DNA of 48,632 nucleotides from Actinomycetota bacterium (lineage in GTDB: Bacteria; Actinomycetota; Actinomycetes; S36-B12; GCA-2699445): positions 1 through 48,632 of the forward strand of contig JAPOIY010000020.1 of NCBI GenBank assembly GCA_029978705.1, read 5' to 3'. Positions 1 to 48,632 of this stretch are shown here, piece after piece. The translations under genes and the position numbers were made by a program. Within the stretch, counting starts at the first letter, position 1. The number at the start of each line of letters is the position of its first letter. The notes below the pieces were generated by a model. It saw only the letters and a list, made by a program, of their open reading frames with translations. It was not told the DNA's origin and made no database searches.

Positions 1-623
1 GCCGCGGCTCCGGCGACGGTCTTCTCGGCGCCGGGACCGGCGGGGGCCGGCCAGGGCCCGCGGGCGGCGCGACCGTCCGCCGCAGCGGCCGCGAACGGGT
101 CGAGGACACCGGGCGGCGGCGGCGGGACGGGGGTGCGGGGGCCGGGTGCGTACCCCTCTTCGACAGCGGCGACCCGGGGGGGCACCGCGAGGCGCACGAC
201 GTCGGCGGTGGAGCCGGCGTAGTGCTCAGCCACGGCCCCGCACAGGTCGAGGATCTCCGGGGCGAGCACAGGGACGGTCGAGACCACGGACTCGATGGGC
301 GTCACCGCGCCCGGGTAGCCGGTGTCGTCGGCCTCCACGAAGCCCTCGACGAGGCGGCCGGCCACCCGCACCCGCACGCGGATGCCGGGGGTGACCCGGT
401 CGTCCCACTTGGGCGGCACGGAGTAGGTGAACGAGCGGGCCAGGTGCGGCACCCGGGACTCGACCAGGACGCTGACGCGCCGGGAGGGGGTGGTGTCGTC
501 CGGGCGGCGGGGCGGGCGGGGGCGCAGTCCGCCCCGAGGTCCGATCAGAGGGAGTTGATCGGACAGTCCGATCAGCTCTTCACGGCCGCGGCGAGTGCGT
601 CGGCCCGGTCCGTGCGCTCCCAC
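1..623 (-). CDS. priA: Primosomal protein N' (PriA), N-terminal part, cut by window edge
   Basis: This frame is open from the window edge to inside metK. Its product has the PriA N-terminal DNA-binding domain, including [39 protein letters not shown] and [15 protein letters not shown], which resembles actinobacterial PriA. In that phylum the protein often lacks helicase motifs, but that part lies outside the window. PriA acts in replication restart at the chromosome. The start is uncertain. Between the metK stop and the conserved region there is no in-frame ATG, GTG or TTG. The first upstream start is GTG at 621-623, which overlaps metK by 52 bases and gives an Arg/Pro-rich tail of about 50 residues, as seen in relatives. 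A later GTG at 450-452 would remove a conserved strand. The position after metK matches Streptomyces. Identity is firm; the start is not. Confidence 0.85.
540..574 (-). promoter_or_regulatory. Two mutually exclusive hairpins at the metK-priA junction
   Basis: Three 8-base arms lie in a row. TCCGATCA at 540-547 and at 567-574 can each pair with TGATCGGA at 556-563. On the minus strand the first hairpin (567-574 with 556-563, 3-nt loop) contains the metK stop codon. The alternative pairing (556-563 with 540-547) has an 8-nt loop. No U-tract follows, so this is not a classical intrinsic terminator. Attenuation between metK and priA is inference. Confidence 0.45.
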
Positions 624-1765
624 GTGAAGTCCGGCAGCTCCCGGCCGAAGTGGCCGTACGCCGCCGTCGGACGGAAGATCGGGCGCTTCAGGTCGAGGGC
701 TTCGATGATGGCGGCCGGGCGCAGGTCGAAGACGTCCAGGACAGCAGCGGCGATGCGGTCGTCGGGCACCTGGCCGGTGCCGAAGGTCTCGACGAACATG
801 CCGACGGGGTGAGCTTTGCCGATGGCGTAGGCGACCTGCACCTCGCACCGGTCGGCCAGTCCCGCGGCCACCACGTTCTTGGCGACCCAGCGCATGGCGT
901 ACGCGGCCGACCGGTCCACCTTGGAGGGGTCCTTGCCGGAGAACGCTCCGCCGCCGTGGCGGGCCATGCCGCCGTAGGTGTCGACGATGATCTTCCGGCC
1001 GGTGAGCCCGGCGTCGCCCATGGGCCCGCCGATCTCGAACTTCCCGGTGGGGTTGACCAGGAACCGCACGGACTCGGCGTCGAAGCCGAACCCGTCGAGC
1101 ACGGGCTCGAGCACGTGTTTGCGCAGGTCGGGGGCGAGCATGCCGTCCAGTGAGATGTCCTTGGCGTGCTGGGAGCTGATGACCACGGTCTCGACGCCGA
1201 CGGGCCGGTCACCGTCGTACTCGATGGTGACCTGGGTCTTGCCGTCCGGGCGCAGGTAGGGCAGGACACCGTCGTGTCGCACCGCGGCGAGGGTGCGGGA
1301 CAGGGCGTGCGACAGCGAGATGGGCAGTGGCATGAGTTCGGCGGTGTCGCGGCAGGCGTAGCCGAACATGAGGCCCTGGTCGCCGGCGCCCTGCAGGTCG
1401 AACGGGTCGTGGCTGTGGTCCACCCGCTCCTCGTAGGCGTCGTCGACGCCCTGGGCGATGTCGGGGGACTGCTTGCCGATGGACACCGAGACGCCGCACG
1501 ACTCACCGTCGAAACCCTTCACCGACGAGTCGTAGCCGATGTCGAGGACCACGTCGCGCACGATCTCGATGACGTCGGCGTACCCCTGGGTGGTCACCTC
1601 GCCGGCGACATGCACCTGGCCGGTGGTGAGCAGGGTCTCCACGGCCACCCGGCTGTCGGGGTCCTGCCGCAGCAGGTCGTCCAGGATCGCGTCGCTGATC
1701 TGGTCGGCCATCTTGTCCGGGTGGCCCTCGGTCACCGACTCGGATGTGAACAAACGCTTCGCCAT
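572..1765 (-). CDS. metK: S-adenosylmethionine synthetase MetK
   Basis: Makes S-adenosylmethionine from methionine and ATP in the cytoplasm. The 397-residue product has the usual family length. It begins [18 protein letters not shown], with the N-terminal His of the TEGHPDK motif, and carries the ATP/methionine-binding [12 protein letters not shown] hexapeptide region and the glycine-rich P-loop-like [19 protein letters not shown]. The start ATG at 1763-1765 follows a GGAGG-type ribosome-binding site; a longer reading frame upstream adds 16 residues without family support. It lies 85 bases downstream of coaBC, and that gap holds a possible -10 element (TAAGGT, minus strand of 1814-1819), so it may have its own transcript. 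Its stop codon lies inside a perfect hairpin. Confidence 0.97.
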
Positions 1766-1850
1766 GTCGTCCTCGCCTCCGCGGGCCCGAGGCCCCTCAT
1801 TTCCGACCGCCACACCTTACCCCGCTCCCCCGCCGGGACCGGACCCGACC

Positions 1851-3056
1851 TCAGCGGCGACCCAGGACCGCGTCCCACACCGCGTCCGCCACCACGGCCT
1901 TGTCGGCGCGCGGCACCGGGATGGGGTCGGTGGCGGGGGCGAGGATCACGACCTCGTTGTCGGGGCGGCCGAAGACCCCGCCGCCGGACACGTCGTTGAC
2001 GACCAGGAGGTCGCAGCCCTTGGCGGCGAGTTTGGCGCGGGCATGGTCGAGCACGCCGCCCGCAGCGTCCCCCGTCTCGGCGGCGAACCCCACGATGACC
2101 TGACCGTCCGGGCGCCGGGCGACGAGTTCGGCGAGGATGTCGGGGGTGCGCTCCAACTGGATGGTCTCCGGCTCGCTCGCGCCGCCCTTCTTGAGTTTGA
2201 CGTCGCTCACGGCGGTGGGGCGGAAGTCGGCCACCGCGGCGCACATCACGACGGCGTCGGCCTGCGGCTGGCGGGTGAGCATCTGGCGGCGCAACTCCGC
2301 GGCGCTCTCGACGGGCACCACTTCGACGCCGGGTGGGTCGGGCTGGTCGACGTTGGCGGCCACGAGCACGACCGATGCCCCGCGCGCCGCAGCTGCCCGG
2401 GCGAGCGCGTAGCCCTGTCTGCCGCTGGAGCGGTTGCCGAGGAACCGCACGGGGTCGATGGCCTCGCGAGTGCCGCCGGCGGAGATCAGAACCCGGTGCC
2501 CGGTGAGGTCGTGGACCTGACGCAGGACCGACAGCGCGGCCGCGTGGATGTCGGCCACGTCCGGCAGCCGCCCCGGTCCGGAGTCGGCTCCGGTGAGCCG
2601 CCCGTCGGCGGGGTCGAGCACGACGACGCCGCGGTCCCGCAGCGTCGCGACATTGGCCACGGTGGCGGGGTGCTGCCACATCTCGGTGTGCATGGCGGGG
2701 GCCATGACGACCGGTGCCCGGGTGGCGAGCAGGGTGGTGGTGAGCAGATCGTCGGCCTGCCCCGTGGCGGCGCGGGCCAGCAGGTCGGCGGTGGCGGGCG
2801 CGACGACGACGAGGTCTGCGGTCTGGCCGAGCCGGACGTGCTGGACGGACGGCACCTGGTCCCACACCTCGGTGGCGACAGGATGCCCGGACAGCGCCTC
2901 CCACGTGGCGGCGCCGACGAACCGCAGGGCGGCGGGGGTGGGGACGACGGTGACGTCGGCACCGGACTCGGTGAACAGCCGGACGAGCCCGGCGACCTTG
3001 TAGGCGGCGATGCCGCCGCCCACTCCTACGATGACCCGCAGTTCCGCGGCGGACAT
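1851..3056 (-). CDS. coaBC: Bifunctional phosphopantothenoylcysteine decarboxylase/synthetase CoaBC
   Basis: Catalyses two steps of coenzyme A synthesis, the CTP-dependent joining of cysteine to 4'-phosphopantothenate and decarboxylation of the product. The 401-residue protein has the standard fused layout. Residues 1 to about 180 are the FMN-binding CoaC flavoprotein (VGVGGGIAAYK near the start, then APAMHTEMW). From about 190 onward is CoaB (VLISAGGTREAIDPVRFLGN, then DVKLKKGG with the conserved lysines). The start ATG lies 12 bases after the rpoZ stop, so the two genes are probably cotranscribed, as in Streptomyces and mycobacteria. Confidence 0.96.
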   Translation of the reverse strand: MSAAELRVIVGVGGGIAAYKVAGLVRLFTESGADVTVVPTPAALRFVGAATWEALSGHPVATEVWDQVPSVQHVRLGQTADLVVVAPATADLLARAATGQADDLLTTTLLATRAPVVMAPAMHTEMWQHPATVANVATLRDRGVVVLDPADGRLTGADSGPGRLPDVADIHAAALSVLRQVHDLTGHRVLISAGGTREAIDPVRFLGNRSSGRQGYALARAAAARGASVVLVAANVDQPDPPGVEVVPVESAAELRRQMLTRQPQADAVVMCAAVADFRPTAVSDVKLKKGGASEPETIQLERTPDILAELVARRPDGQVIVGFAAETGDAAGGVLDHARAKLAAKGCDLLVVNDVSGGGVFGRPDNEVVILAPATDPIPVPRADKAVVADAVWDAVLGRR

Positions 3057-3068
3057 CGGGGGGCCGTG

Positions 3069-3416
3069 CTACTCGTCGGAGGGGGACTCGGGGGCCAGCT
3101 CGGTGGTGTCCACCGCGATCAGCTCCGGCTCGGGCGGCAGGATCGGCTCGCTGACGTTCTCCCCGGTCTCGTCGGTGCTGGCCACCAGCATGCCCGCGTG
3201 GATCTCGCGCAGGGCGATGCTCATCGGCTTCTCCTGCGGGTGGGTCTCCACCAGCGGCCCGACGTACTGCAGCGCGAAGTCGCCGGCCATGGCGTAGTAC
3301 CCGGTGACCTGGCGGGCGCGGCGGGCGGCGTAGATGACCAGCGAGTACTTCGACTCGGTGGTGGCCAGCAGCTCGTCGATGGACGGGTGGGTGATGCCTT
3401 CGGGGCGCAGGGACAT
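3069..3416 (-). CDS. rpoZ: RNA polymerase omega subunit RpoZ
   Basis: Small subunit that promotes assembly of RNA polymerase around beta-prime. The 115-residue protein contains the omega core ([20 protein letters not shown], then [20 protein letters not shown]) and an acidic C-terminal tail of about 30 residues ([19 protein letters not shown]), which is common in actinobacteria. The ATG is preceded by GAGAGG. This Shine-Dalgarno sequence overlaps the 3' arm of a short perfect hairpin, so translation may be modulated. gmk lies 107 bases upstream and coaBC 12 bases downstream. Confidence 0.95.
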
Positions 3417-3424
3417 TCGTGCCT

Positions 3425-3439
3425 CTCATCGCTGATGAG
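3425..3439 (-). promoter_or_regulatory. Hairpin overlapping the rpoZ ribosome-binding site
   Basis: On the minus strand CTCATC, loop AGC, GATGAG form a perfect 6-bp stem. The GATGAG arm runs directly into the AGG that completes the rpoZ Shine-Dalgarno region, 8 bases before the ATG. The structure is seen in sequence; a regulatory role is inferred. Confidence 0.35.
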
Positions 3440-3489
3440 CCGGACCTCGGCTGCCGGCCGCGCAGGGCCGTCGGCCGACCGTCGGACCC

Positions 3490-3503
3490 GGTGACGTGTC
3501 ACC
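3490..3503. promoter_or_regulatory. 14-bp palindrome in the gmk-rpoZ gap (possible regulator site)
   Basis: GGTGAC-GT-GTCACC is a perfect dyad about 74 bases upstream of rpoZ. Its GTGA...TCACC outline recalls the older description of BldD operators (AGTGA-n-TCACC with variable spacing). The spacing does not fit the later 13-15-bp BldD palindrome, so the assignment is weak. A second palindrome, GTCGGCCGAC, lies at 3470-3479. Confidence 0.25.
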
Positions 3504-3523
3504 TGGTCGTGCCGGCGGGACGG

Positions 3524-4090
3524 TCACCCGCGGCGACCGTCCCACAACTGTAGCAACTCGGCGGCCGCCTGCGGAATTTCGTCGTTGACGACCACCGAGT
3601 CGAACTCCGGCTGGGCGGCCAGTTCCTGCTCGGCGCGGGCCAGGCGGGCGTCGGTCGCCTGCGGGCTCTCGGTGCCCCGGTCTGCCAGGCGGCGGCGCAG
3701 CTCCGCGGCGCTCGGTGGCGCGAGGAAGACGAAGAGGGCGTCGGGGTGCCGGTCGCGCACCTGCCGCGCCCCCGCCAGGTCGATCTCCAGCAGGACGGGG
3801 GTGCCGGCGGCGAGCCGGTCGGCCACGGGCTGCGCCCGGGTGCCGTAGAGGTTGCCGGCGTACTCGGCCCATTCGAGGAAACCGGCGGCCGCGACGATGC
3901 GGGCGAACTCGGCCCGGTCGACGAAGTCGTAGGAGACGCCGGGCACCTCGCCGGGACGCGGCGCCCGGGTGGTGGTGGACACCGACAGCCAGATGTCGGG
4001 ACGACGGCGCAGGAGTTCGGCGATGACGGAGCCTTTGCCCACCCCGGAGGGACCGCTGAGTACGAGCAGGTTGCCCCAGTCGACGCTCAC
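3524..4090 (-). CDS. gmk: Guanylate kinase
   Basis: Phosphorylates GMP to GDP with ATP in the cytoplasm. The 188-residue product has the P-loop LSGPSGVGKGS at residues 11-21, followed by SVSTTTRAPRPGEVPGVSY and DFVDRAEF of the GMP-binding lid region, matching family length. The start is a GTG whose last bases overlap the mihF TGA stop (GTGA), so the pair is translationally coupled. An upstream in-frame extension through mihF is a shadow reading frame. The mihF-gmk pair is conserved across actinobacteria. Confidence 0.95.
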   Translation of the reverse strand: MSVDWGNLLVLSGPSGVGKGSVIAELLRRRPDIWLSVSTTTRAPRPGEVPGVSYDFVDRAEFARIVAAAGFLEWAEYAGNLYGTRAQPVADRLAAGTPVLLEIDLAGARQVRDRHPDALFVFLAPPSAAELRRRLADRGTESPQATDARLARAEQELAAQPEFDSVVVNDEIPQAAAELLQLWDGRRG

Positions 4091-4416
4091 CAGAACACCC
4101 GGCGCAGACCGGCCCGCTGGTGCTCGCCCAGCGCCCGCAGGCGGCGGTCGCCCCGGATTCCGAGGGCGATGAGGTGCCGGTCGGCGGTGGTGGCCCCCAC
4201 CCCCGGCAGGCTGAGCAGCAGGTCCCCGATGGTCATCCGCGCGACCGCGCGGCCCTGCGGGGTGTCCTGGAACGCCAGGTCGATGACCTGGGAGCAGGAC
4301 AGGAAGCCGCTGCGGACCTGCTGCTTGACGTCGGCCCGCTCCCGCCGGGCCGCCAGCGCTGCCCGGGACGCGGCCGAGCGTTGCGCCGTGGTCAGCGGGG
4401 GCGGGGAGGCGGCCAT
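4087..4416 (-). CDS. mihF: Integration host factor, actinobacterial type (MihF/sIHF)
   Basis: Nucleoid-associated DNA-binding protein, unrelated to proteobacterial IHF, known to be essential in mycobacteria and to affect nucleoid structure and development in Streptomyces. The 109-residue protein has an Ala/Arg-rich N-terminal helix (about residues 8-35). It is followed by the helix-two-turn-helix region MTIGDLLLSLPGVGATTADR and the conserved end RRLRALGEHQRAGLRRVFW. The ATG at 4414-4416 gives the typical length; no strong Shine-Dalgarno sequence is visible. It is 22 bases from pyrF and overlaps gmk by 4 bases. Confidence 0.93.
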   Translation of the reverse strand: MAASPPPLTTAQRSAASRAALAARRERADVKQQVRSGFLSCSQVIDLAFQDTPQGRAVARMTIGDLLLSLPGVGATTADRHLIALGIRGDRRLRALGEHQRAGLRRVFW

Positions 4417-4438
4417 GGCGGCACGGTAGCAAGCCGGG

Positions 4439-5122
4439 TCAGGACGGCAGCTCGGCGGCGATCGCGGCCGCGGCGGCCGCCGGGTCGGCAGCCCCGGTGA
4501 TGGGACGCCCGACGACGAGGAGGTTCGCCCCCCACTCCGCGGCGGCGGCGGGCGTGGCGATGCGGCTCTGGTCGCCGCGGGCGGAGCCGGCGGGACGGAT
4601 ACCCGGCGTGATGAGGTCCACGTCGCCGGGCACGTGGCGGCGCAGCTCGGCCACCTCCAGGGGCGACGACACGAGGGCACGGGCCCCCGCGGCTACGGCC
4701 ACGCGGGCCCAGCGGGGCACGAGCTCAGCGGCCGGCGGCAGCCCGAGCTCGGCCAGGTCGTCGGGACCGAGGGACGTCAGGACGGTCACCGCGGCGATCC
4801 GGGTGGTGGGCAGGGCGGCGGCGGCCGCCTCGATCATGGCGGGGCCGCCGGCGGCGTGCACCGTGAGGTAGTCGGGGCGGAGGTCCGCCACGGCCCGGGC
4901 CCCGCCGGCGACCGTGGCGGGGATGTCGTGCAGTTTCAGGTCGAGGAAGAGGCCGGTGTCGGGGGCCGCGCGACGCACCTCGAGGACCCCGGCCGCCCCG
5001 TTGCGCAGGTAGAACTCCAGACCGAGTTTGAGGACGGCGACGGACCCGGCCACCGCCCGCGCCCACGAAGCGGCGGTGGGGACGTCGGTGGTGTCGAGGG
5101 CGACGGCCAGGCGTGCGGTCAT
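4439..5122 (-). CDS. pyrF: Orotidine 5'-phosphate decarboxylase PyrF
   Basis: Last step of UMP synthesis, decarboxylation of OMP. The 227-residue protein carries the catalytic DLKLHD motif at 61-66 (Asp61, Lys63, Asp66), with VLKLGLEFY before it and the phosphate-binding LITPGIRPAG and NLLVVGRPIT motifs near the C-terminus. Length fits the shorter subfamily; many actinobacterial enzymes are the longer group 2 form (about 270-280 residues). The ATG overlaps the pyrD TGA as ATGA, so the pair is coupled. Confidence 0.95.
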   Translation of the reverse strand: MTARLAVALDTTDVPTAASWARAVAGSVAVLKLGLEFYLRNGAAGVLEVRRAAPDTGLFLDLKLHDIPATVAGGARAVADLRPDYLTVHAAGGPAMIEAAAAALPTTRIAAVTVLTSLGPDDLAELGLPPAAELVPRWARVAVAAGARALVSSPLEVAELRRHVPGDVDLITPGIRPAGSARGDQSRIATPAAAAEWGANLLVVGRPITGAADPAAAAAAIAAELPS

Positions 5123-5961
5123 GGTGCTCCCGGGTCGGTGGCGGACAGGTCGGCGAGTTCGGTCATGATGCGTCGGCCCGCGGAGGGGTCGTGCAGCAGG
5201 GCGGTGCCCACCGCCACGGCGGTAGCGCCGGCGGCGAGGAACCGCGCCGCGTCGGGGCCGGTCAGGATGCCGCCGGACCCCACGATGGGGACGTCCGGGA
5301 ATGCCTGCCGGGCCTGCCACACGGCCCGCAGCGCGATCGGGGTGATCGCGGGGCCGGACAGGCCGCCGACGACCGCGCCCAGCGCCGGGCCCGTGGTGGT
5401 CATGGGGACCGCGGGAATGGCGTTCACCAGCGACAGCCCGTCCGCCCCGGCGCCCAGGCAGGCGCGGGCCGTGGCGAGCAGGGCCTCGGGGCCGAGTTTG
5501 GCGAGCACGGGCACCCCCGCGGCGGTGTTGCGGCGCACCTGATGCACGACGGCAGCGGGGTCGGGGGCCGCGCCCGAGGGGTGGGACAGGTTCACCTCGA
5601 CGGCGGCGACACCGTCCGCCTGCCGCAGCCGTTGGGCGACCTTCGCGTACTCCGCCGGCGTCTCGCCCCATACGGACACGATCACGGTGGCCCCGGTGGC
5701 GCACAGGTCGGGCAGTTCCCGCAGCGCGAACTCCTCCACCCCGGGTCCCGGCAGGCCGAGGGCGTTGACGAGACCCGAGGGGCTCTCGACGAGCCGCGGC
5801 AGCGGCCCCCCGGGACGGGGGGCCAGCGTGATGCTGCGCGTGACGACGGCCCCGAAGTCGGCCAATGGGGTGTACGGCTGCAGGTCTGGGCCGGTGCCGG
5901 CGCACCCCGAGGCGACGAGGACCTCATGGGACAGGGGGATGCCGGCCAGATCGACGGTCAT
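5119..5961 (-). CDS. pyrD: Dihydroorotate dehydrogenase, class 1B-like (PyrD), with unusual active site
   Basis: Oxidises dihydroorotate to orotate with FMN; class 1B enzymes pass electrons to PyrK and NAD. The 280-residue barrel has class 1B features: VTRSITLAPRPGGPLPRL, SGLVNALGLPGPGVE, the FMN Lys in PVLAKLGPE, GLSGPAITPIALR, and IVGSGGILTGPDAARFLAAG. The catalytic loop, normally N-x-S-C-P-N with Cys as the base, reads NLSHPSG here. His127 (codon at 5581-5583) therefore stands where Cys is expected, and the usual N-T after the later strand is N-A. The gene overlaps pyrK upstream and pyrF downstream by ATGA, so it is well placed in the pathway. Whether this catalytic variant is active is unknown. 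Confidence 0.9.
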   Translation of the reverse strand: MTVDLAGIPLSHEVLVASGCAGTGPDLQPYTPLADFGAVVTRSITLAPRPGGPLPRLVESPSGLVNALGLPGPGVEEFALRELPDLCATGATVIVSVWGETPAEYAKVAQRLRQADGVAAVEVNLSHPSGAAPDPAAVVHQVRRNTAAGVPVLAKLGPEALLATARACLGAGADGLSLVNAIPAVPMTTTGPALGAVVGGLSGPAITPIALRAVWQARQAFPDVPIVGSGGILTGPDAARFLAAGATAVAVGTALLHDPSAGRRIMTELADLSATDPGAP

Positions 5962-6763
5962 GCCGGTGCCCCGTCGTGGCATTCGGGGGGGATCGTGCCG
6001 AGCTCGTCCCAGCGCACCAGGTCGGCGTTGAAGACGGCCCCGTCGGCGCAGGCCCGCACCATGCGGCTGACGCCGTCGCGGCCCCGCACCGGGATGACGC
6101 ACGCGGTGCACGTGGCGGCCCCGCACACCAGCCCGGTCTGCAGGGCGGCCTGGTGGGGGGTGGCCCCGGCGGCGGCGGCCACCCCCGCCAGGACGGTTCC
6201 GGGACCGGCGGAGTAGACGACGTCGGCGGCCGCGGCGAGGCCGGCGAGCAACGTGTCCGCCTCGGCGGCAGCGGGGGCCCACACGTCGGCGGCGAGCCGC
6301 CGGGCGTCGAGCGGCCCGTAGGGTTCCGCCGGCGGCAGGTGCACGAACGTGAACCGTGACCCTTGGGCACCCAGCGCCGCGGCCAGCCACAGCAGGGCCG
6401 CGGCTGCGCTGCCACTGCCGGCCAGCACCGCCGCCAGCGGTTCCCGGGGCAGGGAGAAGGGCCGCCCCAGGGGCGCGATGACGTCGAGGAGGGCCCCCTT
6501 GTCGCTGTCGGCGAGGCGGGCGGCGCCCGGTTCGGCGGGGTCGAGGACGAGTTCGAGGGCCCCTCCGTCCCGTCCGGACGCCGAACTGGCCCCCAGCCAC
6601 ACCTGCCGCCGCAACAGCAGACCGGAGTCGGGGGCCACGGCCACGGACGCGAACTGGCCGGGGCGGCAGCGGTCGGCCACCCCCGGAGCGGTGACGGTGA
6701 GGACCGTGTAGCGCCCGCTGCGGCGGCGCGCCAGGACCTTGGCGCGCCACTGCGCGCCCGGGG

Positions 6764-6767
<4 letters not shown>
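5958..6767 (-). CDS. pyrK: Dihydroorotate dehydrogenase electron-transfer subunit PyrK (divergent)
   Basis: Partner of class 1B PyrD that moves electrons through FAD and a [2Fe-2S] cluster to NAD. The 269-residue protein has a ferredoxin-reductase-like N-terminus ([10 protein letters not shown]). Its C-terminal cluster-binding region has four cysteines spaced C-x4-C-x2-C-x16-C ([15 protein letters not shown], then the Cys in VRACADG). Two family motifs are unusual: the flavin-binding RPxSI region reads [11 protein letters not shown], and the usual GGGIG-x-APL of the nucleotide fold reads GSGSAAAAL. The start ATG overlaps the carB TGA and the stop overlaps pyrD, both as ATGA. It would pair with the equally divergent PyrD. 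Confidence 0.88.
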
Positions 6768-10057
<3,290 letters not shown>

Positions 10058-10058
10058 G

Positions 10059-11177
10059 TCAGCGGCCTTCCATCACGGCGCGGAACCGGTCGAACAGGTA
10101 GGCCGCGTCGTGGGGGCCGGCGGCCGCCTCCGGGTGGTACTGGACGCTGAACGCCCGACCCGATACCAGGCGCAGTCCCTCCACGACGTCGTCGTTGAGG
10201 CAACGGTGGGAGACCATGGCGGGCCCGTACGGGGTGGCGAAGGAGTCGCCGTCCGGTGCGGCGACGGCGAACCCGTGGTTGTGGGCGGTGACCTCGACCT
10301 TCCCGGTGGTCAGGTCCATGACGGGCTGGTTGATGCCGCGGTGCCCGAACTTCAGTTTGTAGGTGTCCAGCCCGAGGGCACGCCCCAGCATCTGGTTGCC
10401 GAAACAGATGCCGAACAGGGGCCGGTCGGCGGCGAGCACCCCCTGTACGAGGTCGACCGCGTGGTCGGCGGTGGCGGGGTCTCCGGGGCCGTTGGACAGG
10501 AAGAAGCCGTCGGCCCCGGTGCCGAGCAGGTCGGCCAGGCTCGTGCGGGCGGGCAGGACGATGACGCGGATCCCCCGTTCCGCCATGCGCCGGGGGGTCA
10601 TGGCCTTGATGCCCAGGTCGACAGCGGCGACGGTGAGTTCCGCTTCGCCGTCCGGTTCGACGACGTACGACTGCGGGGTGGTGACCTCCTCGGTGAGGTC
10701 GGCTCCCGCCATGGCGGGGCTGGCCAGCACCCGGTCCAGCAGCGTGCCGGGGTCGGCCAGCGCCGCCCCCGAGAACACACCGACGCGCATGGCGCCGCGC
10801 TCCCGCAGGTGTCGGGTGAGGGCCCGGGTGTCGATGTCGCTGATGCCCACGACCCCCGCGTCGCGCAGGCCGTCCTCGAGTTCGCCGGTGGCGCGCCAGT
10901 TGCTGGCCCGCACCGCGGGGTCGCGGACCACGTAACCCGAGACCCAGATCCGGCGGGACTCGGGGTCCTCGCCGTTCAGCCCGGTGTTGCCGATGTGTGG
11001 CGCTGTCTGCACGACCACTTGCCGATGGTAGGAGGGGTCGGTCAGGGTCTCCTGGTAGCCGGTCATGGCCGTGGTGAACACGGCCTCCCCGAACGTCTCG
11101 CCGCGCGCGCCGTAGGCGCTGCCGCGGAAGGTGCGGCCGTCCTCGAGGACGAGCACGGCCGGTTCCGGCGCTGTCAT
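10059..11177 (-). CDS. carA: Carbamoyl phosphate synthase, small subunit CarA
   Basis: Glutamine amidotransferase subunit that feeds ammonia to CarB. The 372-residue product has the N-terminal CPSase domain ([37 protein letters not shown]). The C-terminal class I glutaminase domain has nucleophile Cys in [13 protein letters not shown] and the His-Glu pair in VQYHPEA. The start is ATG at 11175-11177, overlapping the end of the upstream membrane protein gene as ATGA, so translation is coupled. Length matches the family. Confidence 0.98.
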
Positions 11178-11731
11178 GAGATTCCCTCCAGATGCAGCCG
11201 GGCGATGTGGTCGCGCACGGCGGCCTGCGTCCCGGCGTCGGCGAACCACAGCCCCGTGGTGACGGGGGTGTCCTGCCAGGTCCAGTCCAGCGTCAGCACG
11301 CCGTGGCCGCCGAAGTGGCGCTGCAGCATGCCGGGCACGGTGCCGACGGCGCCGAGGGCATCGGTCGCGATGAACAGCGGCGGCTCCCCCTTCCGGTCCA
11401 CGAGGACCCCGAAGGGACCGACGACGACGTGGGCGCCGGCGCGGGTGCCGCCGGCGACGACCCGCTCCAGGAGCCGCCCGGCCAGCACGGTCCCGATGTA
11501 CGAACCCGGCGCGGCCGGCAGGCCGGCCGCGGCCTCGGCCACGGCGGGCGGCACCTCCGGGAGGCGCAGTCCCTGCCGCCGTTCCCGGGCGCGCCAGCCG
11601 CGGAACATGCCGTACAGCAGCAGCGCGACGACAGCGGCGGTCAGCAGCATGAGGAAGATGCGCACTGGCCAGTCGGTGACCGCCGCCTGCTCGCTGAGCG
11701 GCTCGGCCACGGCGGCCGCGGGGCCCGTCAC
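11174..11731 (-). CDS. PH-like membrane protein of the pyrC-carA interval (Rv1382-like)
   Basis: A 185-residue protein with one predicted membrane span near residues 18-40 ([20 protein letters not shown]), a basic stop (RGWRARERR), then a soluble domain of about 140 residues with no motif I can assign to an enzyme. A protein of this shape lies between pyrC and carA in Streptomyces (SCO1485) and Mycobacterium (Rv1382); its function is not established there. The likely start is GTG at 11729-11731, overlapping the pyrC TGA, with another GTG one codon upstream. The conserved position suggests a link to the pyr operon, but no biochemical role can be read from the sequence. Confidence 0.8.
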
Positions 11732-13029
11732 CACTGCAGGTCCCCGGCGACGACCGTCGGTCGGCCGCGCAGGATCGTGGTGGTGACACGTCCGGGCAGC
11801 GTCATGCGGCGGTACGGCGAGTTGCGGGCCGGGCCGGGGAAGGCCCACGGGTCCACGGTCCACTCGTCGTCATCGGCGACCGCGGTGAGGTTCGCCGGCT
11901 CCCCCACGGCGATCGGGCGACCCTGGTCGGGCACCCGGCCGATCGCCGCCGGGGCAGCCGACAGCCGGTCCGCCACCCCGGCCCAGTCGAGCAGACCGGG
12001 ACGCACCATCGTGTCGATCACGACGGACAGGGCGGTGGGCAGGCCGATCATGCCGAAGGCGGCGGCGTCCCACTCGCAGTCCTTGTCCTCGGACGTGTGC
12101 GGCGCGTGGTCGGTGGCGACGATGTCGATCGTGCCGTCGGCCAGCGCCATACGCAGCGCCTGCACGTCGCGGTCGGTGCGCAGCGGCGGGTTGACCTTGT
12201 AGATGGGGTCGTAGCTGCGGGCCAGTTCGTCGGTCAGCAGCAGGTGGTGCGGGGTGACCTCCGCCGTGACCGCGATGCCCCGCTCCTTGGCGCGGCGGAT
12301 CAGGTCGACGCTGCCGGCGGTCGAGACGTGGCAGACGTGCAGCCGGGACCCGACATGGGCGGTCAGGAGGATGTCGCGGGCGATGATCGACTCCTCCGCG
12401 GCGGCGGGCCAGCCCCGCAGCCCGAGGATCGCGGACACCGCGCCCTCGTTCATCTGGGCGCCGACGGTGAGGCGCGGCTCCTGGGCGTGCTGGGCGATGA
12501 CGCCGTCGAACGCCTTGACGTACTCGAGGGCGCGCCGCATCAGCAGCGCGTCGTCGACGCACTTGCCGTCGTCGCTGAAGACGCGCACGTGGGCGGCGGA
12601 GTCGGCCATGGCGCCCAGTTCGGCGAGTTGCTCGCCGCCCAGACCCAGCGTGACCGCGCCGACCGGGTGCACGTCCACGTAGCCGGCTTCCTGCCCGAGC
12701 CGGAACACCTGCTCCACGACCCCGGCGGTGTCGGCGACGGGATCGGTGTTGGCCATCGCGTGTACGGCGGTGAAGCCGCCGAGGGCCGCTGCCGCCGACC
12801 CGCTGCGTACGGTCTCGGCGTCCTCGCGGCCCGGCTCGCGCAGGTGGGTGTGCAGGTCCACCAGCCCGGGCAGCAGGATCTGTCCGGACAGGTCCAGGGC
12901 CCGCACGCCCTCGGGCGGGGCGGGGGACCCGGCGGGCGTGAGGTCGGCGATGACACCGTCGGCGATGAGCACGTCCGTCGGGGCGCCGCCCAAGGGGCGT
13001 ACCCCCTGCAGCAGGATCCGCTCGCTCAC
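11728..13029 (-). CDS. pyrC: Dihydroorotase PyrC
   Basis: Zinc amidohydrolase that closes carbamoyl aspartate to dihydroorotate. The 433-residue type I enzyme has the metal-binding [10 protein letters not shown] (His60, His62, substrate Arg64), the HVCHVST and [13 protein letters not shown] His-bearing strands, the catalytic Asp in VATDHAPHT, and a C-terminal amidohydrolase tail. GTG at 13027-13029 overlaps the pyrB TGA as GTGA, giving VSERILL as N-terminus; longer in-frame extensions lie inside pyrB. Type I dihydroorotases often associate with PyrB, which is its neighbour. Confidence 0.96.
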
Positions 13030-13985
13030 ACGATCACCTCGGTCGGCTCCGGCTGGCGCGAGCCGCCGACCAGGAGATACAGCACGGCCATCCGGACGCT
13101 GACGCCGTTGGCGACCTGCTCCACGATGACCGAACGGTCGTGGTCGGCGACGCCGTCGGCGATCTCCATGCCGCGGTTCATGGGTCCGGGGTGCATGACG
13201 ATGGCGTGCTCGGGCAGCATGTCCATGCGCACCTGGTCGAGCCCGTAGCGACGGCTGTACTCGCGGGCGCTGGGGAAGAAGGCCGCGTTCATGCGCTCCC
13301 GCTGCACCCGCAGCATCATGACGGCGTCGCTCTCGGGCAGCGGGTCGTCCAGCGAGTACGACACCGTGACCGGCCACTCCTCGACCCCGACCGGCAGCAG
13401 GGTCGGCGGGGCGACGACGGTGACCTTGGCGCCGAGGGTGTCCAGCAGGTGCACGTTGGAGCGCGCCACGCGGCTGTGCAGGACGTCGCCGACGATCGTG
13501 ACCCGCAGGCCCGACAGGTCGCCCTCCCCGCCACGCAGGTGGCGGCGGATCGTGAAGGCGTCGAGGAGCGCCTGCGTGGGGTGTTCGTGGGTGCCGTCGC
13601 CGGCGTTGACGACGGCCCCGTCGATCCAGCCCGCCTCGGCGAGCCGGTGCGGGGCGCCGGAGGAGCCGTGCCGGATGACGACGGCGTCCGCCCCCATCGC
13701 CTGCAGCGTCAGCGCCGTGTCCTTCAGGGTCTCCCCCTTCGACACCGACGACCCCTTGGCGGAGAAGTTGATGACGTCGGCGGACAGCCGCTTGGCGGCC
13801 GCCTCGAAGGAGATCCGGGTGCGGGTGGAGTCCTCGAAGAAGAGGTTCACGACCGTCTTGCCCCGCAGCGCCGGGAGTTTCTTGACAGACCGGTCCGACA
13901 GCGTGGCCATCTCGGCGGCGGTGTCGAGGACGAGCACGGCGTCCTCGTGGTCCAGATCCGCGGCGGACAACAGGTGCGGGATCAT
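13026..13985 (-). CDS. pyrB: Aspartate carbamoyltransferase catalytic subunit PyrB
   Basis: Joins carbamoyl phosphate and aspartate, the committed step of pyrimidine synthesis. The 319-residue protein has the carbamoyl-phosphate motif [12 protein letters not shown] (Ser53-Thr54-Arg55-Thr56), the [12 protein letters not shown] motif, and the aspartate-binding [10 protein letters not shown] and MHPGPMNRG loops. No pyrI regulatory chain is present, as is usual in actinobacteria, so regulation probably acts through PyrR. The ATG overlaps the pyrR stop as ATGA. Confidence 0.97.
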
Positions 13986-14560
13986 GACCCGCCCTCCCGC
14001 ATGAGCACGATCTCGTCGACCCCGTCGATCTCGGTCAGCCGCATCCGCACGGTCTCGCCGCGGTGGGTGGGCAGGTTCTTGCCCACGTGGTCGGCCCGGA
14101 TCGGCAGCTCCCGGTGCCCGCGGTCGACGATGACGGCGAGCCGGACGGCGCGGGGGCGCCCGATGTCGTGCAGGGCGTTCAGGGCGGCGCGCACCGTGCG
14201 GCCCGAGAACAGGACGTCGTCGACGAGCACGACGGTGCGCCCGTCGATGCCGTCGGAGGGGATCTCGGTGGGTCCGAGGGCGCGGGCCGGGTGAAGCGCG
14301 AGGTCGTCGCGGTACATGGTGACGTCGAGCGAGCCGACGGGCACCGGCCGGCCTTCGGCGGCTTGGATCCGGGCGGCGATCCGCTGCGCCAGGATGGCGC
14401 CGCGGGTGGGGATGCCCAGGATGACGAGGTCGTCGGCGCCTTTGGCGTGTTCGATGATCTCGTGGGAGATCAGGGTGAGGGCCCGGGTGAGGTCGCCGGC
14501 GTCGAGAACGACGGGACCGACCTCCGCGGTCGCGGACGGCACGCGGTCCGAAGCCACCAT
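13982..14560 (-). CDS. pyrR: Bifunctional pyr regulator / uracil phosphoribosyltransferase PyrR
   Basis: UMP-responsive RNA-binding regulator of pyrimidine genes with weak uracil phosphoribosyltransferase activity. The 192-residue product has the PRPP-binding signature [18 protein letters not shown] and the N-terminal [16 protein letters not shown] strand. I chose ATG at 14558-14560, which follows GAAGGGG by 5 bases. A GTG two codons earlier lies inside this Shine-Dalgarno sequence and is rejected. A PyrR-binding-loop-like hairpin lies immediately upstream. PyrR in mycobacteria is known to repress translation of its own operon, and this layout suits that mode. It heads the pyr operon. Confidence 0.96.
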
Positions 14561-14572
14561 GAGCACCCCTTC

Positions 14573-14590
14573 GCCGCCTCGCCGGACGGC
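14573..14590 (-). promoter_or_regulatory. PyrR-binding-loop-like hairpin in the pyrR leader
   Basis: The minus strand reads GCCGTCCGGCGAGGCGGC. It folds with GCC/GGC and CC/GG arms, one bulged U and a GGCGA loop. Bases 2-11 of the known PyrR target ARUCCnGnGAGGYU match exactly, and the Y position also matches (GUCCGGCGAGGC). It abuts the Shine-Dalgarno GAAGGGG (14566-14572), so bound PyrR would block ribosome access. The match is seen directly; regulation is inferred from mycobacterial PyrR. Confidence 0.7.
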
Positions 14591-14611
14591 TGCTTAAAGG
14601 ACTGTTCCTTC

Positions 14612-14617
14612 ACTGTA
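14612..14617 (-). promoter_or_regulatory. Possible -10 element for the pyr operon
   Basis: TACAGT fits TAnnnT and would start a leader of about 45 bases that contains the PyrR hairpin. No clear -35 box is seen at the usual spacing. A short inverted repeat (AAGGA-CTGT-TCCTT, plus strand 14597-14610) lies at the predicted start. Confidence 0.35.
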
Positions 14618-14702
14618 ACCCACGGTCCGGGGGCGCCCGCGGGCGCCGCGTGCCGAACGGGTGTGCGCCACGCAATGTGACGAAGCCCGCACGTAGCATC
14701 GG

Positions 14703-14731
14703 TTGGGCGACCCCGGGCGACTACGTATGGT
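14703..14731 (+). promoter_or_regulatory. Candidate bldD promoter
   Basis: TTGGGC at 14703-14708 and TATGGT at 14726-14731 are separated by 17 bases, a good sigma-70-type spacing. The predicted leader is about 42 bases and ends with AGGGGAG before the bldD ATG. Confidence 0.5.
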
Positions 14732-14779
14732 TATGACAGGTCGACAGGGGGAACGACCACGACAGTCAGGGGAGATGAG

Positions 14780-15268
14780 ATGGCCAGCGACTACGCACGA
14801 GCTCTCGGCGGCCGGCTGCGGGCGATCCGGCAGCAGCAGGGCCTGTCGCTGCAGGGCGTCGAAGAGAAGTCCGGCGGCCGCTGGAAGGCTGTCGTCGTGG
14901 GCTCCTACGAACGCGGCGACCGGGCCGTGACCGTGGCCAAGCTGGCGGAGTTGGCCGACTTCTACGGGGTCCCGGTCGCGGAGTTGCTGCCCGGCGGCAT
15001 GGCGGGGGCCGCTTTCGAGCCGCCCGCGCAGATCATCATCGACCTCGCACAGCTCGACCGGATCCCGCCGGACAAGGGCGGCCCGCTGGCGCGGTACGCG
15101 GCCGCGATCCAGACCCAACGGGGGGACTACAACGGCCGGGTGCTGTCGATCCGGGCCGACGATCTGCGCACCCTGGCCGTCATCTACGACCAGCCGCCCG
15201 GCGCGCTCGCGGAGGAACTGATCTCGTGGGGCGTGCTCAACCCGGAGGCGCGGGCCGCCGTCGACTGA
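14780..15268 (+). CDS. bldD: Developmental/c-di-GMP-responsive regulator BldD
   Basis: DNA-binding regulator that in Streptomyces represses sporulation genes when dimerised by tetrameric c-di-GMP. The 162-residue protein has an N-terminal helix-turn-helix of XRE type (about residues 8-70, GGRLRAIRQQQGLSLQGVE, GSYERGDRAVTVAKLAELAD). Its C-terminal domain carries the complete c-di-GMP signature RGD-x8-RxxD: Arg114-Gly-Asp116 and Arg125-Ala-Asp-Asp128. The ATG follows AGGGGAG. It is divergent from pyrR, as in Streptomyces. Presence of the ligand motif suggests c-di-GMP control, but the developmental programme of this organism is unknown. Confidence 0.95.
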   Translation: MASDYARALGGRLRAIRQQQGLSLQGVEEKSGGRWKAVVVGSYERGDRAVTVAKLAELADFYGVPVAELLPGGMAGAAFEPPAQIIIDLAQLDRIPPDKGGPLARYAAAIQTQRGDYNGRVLSIRADDLRTLAVIYDQPPGALAEELISWGVLNPEARAAVD

Positions 15269-15276
15269 CTACCGCC

Positions 15277-16692
15277 TCAGGCGTGTCCGATCTTGTGGAC
15301 CCGCATACCGTTGGTGGTGCCGGGAACGCCCGGAGGCACGCCGGCCACGATCACGACGCGTTCCCCGTGTCGCACCCGGCCGATCGCCAGCAGCGCCGTG
15401 TCGACCTGCTGCACGAGGTCGTCGGTGTGGATCACGGCGGGGGCCAGGAAGGTCTCCACGCCCCAGACGACCGACAGGCGGCTGCGCACCTCGGCGTTGG
15501 GCGTGAACGCCAGCAGGGGGACCTCCGAGCGGTGCCGCGAGATCAGCCGCGCCGTCGACCCCGTCTCGGTGAAGGCGATGATGAAGCGCGCCTCCACGGC
15601 CCGGGCCACGTCGACGGCGGCGCGGGTGAGAGCCCGGGCGGTGGAGCCGGACAGGTCGGGGGGCAGGGGCGGCAACCGGTCCAGGGCCTCGTCCTCGACG
15701 TGGCTGATGATGCGCGACATGGTCTGCACGACGTGGGCCGGGTGGGTGCCGACCGACGTCTCCGCCGACAGCATGAGGGCGTCGGCACCGTCCAGCACCG
15801 CGTTGGCCACGTCCGACACCTCGGCGCGGGTGGGGCGGCTCGCGGTGGCCATCGAGTCCAGCATCTGCGTCGCGACGATGACCGGCTTGCCCGCGCGGCG
15901 GCACAGGTCGATGGCGCGCTTCTGCTCCAGCGGCACCTCCTCGAGCGGCAGTTCCACGCCGAGGTCGCCCCGCGCGACCATGACGCCGTTGAACGCGTCC
16001 ACGATCTCCTGCAGGCGGGCGACGGCCTGCGGCTTCTCGATCTTGGCCAGGATGGGCAGGCGGCGTCCCATCTCGTCCATGATCGTGTGCACCTCGGCGA
16101 TGTCGGCCGCCGAGCGCACGAACGACAGGGCGACCATGTCGACGCCCACGCGCAGCGCCCAGCGCAGGTCGGCGATGTCCTTGGGGGTCAGGGCGGGGAC
16201 ACTGACTGCCACGTTGGGCAGGTTGAGGCCCTTGTTGTCGGAGACCACTCCCCCCTCGACGACGCGGGTGACGATGTCCGACCCGGCGACCTCGACGACG
16301 CGCAACGAGACCCGGCCGTCGTCGATGAGGATCGTGTCCCCGGCGGTGACGTCGTCGGGCAGCCCGGTGTAGGTCGTGGAACACACGTCCTGGCCCCCCG
16401 GCACGTCATCGACGGTGATGGTGAAGGTGGCGTCGCGGAGCAGGGTCACGGGGCCGTCGGCGAACGACCCGAGCCGGATCTTCGGCCCCTGCAGGTCGGC
16501 GAGGATGCCGACGCCGCGGCCCGCCTCGTCTCCGGCCCGCCGCACGTTGTTGTAGGTGCGTTCATGCAGCCCGTGGTCCCCGTGGCTGAGGTTGAGCCGC
16601 GCGACGTCCATGCCGGCGAGCACCAACTCCCGCACCATGTCGTAGGACTCCGTGGCGGGGCCCATGGTGCAGACGATTTTGGCGCGGCGCAT
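15277..16692 (-). CDS. pyk: Pyruvate kinase
   Basis: Final glycolytic step, transferring phosphate from phosphoenolpyruvate to ADP. The 471-residue enzyme shows RRAKIVCTMGPATES at the N-terminus, the B domain (about 70-170), the catalytic Lys in ILAKIEKPQAV, MVARGDLGVELPLEEVP, and ATQMLDSM...RPTRAEVSDVANAVLDG. A C-terminal domain completes the fold. It converges with bldD, 8 bases apart. The ATG follows TAGGTT by exactly 6 bases and has no Shine-Dalgarno sequence, consistent with a leaderless transcript. Confidence 0.98.
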   Translation of the reverse strand: MRRAKIVCTMGPATESYDMVRELVLAGMDVARLNLSHGDHGLHERTYNNVRRAGDEAGRGVGILADLQGPKIRLGSFADGPVTLLRDATFTITVDDVPGGQDVCSTTYTGLPDDVTAGDTILIDDGRVSLRVVEVAGSDIVTRVVEGGVVSDNKGLNLPNVAVSVPALTPKDIADLRWALRVGVDMVALSFVRSAADIAEVHTIMDEMGRRLPILAKIEKPQAVARLQEIVDAFNGVMVARGDLGVELPLEEVPLEQKRAIDLCRRAGKPVIVATQMLDSMATASRPTRAEVSDVANAVLDGADALMLSAETSVGTHPAHVVQTMSRIISHVEDEALDRLPPLPPDLSGSTARALTRAAVDVARAVEARFIIAFTETGSTARLISRHRSEVPLLAFTPNAEVRSRLSVVWGVETFLAPAVIHTDDLVQQVDTALLAIGRVRHGERVVIVAGVPPGVPGTTNGMRVHKIGHA

Positions 16693-16698
16693 GAGGTG

Positions 16699-16704
16699 AA
16701 CCTA
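16699..16704 (-). promoter_or_regulatory. -10 element for probable leaderless pyk transcript
   Basis: TAGGTT (TAnnnT) lies 6 bases before the pyk ATG, where a leaderless transcript would start at the A of the start codon. Confidence 0.5.
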
Positions 16705-16735
16705 GCGCGCGCCGCAGGCCGATGCGGCCCCGCCC

Positions 16736-17029
16736 TCAGCCGAGGATCTTCGCCTTCTGCGCGGCGAACTCCTCCTCGGTGAGGATGCCCTGGTCCTTGA
16801 GGTCCGCCAGCTGCTTCAGGGCGGCAACCTTCTGGTTCATGTCGTCCTCGGCAGACGGCTGCGGCGCCGGCGGTTGGGCGGCCTGCTGGGCAGGCTGTTG
16901 GGCGGCCTGCTCCTCCTGGGACTTCTTCTGCCACCGTCCCACCTGACGGCGGGAGACCCCGTTCGAGACGGCGGTGGCGGTCCCGGCGACCACAGCGGTG
17001 CGGGCGACCCCGCGGATGAGTCCTGGCAT
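16736..17029 (-). CDS. Small SHOCT-domain protein
   Basis: A 97-residue protein in three parts. The N-terminal segment (1-30, IRGVARTAVVAGTATAVSNGV) is moderately hydrophobic and glycine/alanine-rich. A Gln/Pro/Ala-rich linker covers about 36-62. The C-terminal SHOCT domain (about 65-96) includes ALKQLADLKDQGILTEEEF, the hallmark of this short oligomerising domain. SHOCT proteins are common in actinobacteria and usually lack assigned function. The ATG follows AAGGAG. It lies 22 bases after the DUF6325-like gene, a pairing seen in other actinobacteria, so the two are likely cotranscribed. Confidence 0.85.
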   Translation of the reverse strand: MPGLIRGVARTAVVAGTATAVSNGVSRRQVGRWQKKSQEEQAAQQPAQQAAQPPAPQPSAEDDMNQKVAALKQLADLKDQGILTEEEFAAQKAKILG

Positions 17030-17051
17030 GGTGTGCTCCTTCGGGAGAGGG

Positions 17052-17492
17052 TCAGTCGGTGGCGAGGGCGTCGAGGACGGCCTGGACGGGGATCCGGCCG
17101 GAGGCGATCATCTCGCCGCCCGACCGGCGCATGGCGGTGGCCAGCGGCGCCGCCCAGGCGTTCTCGTACAGGAGGACGACGGCGGCCGCGCCGTCCTGCA
17201 TGATGCCGGCGATCTCGGACAGGTCGTCGTCCCCCAGCAGGCCGGTCGCCGCTCCCTCGAAGAGCGCGAACTCGGTGACACCCGCGGCCACCAGGTCCCC
17301 GGGCCGGATGGACGTGTAGGAGGATCCGTCGGCGGTGAGCAGCGCGATGTCGAGGATGCGGATCACCCCGCGGTCGACGAGGTCGACCAGGTGCGGCAGG
17401 GCCGCGCCCGTAGGCCGGCCGTCGGCGAACTCGACGACGAGGTAGTCGATGGGGCCGATCATGGAATCGTCGGTGACACCGGTCTGGCTCAC
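17052..17492 (-). CDS. DUF6325-like conserved protein
   Basis: A 146-residue soluble protein whose beginning MIGPIDYLVVEFADGRPTGA, followed by LVDRGVIRILDIALL, fits the actinobacterial DUF6325 family (related in outline to DUF1269). That family often sits next to a SHOCT protein, as here. The alternating hydrophobic strands and AAAVVLLYENAWAAPLATAM segment suggest an alpha/beta fold; no catalytic motif is recognised. Start GTG at 17490-17492 follows GAGGGG. A good -10 hexamer TATGAT is on the minus strand of 17537-17542. Stress-related roles have been suggested for such pairs elsewhere but cannot be read from the sequence. Confidence 0.8.
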   Translation of the reverse strand: MSQTGVTDDSMIGPIDYLVVEFADGRPTGAALPHLVDLVDRGVIRILDIALLTADGSSYTSIRPGDLVAAGVTEFALFEGAATGLLGDDDLSEIAGIMQDGAAAVVLLYENAWAAPLATAMRRSGGEMIASGRIPVQAVLDALATD

Positions 17493-17536
17493 GGAGATGC
17501 TCCCCTCGGGACACCGGGACCATCCCGGTGCCTCGC

Positions 17537-17542
17537 ATCATA
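17537..17542 (-). promoter_or_regulatory. -10 element upstream of the DUF6325-SHOCT pair
   Basis: TATGAT matches 5 of 6 bases of the -10 consensus, with a leader of about 38 bases carrying a GAGGGG ribosome-binding site. No convincing -35 box. Confidence 0.4.
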
Positions 17543-17565
17543 GGCGGCCCGGCCGGCCGCCACAC

Positions 17566-18696
17566 CTAGGTGGGCTGGGCCTCGGGGGGTGGGAACGGCC
17601 GGTCGGGGTCGCGGCCGGTCAGGTACTTGATGATCGCGTAGATCGAGGAGGCGATCGGAATGGCCACGAGCGCGCCGATCACCCCGAACGTGAGGGCACC
17701 GGTGGCGATGATCGTCACGATGGCGAGGGGGTGCAGGGACTCCGTCTTGCCCATGACGAGCGGCTGCATGACGTCCCCGTCGAAAGAACCGACGATGATC
17801 GTGAGGACCACGACCAGCAGCGCGCTGACCGGACCCTTGGTGGCCAGCGCCACGATGGCCGCCAGGAAGGTCGCGATGGGCGCACCGATGACCGGGATGA
17901 AGGCGCCGAGGAAGACGACGGCCGCCAACGCCGGCGCGAGGGGGATCTGCAGAATGGTGAGTCCGATGAACACCAGCGTGGCGTCGCAGAGCGCCACGAC
18001 CACCATGCCCCGGCCGTAGCCGGCGAGGGTGCCCCAGGCGAGCTGGCCGCAGGTGTCGAACGTGCTGCGGATGCGGACCGGCGCCCAGCTCACGAACCAC
18101 GCCCACAGGGACGGCCCGGAGGTCATGAAGAAGATCACGCCGAACAGGAAGACCGAGCCGGCGGTGATGATCGTGCCGACCGCCCCCAGGTCGGACAACA
18201 GGTCCCCCGCCACCGTGGCGCCCGCGCTCTTGGCCCAGTCCTGGGCCTGCTGCTGCACCTGGTTGAGCTGGTCGCCGCTGAGGCCCAGGGGCCCGGTCTG
18301 GAGCCAGTCCTCGACCTCCTGGATGCCCTCGTTGATGGCCGCGGCGAGGGCGGGGCCCTCGGCCACGATGGACTGCAGCACCAGGAAGAGGATCGTGCTG
18401 CCGACCACGATGATGAGCAGCAGCGAGAGCACCACCGCCACGACCTTCGGCATGACGCGCTGGAAGAGGCGGGCGATGGGGCCGGCCAGCGCCGTCACGA
18501 ACAGCGCCAGGAAGATCGCCAGCGCCACCGCCGCGACCTGGAAGATGGCCCACACGAGCACGTAGAGGCCGAACCCGATGACCAGCACGCGCCAGAAGAT
18601 GCCGGCCGTGACGCGCAGGGTGTGGGGCACGCGGAACGGCGGCAGCCCAGGGGGCGTCTCGGGCGGGGCGGGGACGGCCTCGGCGGGGTGCGACAC
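17566..18696 (-). CDS. AI-2E family transporter (PF01594-type membrane protein)
   Basis: Integral membrane protein of the large family named for E. coli TqsA; substrates of most members are unknown. The 376-residue product has a Pro-rich cytoplasmic start and paired spans (about 27-80). A soluble middle section (about 110-170, LSGDQLNQVQQQAQDWAKSA) follows, then several spans including FLGAFIPVIGAPIATFLAAI and a final LTFGVIGALVAIPIASSIYAI, typical of the family. The GTG start at 18694-18696 sits 6 bases after CATACT and has no ribosome-binding site, so a leaderless transcript is plausible. It follows gltD after a GC-rich hairpin, so it is probably a separate unit. Confidence 0.88.
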   Translation of the reverse strand: MSHPAEAVPAPPETPPGLPPFRVPHTLRVTAGIFWRVLVIGFGLYVLVWAIFQVAAVALAIFLALFVTALAGPIARLFQRVMPKVVAVVLSLLLIIVVGSTILFLVLQSIVAEGPALAAAINEGIQEVEDWLQTGPLGLSGDQLNQVQQQAQDWAKSAGATVAGDLLSDLGAVGTIITAGSVFLFGVIFFMTSGPSLWAWFVSWAPVRIRSTFDTCGQLAWGTLAGYGRGMVVVALCDATLVFIGLTILQIPLAPALAAVVFLGAFIPVIGAPIATFLAAIVALATKGPVSALLVVVLTIIVGSFDGDVMQPLVMGKTESLHPLAIVTIIATGALTFGVIGALVAIPIASSIYAIIKYLTGRDPDRPFPPPEAQPT

Positions 18697-18702
18697 ACCG
18701 GC

Positions 18703-18708
18703 AGTATG
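18703..18708 (-). promoter_or_regulatory. -10 element for probable leaderless transporter transcript
   Basis: CATACT (5 of 6 to TATACT) lies 6 bases before the GTG start of the AI-2E family gene. Confidence 0.4.
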
Positions 18709-18718
18709 CCAGCGCGAC

Positions 18719-18739
18719 GCACCTCCCGCCGGGAGGCGC
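18719..18739 (-). terminator. Hairpin after gltD
   Basis: On the minus strand GCGCCTCCC and GGGAGGTGC pair (9 bp with one G-U) around a GGC loop, starting one base after the gltD stop. No U-tract follows, as is usual for strong GC-rich actinobacterial hairpins. It could end the glt transcript. Confidence 0.5.
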
Positions 18740-18740
18740 G

Positions 18741-20198
18741 TCAGACAGTCAGGGGGCGCGCTGACGCGGGGATGGGCCGGGGCAGGTTGCTCGCGGCCCC
18801 CGTCAGGTAGCTGTCGACGGTGGCGGCGGCCGCCCGACCCTCCGCGATGGCCCACACGATCAGGGACTGGCCGCGGCCGGCGTCGCCCGCCACGAACACC
18901 CCGTCGGCTGCGGTGCTGTAGTCGTCCCGCCGGGCGATGTTGCCGCGCTCGTCGAGGGTCACACCGAACTGCTCGACCCAGGAGTCCCCCTCGACCCCGG
19001 TGAACCCCATGGCGAGGAACACGAAGTCGGCCGGGATGCGCCGTTCGCTGCCCGGGACGGGCTGGAAGCCGCTCGCTCCCCTCTCGACCTCGACGAGTTC
19101 CAGCTCGCGGACCCGGCCGTTGCCGTCGTCGACGAACTGCTGGGTGGACACGGAGTAGAGCCGTTCGCCGCCCTCCTCGTGGGCGCTGGCGACCCGGTAG
19201 ATCATCGGGTAGGTGGGCCACGGCTGCCCGGCGGGCCGCTCCTCGGTGGGGTGCGGCATGATCTCCAACTGCGTGACCGAGGCGGCACCCTGCCGGTGCG
19301 CGGTGCCCAGGCAGTCCGCCCCGGTGTCCCCCCCGCCGATGATGACGACGTGTCTGCCGTAGACGTCGATGTCGGACCGGTCGGCGTCCCCCTGGCACAC
19401 GCGGTTGGCCAGCGGCAGGTACTCCATCGCCTGGTGCACTCCCGCCAGGTCGCGCCCCGGCACGGGCAGGTCGCGCCACTGCGTGGCGCCGACGGCGAGT
19501 ACGACGGCGTCGTACCGCTCGCGTACGTCCTCGCCGGTGATGTCGCGGCCCACGTCGACACCCGTGCGGAACCGCACCCCTTCCCCGGCCATCTGCTCCA
19601 GGCGGCGGTCGAGGTGACTCTTCTCCATCTTGAACTCGGGGATGCCGTAGCGCAGGAGGCCACCGACCCGGTCGGCGCGCTCGAGCACGGCCACGGTGTG
19701 GCCCGCCCGGGCGAGCTGTTGGGCGGCGGCCAGTCCGGCGGGCCCGGAGCCGACGACGGCGACGGTCTTGCCGGACTGCCGCGTCGGGATCTGGGGCTGT
19801 ACCCAGCCGCTGTCCCAGGCCGTGTCGATGATGGAGACCTCGACCTGCTTGATCGTCACGGCGGGCTGGTTGATCCCCAGCACACAGGCGGTCTCGCACG
19901 GCGCCGGGCACAGGCGACCGGTGAACTCGGGGAAGTTGTTGGTGGCGTGCAACCGCTCGCTGGCGGCCCGCCAGTCACCCCGCCACACCAGGTCGTTCCA
20001 CTCCGGGATGAGGTTGCCCAGCGGGCAGCCGTTGTGGCAGAACGGGATGCCGCAGTCCATGCAGCGACCGGCCTGGGTCTGCAGGCGGGTGTCGTCGAAG
20101 TCCTCGTACACCTCCTGCCAGTCACGGATGCGCACGTCGACCGGACGCCGCTGGGGCAGTTCACGGCCCGCTTTCAGGAATCCCCGGGGATCAGCCAT
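18741..20198 (-). CDS. gltD: Glutamate synthase (NADPH), small subunit GltD
   Basis: Supplies electrons from NADPH through FAD and iron-sulfur clusters to GltB. The 485-residue protein has the cysteine-rich N-terminus ([14 protein letters not shown] at 46-59; CPAPCETAC at 97-105), which binds [4Fe-4S] clusters. It also has two dinucleotide folds, [12 protein letters not shown] (about 149-160) for FAD and [14 protein letters not shown] for NADPH, and the closing [18 protein letters not shown]. The ATG overlaps the gltB stop by 8 bases (ATGGCTGA), giving tight coupling. Confidence 0.98.
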
Positions 20199-23100
20199 TG
20201 CTGCTCGCCTCCATCACTGCCGCGACCGGGTCACGGCCTTCCAGTTCGGCCAGGGCACGGGCCTGCAGGACCCGCTTGTAGTCGGTGGGCATGACTTTGC
20301 CGAACCGCTCGAGCGCCGCGTCGGGGTCGGCGAGCAACCCCGCCGCGACGGCGGAGTCGGTCTCCTCGAGGTGGCGGCGCATGATGTCGAGGAGGAATTC
20401 GCGGTCCTCTGCGTCGAGTGGTTCGAGCCGCACCATCTCCTGGTTGATGCGCAGCGGGTCGGGGTCGAGCAGATAGGCGACGCCGCCGGACATCCCGGCC
20501 GCAAAGTTGCGGCCGGTATCGCCCAGCACCACGACGCGGCCGCCGGTCATGTACTCGCAGCCGTGGTCGCCGATGCCCTCGACGACTGCGGTGGCTCCCG
20601 AGTTGCGGACGCAGAACCGTTCCCCGACGCGGCCGCGCAGGAAGATCTCGCCGGAGGTGGCGCCGTAGCCGATCACGTTGCCGGCGATGATGTGCTCCTC
20701 GGCGGGGAACGGCGCCGCCCGGTCGGGGCGGATCACGATCCGGCCCCCGGACAGGCCCTTGCCGACGTAGTCGTTCCCGTCACCCTCCAGGCGGAGGGTG
20801 ACACCGGCCGGGACGAACGCGCCGAAGGACTGTCCGGCGGACCCCAGCAGGGTGAGGTCCACGGTGCCGTCGGGCAGCCCGGCGCCGCCGTGAGCGCGGG
20901 TGATCTCGGCGCCGAGCATGGTGCCGACCGTGCGGTTCACGTTGCGGATGCGCACCTGGGCGCGCACCGGCTCCCCCGCGTCGATCGCGGGCCGGCAGAT
21001 CTCGATGAGGTCGTTGTCCAGCGCGTGCTGCAGCCCGTGATCCTGGGCCACGACCCGGTGGCGGGGGTGATCGACGTCGGGGACGTGCAGGATCGGGCTG
21101 AGGTCCAGCCCGGCGGCCTTCCAGTGTGCGACCGCGTCGGTGGTGTCGAGCAGTTCGGCGTGGCCGATCGCCTCGTCGAGGCTGCGGAACCCGAGTTCCG
21201 CGAGGTACTCGCGCACCTGCTCGGCGATGAACAGGAAGAAGTTCACGACGTGGTCGGCGCTCCCGGAGAACCGGTCCCGCAGCGTCGGGTTCTGGGTCGC
21301 GATCCCGACCGGGCAGGTGTCGAGGTGGCAGACCCGCATCATGACGCAGCCCAGGACCACCAGGGGGGCCGACGAGAACCCGAACTCCTCGGCGCCCAGC
21401 AGGGCGGCGATGACGACATCGCGACCTGTCTTCAACTGACCGTCGGTCTGCACCACGACGCGGTCGCGCAGCCCGTTGAGCAGCAGCGTCTGCTGGGTCT
21501 CCGCGAGCCCCAGTTCCCAGGGCGCACCCGCGTGCTTGAGCGACGTGAGCGGGGAGGCTCCCGTGCCGCCGTCGTGGCCGGAGATGAGGATGACGTCGGC
21601 GTGCGCCTTGCTCACGCCGGCGGCGACGGTGCCGACCCCGACCTCCGACACCAGTTTCACGTGGATGCGGGCGCGGTTGTTGGCGTTCTTCAGGTCGTGG
21701 ATCAGTTGCGCCAGATCCTCGATGGAGTAGATGTCGTGGTGCGGCGGCGGCGAGATGAGCCCGACGCCGGGCGTGGAGTGCCGGGTCTTGGCGACCCACG
21801 GGTACACCTTGTGGCCGGGCAGCTGGCCACCTTCGCCCGGTTTCGCTCCCTGCGCCATCTTGATCTGGATGTCGTCGGAGTTGACCAGGTACTCGCTGGT
21901 CACGCCGAAGCGGCCCGACGCGACCTGCTTGATGGCACTGCGGCGGGAATCCCCGTCGGCGAGGGGCAGGAAACGTTCGGGGTCCTCGCCGCCCTCGCCG
22001 GTGTTGGACTTCGCACCGAGGCGGTTCATGGCGATGGCCAGCGTCTCGTGCGCCTCGGCGGAGATCGACCCGTAGGACATGGCCCCGGTGGAGAACCGCT
22101 TCACGATCTCACTGGCGGGCTCCACCTCGGCCAGCGGCACGGGAGGCCGGGCGCCGTCGCGGAACGAGAACAGCCCGCGCAGTGTCATGAGCCGCTGGGC
22201 CTGGTCGTCCACGCGGTCGGTGTATTGGCGGAAGATCTCGGCACTCTTCTCGCGGGTGGCGTGCTGCAGCCGGAACACGGTCTCGGGGTCGAACAGGTGC
22301 TGTTCGCCCTCGCGGCGCCACTGGTACTCCCCGCCGACACCGAGGCGGCGGTGGGCCGGCGAGATGCCGCTGGGCGGGTAGGCCACGCGGTGGCGCATGG
22401 CGACCTCTTCGGCGATGACGTCGAGACCCACGCCGCCCAGTTTCGAGGTGGTCCCGGTGAAGTAGCGGTCGACCAGTTCCCGCGACAGTCCGACGGCCTC
22501 GAAGATCTGGGCGCCGCAGTAGGAGGAGACGGTGGACACCCCCATCTTGGACATGACCTTGAGCACGCCCTTGCCGAGCGCCTTGACGAGGTTGCGCACC
22601 GCCGCCTCGGGGGTCAGGTCGTCGAGCATGCCGCGGCGGGCCAGGGCCTCCGCGGTCTCCATGGCCAGATAGGGGTTGACGGCGGCGGCTCCGTAGCCGA
22701 TGAGGAGGGCCACGTGATGGACCTCGCGCACATCCCCCGCCTCGACGATGATGCCGACCATCGTGCGGGTCTTCTCCCGCACCAGGTGGTGGTGCACGGC
22801 GGCGGTGAGCAGCAGCGAGGGGATCGGCGCCAGATCGGCGTCGGCGTCGCGGTCGGACAGGATGATGAACCGTTTGCCCTGTCGGATGACGGCGTCGACC
22901 TCGTTGCAGATCTCCTCGATGCGGCGGCGCAACGCGGCACCGCCCCCGGCGACCGGGTACAGCCCCGAGACGCGGGCGCCGGCCAGTCCCGGCCGGTCCC
23001 CGTCGGCGTTGATGTTGGCGATCTTGGCCAGGTCGTCGTTGGTGATGACGGGGAACGGCAGGCGCACCTGGCGGCAGCTGGACGCGTCGGCGGCGAGCAG

Positions 23101-24714
23101 GCTGCCCTCCGGGCCGATGGTGGTGCCCAGTGACGTCACGATCTCCTCGCGGATGGCGTCCAGCGGCGGGTTGGTGACCTGGGCGAACAGTTGGGCGAAG
23201 TAGTCGAACAGCAGCCGTGGCCGGTCGCTGAGCACCGCGATGGGGGTGTCGGTGCCCATTGAGCCGATCGGCTCCGCCCCGGTGCGCGCCATCGGCGTCA
23301 GGAGGATGCGCACCTCCTCCTCGGTGTAGCCGAAGCCCTGCTGGCGGCGCAGGACCGATCCCTGGGTGTAGACGACGTGTTCGCGGTCGGGCAGGTCGTC
23401 GAGGTGGATGATGCCGTTGCGCAGCCACTCGTCGTACGGATGTTCGGCGGCCAGTTCCGCCTTGATCTCGTCGTCCTCCTTGATCCGCCCCGCGGCGGTG
23501 TCCACAAGGAACATGCGGCCCGGCTGGAGCCGGCCTTTGCGCACGACGGTGGCGGGGTCGAGGTCGAGCACCCCGGCCTCGGAGGCGAGGACGACCAGCC
23601 CATCGTCGGTGACCCAGAAGCGGCCGGGCCGCAGCCCGTTGCGGTCCAGGACCGCACCGATGACCGTGCCGTCGGTGAAGGAGACGTTGGCCGGGCCGTC
23701 CCACGGCTCCATGAGCGTGGAGTGGTACTCGTAGAAGGCCCGCCGGGCGGGATCCATGTCGGCGTGGTTCTCCCACGCCTCGGGGATCATCATGAGGACC
23801 GCGTGGGGCAGCGAGCGGCCGCCGAGGTGCAGCAGCTCGAGGACCTCGTCGAAGGAGGCCGAGTCGCTGGCTCCGGGCGTGCAGATCGGGTAGAGCCGGG
23901 TGAGGTCGCCGGGGATGCGGTCGGAGGTCAGCATGGCCTCCCGGGCGCGCATCCAGTTGCGGTTGCCCATGACGGTGTTGATCTCGCCGTTGTGGGCGAT
24001 CAGGCGGTAGGGATGCGCCAGCGGCCACGACGGGAACGTGTTGGTGGAGAACCGCGAGTGCACCAGGCCGATGGCGGATTCGTACCGCTCGTCGCGCAGG
24101 TCGGGGTAGAAACGGCCCAGTTGGGCGGTCGTGAGCATCCCCTTGTACGTGATGGTGCGGCACGACAGCGACGGGAAGTAGACGTCGGTCTCGGTCTCGG
24201 CCCGCCGGCGCAGGCAGAACGCCCGGCGCTCCAGGTCCAGGCCGGCTGCGCCGCCCGCCGCCACGAACAACTGGCGGAAGCGGGGCATCACGCTGCGGGC
24301 CGTGTGCCCGACGGGGGTGGGGTCGGTGGGCACGTCGCGCCAGCCGAGAACGGTGAGTCCCTCGTCGGCGGCGAGGGCCTCGATCCGCGCGACGGCCACC
24401 GCGGCGCGGTCCTCCTCCTGCGGCAGGAAGGCGGTGCCGGCCGCGTACTGGCCGGCGGGGGGCAGCGCGAAGCCGGCGACGGCGCGGAAGAACGTGTCGG
24501 GGAGCTGGGTCAGGATGCCGGCACCGTCACCGGAGTCGGGTTCGGACCCGGAGGCGCCGCGGTGTTCCAGGTTCTCCAGGGCGGTCAGCGCCTGGGAGAC
24601 GATCTCGTGGCTCGGTACCCCGGTCAGGGTGGCGACGAAGGCGACCCCGCACGCGTCCCGCTCGAAACGCGGGTCGTACAGACCCTGGGCGGGGGGGATG
24701 GCTGCGTACAGCAT
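20191..24714 (-). CDS. gltB: Glutamate synthase (NADPH), large subunit GltB
   Basis: Makes two glutamates from glutamine and 2-oxoglutarate, using electrons from GltD. The 1507-residue protein begins with a 21-residue propeptide, after which Cys22 (in [16 protein letters not shown]) becomes the N-terminal nucleophile of the glutaminase domain. The FMN synthase domain includes [39 protein letters not shown] and the 3Fe-4S cysteine segment [18 protein letters not shown]. The C-terminal beta-helix domain carries the [20 protein letters not shown] repeats. The ATG at 24712-24714 follows GGAG at the base of a long leader hairpin. An in-frame upstream extension toward lgt is not coding. Confidence 0.98.
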
Positions 24715-24724
24715 GGCGGTTCTC

Positions 24725-24775
24725 CGTCGTCGGCGTGCGGGGTCCCGGCTCCGGACCGGGGCACGCGGGACGACG
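24725..24775 (-). promoter_or_regulatory. Long leader hairpin directly before gltB
   Basis: Three nested stems pair: CGTCGTC (24725-24731) with GACGACG (24769-24775), GCGTG (24733-24737) with CACGC (24762-24766), and CCCGG (24744-24748) with CCGGG (24756-24760), leaving a 7-base loop. The base of the stem touches the GGAG ribosome-binding site, 8 bases from the gltB ATG. The 17 pairs are seen directly; regulation is inferred. Confidence 0.5.
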
Positions 24776-24794
24776 TTGGCCCGCGGCTGGTGGC

Positions 24795-24817
24795 AGCATA
24801 CCCCGCCCGGTGCGGGG
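24795..24817 (-). promoter_or_regulatory. Candidate gltB promoter overlapping a GC hairpin after lgt
   Basis: On the minus strand a hairpin CCCCGC-ACCGG-GCGGGG (24801-24817) follows the lgt stop and is immediately succeeded by the -10-like TATGCT (24795-24800). TTGCCG lies 19 bases further upstream. This could both end the upstream transcript and start gltB, with a leader of about 75 bases. Confidence 0.4.
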
Positions 24818-24830
24818 AGCGGCAAGTCGG

Positions 24831-25712
24831 CTAGCGGGCGGCGTCCTGCTCCTGGCCGGTGTCGTGCCCGTCCCGGGCGGCGTGCGGCTGGAGGTCCTGC
24901 GGCGGCTCGCGGCCGGGCCGCAGGCGCGCGCTGATGATGATGTAGACCACCGCGCCCAGCCCGACGACGACGGCGGTCCACACGTTCAGCCGCAGCCCCA
25001 GCACGGTGTGGGCGGGGTCGATGCGCAGCGCCTCGATCCACACCCGGCCCAGGCAGTACAGCGCCACGTAGAGGGCGAAGACGCGCCCGTGGCCCATGCG
25101 GAAGCGGCGGTCGGCCCAGATGAGGATGCCGAACACGGCGAGGTTCCACAGCGCCTCGTACAGGAACGTGGGATGGAACGTCTCGGCCAGCTCGAACCCG
25201 GGAGGGCGGTTGGCCGGGTCGATCTGCAGACCCCACGGCAGGTCGGTGGGGGCCCCGAACAGTTCCTGGTTGAACCAGTTGCCGAACCGACCGATGGCCT
25301 GCGCGAGCACCACGCCGGGCGCGACGGCGTCACCCAGCGGGGGCAGCGGGATGCCGTGGCGGCGGCACGCGATCCAGGCGCCCAGCGCGCCGCCCAGCAC
25401 GGCGCCCCAGATCCCGAGGCCGCCCTGCCAGATCTGCACCGCCCCGGCCCAGCCGCTGCCGCCGGGACCGAAGTAGATCTGGTTGTCGGTGATGACGTGG
25501 TAGAGGCGCCCTCCCACGATGCCGAAGGGCACCGCCCACAGGGCGACGTCCGCAACGAATCCCGACTGGCCACCGCGGGCGACCCACCGTCGGTTGCCCA
25601 CCCACACCGCGACGACGATGCCGACGATGATGAGCAGGGCGTAGGCCCGCACGGGCAGCGGCCCCAGGTTCCAGACCCCGGTCTCGGGGCTGGGGATGGC
25701 GGCGGGGATCAC
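24831..25712 (-). CDS. lgt: Prolipoprotein diacylglyceryl transferase Lgt
   Basis: Membrane enzyme that moves diacylglycerol from phosphatidylglycerol to the lipobox cysteine of prolipoproteins. The 293-residue protein has about seven membrane spans and the signature [20 protein letters not shown] with the phosphatidylglycerol-binding Arg. It also has [10 protein letters not shown], the [11 protein letters not shown] motif and a charged cytoplasmic tail. GTG at 25710-25712 overlaps the DsbA-like gene stop as GTGA. lgt downstream of trp genes is common in actinobacteria. lspA, the next enzyme of the pathway, is near the other end of the window. Confidence 0.96.
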
Positions 25713-26506
25713 TGCTGGTTCTGGGCGGCGTCCTGGATGGCCTGCTTGAAGGCCTCGGGGTTGGCGCGGGCGGAGTCGGGCAGTTCCTTGCCGTTGAGGT
25801 AGATGGCCGGGGTACCCGGCACGCCGGCGGCCTTCATCGCCTCGGTGCCGTTGACGGCCCAGGTGAGGTAGGTGCGGTCGGTGACGCACTTGTCGAAGGT
25901 CGCCTTGGCGTCACCGCTGATCCCGGCCTTCTCGCCGAAGGCGATCAGCTGGGCGTCGGTCCAGCCCTGACCCTCGGTGGCGGGCTGGTTGGCGTAGAGG
26001 ATGTCGTGGTACTCCTCGCCCTTGCCGGCGTCGATGGCGCACCCGTAGGCGGCGGCGGCCCTCTTGGAGTGGTCCCCGGGGAAGTTGGAGTCCAGGAACG
26101 ACGTGCTCCGGAAGATCACTTGGGCATCGTTGTTCGCCACGACCTCTTTCACGGTCGGCCCGAAGGACGCCTCGAAATCGCCGCAGGCGGGACACTGGAA
26201 GTCCTCCCAGATCTCCAGGACGGGTTTGCCGGCCGCGTTGTCGGTCCACTCGATGCCGTACTGGTAGGGCGAGTCGGCCGGGAACGCGCCGGCGGGGGCC
26301 ACCGCGTCGGCACTCGGCTGGGTCTTCTGCTGGTTCTGCTGGCTCGTGTACCAGGCGCCTCCCACGAGGGCCCCGACCACGACCACCAGGACCACGCCGA
26401 TGACGACGTTGATGGTCCTGCGGCGCCGCTTGTCGGACGCCTCCGCGGCGGCGCGGGCCTCGGCCGCCTTCTCCCGGGCGGACTTGGGCTTCGGCTGACT
26501 AGCCAT
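25709..26506 (-). CDS. Membrane-anchored DsbA/thioredoxin-like protein
   Basis: Probable extracytoplasmic disulfide oxidoreductase. The 265-residue protein has a basic, Ala/Lys-rich cytoplasmic start, one membrane span (about 33-53, NVVIGVVLVVVVGALVGGAW), and a thioredoxin fold of DsbA_4/BdbD type. The active site is WEDFQCPACGD (Cys105 and Cys108), and the cis-proline loop is GVPGTPAIYLNG. Two further cysteines (AYGCAID and FDKCVTD) may form a structural disulfide. The ATG at 26504-26506 follows AAGGAG and overlaps the MauE-like gene by 8 bases. The MauE-DsbA pair suggests a membrane partner that reoxidises or reduces it. Lgt follows. Confidence 0.9.
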   Translation of the reverse strand: MASQPKPKSAREKAAEARAAAEASDKRRRRTINVVIGVVLVVVVGALVGGAWYTSQQNQQKTQPSADAVAPAGAFPADSPYQYGIEWTDNAAGKPVLEIWEDFQCPACGDFEASFGPTVKEVVANNDAQVIFRSTSFLDSNFPGDHSKRAAAAYGCAIDAGKGEEYHDILYANQPATEGQGWTDAQLIAFGEKAGISGDAKATFDKCVTDRTYLTWAVNGTEAMKAAGVPGTPAIYLNGKELPDSARANPEAFKQAIQDAAQNQQ

Positions 26507-27023
26507 CTGCTGCTGCTCCTTCGAGCTCGACGTGGGGGTCGGATCCCCCACTACTGTACGCGCCGACCGCACCGTCCACGGACACCCTCGTGCGCGGCCA
26601 GAAGGTCAGCCAGACCCCCATTCCCAGGAACAGGAAGTCCCGCAGGATCTCGCTGGTGTACCGCCAGGTCTTGCCCTCCGGGTCGGCTTCCCCGCCCCCC
26701 CCGAAACAGCCGCAGTCGATCGAGTACCCGCGGATCCACACACTCGAGATCCCGACGATGAAGACCCCCATCAGGATCGCGGTCGCCAGTCCGGCCCACC
26801 GCGTGGCGAAGCCGATCAGCAGGGCGATGGCGAGCACGATCTCGAAGGCGGGCAGGAGCAGCGCCAGCGGGGTCGCCAGGTCGACCGGGACCAGCCGGTA
26901 CGCCAGGATCGCGGTGCGGCTGGCGTCGGTGTCGAACATCTTCAGCCCCCCTGACGTGATCAGCACGACCGCCAGGACGAGCCGCAGCACCAGCCCGATC
27001 CAGGGATTGCCCCAGAACCTCAT
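26499..27023 (-). CDS. MauE/DoxX-family membrane protein
   Basis: A 174-residue integral membrane protein with about four spans (WIGLVLRLVLAVVLITSGGL, LALLLPAFEIVLAIALLIGF, and others). It has the family motif DCGCFGGGGE in an exposed loop, whose cysteine pair suggests thiol chemistry, and a C-terminal Gly/Ser-rich tail. MauE proteins in methylamine dehydrogenase operons and DoxX relatives pair with thioredoxin-like proteins for electron or disulfide transfer; here the neighbour is a DsbA-like protein, with which it overlaps by 8 bases. The ATG overlaps the trpA stop as ATGA, tying it to the trp operon. Confidence 0.85.
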   Translation of the reverse strand: MRFWGNPWIGLVLRLVLAVVLITSGGLKMFDTDASRTAILAYRLVPVDLATPLALLLPAFEIVLAIALLIGFATRWAGLATAILMGVFIVGISSVWIRGYSIDCGCFGGGGEADPEGKTWRYTSEILRDFLFLGMGVWLTFWPRTRVSVDGAVGAYSSGGSDPHVELEGAAADG

Positions 27024-27835
27024 CGCACCTCCTGCATGTTCGGACGACCGACGGCGGCCACGAGTTCCCCGGCCAGCTCCGAGACGGCGGCGACGGCCGC
27101 CGTCGGGTTCGGGGCCGCCAGCACCCGGCGGACGAACGCCGAGCCCACGATGACGCCGTCGGCGTAGCCGGCCACCTCCGCCGCCTGCTCGGGCGTGGAC
27201 ACCCCGATGCCGACGGCCACGGGCAGGTCGGTCACGTCGCGCAGCCGGGCCACGAGCCCCTGGGCGGCGCCGCCGACCGACTCCCGGGTACCGGTGACCC
27301 CCATGACCGAGGCGGCGTAGACGAACCCGGATGCGGCGCGGGCGACGACCGCGAGGCGGTCGGGTGTCGACGAGGGTGCGGCGAGGAACACGTGGGCCAG
27401 GTCCCGCTCGTCGCAGGCCGCGAGCCACGGTCCGGCCTCCTCGGGGGTCAGGTCGGGGGTGATGACCCCGACACCCCCGGCGGCGGCGAGCCGGGCCGCG
27501 AAGGTGTCTGGCCCGAACCGGTCGATGAGGTTCCAGTACGTCATCATCAGGATCGCCGCCGGGCCGTCGGACACCTGCGCGACGACCTGCAGCGCATCGT
27601 CGGTGGTGGTGCCGGCCGCCAGGGCGATCTCGGCGGCCTGGCAGATCACCGGGCCGTCCATGAGCGGGTCCGAGTACGGGATGCCCACCTCCACCATGTC
27701 GACACCGGCGTCGACCAGGGCCCGGATGAGAAGCACCGACGACGCCGGGTCGGGGAACCCGGCCGGGAGGTAGGCGATGAGCGCGGCCCGGCCCCCGGCC
27801 CGGGCGCGGGCGAACGCCTCGGGGACGGTGGTCAC
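27020..27835 (-). CDS. trpA: Tryptophan synthase alpha chain TrpA
   Basis: Cleaves indole-3-glycerol phosphate to indole and glyceraldehyde 3-phosphate, channelling indole to TrpB. The 271-residue barrel has the catalytic pair Glu49 and Asp60 in [19 protein letters not shown], the phosphate-binding [13 protein letters not shown] and GVIVGSAFV loops, and usual length. The start GTG at 27833-27835 overlaps the trpB stop as GTGA. Confidence 0.97.
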
Positions 27836-29025
27836 GGGCCCTCCGGCAGGAGTCCGAAGTAGTCGGCGGCGGTCTGCATGTCCTTGTCGCCGCGGCCGGA
27901 GAGGTTCACCAGGATCACGGCGTCGGGACCGAGGTCGCGGCCCAGACGCATCGCGCCGGCCAGGGCGTGGGCGGACTCCAGCGCCGGGATGATGCCCTCG
28001 GTGGTGCTGAGCAGCCGGAACGCAGCCATCGCCTCGTCGTCGGTGACCGGTTCGTACGTGGCGCGCCCGATGTCATGCAGGTGGGAGTGCTCGGGACCGA
28101 CCCCCGGGTAGTCCATGCCGGCACTGATCGAGTAGGACGGCACGGTCTGCCCGAACTCGTCCTGCATGATGTACGTCCGGGTGCCGTGCAGGACCCCGGG
28201 GGCACCCCCGGAGAACCGGGCGGAGTGCTGCCCGCTCGCGACCCCGTGCCCGCCGGCCTCGTAGCCGACCAACCGCACGTCCGGGTCCGCGAGGAATCCG
28301 CTGAACAAACCCATGGCGTTGCTGCCGCCACCGACGCACGCGACGACGGCGTCGGGCAGGCGGCCGATCCGGTCCAGGATCTGGCCGCGGGCCTCGGTGC
28401 CGATGACGGACTGGAAGTGCCGGACGATGGCGGGGAACGGGGCGGGGCCGGTGACGGTGCCGAGCAGATAGTGGGTGCCGGAGACGTTGGTCACCCAGTC
28501 CCGCATCGCCTCGTTGATGGCGTCCTTGAGGGTGCGGGTCCCGGCGCTGACGGGCACGACCTCGGCCCCCAGTACCTTCATGCGCGCCACGTTGAGTGCC
28601 TGGCGGCGGGTGTCCTCCTCGCCCATGTAGACGGTGCAGTCGAGGCCGAAGAGGGCGGCCGCGGTGGCCGTGGCGACGCCGTGCTGGCCGGCACCGGTCT
28701 CGGCGATGACCCGCTGCTTGCCCATGCGCCGGGTCAGCAGGGCCTGGCCGAGCACGTTGTTGATCTTGTGGCTGCCGGTGTGGTTGAGGTCCTCCCGCTT
28801 GAGGAAGACCCGGGCGCCGCCACACTCCGCGGCGAACCGGCGCACCTCGGTCAGGGGACTGGGCCGACCCACGTAGTCGCTGTTGAGCTGCGCCAGCTCC
28901 TCGGTGAACGCGGGGTCGGCGACCGCGCGGAGGAACTCCCCGGCGAGCTGGTCCAGCGCGAAGGTGAGCGCCTCGGGGACGAAGCGACCACCGAAATCGC
29001 CGAACTTGTCGGGCAGCGCGGTCAC
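27832..29025 (-). CDS. trpB: Tryptophan synthase beta chain TrpB
   Basis: Joins indole and serine with pyridoxal phosphate. The 397-residue product has [14 protein letters not shown] at the N-terminus, the PLP Lys87 in [10 protein letters not shown], the catalytic [13 protein letters not shown] loop, the phosphate-binding [10 protein letters not shown] and AGLDYPGV-like [13 protein letters not shown] segment, consistent with TrpB1. I chose GTG at 29023-29025, two bases after the trpC stop. No in-frame start nearer the conserved region fits as well. trpM, seen here in some actinobacteria, is absent. Confidence 0.97.
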
Positions 29026-29027
29026 GG

Positions 29028-29831
29028 TCAGTCCCGGGTGACGGATGGGTGGGCACCGGCGGTCACCAGGTCGTGCACCGCCCCGCGCGGGTCGCCGTCG
29101 GTGACGAGGCTCTCCCCCACCAGCACGGCGTCGGCACCGTCGGCGGCGTAGGCGAGCAGGTCCCGCGGGCCGCGTACCCCGGACTCGGCGATGCGCACAC
29201 ATGTGTCGGGGATGGCCGGGGCGACCCGGCCGAACGTGGCCAGGTCGACGTCGAGGGTGTGCAGGTTGCGGGCGTTCACCCCGATGACGCTGGCGCCCGC
29301 GGCCGTCGCCCGCTCGACCTCCGGCACATCGTGGACCTCCACCAGGGCGGTCATGCCCAGGGACTCGGTGCGCTCGATGAGCGACACCAGGGCCTCCTGC
29401 GGCAGGGCCGCCACGATGAGGAGGACCACGTCGGCGCCGACGGCCCGGGCCTCCCACAGTTGGTAGGAGGTCACGACGAAATCCTTGCGCAGTACCGGCA
29501 CGTCCACCGCGGTGCGCACGGCGGCCAGGTCGGCGAGGGATCCCCCGAACCGGCGCTCCTCCGTGAGGACGGAGATCATGTGGGCGCCGCCCGCCTCGTA
29601 GGCGCGGGCCAGGGCGGCGGGGTCGGGGATGTCGGCCAGCGCGCCGCGGCTGGGGCTCGCCCGCTTCACCTCGGCGATCACCTTCACGCCGTTGGTGCGC
29701 AGCAGCGCCCCCGCATCGCGGGGGCGGGGCGCGGCGGCGGCCTGTTCCTTGAGCTGGGACAGCGGGGTGGCAGCCATGCGGGCCTCGACGTCAACCCGCA
29801 CATCCGCGACGATGTCGTCCAGCACGGTCAC
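29028..29831 (-). CDS. trpC: Indole-3-glycerol phosphate synthase TrpC
   Basis: Closes the indole ring from carboxyphenylaminodeoxyribulose phosphate. The 267-residue barrel has [15 protein letters not shown] with the catalytic Lys, [50 protein letters not shown] and [12 protein letters not shown], all in family order. The start is GTG at 29829-29831 after GGGAGGGG; another GTG lies two codons downstream. The kinase gene ends 64 bases upstream, and a possible -10 TAGGCT lies in that gap, so trpC may have an additional promoter. Confidence 0.96.
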
Positions 29832-29895
29832 GCCACAGCCCCTCCCGGTCGCTGTCCCCAGCCTATCCGACGGGTCCTGCGGCCCCGCCCGACCC

Positions 29896-31263
29896 TCAGG
29901 TCCGCGGGAGCCAGACGGTGAAGGACGCCCCGCCCTCGGGGGCGGTGCCGGCTTGCGCGACGCCTCCCATCCGGGCCGCCAGCCGCCCCACGAGGGCGAG
30001 TCCGACGCCCGTGCCGACAGCCCGCACCCCGCGGTAGCGCCCGTAGAGCGCGGCCGGCTCGAAGGCGACGGCGAGGTCGTCGGCGGTCAGGCCGGGTCCA
30101 CCGTCCCGCACCGACACTCCGACCCAGTCGGGGGCACCGTGGGCGCCGATGACGATGGGGCGCCCGGCCGGGGTGACGCGCAGCGCGTTCTCGGCGAGGT
30201 TGTCGATGATCTGCCGGGTCCGCACCGGGTCGGCGCGCGCCACGAGCGGTACCGGCGGCAGTTCCGTGAGCAGTTCCACCCCGACCCGGTCGCAGCGACT
30301 GCGCCACACCTCGGCGGCCTGCGCGACGATGTCCCCGACATCGACAGGGACGAGTTCGATGGCGACATCCACGGCGTCCAGCCGCGCGAGGTCGAGCAGA
30401 TCGGCGACGAGCCGGTCGAGCCGTTCCGCCTCGGCCTGCATGACGGTCCCGGTCCGGGCCACCTCGTCGGCGGGCACCATGCCGTCGGCGAGGGCCTCCG
30501 CGTACCCGCGTACCGCGGTCAGGGGGGTACGCAGTTCGTGGGAGACCGACAGGAGGAACTGCCGCTGCCGGTCCTCACTGACCTCCAGGGCTCCCGACAG
30601 GTCGTTGAGGGAACGGGCGATGGCGGTGATCTCCCGCGGACCGGTCACGGCCACCTGAACGCCCCGCTCGCCCGCCGACAGCGCCCGGGCGGTGTCGGCG
30701 AACTGGCGCAGCGGTCGCGTGACCCGCCGCGACGCCACCCACGCCAGCACAGACGCCACGACGACGCCGACGCCCACCGCCGCCAGCAGACGGCGGAACG
30801 CCTGGCCGGCCGGCTCGACGACCGACTCGACGGGTTCCAGAAGCACCACCCCGAAGTCGCCGGCGACGGGCCGGGCGGCGACCAGGTAGTCGGCCCCGTC
30901 GACCACGACCTCGGCGTCGATCTCACGGCCCGCCAGCACGTCCCGCTGCTCGGGGGCCGACAGGCCCGGAGCGGTGCGCTCCCCCGGCCCGATGAGGAAG
31001 GCGGAGACCTCCTGCGACGTCAGCACCTGGTCCAGCCCGGTGCTCCCCGCGGCCATGTCGGCCCGCTCCAGCGCCGAGACCGTGACGTCGGCCAGGCGAC
31101 CGAGCGTGGCGGACGCCTGCGCCCGGGCGGCTCCCGCGATCAGGGGCACCGACACCGCCACCGTCACGATGGCCGCCACCAGGGCGATGACGACGCACAG
31201 CAGGATGGTGCGTCCGGACAGGCTGCCGAGGAATCCGCTGCGCCGCCCCGGGTCAGTCGCCAT
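29896..31263 (-). CDS. Two-component sensor histidine kinase
   Basis: Membrane kinase probably paired with the regulator just upstream. In order: a first span (about 19-42, [20 protein letters not shown]), an extracytoplasmic domain of about 100 residues, a second span (about 157-176), a HAMP linker ([17 protein letters not shown]), the phospho-accepting His242 in [18 protein letters not shown], and an ATPase domain ([27 protein letters not shown] at 417-424). Total 455 residues. The sensor domain has no recognised fold, so the signal is unknown. The ATG overlaps the regulator gene by 11 bases. Its place inside the trp operon is unusual. Confidence 0.93.
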
Positions 31264-31948
31264 CGGCGCCCGGGACCGGGTCGGCGACCGAGTAGCCGAC
31301 CCCACGCACCGTCCGGATCGGGGAGGTGTCGCCGAGTTTGCCGCGGACCTGCGCGATGTGTACGTCGACGGTGCGGGTACCGCCGGCCGACGAGTAGCCC
31401 CACACCTCCGACAGCAGCTCCTCGCGGGTGAACACCCGCCCGGGGCGCGCCATGAGGTGCGCGAGCAGTTCGAACTCCGTGGCGGTGAGCTCCACCTGGC
31501 GGTCGGCGACAAACACCTCGTGGCTGCCCCGGTCGAGGCTGACGTCCCCGACGCGCAGCACCGCCCCGGCGGTCTCGGGGCCCGCTGCCCGGCGGACCGC
31601 CGCCTTGACGCGGGCCACGAGTTCGCGCGGGCTGAACGGTTTGGTGATGTAGTCGTCCGCGCCCAGTTCCAGGCCCATGACGCGGTCGACCTCGTCGTCA
31701 CGGGCGGTGCAGAACAGGACCGGCGTCCAGTCGTTGTCGGCACGCATGACGCGGCACACCTCGATGCCGTCCATGCCGGGCAGCCCCACATCGAGGATGA
31801 CGGCGACGGGCCGGTCGCGCCGCAGTTCGGCCAGCGCGTCCTCCCCACTGGTGGCGGCGACGACGCTGAACCCCTCGCGGGTCAGGTAGAGACGAACGAC
31901 GTCCCGGATCGCCGGCTCGTCCTCGACGTGCAGGACCAGACCGCGCAT
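31253..31948 (-). CDS. OmpR-family response regulator
   Basis: DNA-binding partner of the following kinase. The 231-residue protein has a receiver domain with acidic EDE at 9-11, phospho-acceptor Asp53 in VILDVGLPGMDG, and Lys103 in YITKPFSPREL. The C-terminal winged helix of OmpR/PhoB type (about 130-225) includes ELTATEFELLAHLMARPGRV, LLSEVWGYSS and RTVRGVGYSV. The ATG at 31946-31948 lies 4 bases after the stop of the HGxxPAAW gene, so it is part of the trpE transcript. Target genes cannot be read from the sequence. Confidence 0.94.
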   Translation of the reverse strand: MRGLVLHVEDEPAIRDVVRLYLTREGFSVVAATSGEDALAELRRDRPVAVILDVGLPGMDGIEVCRVMRADNDWTPVLFCTARDDEVDRVMGLELGADDYITKPFSPRELVARVKAAVRRAAGPETAGAVLRVGDVSLDRGSHEVFVADRQVELTATEFELLAHLMARPGRVFTREELLSEVWGYSSAGGTRTVDVHIAQVRGKLGDTSPIRTVRGVGYSVADPVPGADGD

Positions 31949-31952
31949 GCGG

Positions 31953-32177
31953 TCAGGACCCGGTGCTGACGTGGCCCGGCCGGGGGTCCTTGCCGTAGCC
32001 CATCTGGGCCATGACACGGCCGACGATGCCGCCGATGACGAAGAGCGCCACCCCGCCGATCCAGAACAGGGGCCAGTTGCCGATGACGACGGCGATGGTG
32101 CCCAGCAAGAAGGACACCATCATGATGATGACGGCCGTCCACGCCGCCGGGGTGTTGCCATGGGTGTGATCGCTCAC
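31953..32177 (-). CDS. HGxxPAAW family small membrane protein
   Basis: A 74-residue protein with the family motif HGNTPAAW at residues 6-13, two membrane spans (about 14-34, VIIMMVSFLLGTIAVVIGNW, and 36-53, LFWIGGVALFVIGGIVG) and a charged tail. Proteins of this family lie between trpE and trpC in many actinobacteria and have no established function. The start GTG at 32175-32177 overlaps the trpE stop as GTGA. The response regulator begins 4 bases after its stop. The separate trp-associated membrane protein (TIGR02234 type) usually found in this interval is absent. Confidence 0.9.
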   Translation of the reverse strand: MSDHTHGNTPAAWTAVIIMMVSFLLGTIAVVIGNWPLFWIGGVALFVIGGIVGRVMAQMGYGKDPRPGHVSTGS

Positions 32178-33730
32178 GAGGGTCCCTTCCTCTCGCCGGC
32201 GGGGATCGCCGGTCGCATCGTCGCCGCCACGGCTACAGCCTTCAGCACGGCTGCGGCCTTGTCACGGCATTCCTGATCCTCCCGCGCCGGGTCGGAGTCG
32301 GCCACCAGACCGGCTCCCGCCTGCACATACGCCACATTGTGGCGGATGACGGCGGTCCGGATAGCGATGGCGGTGTCCGCGCCGCCGGCGAAGTCCAGAT
32401 AGCCGACCACGCCGCCATACAGACCCCGGCGCACCGGTTCCAGGTCGTCGATGATCTGCATGGCCCGCACCTTGGGCGCTCCGGACAGGGTGCCGGCCGG
32501 GAACGTCGCCGCGATCGCGTCCTGCGCGGTGCGGTCGGCCGCCAGGTCGCCCATGACGGTCGACACGATGTGCATCACATGGCTGTACCGCTCCACGGAC
32601 ATGAAGTCGACGACCTCGACACTGCCGGGGGCGCACACGCGACCGAGGTCGTTGCGGCCGAGATCGACGAGCATGAGGTGCTCGGCGCGTTCCTTCTCGT
32701 CGGCCAGCAGGTCGTCGGCCAGTTGGGCGTCCGCCTCCGCGTCGGCGCCGCGGGGCCGCGTTCCCGCGATGGGGTGCATCGTCGCGCGGCCGGCGGCGAC
32801 CGTCACCAGCGCCTCCGGGGAGGATCCGACGATGTCCCAGCCGACCGGTCCGGCGAACCCCGTGGCGTCCGGTTCGGGGAGCCGGACGAGGTACATGTAG
32901 GGACTGGGGTTGCTGGCGCGCAGCACGCGGTACACGTCGAGGGCGTCAGCGGGGCAGTCGGTCTCGAACCGCTGGGACAACACGATCTGGAAGGCGTCCC
33001 CGGCCCGGATGTGTTCCTGGGCCGTCTCGACGTGGGCCAGGTAGTCGGCGCGGTGGGTGCGCTGTCGGATGTGGGGGTGGGCGTCGCGGTCGACCGTCAG
33101 CGCCGGCCCCGGCTCGACCCGGCCGAGGTCAGTGGTCATCCGGTCCAGCCGGGCCACCGCGTCGTGCCACGCCTCGTCGGCCCGTTCCGGGCTGTCGTCG
33201 AAGTTGATGGCGTTGGCGATGAGGACGACGCTGCCGTCGCTGTGGTCCAGGACGGCGATGTCGGTCGCCAGCAGCATGCCCAACTCGGGCAGGCCCAGCT
33301 CGTCGGGGTTGTCGTCGGGGATGCGCTCCCAGCGGCGCACCACGTCGTAGGCGAGATACCCGACCATGCCCGACGTGAACGGGGGGAGGTCCGGGTGGGC
33401 CGGGGTGGCCAGCGCGGCCACGGTGTCCCGCAGCACGTCGACGGCCCGCCCCTGCGTCGGCAGCCCGGCGGGCACGCGCCCGATCCACCGGGCGTTGCCG
33501 ACGGCGTCGGCGGACAGCATGGCGGCGCTGGCGACGCCCACGAACGAGTAGCGGGACCAGACTCCCTGTTCGGCCGACTCGAGCAGGAATGTCCCGGGCC
33601 GGTTGTGGGCCAGCGCGCGGTAGACGCCGACGGGCGTGACGCCGTCGGCGAGCACGCGGCGGACCACGGGAATGACCCGGCTGTCGCGGGCGCGGGCGCG
33701 GAAGGTGTCGCGGTCCGGGGTGATGGTCAC
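32174..33730 (-). CDS. trpE: Anthranilate synthase component I TrpE
   Basis: Uses chorismate and ammonia to make anthranilate, the first step of tryptophan synthesis. The 518-residue protein has the N-terminal feedback region with LLES ([16 protein letters not shown]) and the chorismate-binding core: [56 protein letters not shown] and [14 protein letters not shown]. The GTG start overlaps the hisI stop as GTGA. The glutaminase trpG and trpD are not in the window, so they must be elsewhere. Confidence 0.97.
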
Positions 33731-34068
33731 GTCGGCTCCTCGGCCGCGCCGAAACACGAGCGGCTGCCGGTGTGGCACGCGGGTCCGGTCTGGTCGACCT
33801 GCAGCAGGAGGGTGTCGCCGTCGCAGTCGACGGCGATCGAGCGGACCCGTTGCACGTGACCGGAGGTCTCCCCCTTGACCCACTGCCGGTTGCGGCTGCG
33901 ACTGAAGTAGGTCGCGCGGCCGGTGGCGACGGTGGTCGCGAGGGCCGCGCGGTCCATCCACGCCATCATGAGGACCTCGCCGCTGGTGGCGTCCTGGGCG
34001 ATCGCGGGGACGAGGCCGTCTGCGGTGAAGACGACGCGGTCCGCCAGGGGCGGCTCGGTGGTGGCCAT
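33727..34068 (-). CDS. hisI: Phosphoribosyl-AMP cyclohydrolase HisI
   Basis: Opens the adenine ring of phosphoribosyl-AMP, the third step of histidine synthesis. The 113-residue monofunctional form has [31 protein letters not shown] and the metal ligands in VDCDGDTLL (Asp81, Cys82, Asp83, Asp85) plus [12 protein letters not shown] (Cys98, Cys105). The ATG is 6 bases after CACAAT, with no ribosome-binding site, suggesting a leaderless start to the hisI-trp transcript. It is separated from the rest of the his genes by a plus-strand gene. Confidence 0.96.
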
Positions 34069-34074
34069 GGGGAC

Positions 34075-34080
34075 ATTGTG
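34075..34080 (-). promoter_or_regulatory. Weak -10-like hexamer before hisI
   Basis: CACAAT (last four bases AnAAT-like, lacking the first T of TAnnnT) is 6 bases before the hisI ATG. An equivalent CACAAT precedes the plus-strand gene at 42302 by 7 bases. Confidence 0.35.
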
Positions 34081-34152
34081 CCGTGGCTGCGCCGCGGCCG
34101 ACGGAGCCGCCACGGCAGGGCGGTTTCCGCCGCGCCGCAGGGGGTCCCTACC

Positions 34153-34830
34153 ATGGTCGCCGTGGCGGCTATCGATCTGGCGCGATCTGAGCGCGCGGAA
34201 CTGTGCGATCTGCTGGAGCAGACGGGACCCGACGAGGCGACGCTGTGCGCCGGCTGGACCACCCGCGACCTGGCCGCGCACCTGGTCATCCGGGAGGGTC
34301 GACCCGACGCCGCCCTGGGGGTGCTGGGCGGCCCGCTGGCCTCCTGGACGGACAAGGTGCAGAACGACGCGGCGTCCCAGGACTACGACAAGCTGGTGCG
34401 CCTGGTGCGCACCGGCCCGCCCGTCTGGTCCTACTTCCGGCTGCCGTGGGTGGACGGGCAGTTCAACACGATCGAGTACTACGTGCACCACGAGGATGTC
34501 CGGCGCGCCCAGCCGCAGTGGAGCACCCGCGACCTCGATCCCGAGTTGCAGGACTTCCTGTGGGACCGCCTCACGTTCGCCGGACGGGGCTGGTTCCACG
34601 GAGTCGCCGGCGGGGTCACGCTCGTGCGCACCGACCGGCCCGATACCAGCCATAAGGTCAAGTCGGGTGACGCCATGATCACCATCAGCGGGACGCCCGG
34701 CGAGTTGATGATGGTGGCGTTCGGACGCCGTGAGGCGGACGTGGAGATCGAGGGCACCGAGGAGGCCGTCGCGTCGTTCGCGCAGGCCACCCTGCACATC
34801 GACACCGACGACCTGTGGCCGGAGGCCTGA
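34153..34830 (+). CDS. TIGR03085 family / mycothiol-dependent maleylpyruvate isomerase-like protein
   Basis: A 225-residue DinB-like protein with [40 protein letters not shown] (the GW...RDLxxHL motif with a likely metal His), and [13 protein letters not shown] with a second His cluster, which together suggest a metal site. Members of this actinobacterial family are related to mycothiol maleylpyruvate isomerases, but substrates are unknown. Two starts are possible: ATG at 34153 with AGGGGG 8 bases upstream, or GTG at 34162, which is 7 bases after TACCAT in a leaderless pattern. The gene splits hisI from hisF and converges with hisF with 7 bases between stops. Confidence 0.85.
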
Positions 34831-34837
34831 GCGGCCG

Positions 34838-35599
34838 TCAGCGTACCGGCACCCCGGCAGCGGACATCGTCTGTTTGACGGCTCCGATACTGGTGGCCGC
34901 GAAGTGGAACACACTGGCGGCGAGCACGGCGTCCGCGCCGGCGGCCACGGCCGGGGCGAAGTGTTCCGGCTCGCCCGCCCCGCCGCTCGCGATCAGGGGC
35001 AGCGAGGTGACGGCCCGCACCGCCCGGATCATGGCGAGGTCGAACCCGGCGGTGGTCCCGTCGGCGTCCATGGAGTTCAGCAGGATCTCGCCGGCGCCGA
35101 GGTCCTCCGCCCGACGCACCCAGTCGAGGGCGTCGAGGCCGGCGGACTTCCGGCCCCCGTGGGTGGTCACCTCGAAGCCACTGGGCTGGTCTGCGGAACG
35201 GCGGGCGTCGACGCTGAGCACGACACACTGCGACCCGAACCGGGTGGCGGCCTCCGCCAGCAGGACGGGGCGGGCGATGGCGGCGGTGTTGACACCGACC
35301 TTGTCGGCCCCGGCCCGCAGGAGCATGTCGAAGTCCTCGATGGCGCGCACGCCGCCCCCGACGGTCAGCGGGATGAACACCTGTTCGGCGGTCCGACGCA
35401 CCACCTCGACCATGGTGCTGCGCCCGGAGTGGCTCGCGGAGATGTCGAGGAACACCAGTTCGTCGGCGCCGGAGGAACTGTAGTGCGCGGCCAGCGCGAC
35501 GGGGTCGCCGGCGTCGCGCAGGTCGACGAAGTTGACTCCCTTGACGACCCGGCCGTCGTCGACGTCGAGACACGGGATGACACGGACGGCGAGGGACAC
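34838..35599 (-). CDS. hisF: Imidazole glycerol phosphate synthase cyclase subunit HisF
   Basis: Uses ammonia from HisH to form imidazole glycerol phosphate and AICAR. The 253-residue barrel has [19 protein letters not shown] with catalytic Asp12, [30 protein letters not shown] with catalytic Asp131, and [12 protein letters not shown]. The GTG start at 35597-35599 is 6 bases after TACCCT. It is separated from hisA by 111 bases that hold a strong palindrome, so hisF probably begins its own transcript. Confidence 0.97.
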
Positions 35600-35605
35600 C
35601 CTGCC

Positions 35606-35611
35606 AGGGTA
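35606..35611 (-). promoter_or_regulatory. -10 element for probable leaderless hisF transcript
   Basis: TACCCT (TAnnnT) lies 6 bases before the hisF GTG. The same hexamer and spacing precede lspA. Confidence 0.45.
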
Positions 35612-35674
35612 GGCGGGGCCGGATGGAGGCACGGAACTGCCCCGCACCCGCAGAACTCCCGCCCCACGCTGCCG

Positions 35675-35698
35675 GACCTGCCCCGTACGGGGCAGGTC
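35675..35698. terminator. Perfect 24-bp palindrome between hisA and hisF
   Basis: GACCTGCCCC and GGGGCAGGTC flank GTAC; the whole is an exact palindrome, 12 bases after the hisA stop on the minus strand. As RNA it forms a 10-bp GC-rich stem without a U-tract. It could be a terminator for the hisDCBH-A transcript or an operator for hisF. Confidence 0.5.
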
Positions 35699-35710
35699 TG
35701 CGGTCGGGGG

Positions 35711-36466
35711 TCAGAGGTCGCCGGGGGTGAGGAAGTTGTGACGCGGTTCGACCGCCACGAGGGCCTCGGGCAGCGTGAAGGCCCCTGCGTACAGGGCCTT
35801 GCCGATGATGGCACCCTCGACGCCGTCGGGCACCAGCTCCGCCAGCGAGTGGAGGTCCTCGAGGCGGCCGATGCCGCCGGAGGCGACGACGGGCCGGTCG
35901 GTGGCGCGGCACACCGACCGCAGCAACTCGAGGTTGGGGCCCTTGAGGGTGCCGTCCTTGGCGACGTCGGTGACCACGTAACGGGCACACCCCTCGCCGT
36001 CGAGGCGGGCAAGGGTCTCGAACAGCTCGCCGCCCTCCTGGGTCCAGCCGCGGGCCGCCAGGGTCGTGCCCCGCACGTCCAGTCCCACGGCGATCCGCTC
36101 CCCGAACTCGGCGATCACCCGGGCGCACCACTCGGGGCGTTCCAGGGCGGCGGTACCCAGGTTGACGCGGGCACAGCCGGTGGCCAGAGCTGCGGTCAGG
36201 GACTCGTCGTCGCGGATGCCGCCCGACAGCTCGACGGCGATGTCGAGGCGGCCGACGACGTGGGCCAGCAGGTCCCGGTTGGAGCCCCGCCCGAAGGCCG
36301 CGTCGAGGTCGACGAGGTGGATCCACTCGGCCCCCTGCTCCTGCCACGTGAGGGCGGCCTCGGTGGGGTCCCCGTAGTCCGTCTCGGTGCCGGCCTCGCC
36401 CTGCAGCAGGCGGACCGCGGTGCCGTCCGCGACATCGACGGCCGGGAGCAGTTCCAGGTGGGTCAC
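35711..36466 (-). CDS. hisA: Phosphoribosyl isomerase A, HisA/TrpF bifunctional type (PriA)
   Basis: In actinobacteria one enzyme isomerises both ProFAR (histidine) and phosphoribosylanthranilate (tryptophan). The 251-residue barrel has [19 protein letters not shown] (Asp11, Arg19), [13 protein letters not shown], the RGWTQEGG segment found in the bifunctional group, and [15 protein letters not shown] with the second catalytic Asp (171). No trpF is present in the window, and trp genes lie next door, which supports bifunctionality; the Arg19 and Trp141 positions are compatible. The GTG start follows the DUF2510 gene by 10 bases. The isomerase is also called PriA, which is unrelated to the primosomal priA at the window start. 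Confidence 0.95.
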
Positions 36467-36476
36467 GACCCTCAGC

Positions 36477-36881
36477 CTAGGGGGTGGGGGGAACGGTCGG
36501 GGGCGCGGTGGGAGCGGCGGTGGGGGCCGCCGTCGGGGTCACGGGGGGTTTGGTGGGCGCCTTCGTGGGGGCGGTGGGCACGGCCGTGGGCACCGCCGTG
36601 GGGGTCACCGGTGCGACGGGGGTCGGTTCGCTCGAGCTGCTGCGGAACAGGAAGAACCAGAGCGCGGCCAGGATGGCCACGACCACGAGGAGGATGATGA
36701 TCACCAGCGCCCACGTGTTGCTGCTGCTCTTCTCCTCGCCGGGGCCGGTGGTGACGGGCTGGCCGTCCACCCCTACGGCCAGGGGGTAGGCGCGGGCCTC
36801 GGTCCACTGGGTGCCATCCCAGAACCGCTGGCGACTGGGTTCCTCCGGGTCGGGGTACCACCCGGGAATCGGATCGGACAT
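36477..36881 (-). CDS. DUF2510 domain membrane protein with Thr/Pro-rich tail
   Basis: A 134-residue protein. Residues 4-28 are a DUF2510 domain ([20 protein letters not shown], then TQWTEAR), a short N-terminal module common in actinobacterial membrane proteins. A span follows at about 56-78 ([20 protein letters not shown]), and the C-terminal region of about 50 residues is made of Pro/Thr/Ala repeats ([19 protein letters not shown]), likely exposed outside the cell. The ATG follows GGAGG. It lies between hisH and hisA, where no histidine enzyme is expected, so it may be an insertion or a conserved neighbour. Function unknown. Confidence 0.85.
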
Positions 36882-36907
36882 CGCACCTCCATTCGGCTGT
36901 GGTGAAT

Positions 36908-37525
36908 CTAGCGCAGCGCGGCCAGCCAGTTGGCCATCACCGACAGCCCCGCGTCGCCGGACTTCTCCGGATGGAACTGCGTGGCCGCCAGCGCCCCCGT
37001 CTCGGCGGCCGCCACGAAGGGGCCGCCGTAGTCGCTCCACGTGGCGGCCCCGGGGGGTCCGTCCCACGCCCGGGCGGCGTAGGAGTGCACGAAGTAGAAG
37101 CGCTCGTCGCCCACGCCGGCGAACAACGTGCTGCCGGGCGGGGCGATCACCGTGTTCCAGCCCATGTGCGGCAGCACGGGGGCGGTGAGCCGCGTGACGT
37201 CGCCGCGCCACACTCCCAGCCCCTCGGTGACGAGGCCGTGTTCGTCGCCCGCGTCGAACATCACCTGCATTCCCACACAGATCCCCAGGACGGGGCGTCC
37301 ACCGGCCAGCCGCTCGCCGATGAGGCGGGGCCCGGAGGCGGCCCGCAGGCCCGCCGCGCAGGCCGCGAACGCGCCCACCCCGGGGACGACGAGCCCGGCG
37401 CACGCGAGCGCCTCGGCGGGGTCGGCGCTGATCACGGCGTCGGCGCCGACCCGGAGCAGCGAGTTCTGGGCGGACCGGACGTTCCCGAAGCCGTAGTCGA
37501 AGACGACGACCCGTGGTCGCGTCAC
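36908..37525 (-). CDS. hisH: Imidazole glycerol phosphate synthase glutaminase subunit HisH
   Basis: Class I glutaminase that supplies ammonia to HisF. The 205-residue protein has [18 protein letters not shown] at the N-terminus, the oxyanion-loop VVPGVGAF, nucleophile Cys83 in [11 protein letters not shown], and the His185-Glu187 pair in [10 protein letters not shown]. The GTG at 37523-37525 overlaps the hisB stop as GTGA. A strong hairpin lies 4 bases before it. hisF, its partner, is two genes downstream beyond a palindrome. Confidence 0.96.
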
Positions 37526-38112
37526 CCCAGGGTCCCCTTCGTACTGGGGACCCCGATGACCCGCGGGTCGGGGGCGACCGCGGTGCGCAGGGAACGCGCC
37601 ACCGACTTGAACTGGGCTTCGACGATGTGGTGGGCGTTGCGCCCCGACAGGACCCTCACATGCAGCGTGATCTGCGCGGTCGCCACGATGGACTCCCAGA
37701 TGTGCCGGGTGAGTGTGGTGTCGTAGGTGCCGATCAACTCCACCAGCTCGGGCTCGTCGTGCACCAGATACGGGCGCCCGGACAGGTCGACGGCGCTCTG
37801 CACGAGGGCCTCGTCCAGCGGTACCAGCGCATCGCCGTAGCGGCGCAGGCCCGCTTTGTCGCCCAGCGCCTCGCGCAGGGCCTGCCCGACAGCCAGGGAC
37901 GTGTCCTCCACGGTGTGGTGGGCGTCGACCTCGAGGTCGCCCTCGGTGCGGATGGTCAGGTCGAAGCCGCCGTGTTTGCCCAGCTGCGCCATCATGTGGT
38001 CGTAGAAGGGAACGCCGGTCGCGACGTCGGCCACCCCCGTCCCATCCAGGTCGAGGCTCACCGAGACCCGGCTCTCCTTGGTGGCGCGTTCCACTGTGGC
38101 GGTGCGGCTCAT
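37522..38112 (-). CDS. hisB: Imidazoleglycerol-phosphate dehydratase HisB
   Basis: Manganese enzyme that dehydrates imidazole glycerol phosphate. The 196-residue monofunctional protein shows [32 protein letters not shown], the metal motif [11 protein letters not shown], and [19 protein letters not shown], which is the second metal half. There is no fused phosphatase domain. The ATG overlaps the hisC stop as ATGA. Confidence 0.97.
37530..37553 (-). promoter_or_regulatory. Hairpin in the end of hisB before the hisH start
   Basis: GGGTCCCC and GGGGACCC form a perfect 8-bp stem around an 8-base loop, ending 4 bases before the hisH GTG; the downstream arm includes the only purine-rich ribosome-site-like bases (GGGGA). 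Possible control of hisH translation is inference. Confidence 0.3.
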
Positions 38113-39191
38113 CGTCGTCCTTCCTCGTCGAGGGCTGCCAGCAGCGCCTCCTGCAGCGCTCGGTTCTCCGCGGGCGTCCCGATACTGGCACGGAGGTGGC
38201 CCGGCCCACCGGTCTCCCGGATCAACACCCCTGCGTCCCGCAGTTCCGTGAACAGGGCCCGGGAGTCCGGCACGGGGCCGAGGAGGATGAAGTTCGCGGA
38301 CGACTCGGCGGCGGGGATCCCGTGGTCGGCCAGCCAGCGCGCCATCCGCTCCCGTTCGGCGACGACCTCGGCGACGGGAGCCAACAGCTCGGTCTCGTGG
38401 GCCAGGGCGGCGGTCGCCGCTGCCTGCGTGACCGCGGACAGGTGGTACGGCAGACGCACGAGGCGCAGGGCGTCCACGATGCCCGGCGCGGCGACGGCGT
38501 AGCCGACCCGCAGCCCCGCCAGCCCCCACGCCTTGCTCATGGTCCGCAGCACGACGAGGCGGGGGAGGTCAGGCAGCAGCGCGACGGCGGAGCTCCCCGG
38601 CGGGGCGAACTCCACGTAGGCCTCGTCGACGACGAGGAGTCCGGACCCCGCGAGGTCGTGCAGTTCCCGGATCGTGGAGTGGTCGAGCAGTCCGCCGGTG
38701 GGGTTGTTGGGGCTCGCCACGACGACCACCACCGGTCGGTGTTCCGCGACGATCGCCGCACCCGCGGCCAGGTCGGGCGAGTGGTCGGCGCGGCGGGGGG
38801 CCTCGCGGTAGGCGGTGTTGGTGTCGCGGGCGTACACCGGATACATCGAGTAGGTGGGCGCGAAGGACAGGCAGGTGCGGCCCGGCCCCCCGAACGCCCC
38901 GAGCAGCTGGTGCATCACCTCGTTGCTGCCGTTGGCGGCCCAGACCTGGTCGGGCGGGACGCCGTGGCCCACGTACCGCGCGAGCGCGGCCCGCAGTTCG
39001 GTCGCCTCCCGGTCGGGGTAGCGGTTCGCGTCGGTCAGGGCGGTGGCCACGGCACGGCTCATGGCCGCCACCGCACCCTGCGGCGGCGGGTACGGGTTCT
39101 CGTTGACGTTGAGACGCACCGGGACCTGGTCGGTCGGGGCGCCGTAAGGTTCCTGGCCGACCAGGTCGGCCCGCAGCGGCAGGTCAGTCAT
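38109..39191 (-). CDS. hisC: Histidinol-phosphate aminotransferase HisC
   Basis: Pyridoxal phosphate enzyme that makes histidinol phosphate from imidazole acetol phosphate. The 360-residue fold-type I protein has [52 protein letters not shown] and the PLP Lys in [17 protein letters not shown]. The ATG overlaps the hisD stop by 8 bases (ATGACTGA). Confidence 0.97.
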
Positions 39192-40488
39192 CGGCGTCCC
39201 GGGCGGCCACCGCGGCGCCGTGGGCGGGCAGGTCCTCCGCGTCGGCCAGGACCTGCACGGTGGGGGCGATGTCGGCGAGCGCCGCGCGATCGTAGTGCAC
39301 GACCTGCACCGGGCGGAGGAACGTGTGCACCCCCAGTCCGGCGGAGTGGGCGGCGGCTCCGCCGGTGGGCAGCACGTGGTTGGAGCCGGCGGCGTAGTCG
39401 CCGAGGGAGACGGGGGTGTCGCGCCCCACGAAGATGGCGCCCGCGTTGGTGATCCGGTCGGCCACCTCCTGGGCCTCGCGGGTGTGGATCTCGAGGTGTT
39501 CGGCCCCGTAGCGGTCGGCGACGGCGATGGCGTCGGCCAGCGTGTCCACCACCACGATGGCGCTCTGGGGTCCGGCCAGGGCCTCGCCGATCCGCTCCCG
39601 GTGTTTGGTGCGGGGCACCTGCAGCGCCAGTTCCCCGACGACGGCGTCGCCCAGGTCCGCGGAGTCGGTGACCAGGACGGCCGCGGCGAGGGGGTCGTGT
39701 TCGGCCTGGCTGATCAGGTCGGCCGCCACGCAGGCGGCGTCGGCACTGTCATCGGCGATGATCATGATCTCGGTGGGGCCCGCCTCCGAGTCGATGCCCA
39801 CGGTGCCCACCACGAGGCGTTTGGCGGCGGTGACCCAGACGTTGCCGGGCCCCGTGATGGTGCGGACCGGCGCGACGGTGGTGCCCGCCCCGGTGCCGCC
39901 GTGCGCCAGCAGGGCGATGGCCTGCGCGCCGCCCACGGCGTAGACCTCGGTGACACCGAGAAGCTGACAGGTGGCCAGGACCGTCGGGTGCGGCCAGCCG
40001 TCGTTGTCCTTCTGCGGCGGGGACACGACCGCCAGGGAGGGCACGCCCGCCTCCTGTGCCGGGACCACGTTCATGATCACGCTGGAGGGGTAGACGGCGC
40101 GACCGCCGGGAACGTACAGCCCGACCCGGTCGACCGGGACGAAGCGCAGCGTGACCGAGGCGCCCGGCACGACCGTGGTGACGATGTCGCGGGGGCGCTG
40201 GTCGGCATGCACCCGGCGTACCCGGCCGATGGCCGTGGTGAGAGCGGTGACCACGTCCTCCGGCAGGGTCGCCAGACTGTCGGCCAGGACGGCCGCGGGC
40301 ACCCGCAGCGCGGGCGGGCGCACGCCGTCCAGCCGCTCGCCCCACCGCAGGGCCGCCTCGGGGCCGCCGGCGGCCACGTCGGACACGATCGGGGCCGCCT
40401 GGGCGACGGCGTCCGACACATCGGTGCCGGCCCGGGGCAGACGCACGTCGGCGCCCGCCCGGCCTCGCTCGTCCATGACCCGGATCAC
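39184..40488 (-). CDS. hisD: Histidinol dehydrogenase HisD
   Basis: Zinc enzyme that oxidises histidinol to histidine with two NAD. The 434-residue protein has [47 protein letters not shown], the substrate region [26 protein letters not shown], and [15 protein letters not shown]. The GTG start (40486-40488) is 6 bases after TAGACT, without a ribosome-binding site, fitting a leaderless his transcript; an ATG four codons in is a less likely start. It heads the hisD-C-B-H operon. Confidence 0.97.
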
Positions 40489-40494
40489 TCGCCT

Positions 40495-40500
40495 AGTCTA
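40495..40500 (-). promoter_or_regulatory. -10 element for probable leaderless his operon transcript
   Basis: TAGACT (TAnnnT) lies 6 bases before the hisD GTG. No obvious -35 box. Confidence 0.5.
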
Positions 40501-40543
40501 CGGACAGACCGCACCTCCGGGTGCTCACGAGGGGAGCCGGCGG

Positions 40544-41038
40544 ATGGCCAAGGGCAAGGGGCCCGCGTCGGCGACGCCTGCGACCGCGGCGCTGGCCGAG
40601 CTCGGCATCCCCTACGCCCTGCACCCCTACCCGCACGACCCGGATGTCACGGAGTTCGGACGGGAGGCCGCGGAAGCGCTCGGGTTCCCCCCGGAGCGGG
40701 TGTTCAAGACGCTGCTGGCCGACGTGGACGGCGACCTGTACACGGCGGTCGTCCCGGTGACCACCACGCTGGACCTGAAGGCCCTGGCCGCCGCGGTGGG
40801 CGGGAAGAAGGCGGCCATGGCCGACCCCGAGCGCGCCGAGCGGTCCAGCGGGTACCACGTGGGGGGCATCAGCCCGCTGGGGCAGAAGAAGGAGGTGCCC
40901 ACGGTGCTGGACAGTTCCGCGATGGAGTTCGAGTCGATCCTGGTGTCGGCCGGCCGGCGGGGACTGGACCTCGAACTCGTGCCCGTGCATCTGGTGACCG
41001 CGCTGAATGCCCGCATCTCCCCGATCGGGCGGCGGTGA
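40544..41038 (+). CDS. ybaK: YbaK/EbsC aminoacyl-tRNA deacylase (Cys-tRNA(Pro))
   Basis: Hydrolyses mischarged Cys-tRNA(Pro) in trans. The 164-residue protein has LGIPYALHPYPHDPD at the N-terminus, the catalytic Lys in ERVFKTLLADVDG, KKAAMADPERAERSSGYHVG and GISPLGQKKEVPTVLD, in family order. The ATG follows GAGGGGAG. It is divergent from hisD, with 55 bases between starts, and converges with the GTPase gene, with 4 bases between stops. Confidence 0.94.
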   Translation: MAKGKGPASATPATAALAELGIPYALHPYPHDPDVTEFGREAAEALGFPPERVFKTLLADVDGDLYTAVVPVTTTLDLKALAAAVGGKKAAMADPERAERSSGYHVGGISPLGQKKEVPTVLDSSAMEFESILVSAGRRGLDLELVPVHLVTALNARISPIGRR

Positions 41039-41042
41039 CGGT

Positions 41043-42212
41043 TCAGGCGGGCGGGTCCTGGTCCAGTTCCTTGCGCAGGCGTTTGCGTTCGCTCCAGGCT
41101 CCGCGGAACGCCTCGAGGAAGGCGTCCTTCACCCCGTCGGAGGCCAGGAACGCCTCCGCCTCGTCGGCGTTCATCCCCACAAGCCGCTCGTTGACGGCCA
41201 TCCAGGCGTAACCCATCGCCAGGGTGACGCTGGAGGCGACGCTGGCCTTGATGACGTAGCCGGTGACGGTCCCGGCGCCGGGCACCAGTCCCACGATCGT
41301 GCCCGCCAGGTAGCGCCCGACGGTGCTGGCCCCTGTCGCCATCATGATGCCGCCGAAGGCCTGCACGAGCCGGCTGGACGGTGTGGGCACCCCGTAGGCG
41401 GCCGAGATGGCGGCGAGCATGCCCATCTGCACGGGGAACAGCGCGGCCGCGTCCGCGATGGGAAGCGGGACGGCGCACGTGCCCGCCGCCGCCGTGGTGG
41501 CGGTCCGGATCGTCAGCCGCGCCCGTCGCCGCTTTCTTTGCAGGTCGATGCGCTGGGCCGCCTCGAGGGCCGCCCGCACCGACGCTGGGATCACCTCCGC
41601 GGTCGCATCCAGCAGGTCATGCAGCCCGAACAGCTCCGGTGTCACCCAGGGGTCGACGCGGGCGTTGGTGAGGATGGGGGCCGACGCCGGCCGCGTGGGC
41701 AGCCCCCGGGAGGCGATGGCGGCCGCCAGTTCCAGCGCGTCGGGGTGGATGTGGCCGTCGCGCACCGCCACCTGGCTGAGGACGACGATGACGGGCACGC
41801 CGGTGCTCGCGAGGCCGGCGACGAACCGCGCCTGGGAGTCCTCGAAGCGCCGGTCTCCCGAGCGCACGACGTACCAGACGACGTGGACCTGCTCGCTGAT
41901 CGGCTGGGACCGCCGGGTGGCGATCTCGGCCTCCAGCCGTGCGAGGATGCGGTCGCCCGACTCGCCGGTCTCGAAGCCCTGCGTGTCGAAGACGCCGATC
42001 GGCAGCCGGGGGTGCGCGAAGTACTCGGTGGCCAGGGTGACCGGCACGCCGTTGCCGGTGGGTGCCACATCGGCTCCGAAGATGGCGTTGATCAGGGTGG
42101 ACTTGCCGGCGCCGGTCTTGCCGCACAACAGCACGTTGAAGCGCCCGATCTTGTGCCGCTCCTCGTCGAAGCGGCGCTGGAACTCCTCCGCCCATTTCGG
42201 GTCCAGAGCCAT
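41043..42212 (-). CDS. GTPase with C-terminal DUF697-like membrane region
   Basis: A 389-residue protein. The N-terminal GTPase domain has the P-loop GKTGAGKSTLINAIFG (31-46), the switch DTQGFETGESGD starting at Asp76, and a plausible G4-like loop in ILTNARVDPW, which lacks a clear NKxD. The C-terminal half (about 225-350) is hydrophobic, with LRIRT...LPIADAAALFPVQMGMLAAI and a GLVPGAGTVTGYVIKASVASS segment. These resemble DUF697 domains found in YcjF/Era-like proteins that act at membranes. The ATG at 42210-42212 follows GAGGAGG. The cell process is unknown; remodelling or stress roles are only guesses. Confidence 0.85.
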   Translation of the reverse strand: MALDPKWAEEFQRRFDEERHKIGRFNVLLCGKTGAGKSTLINAIFGADVAPTGNGVPVTLATEYFAHPRLPIGVFDTQGFETGESGDRILARLEAEIATRRSQPISEQVHVVWYVVRSGDRRFEDSQARFVAGLASTGVPVIVVLSQVAVRDGHIHPDALELAAAIASRGLPTRPASAPILTNARVDPWVTPELFGLHDLLDATAEVIPASVRAALEAAQRIDLQRKRRRARLTIRTATTAAAGTCAVPLPIADAAALFPVQMGMLAAISAAYGVPTPSSRLVQAFGGIMMATGASTVGRYLAGTIVGLVPGAGTVTGYVIKASVASSVTLAMGYAWMAVNERLVGMNADEAEAFLASDGVKDAFLEAFRGAWSERKRLRKELDQDPPA

Positions 42213-42288
42213 GGCCCTCCTCAGGATCGGTCCCGCGCTGCCGCGTCGAGTATCCCCCGCCGGGGCCGGGGACGGTGGGGCCATGCGC

Positions 42289-42294
42289 CACAAT
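42289..42294 (+). promoter_or_regulatory. Weak -10-like hexamer before the 42302 gene
   Basis: CACAAT is 7 bases before the ATG at 42302, which has no ribosome-binding site. The same hexamer precedes hisI by 6 bases. Confidence 0.3.
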
Positions 42295-42301
42295 GACCCC
42301 C

Positions 42302-42958
42302 ATGAATGCTCGTTCCCCGGTGGTGATCGGGACCCTCGTGGTCGTGGTGCTCGTCGGCCTGGGGGTGTTCCTGCTCAGCCGCACGGGCAGCGGGGCGCCC
42401 CCCGCGGCCGCTCCCGCACCGCAGCCCAGCGCCACCCCGTCGATCACGGCCGGCACCCCGACCGCGGCCCCGGCCCCTGAGGACGTGCGCAACCAGCCGG
42501 GCACGACGGTGCTCAAGGTCAAGGTGAGCGGGTGCCCCGGGTGCCAGGTGACAGCCGTGCCGGACGACACGACCACCGCCGACGGCCCCTTCGCCGCCAC
42601 CGTGACCAACGGCCTGGCGCAACTGGAGGTCCCGTCCCCGAGCACGCTGGGGCTGTCGTTCTTCCTGCAGGGGGAGAAGGACGGCAACGACACCCCGGCG
42701 CGCACGCTGGTCATCCTGCAGCCCGACCGGGTCGCCCCCGGCGACGCGGTGACGGAGGCTGCGGCCGGTTCGGCGCAGTCCGCCGGCTACTGCTGGGCGG
42801 GCACGACGCTGACGGTGGCGACCGTGCGGTTCTCGGCGCAGGCCAAGGGCGGAACCGTACAGAGCGCGTGGGCGGACCCCGCACTGCCCACCACCGCCGC
42901 CCAGGTCACCCCGGGCGGGGAGAAGGACTTCACGCCCCGGTGCGGTGGGGTCAGCTGA
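42302..42958 (+). CDS. Secreted or membrane-anchored hypothetical protein
   Basis: A 218-residue protein that I do not recognise. It has an N-terminal hydrophobic segment (about 6-26, VVIGTLVVVVLVGLGVFLL) without a clear cleavage site. A Pro/Ala/Thr-rich linker (about 30-65) follows, then an extracytoplasmic domain with four cysteines: a CPGC pair in VKVSGCPGCQVTAVP, one in AGYCWAG and one near the end (PRCGGVS). The repeated hydrophobic strands suggest a beta-sandwich. The start ATG (42302) fits the membrane segment; two upstream in-frame starts add little. It ends inside the palindrome that also ends dnaE. Confidence 0.75.
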   Translation: MNARSPVVIGTLVVVVLVGLGVFLLSRTGSGAPPAAAPAPQPSATPSITAGTPTAAPAPEDVRNQPGTTVLKVKVSGCPGCQVTAVPDDTTTADGPFAATVTNGLAQLEVPSPSTLGLSFFLQGEKDGNDTPARTLVILQPDRVAPGDAVTEAAAGSAQSAGYCWAGTTLTVATVRFSAQAKGGTVQSAWADPALPTTAAQVTPGGEKDFTPRCGGVS

Positions 42959-45900
42959 CCGAGCCCGGCCCCAGCAGGGCCTTCAGGTCGCCGATCAGGT
43001 TGGGACCGGGGGTGACCCGGAGCCGGTCGTCCAGGCGCAGGACCGTGGTGCGCCCTGAGGACGTCAGGTGCAGTTGTACCTCGACGGTGCCGGGGTGGGC
43101 CGCCAGGATCTCCTTGAGCCGGTCGACGACCGGCGGCACACACCGCGCCGCCGCCATCGTGACCCGCACCGGGCCGGACTGCTGCTGCGAGAGATCGGGG
43201 AACGAGACCTCCATGGCGATCAGCCGCAGCGACTCCTCGTCGCGTCGGTCGACCCGCACCTTGAACAGCGCGATCTTGTCCTCGACGAGGTAGGCGCTGA
43301 CGGGGCCGTACGTGCGCGGGTAGACGACCACCTCGACGGACGCGTCCAGGTCCTCCAACTGCACCAGGGCCCACGGCTCGCCCTTGTCCCGCGTGATCTT
43401 GCGCTGCACCGTGCTGATCAGGCCGCCGATGGTGACCACCTGGCCCGACGGCCGTTCGTCGATGTGCAGGGAGGCGATGCTGCAGTCCACGCTCTGCCGC
43501 AGCACGTGCTCCACCCCGTTGAGGGGGTGGTCGCTCACGTACAGGCCCAGCATGTCGCGTTCCGCCGCCAGCAGTTGGCTGCGCTCCCACTCCCCCACCG
43601 GGATCTCGGGCAGCACCGAAAGTCCCGGCGCCCCGGCGTCGCCCGAGTCGTCCCCGAACAGGTCGAACTGGCCCACCGCCTGGGCACGTTTGGTCTCGAC
43701 GGCGGCGTCCACGAGGGGTTCATGCACGCTGACGAGGCCCTTGCGCGTGTGGCCCAGCGAGTCGAAGGCGCCCGCCTTGATGAGGGACTCGATGGTGCGT
43801 TTGTTGCATACCCCGGCCTCGACGGCGTTGATGAAGTCGGGGAAGTCCGCGAACCGGCCGTGGCCGGAGCGGGTGGCCAGGATCGCGGCCACCACGTTCT
43901 CCCCGACGTTGCGCACGGCGGACAGGCCGAACCTGATGTCGCCGCCGCGCGGCGTGAAGTCGGAGTCGGACTCGTTGATGTCGGGGGGCAGGACCTTGAT
44001 GCCCATGCGGCGGCACTCGTTGAGGTACACCGACAGGCGCCCGGGACCGTTGGCCGTGGACTTGTCGTCCTTGACGCTGGTCAGGAGCGCGGACATGAAC
44101 TCGGCCGGGTAGTTGGCCTTCAGGTAGGCCGTCCAGTAGGCCACCAGCCCGTAGCCGGCGGTGTGCGCCTTGTTGAAGGCGTAGTCGGCGAAGGGGACGA
44201 GTATGTCCCACAGGGCCTTGATGCAGGCCTGCGAGTAGTCGTTGGCGCGCATCCCCTCGGAGAAGGGGCCGAACTCCTTGTCGAGGATCTCCTTCTTCTT
44301 CTTCCCCATCGCCCGGCGCAGCAGGTCCGCCTGGCCCAGGCTGTAGCCGGCGACGCGCTGCGCGATCGCCATGACCTGCTCCTGGTAGACGATCACTCCG
44401 TAGGTGTCGCCCAGGATGTCCTGCAGCGGCTCGGCCAGTTCCGGGTGGATGGGCACGACCTGCTTGCGCTCGTTCTTGCGGTCCGCGTAGTCGTTGTGGG
44501 CGTTCGCGCCCATCGGGCCGGGCCGGTACAGGGCCAGGACCGCCGAGATGTCCTCGAAGTTGTCGGGGACCATGGACCGCAGCAGCGCCCGCATGGGCCC
44601 GCCGTCGAGCTGGAAGACCCCCAGCGTGTCGCCGCGGGCGAGCAGTTCGTAGGTGCGGGCATCGTCCAGGGGCAGTTTCTCCGGGATGATCTGCTCGGCG
44701 GTGTTCGCCGCGATGTACTTGAGGCAGTCGTCGATGACGGTCAGGGTGCGCAGTCCCAGGAAGTCCATCTTCAGCAGGCCGAGGGTCTCGCACGCCCCCA
44801 TGTCGAACTGCGTGATGATCGAGCCGTCGGCATCGCGGCGCCACACCGGGATCACGTCGGCCAGCGGCTCGCTCGACAGGATCACCCCCGCCGCATGCAC
44901 CCCCACCTGGCGTTTCAGGCCTTCGAGGCCGCGGGCGGTGTCCACGACCTCCTTGACCAGGGAGTCGGACGCGTACAGGTCGCGGAACTCCCCGGCCTCC
45001 CCGTAGCGCTTGTGGGTCGGGTCGAAGATCCCGGACAGGGGGACGTCCTTGCCCATGACCGCCGGTGGCATCGCCTTGGTGATCCGGTCCGACAGCGCGA
45101 ACGGCTGCCCCATCACGCGCGCGGCGTCCTTGATGGCCGCCTTGGCCTTGATGGTGCCGTACGTGACGATCTGGGCCACGTGGTCGCTGCCGTAGCGCTC
45201 GGTCGCGTAGCGGATCATCTCGCCGCGCCGGCGCTCATCGAAGTCGATGTCGATGTCCGGCATCGACACCCGTTCGGGGTTCAGGAACCGCTCGAACAGC
45301 AGGCCGTGCGCCAGCGGGTCCAGCTCGGTGATGCCCAGCGCCCACGCGATGAGCGCCCCTGCCGCCGAGCCGCGGCCCGGGCCCACCCGGATGCCGTTGT
45401 CGTGCGCGTGCCGGATGAGGTCGGCCACCACCAGGAAGTAGCCCGGGTACCCCATCTGCGCGATCACGTTCAGTTCGTATGCCGCCTGCTTGCGGTGGGC
45501 CTCCGGGACCGGGTCGGGCGCGAAGCGCGCGGCCAACCCGCGCTCCACCTCCTTGACCAGCCAGGACTCCTCCGACTCCCCGGCCGGCACCTCGAACCGC
45601 GGCATGAGGTTCGCGCCCTCGTCGAACGAGACGTCGCAACGTTCCGCGATCAGGAGTGTGTTGTCGCAGGCGCCCGGCAGGTCCGCCCACAGGTCGCGCA
45701 TCTGGTCGGCCGTCTTGATGTAGAAGTCGTGGCTGTCGAACCGGAACCGCTTCTCGTCCGCCAGCAGGCTCTTCGTACCCACACACAGGAACGCGTCGTG
45801 CATCCGCCAGTCGTCCGCATGCACGTAGTGGGTGTCGTTGGTGGCCAGGAACGGAAGGTCGAGTTTGCGGGCGATCGTGAGCAGGTCGTCGCGGAACCGG

Positions 45901-46514
45901 CGTTCGATGTCGATGCCGTGGTCCATGACCTCGCAGAAGTAGTTGTCCTTGCCGAGGATGTCGCGGAAGTCGGCCGCGGCCTGCAGGGCCTTGTCGAACT
46001 GTCCCGCCTGCAGCCAGCGGTTGACCTCTCCCGACGGGCAGCCGGTGGTCCCGATGAGTCCCTCGCCGTACGTCTCCAGCAGTTCCCGGTCGAACCGGGG
46101 GGCCCGGTAGTAGCCCTCGATGCTCGCCAGGCTGGACAGGCGGAAGAGGTTGTGCAGCCCGACGTTGTTCTCCGCCCACATCGTCATGTGTGTGTAGGCG
46201 AATTTGCCACGGCCGTCGCTGATCTCCCCCGCGCCCTCGTCGTAGCCGCCTCCGAAGTCCATCGGGCCGCGCTCGAACCGACCGTGCGGGGCGTAGTAAC
46301 CCTCCAGGCCGATGATCGGCTTCACCCCCGCCGCGCGGGCCTTGGAGTAGAACTCGAAGGCCCCGTACAGGTTGCCGTGGTCCGACATGGCGATGGAGTG
46401 CTGCCCGAGGCGGGACACCTCCGCGAACAGGTCGTCCAGGCGGGCCGCGCCGTCGAGCATCGAGTACTCGGTGTGCACATGCAGATGGACGAAGGAGTCG
46501 TCGGCGGCAGTCAC
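42951..46514 (-). CDS. dnaE: DNA polymerase III alpha subunit DnaE
   Basis: Catalytic subunit of the replicative polymerase. The 1187-residue protein has the N-terminal PHP domain (HLHVHTEYSMLDG, AMSDHGNLYGAFEF), which in actinobacterial DnaE1 provides proofreading. The polymerase centre has SAAGALIAWALGITELDP and MPDIDIDFDERRRG (Asp420, 422 and 424). Later come the fingers (AMGKKKKEILDKEFG), the beta-clamp-related tail QFDLFGD, an OB-fold (about 1005-1080), and a C-terminal domain. The GTG at 46512-46514 follows GAAGGAGA. A -10-like TAGAGT lies on the minus strand of 46565-46570, giving a leader of about 45 bases. Confidence 0.97.
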   Translation of the reverse strand: MTAADDSFVHLHVHTEYSMLDGAARLDDLFAEVSRLGQHSIAMSDHGNLYGAFEFYSKARAAGVKPIIGLEGYYAPHGRFERGPMDFGGGYDEGAGEISDGRGKFAYTHMTMWAENNVGLHNLFRLSSLASIEGYYRAPRFDRELLETYGEGLIGTTGCPSGEVNRWLQAGQFDKALQAAADFRDILGKDNYFCEVMDHGIDIERRFRDDLLTIARKLDLPFLATNDTHYVHADDWRMHDAFLCVGTKSLLADEKRFRFDSHDFYIKTADQMRDLWADLPGACDNTLLIAERCDVSFDEGANLMPRFEVPAGESEESWLVKEVERGLAARFAPDPVPEAHRKQAAYELNVIAQMGYPGYFLVVADLIRHAHDNGIRVGPGRGSAAGALIAWALGITELDPLAHGLLFERFLNPERVSMPDIDIDFDERRRGEMIRYATERYGSDHVAQIVTYGTIKAKAAIKDAARVMGQPFALSDRITKAMPPAVMGKDVPLSGIFDPTHKRYGEAGEFRDLYASDSLVKEVVDTARGLEGLKRQVGVHAAGVILSSEPLADVIPVWRRDADGSIITQFDMGACETLGLLKMDFLGLRTLTVIDDCLKYIAANTAEQIIPEKLPLDDARTYELLARGDTLGVFQLDGGPMRALLRSMVPDNFEDISAVLALYRPGPMGANAHNDYADRKNERKQVVPIHPELAEPLQDILGDTYGVIVYQEQVMAIAQRVAGYSLGQADLLRRAMGKKKKEILDKEFGPFSEGMRANDYSQACIKALWDILVPFADYAFNKAHTAGYGLVAYWTAYLKANYPAEFMSALLTSVKDDKSTANGPGRLSVYLNECRRMGIKVLPPDINESDSDFTPRGGDIRFGLSAVRNVGENVVAAILATRSGHGRFADFPDFINAVEAGVCNKRTIESLIKAGAFDSLGHTRKGLVSVHEPLVDAAVETKRAQAVGQFDLFGDDSGDAGAPGLSVLPEIPVGEWERSQLLAAERDMLGLYVSDHPLNGVEHVLRQSVDCSIASLHIDERPSGQVVTIGGLISTVQRKITRDKGEPWALVQLEDLDASVEVVVYPRTYGPVSAYLVEDKIALFKVRVDRRDEESLRLIAMEVSFPDLSQQQSGPVRVTMAAARCVPPVVDRLKEILAAHPGTVEVQLHLTSSGRTTVLRLDDRLRVTPGPNLIGDLKALLGPGSVS

Positions 46515-46564
46515 CGGTCTCTCCTTCCCCGAACCCCGACCGGGGCATCCGCCGGTCTGGGGTG

Positions 46565-46570
46565 ACTCTA
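46565..46570 (-). promoter_or_regulatory. Candidate -10 element for dnaE
   Basis: TAGAGT (TAnnnT) in the 116-base rluD-dnaE gap; no matching -35 box seen. Confidence 0.3.
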
Positions 46571-46630
46571 ACCCGGCGACCCGACGGCACCGGGCCAGCC
46601 GCGGGGCGCGTCGCGACCCGGCCGGGGCGG

Positions 46631-47551
46631 TCAGTCCGCCAGGCGGCGCAACCCCTCCGCCAGATCGGCCGGGTAGTCCGAGCCCACGGTCACTCGGTCC
46701 CCCGTCCGCGGATGCCGGAAGTCCAGTTCCATGGCATGCAGCCACTGCCGCCCGATTCCCAGACGCTGCGCCAGCACCGGGTCGGCGCCGTAGGTCAGGT
46801 CGCCGACGCAGGGGTGCCGGGTGGCGGCCATGTGCACGCGGATCTGGTGCGTGCGGCCGGTCTCCAGCGCGATCGTGAGGAGGGTCGCGTACCGGAACGC
46901 CTCGAGGGTGTCGTAGTGGGTGACGCTCTCCCGGCCGCCCGCCACCACCCCGAAACGGTGGTCGGCGCCCCGCAGCCGTGCGATGGGGGCGTCGATGGTG
47001 CCGCGTAGCGGGTCCGGGTGCCCCTGCACCAGCGCGTGGTAGGTCTTGCCCACCTCGCGGTCGCGGAACTGGCGCTTCAGGTCGGTGTAGGCGGGGGTGG
47101 TCTTGGCGACCACCATGAGCCCGCTGGTCCCCACGTCCAGCCGGTGCACGATCCCCTGCCGCTCCGCCGCGCCCGCGTCCGCCACGCTGACCCCGGCCGC
47201 CCGCAGCCCGTCGGCGACGGTGGGGCCGTCCCAGCCGGGGCTCGCGTGGGCGGCCACCCCCGCGGGCTTGTCGACCACCACGATGTCGTCGTCCTCGTGC
47301 ACGATGCGCAGCCCCGGGACGGCCTGTGGCGGGCGCACCGCCACCTCCGGCTCCGGCAACTCGACCTCCAGCCACGCGTCGGCCCGCAGCCGCTCGGACT
47401 TGCCGACGGCCTGCCCGTCGACCGTCACGCGGCCGGCCGCCGCCAGTTCCGCGGCCCGCGTGCGGGACACGCCCAGCAGCCGCGCGAGGCCCGCGTCGAC
47501 GCGTTCCCCGGCCAGCCCGGCCGGCACCGGCAGGCTGCGCCGGTCGCTCAT
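46631..47551 (-). CDS. RluA/RluD-family 23S rRNA pseudouridine synthase
   Basis: Isomerises uridine in rRNA; exact target not assignable from sequence. The 306-residue protein has an S4 RNA-binding domain (about 15-65, [20 protein letters not shown]) and a catalytic domain with [14 protein letters not shown], catalytic Asp139 in [18 protein letters not shown], and [18 protein letters not shown]. This matches RluD-type enzymes found beside lspA in many bacteria. The ATG overlaps the lspA stop as ATGA. Confidence 0.95.
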
Positions 47552-48096
47552 GGCGCGGTCTCGTGCTGCAGCGCGTCAGCGGCCGGGTCGTCCTGGCGCC
47601 CGCCGGAGGGGTCGACCCCCAGGAGGGACAGGACGGCGATCGCACCGGCCCCGCCCACCACGGCCATGTCGGCGACGTTGAACACCGGCCAGTGGGGCAG
47701 TTGCAGGAAGTCCACGACGTGGCCCATGCCGGGTCCGGGGGGCTGGACGAACCGGTCGACCAGGTTGCCGACAGCCCCCCCGAGCAGGACGCCCAGAGCG
47801 GTCAGCCACCAGCCGGACGTCACCCGCCGCGAGTACCAGAGGATGCCGACGGCGACGGCGACCGCGACCAGGCTGAACAACCACGTGTACTGGGTGCCGA
47901 TGGAGAAGGCGCCGCCGGGATTGCGGACGAAGGTGAGGCGCAGGTACTCCCCCACCACCTCGACCGGCGGCCGCCCGGCCAGCGACTGTTCGGCCGCCCA
48001 CTTGGTCAACTGGTCGACGATGACGACGGCGACGCCGATGAGGAGGACCACCACCGGGCCGCGCGCCCCGGACGGTCGGTCGGCGGGCGCAGTCAC
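47548..48096 (-). CDS. lspA: Lipoprotein signal peptidase LspA
   Basis: Membrane aspartic protease that cuts signal peptides from lipoproteins after Lgt has acted. The 182-residue protein has four spans (first [19 protein letters not shown]) and the [12 protein letters not shown] motif. Catalytic Asp114 lies in GNLVDRFVQ and Asp143 in FNVADMAVV. The GTG at 48094-48096 lies 6 bases after TACCCT and lacks a ribosome-binding site; a leaderless transcript is plausible. The upstream zinc-finger gene ends 19 bases before it. Confidence 0.97.
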
Positions 48097-48102
48097 CGGT
48101 CC

Positions 48103-48108
48103 AGGGTA
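48103..48108 (-). promoter_or_regulatory. -10 element for probable leaderless lspA transcript
   Basis: TACCCT (TAnnnT) sits 6 bases before the lspA GTG, with the same hexamer and spacing as at hisF. Confidence 0.45.
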
Positions 48109-48115
48109 ACCGGCC

Positions 48116-48632
48116 TCAGCGGCGCTCCTGCCGCTGCTTGCACTCCAGACAGAGCGTGGCCCGCGGGAACACCTGCAGCCGCAGTTTGCCGATGGGTTCG
48201 CCGCACGACTCACAGATGCCGTAGTCGCCGGACTCCAGGCGGAGCAGCGCGTGGGCCACCTGCGCCCGGACGTCCCGCACACCGGCGGCCAGCGCCATCT
48301 CGTGCTCGCGTTCGAACGTCTTCGTGCCGGCGTCGGCCTGGTCGTCCCCGGCGCCATCGACCACTTCGGACATGAGGTCGGCCAGATCGGACGCCATGTC
48401 CGCCAATTCCTGGTCCAACTCGGCGAGGTCCGCCAGGAGCTCCGCCCGCACCGCGGCGATCTCCTTCTTCGTCCAGGGGTCCTCCCCGGCGCGGACGGGG
48501 AGGGACCCCTTCCGCACGCGTGCCGCCTTCTTGGCCGGTGCCGTCTTCTTGGCGGGTGCCGTCTTCTTGGCGGGTGCCGTCTTCTTGGCGGGTGCCGTCT
48601 TCTTGGCGGGTGCCGTCTTCTTGGCGGGTGCC
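48116..48632 (-). CDS. TraR/DksA zinc-finger protein with Lys/Ala/Pro repeat tail (5' end beyond window)
   Basis: A C4 zinc-finger protein of the DksA/TraR family, in which relatives bind RNA polymerase or DNA. The visible part has a coiled-coil-forming helix (about 75-50 residues before the finger, VRAELLADLAELDQELADMA, then ALLRLESGDYG) and the four-cysteine finger CESCGEPIGK...LCLECKQRQ. The frame stays open to the window edge through 18-bp repeats, so the true start lies outside. Its N-terminal part is KKTAPA hexapeptides, like histone H1-type tails. Streptomyces has a similar DksA-like protein near lspA. Function unproven. Confidence 0.9.
   Translation of the reverse strand, partial: APAKKTAPAKKTAPAKKTAPAKKTAPAKKTAPAKKAARVRKGSLPVRAGEDPWTKKEIAAVRAELLADLAELDQELADMASDLADLMSEVVDGAGDDQADAGTKTFEREHEMALAAGVRDVRAQVAHALLRLESGDYGICESCGEPIGKLRLQVFPRATLCLECKQRQERR
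48523..48632 (-). repeat. Tandem 18-bp repeats coding for KKTAPA
   Basis: Five exact copies of CCGTCTTCTTGGCGGGTG (48541-48630) follow one degenerate copy (48523-48540), with the next copy starting at the edge. The unit keeps the reading frame and encodes the lysine-rich hexapeptide of the upstream protein tail. Copy number may vary between strains. Confidence 0.9.

Follow-up and report, generated by a model that had tools for sequence, protein, structure and literature searches.

The 48,632-nt stretch of DNA analysed here (the window) carries a minus-strand pyr operon with a short hairpin immediately ahead of its first gene, pyrR. The question that this locus raises is whether the hairpin is a target of the PyrR protein and, if so, whether it would act through transcription termination or through access of the ribosome to the pyrR start.

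A structured leader ahead of the pyr operon

The product of pyrR (13982..14560, minus strand, start ATG at 14560) is a uracil phosphoribosyltransferase-like regulator of 192 aa, which is assigned to the NCBIfam PyrR equivalog NF003547 (268.5 bits, cutoff 230) and matches the solved PyrR structures 1A3C, 1NON, 1W30 and 5IAO. The protein is intact, with both the conserved PRPP-loop motif and a second conserved motif present. The pyrR stop is overlapped (ATGA) by the start of pyrB, encoding aspartate carbamoyltransferase (13026..13985, minus strand), and the pyrB stop is overlapped (GTGA) by the GTG start of pyrC, encoding dihydroorotase (11728..13029, minus strand). The operon continues to carA, identified by Pfam as the gene for the carbamoyl-phosphate synthase small subunit (10059..11204, minus strand); a small bPH_11 (bacterial PH-like) protein is encoded between pyrC and carA (11174–11728, minus strand). 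The hairpin thus stands directly ahead of pyrR-pyrB-pyrC-carA in a genome that itself encodes PyrR, which is the setting of a pyr leader.

The whole element occupies 14600..14568 of the minus strand, 5′ of pyrR, and the leader RNA from 14600 to 14558 reads 5′-CCUUUAAGCA-GCCGUC-CGGCGA-GGCGGC-G-AAGGGG-UGCUC-AUG. Its apical part, the predicted PyrR-binding hairpin GCCGUC-CGGCGA-GGCGGC (14573..14590, minus strand), is identified by the core motif, by covariance models R1 and R2 and by covariation across classes; this hairpin had been located correctly in a preliminary description of the DNA, which left its strand unstated. All 10 specified positions of the core RUCCnGnGAGGY are matched, and the hairpin loop has the form CnGnGA. 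Against the longer consensus ARUCCnGnGAGGYU, for which a match at 11 core positions had been claimed, 14590..14573 agrees at 10 of the 12 specified positions. Both misses fall on the outer A-U pair, which is replaced by C-G, and pairing is therefore kept.

Below the apical hairpin lies a basal stem that had been overlooked. Its 5′ strand, CCUU (14597..14600, minus strand), belongs to a conserved CCUUUAA and is paired in 99% of the cells of a 53-sequence alignment, while its 3′ strand, AAGG (14568..14571, minus strand), is invariant in that alignment; the 5′ side carries the internal bulge (UUUAA), so that the element runs from CCUUUAAGCA to GAAGG. The Shine-Dalgarno (SD) sequence of pyrR, recognised from the sequence as AAGGGG (14566..14571, minus strand) in place of the usual AAGGAGG and separated from the ATG by a 5-nt spacer, overlaps this stem. 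The SD had been placed next to the hairpin; it lies inside the structure, where it supplies the 3′ side of the basal pairing.

Upstream of the loop we recognise a probable −10 element, TACAGT (TANNNT; 14612..14617, minus strand), from its sequence and its conserved position; the span 14566–14617 first proposed for the PyrR loop and ribosome site also takes in this element. Among 78 relatives, TANNNT occurs 15–26 nt upstream of CCUUU in 72, compared to 4.9 ± 2.2 in shuffles, and in the window the TA is found at −17. Since a scan with the sigma-70 consensus found no promoter, the −10 element is argued from this positional conservation. The position of the motif would place the transcription start near 14605, in which case the leader would be made up almost entirely of the loop and the SD. 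The divergent gene on the plus strand is bldD (NCBIfam equivalog NF050110; 14780–15268), the start of which lies about 175 bp from the inferred pyrR transcription start.

Recognition, conservation and covariation of the loop

A covariance model of 46 positions, trained on 42 actinobacterial pyrR leaders that did not include the window, gives this site 43.2 bits (E = 4e-12); the runner-up in the 48.6 kb reaches 11.1 bits. The significance of the site comes from the score of the whole element and not from the core motif, which alone is insignificant: a shuffled window is expected to hold 1.4 matches, and at least one was present in 75 of 100 shuffles. The window locus scores below most members of its class (about 45 bits versus 50–69 bits for most). 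Weak second matches to the loop in the window's own genome reach 15.9 bits at best; those in two relatives (G040 and G022) look like chance, lying, as judged by eye, in or near coding genes for a UvrD-type helicase and an acyltransferase-like protein. Single-sequence thermodynamic folding ranked the hairpin no better than a shuffled sequence and was left out as support, and when about 60 nt of coding sequence were included the predicted minimum-energy structure differed from the hairpin.

The Rfam model RF00515 also aligns at the site, with 22.4 bits against a gathering score of 54, and a scan of 14 class relatives gave one match at E 0.1 (38.7 bits) and none at the gathering score. RF00515 extends into the attenuator region beyond the loop, a part that the window's class lacks. 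Since the standard model misses the loops of this class, its pyr leaders are probably under-annotated.

A loop at E ≤ 0.001 was found in 195 of the 197 genomes sampled from the window's class, and the two genomes without it (G012 and G034) are also without an orthologous pyrR, the search returning no match in G034 and a remote match only (3e-8) in G012. The same co-occurrence is seen among 60 relatives: a strong loop was found in 54 of the 55 with pyrR, the 55th having a tandem variant, and the five without pyrR have no loop above chance-level scores. At 80 pyrR loci from named genomes the strict pattern stands at the pyrR start in 77; two of the remaining three show a change from a G-U to an A-U pair, and one is a tandem version. 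Lack of conservation in close relatives had been put forward as the outcome that would undo the initial proposal, and a covariance-model search of actinobacterial pyrR leaders as the way to check it; the search recovered the window site, the loop is kept in relatives, and the idea survived.

A locus from the window's family (L002 at about 1340–1410, corresponding to G005 and L156) has tandem apical cores, UGUCCAGUGAGGCA and CGUCCGGUGAGGCG, ahead of pyrR. The two cores share one CCUU/AAGG pair, and single-strand folding does not favour two separate hairpins.

The apical stem covaries across classes, with 40 cells changed on both sides versus 11.5 in shuffles and a covariation score of 0.517 versus 0.168 in shuffles; one apical pair occurs as GC, CG, AU and UA. 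The shuffle does not correct for relatedness; a second control that keeps it, in which the pairing was slid by 1–3 columns, gave at most 9 cells changed on both sides versus the 40 observed. The basal stem is nearly invariant and is therefore itself supported by little covariation.

Further copies of the loop occur away from pyrR. Several genomes of the Nocardioides-like genus g244 contain a second loop copy with AAGGAGGU as the SD, and in the three that were examined this copy is found directly ahead of carA, with the start codon 8–9 nt after AAGG. The downstream gene was confirmed as carA by translation in G404 and G389, and G473 has the same VPLHAPAILVLEDGR start in its sequence. These carA-linked loops (L229, L230 and L231, in G404, G473 and G389) lie 4–16 kb from the pyrR loop. 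The presence of the loop-SD unit before carA as well argues for a portable pyr control element rather than a peculiarity of the pyrR start.

Termination, passive structure or occlusion of the ribosome site

We compared the region between loop and pyrR across 93 class loci, the window included. None of them has a terminator between the loop and pyrR, and in all but two the pyrR start lies 5–16 nt after AAGG; in the two exceptions it lies beyond the protein match used. In the window the distance from AAGG to the ATG is 7 nt, and a terminator search of 13900–14800 found no terminator-like site. The closeness of loop and SD, which had been singled out as a property of this locus, is instead the standard arrangement of the class, the mycobacterium-like lineage included. 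With an SD that overlaps the loop and with no terminator, the locus has the features of the translational-repression class of the Mycobacterium smegmatis type, and the antiterminator and terminator of the Bacillus type are absent.

Bacillus-type attenuation, in which the hairpin would serve as an anti-antiterminator and PyrR would promote an intrinsic terminator before pyrR, is nearly refuted by these observations. It can draw on the use of the same loop element and on the other classes of the phylum, where a terminator-like hairpin follows the loop in 26 of 44 loci; however, a pyrR gene that begins 7 nt past the basal stem leaves no room for a terminator, and neither the searched region of the window nor any of the class loci has one. 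We consider it very unlikely that the hairpin is a passive structure at the ribosome-binding site or an RNA thermometer, conserved for pyrR translation and not a PyrR target. A hairpin that overlaps the SD would have its SD strands conserved anyway, and its opening would cost only about 3–5 kcal/mol in silico, yet the unpaired letters CnGnGAG are conserved although they are irrelevant to pairing, and they stay constant while the letters of the stem vary. Nor would a passive structure explain why there is no loop where pyrR is absent, why the same loop stands ahead of carA, or why in other classes it lies far from the pyrR SD and ahead of a terminator.

The best explanation is that a PyrR hairpin sequestering the pyrR SD represses translation of the operon, a reading to which we assign a probability of about 0.9. 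PyrR-dependent translational repression had also been the initial proposal, and it is upheld by a loop that tracks pyrR, by the lack of a terminator after the loop and by the identity of the basal 3′ strand with the SD. The following sequence of events takes protein binding, the nucleotide signal and ribosome occlusion from what is known of the PyrR family. The leader RNA would begin slightly upstream of 14600 and present the PyrR-binding hairpin, with pyrR immediately behind it. At high levels of uridine nucleotides, PyrR together with UMP or UTP would clamp the hairpin; the clamped hairpin would keep AAGG paired with CCUU and the ribosome site covered, and pyrR would not be translated. The downstream genes would follow pyrR by translational coupling and/or polarity, since the pyrR-pyrB (ATGA) and pyrB-pyrC (GTGA) overlaps are such that blocked initiation at pyrR can lower their expression. 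When uridine nucleotides fall, PyrR would depart and the ribosome would open the weak basal stem.

A variant of this explanation concerns the distal genes, repression of which might depend chiefly on mRNA decay or Rho-dependent termination once translation is blocked, and not on initiation alone. If the first gene of an operon with ATGA and GTGA junctions is blocked, untranslated RNA would be exposed, and the variant is compatible with SD occlusion; decay or Rho action would, however, be a consequence of that occlusion and not an alternative sensor, and as the main route of distal repression we regard it as rather unlikely.

Relation to other pyr leaders

Elsewhere in the phylum the loop is combined with different downstream sequences. 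Of the 25 loci from other classes in which pyrR starts at a distance, 11 have a short open reading frame (ORF) that begins 5–17 nt after AAGG and the stop of which overlaps the pyrR start (as TGATG, ATGA, GTGA or TAGTG), compared to 1.4 expected and a maximum of 6 in 300 shuffles, a control that ignores kinship among families. These leader ORFs (L169, L170, L171, L175, L177, L183, L184, L221, L226, L227 and L228, all sister-class pyrR leaders) comprise 15–28 codons and use the AAGG of the loop as their SD, and several cross a terminator-like hairpin and U-run. Judged by this layout, ribosome-coupled attenuation gated by PyrR is a possible mechanism for the sister-class leaders. A separate pattern is seen in family f33 (L190, L191, L193, L194, L198, L199, L202, L205 and L207), in which the loop takes the variant form GGUACAGAGAGRCC and is mostly accompanied by a terminator; a UCUGUAC-containing segment shortly before pyrR seems able to pair with this loop.

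Ribosome-coupled pyr attenuation is said to have been proposed for Thermus ZO5 by Van de Casteele et al. in 1997, with translation of a leader preventing termination. The sister-class Actinomycetota loci resemble this model. The window shares with it a PyrR loop that would gate translation, but it has neither a leader ORF nor a terminator. We give about even weight to a joint reading of these layouts, in which the PyrR loop is one conserved sensor with exchangeable outputs across Actinomycetota and AAGG as the hinge, and in which direct translational repression is derived from ribosome-coupled attenuation. In several sister-class families PyrR would gate a translating ribosome which, unless held back, averts termination or supplies the pyrR start; the window's class has neither leader ORF nor terminator, and there pyrR would use this SD directly. 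The comparison suggests that SD occlusion arose when leader ORF and terminator were lost, the direction of this change being a guess, and it provides a testable route from a termination to a translation output of one protein-binding RNA with an unchanged sensor.

With the Bacillus-type pyr attenuators of Rfam RF00515 the window shares the CCUUUAA bulge, the UCCnGnGAGG core and the AAGG basal strand. Unlike in those attenuators, no antiterminator/terminator part follows, and the proposed output is translation, not termination.

The closest counterpart is the pyr operon of Mycobacterium smegmatis, for which PyrR-dependent translational repression is reported (Fields and Switzer 2007, J Bacteriol 189:6236; cited in PMC13328217 and PMC6455119). 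PyrR is reported to act there on translation of the pyr mRNA, and the same output is proposed here; the window comes from another organism, with its own apical stem (GCCGUC/GGCGGC), loop (CGGCGA) and SD (AAGGGG). A mycobacterium-like locus in our collection (L212) lacks an attenuator and shows an identical arrangement of loop and SD where pyrR begins, and its PyrR best matches the M. tuberculosis structures 5IAO and 1W30. Given that repression in M. smegmatis has already been reported and that a mycobacterium-like lineage has the same layout, the window represents a further case and not a new mechanism. Taken together, the comparison indicates that almost every member of the class has, as its default, the layout of a mechanism so far reported from a single mycobacterium.

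Follow-up and report, generated by a model that had tools for sequence, protein, structure and literature searches.

The window analysed here, a stretch of 48,632 nucleotides from an Actinomycetota bacterium, carries at the predicted 5' end of the gltB message a conserved leader RNA that is probably a translational switch of this gene, read by a PdtaR-type ANTAR regulator. The computed support consists of the conservation of the element, its position, the covariation of its first helix (P1), the presence of an anti-core segment before the Shine-Dalgarno (SD) sequence, and the co-occurrence with PdtaS and ANTAR proteins. In the mechanism that we propose, P1 (24785-24764, minus strand) would form first, presumably while the message is still being transcribed. 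Unless something prevents it, the P1 loop would then be captured by the pre-SD segment GACGACG in a second helix (P2, 24775-24725), which would hinder ribosome binding and leave the switch OFF. The kinase PdtaS would drive a response regulator of the PdtaR type, whose ANTAR domain binds RNA, and this presumed binder would recognise in the P1 loop one hexaloop of the form C[ANYGNY]GU. The bound loop would be kept from downstream pairing, so that the SD region would be open and the switch, in the polarity that we favour, ON.

The gltB leader and its 5'-terminal hairpin

The controlled gene gltB codes for the large subunit of glutamate synthase and is read from the minus strand (20191-24714, ATG at 24714-24712; Pfam GATase_2, Glu_syn_central, Glu_synthase and GXGXG), and its end is overlapped by gltD for the small subunit (18741-20198, minus strand; Fer4_20 and Pyr_redox_2). 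Upstream on the same strand is lgt (24831-25889 as an open frame with a predicted start; LGT), whose stop bounds the gltB leader and lies 116 nt from gltB; Pfam confirms these three genes, and also one for pyruvate kinase, in this gene run. The plus strand of the window also holds a 1145-codon open frame antisense to gltB and gltD (19696-23133), most likely a high-GC artefact. Elsewhere in the window (13026-14780) a pyrR-like phosphoribosyltransferase gene is followed by a pyrB-like aspartate/ornithine carbamoyltransferase gene.

The original prediction placed before gltB a 51-base hairpin of 17 pairs that ends at the ribosome-binding site and follows a -10-like TATGCT by about 20 bases. The hairpin is present at exactly 24775-24725, with 19 pairs (7+6+6) in the minimum-energy fold in place of the 17; it abuts the SD sequence GGAG (24725-24722), 7 nt before the ATG, and the TATGCT box was located at 24800-24795, 19 nt upstream of the first arm. 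The leader folds better than its shuffles (z -3.1 when 78 nt are folded and -4.0 when 141 nt are, with 0/200 shuffles as good in each case), while the plus strand at the same place reaches a z of only -1.5. The 51-base hairpin is thus real, but it is one of two competing folds: its first arm doubles as the loop of a second, 5'-terminal hairpin, P1. It is P1, and not the long hairpin, that is deeply conserved, and what relatives share is a 14-nt core, GGCCAACGTCGTCC (24781-24768, minus strand), at the inferred gltB transcription start. The core closes a small hairpin that in the window consists of a 5' arm CGCGGG (24785-24780), the loop CCAACGUCGU (24779-24770) and a 3' arm CCCGCG (24769-24764).

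In 148 of 180 distinct leaders the core is preceded by a TANNNT box whose end lies 8-20 nt away (peak 9-12); a control window of equal width has such a box in 12. From this spacing, transcription would be expected to start near the foot of P1, making the element the 5' end of the message. A start inside or after the 51-base hairpin had been named as an outcome that would speak against a control function; the position of the -10-like box puts the probable start before P2, at the P1 foot.

The covariation of P1 was scored on an alignment of 111 leaders, which remained after a similarity filter from 147 distinct sequences among 153 core-bearing leaders; a copy of the window (L001) was excluded from all counts. 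Over the six pairs the score was 0.278, compared with 0.138 +- 0.014 for shuffled alignments (0/500 as high), and double-change cells numbered 90 versus 52.7 in shuffles. In every slid register the score was lower. Below the loop, P1 consists of one C-G pair, an invariant C.U mismatch, two invariant pairs and about four covarying ones; because the two inner G-C pairs do not vary in these 111 leaders, they are uninformative on covariation.

In the order, gltB was found in 142 of 166 genomes (G012 and G058, with matches at E about 1e-3 and 30-37% identity, are counted as lacking it), and 133 leaders were read, with nine gltB-bearing genomes set aside (G070, G099, G119, G126, G130, G131, G132, G138 and G165). 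The core is present in 128 of the 133: 127 fit the strict pattern, and G028 (AGCC...GTCT) carries a compensatory A-U in place of the outer, otherwise invariant G-C. It is absent from the leaders of G005, G006 and G007, which belong to the same family as the window, and from those of G011 and G141. A wider scan found the core at 26 of 80 loci, with carriers labelled Nocardioides, Flexivirga, Lentzea, Microbacterium, Micromonospora, Dactylosporangium, Acidimicrobiia and others; none of the wider-scan loci labelled Mycobacterium, Mycolicibacterium or Rhodococcus fits the strict pattern. Among further leaders of the class, 22 of 25 hold the core with at most one mismatch, a count that omits L303, whose gltB match has 41% identity. 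The element is also present, in a short leader, in genus g55, whose genomes span 6-11 Mb.

A plain search for the core pattern in whole genomes was too noisy at high GC and was replaced by a covariance model of P1, which matched 126/166 genomes of the order at E 0.05 and 105/296 of the class at E 0.02, mostly once per genome. Of the loci fetched by this model, 54/56 hold gltB; the other two (L258 and L261) lie inside unrelated coding sequence and were rejected, as were extra core matches inside unrelated coding frames of G007 and G012. In Rfam 15 no matching family was found, with only chance matches for the window at the gathering threshold and for eight leader loci at E up to 5. Our literature search, which covered open-access articles as far as their text was available, found no description of this leader element. 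Taken together, a conserved RNA element is almost certainly associated with gltB.

Competition at the Shine-Dalgarno sequence

In the window, the 5' strand of P2 (CGUCGUC, 24775-24769) lies within the P1 loop and takes in one base of the P1 arm. It pairs in the minimum-energy fold with GACGACG (24731-24725), which touches the SD sequence. The spacer between (24763-24732) is lineage-specific, varying in length and sequence among relatives; in the window it contributes to inner helices that prolong P2 and complete the 51-base hairpin. Many leaders have a pre-SD complement of the 3' half of the core, such as GGACGACG, GACGACG, CGACA or GGACAACA. When scanned independently of the core, an anti-core segment was found 0-5 nt before the SD sequence in 98 of 147 leaders, where shuffles gave an expectation of 12.0.

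Coordinated change was also seen. Over 136 leaders, own cores pair on the whole better with their SD-proximal segments than cores swapped among leaders do (14.39 vs 13.43 +- 0.15, 0/1000 swaps as good), C or T at core position 7 associates with G or A in the partner (Fisher p 3e-4), and full swaps of core and partner, e.g. TGTTGTCC/GGACAACA, occur in family f27, in small genomes. Not every core variant, however, has a matching pre-SD partner, and this idea was rejected: of 52 variant cores, 24 paired better than the consensus core would, 21 paired worse and 7 equally well. The covariation of P2 is weaker than that of P1. Compensatory changes in the gltB leaders of relatives, whose absence the original prediction had set as grounds for its refutation, do exist, strongly in P1 and more weakly in P2; together with the conserved position behind a promoter, they give good support to the part of the prediction that saw a control element at the ribosome-binding site.

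Since P1 and P2 share bases, the two helices compete, except where P2 uses loop bases only and a pseudoknot could form. The P2 fold of the window is calculated to be 15.7 kcal/mol more stable than the fold in which P1 is held, so only a kinetic, co-transcriptional switch could work. Holding the P1 loop raised the modelled SD accessibility modestly, from 0.352 to 0.432, with an increase in 84 and a decrease in 40 of 150 leaders. We consider it quite likely that the element acts on translation initiation through the competition of P1 and P2.

The same geometry raises the main rival explanation, a metabolite riboswitch in which P1 and P2 together form an H-type pseudoknot whose ligand could be glutamine, glutamate, 2-oxoglutarate or some other compound and which closes the ribosome-binding site. 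Stem 1 would be P1, stem 2 the loop paired with the pre-SD segment, and CCAN the first loop, and leaders in which P2 needs only core positions 7-12 have this geometry. The loop nucleotides are conserved far beyond the needs of pairing, the element is associated with a single gene, and both pseudoknots at ribosome-binding sites and a gltD leader motif are known candidates elsewhere, according to the available text of PMC8632094. However, P2 in family f27 uses C13 and C14, and in L294 only 9 nt separate the strands, so that P1 and P2 are mutually exclusive there; nor does a riboswitch explain the co-loss with PdtaS and ANTAR proteins while gltB stays. We therefore hold this explanation to be unlikely, at somewhat better than one chance in five.

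The P1 loop and the PdtaS-PdtaR pair

Read as a hexaloop, the core has the form C[A-N-Y-G-N-Y]GU, the signature of ANTAR-target RNAs, in single and not dual copy. In the window the hexaloop reads AACGUC (24777-24772), where A occupies position 1 and G position 4, and is closed by C24778-G24771 followed by U24770. The functional letters of the eutP ANTAR hairpin are A27, C28, A29, G32, G35 and U36, in the part of PMC3369931 available; P1 matches five of the six (C28, A29, G32, G35 and U36), whereas the A27-U36 pair is replaced by C.U in the gltB leader. The closing C, G and U match in all rows, though the pattern by which the rows were picked forces them. Hexaloop position 1 (core A5) is A in 167 and G in 12 of 179 leaders. 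The G form (GGCCGACG...), a variant specific to certain lineages, was observed in L063, L066, L083, L104, L043, L051, L282, L286, L293 and L300, from lineages that include ones labelled Dactylosporangium, Micromonospora, Humibacter and Microbacterium. Position 4 (core G8) is G in 179/179, which the strict row-picking pattern likewise forces; a search allowing up to four substitutions found no leader in the order with G8 changed.

Two features of classical ANTAR targets were not found. Of 178 leaders, 14 have a second ANNGNN hairpin with a 3-pair stem no more than 60 nt away; as shuffling would give 22.9, this is less than chance, and the predicted second hexaloop was rejected on this count. 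Directly under the hexaloop there is one C-G pair and then the C.U mismatch, and not a stem of at least 3 pairs. By these dual-hexaloop and stem criteria we do not place the element among the classical ANTAR RNAs; its mode of action may be similar. A crystal study, in its available text, redefined the minimal ANTAR site as one hexaloop, reported G4 as the only base-specific contact, found a single hexaloop sufficient for EutV binding and called for a search for single-hexaloop sites (PMC8934654). This redefinition and the match in loop letters were the reason for examining the co-occurrence with ANTAR proteins.

ANTAR proteins were found in 130/166 genomes of the order and 293/296 of the class, and the PdtaS GAF domain in 131/166 of the order. 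With kinship ignored, PdtaS occurs in 117/128 genomes of the order with the element, 0/5 with gltB but without the element and 6/24 without gltB, and the corresponding numbers for ANTAR are 116/128, 1/5 and 6/24. The one ANTAR protein inspected from G011, where gltB lacks the core, is a 465-residue frame, longer than and unlike PdtaR. For metK, the only control gene and not part of a signalling system, the numbers were 120/128, 5/5 and 19/24. Among element-bearing genomes with a completeness of 90% or more and a contamination of 5% or less, ANTAR was missing in 2/68, PdtaS in 1/68 and metK in 3/68; the misses of the signalling genes do not exceed those of metK and are thus at the level of assembly gaps. 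One genome of the class (G187, 96% complete) has the element without an ANTAR match. Many genomes with an element-free gltB, or with no model match, encode ANTAR proteins as well; because these proteins are nearly universal in the class regardless of the element, the link between element and ANTAR runs one way.

Genus g39 (G142-G164), with small genomes, offers a natural experiment in the loss of the GOGAT cycle and its presumed regulator. With an N-terminal query, gltB was absent from 16 of its 23 genomes, most of which also lack PdtaS and ANTAR: ANTAR was found in 2 and PdtaS in 1 of these 16, and both signalling genes in 7/7 genomes with gltB. In a separate lineage (f26 g59), gltB is absent in all three genomes tested and ANTAR in two.

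The ANTAR protein of the window's own genome (G000:C89, outside the window) has 190 residues with a receiver and an ANTAR domain. Its closest PDB entry is 1s8n (5e-55), which we take to be Rv1626, that is PdtaR, followed by EutV (2e-35). Judging from the co-occurrence and the likeness of the loop, it seems likely that a PdtaR-type ANTAR protein reads the gltB leader. GltBD is an iron-sulfur enzyme, and an iron or redox signal is therefore as plausible as a nitrogen signal; a nitrogen link, as suggested in the original prediction, would be one candidate, and the genomic evidence points to the PdtaS/PdtaR signalling pair. According to the available text of the sources, PdtaS-PdtaR is an established pair in Streptomyces, with SCO2013 as PdtaR and SCO5239 as PdtaS in S. 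coelicolor (PMC9739842), and in Mycobacterium smegmatis PdtaS binds heme and its mutant dysregulates Fe-S and iron genes (PMC11537054).

In many Actinomycetes a gene for a PdtaR-like ANTAR protein was seen at a distance of 8-16 kb from gltB. This neighbourhood is conserved, and it is exemplified by G266:C1 (gltB 693342, ANTAR 685629) and G331:C1 (element 1716842, ANTAR 1725561) and also seen in G342 and G379; in the window's genome the two genes are on different contigs. A further explanation is that the loop is recognised by a different RNA-binding protein or by a small RNA and that the correlation with PdtaS and ANTAR reflects shared gene loss or neighbourhood. The 8-16 kb linkage in many genomes of the class could indeed drive co-loss, and the counts ignore kinship. 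Against this, the genes need not be close in genus g39, where G161 has 15 kb downstream of gltB without an ANTAR gene, and PdtaS, at a third locus, follows the same pattern; we regard such a reader as improbable, more so than a riboswitch. If the hairpin were incidental, the partly palindromic 14-mer near the inferred start could be a DNA operator to which a repressor binds. This is very improbable: paired covariation extends to stem positions beyond the core, complementary segments are found again and again ahead of the SD sequence, and the model-fetched loci hold no second copy in promoters of other genes.

Known leader RNAs and the significance of the element

Glutamate synthase is central to nitrogen assimilation. 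Its leader in these bacteria shares with ANTAR-target RNAs (the eutP, nasF and amiE leaders and an actinobacterial set described in the available text of PMC8164766) an A1 and G4 hexaloop closed by C-G and followed by U, the position in a leader, and the presence of an ANTAR response regulator and the PdtaS kinase in the same genomes. It differs from them in its one hexaloop, the C.U mismatch in the stem and the competing fold, which is placed at the ribosome-binding site and is not a terminator. The survey of actinobacterial ANTAR RNAs was limited to dual hexaloops, and its main text, as available, mentions neither gltB nor glutamate synthase (PMC8164766).

The glutamine riboswitches of cyanobacteria (glnA RNA and Downstream-peptide) are also leader RNAs, and the genes of glnA RNA serve nitrogen assimilation and include glutamate synthase (PMC2864571); unlike them, the gltB leader gave no match to their Rfam covariance models for the window and eight leader loci at E up to 5. 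The gltD (SRC-18-1) motif of Selenomonadales and Veillonellales likewise precedes a glutamate synthase gene as a candidate cis-regulatory RNA and has a hairpin that covers the ribosome-binding site, but it belongs to another phylum and precedes gltD as the first gene, a distinction drawn by description and not by sequence (PMC8632094, in its available text). The H-type pseudoknot riboswitches that capture the SD sequence, preQ1-I and SAM-II, resemble the gltB leader in that the loop of a small hairpin pairs with a segment of the ribosome-binding site; unlike theirs, our leader has no Rfam match. Its core is presumably also unlike their sequences.

The gltB leader is conserved from genomes of about 1 Mb to the 6-11 Mb genomes of genus g55, and yet it is without a family in Rfam 15. 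If a metabolite reads it, it would be a new riboswitch for nitrogen metabolism. If the ANTAR reading holds, the element would be a widespread and so far undescribed control switch of nitrogen assimilation. With PdtaR as the reader, a regulator conserved across the class would gain a concrete core target, and the single-hexaloop proposal (PMC8934654, as far as available) could be tested on an ancient example. We give even odds to the broader proposition that the near-universal PdtaS-PdtaR pair of Actinomycetes shares one target of deep conservation: an ANTAR site with a single hexaloop, located at the extreme 5' end of the gltB mRNA, which would control translation by competing with the pre-SD segment. 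If this is true, the basic role of PdtaR would be to regulate the translation of glutamate synthase, and ANTAR sites with one hexaloop would be a real and overlooked class.
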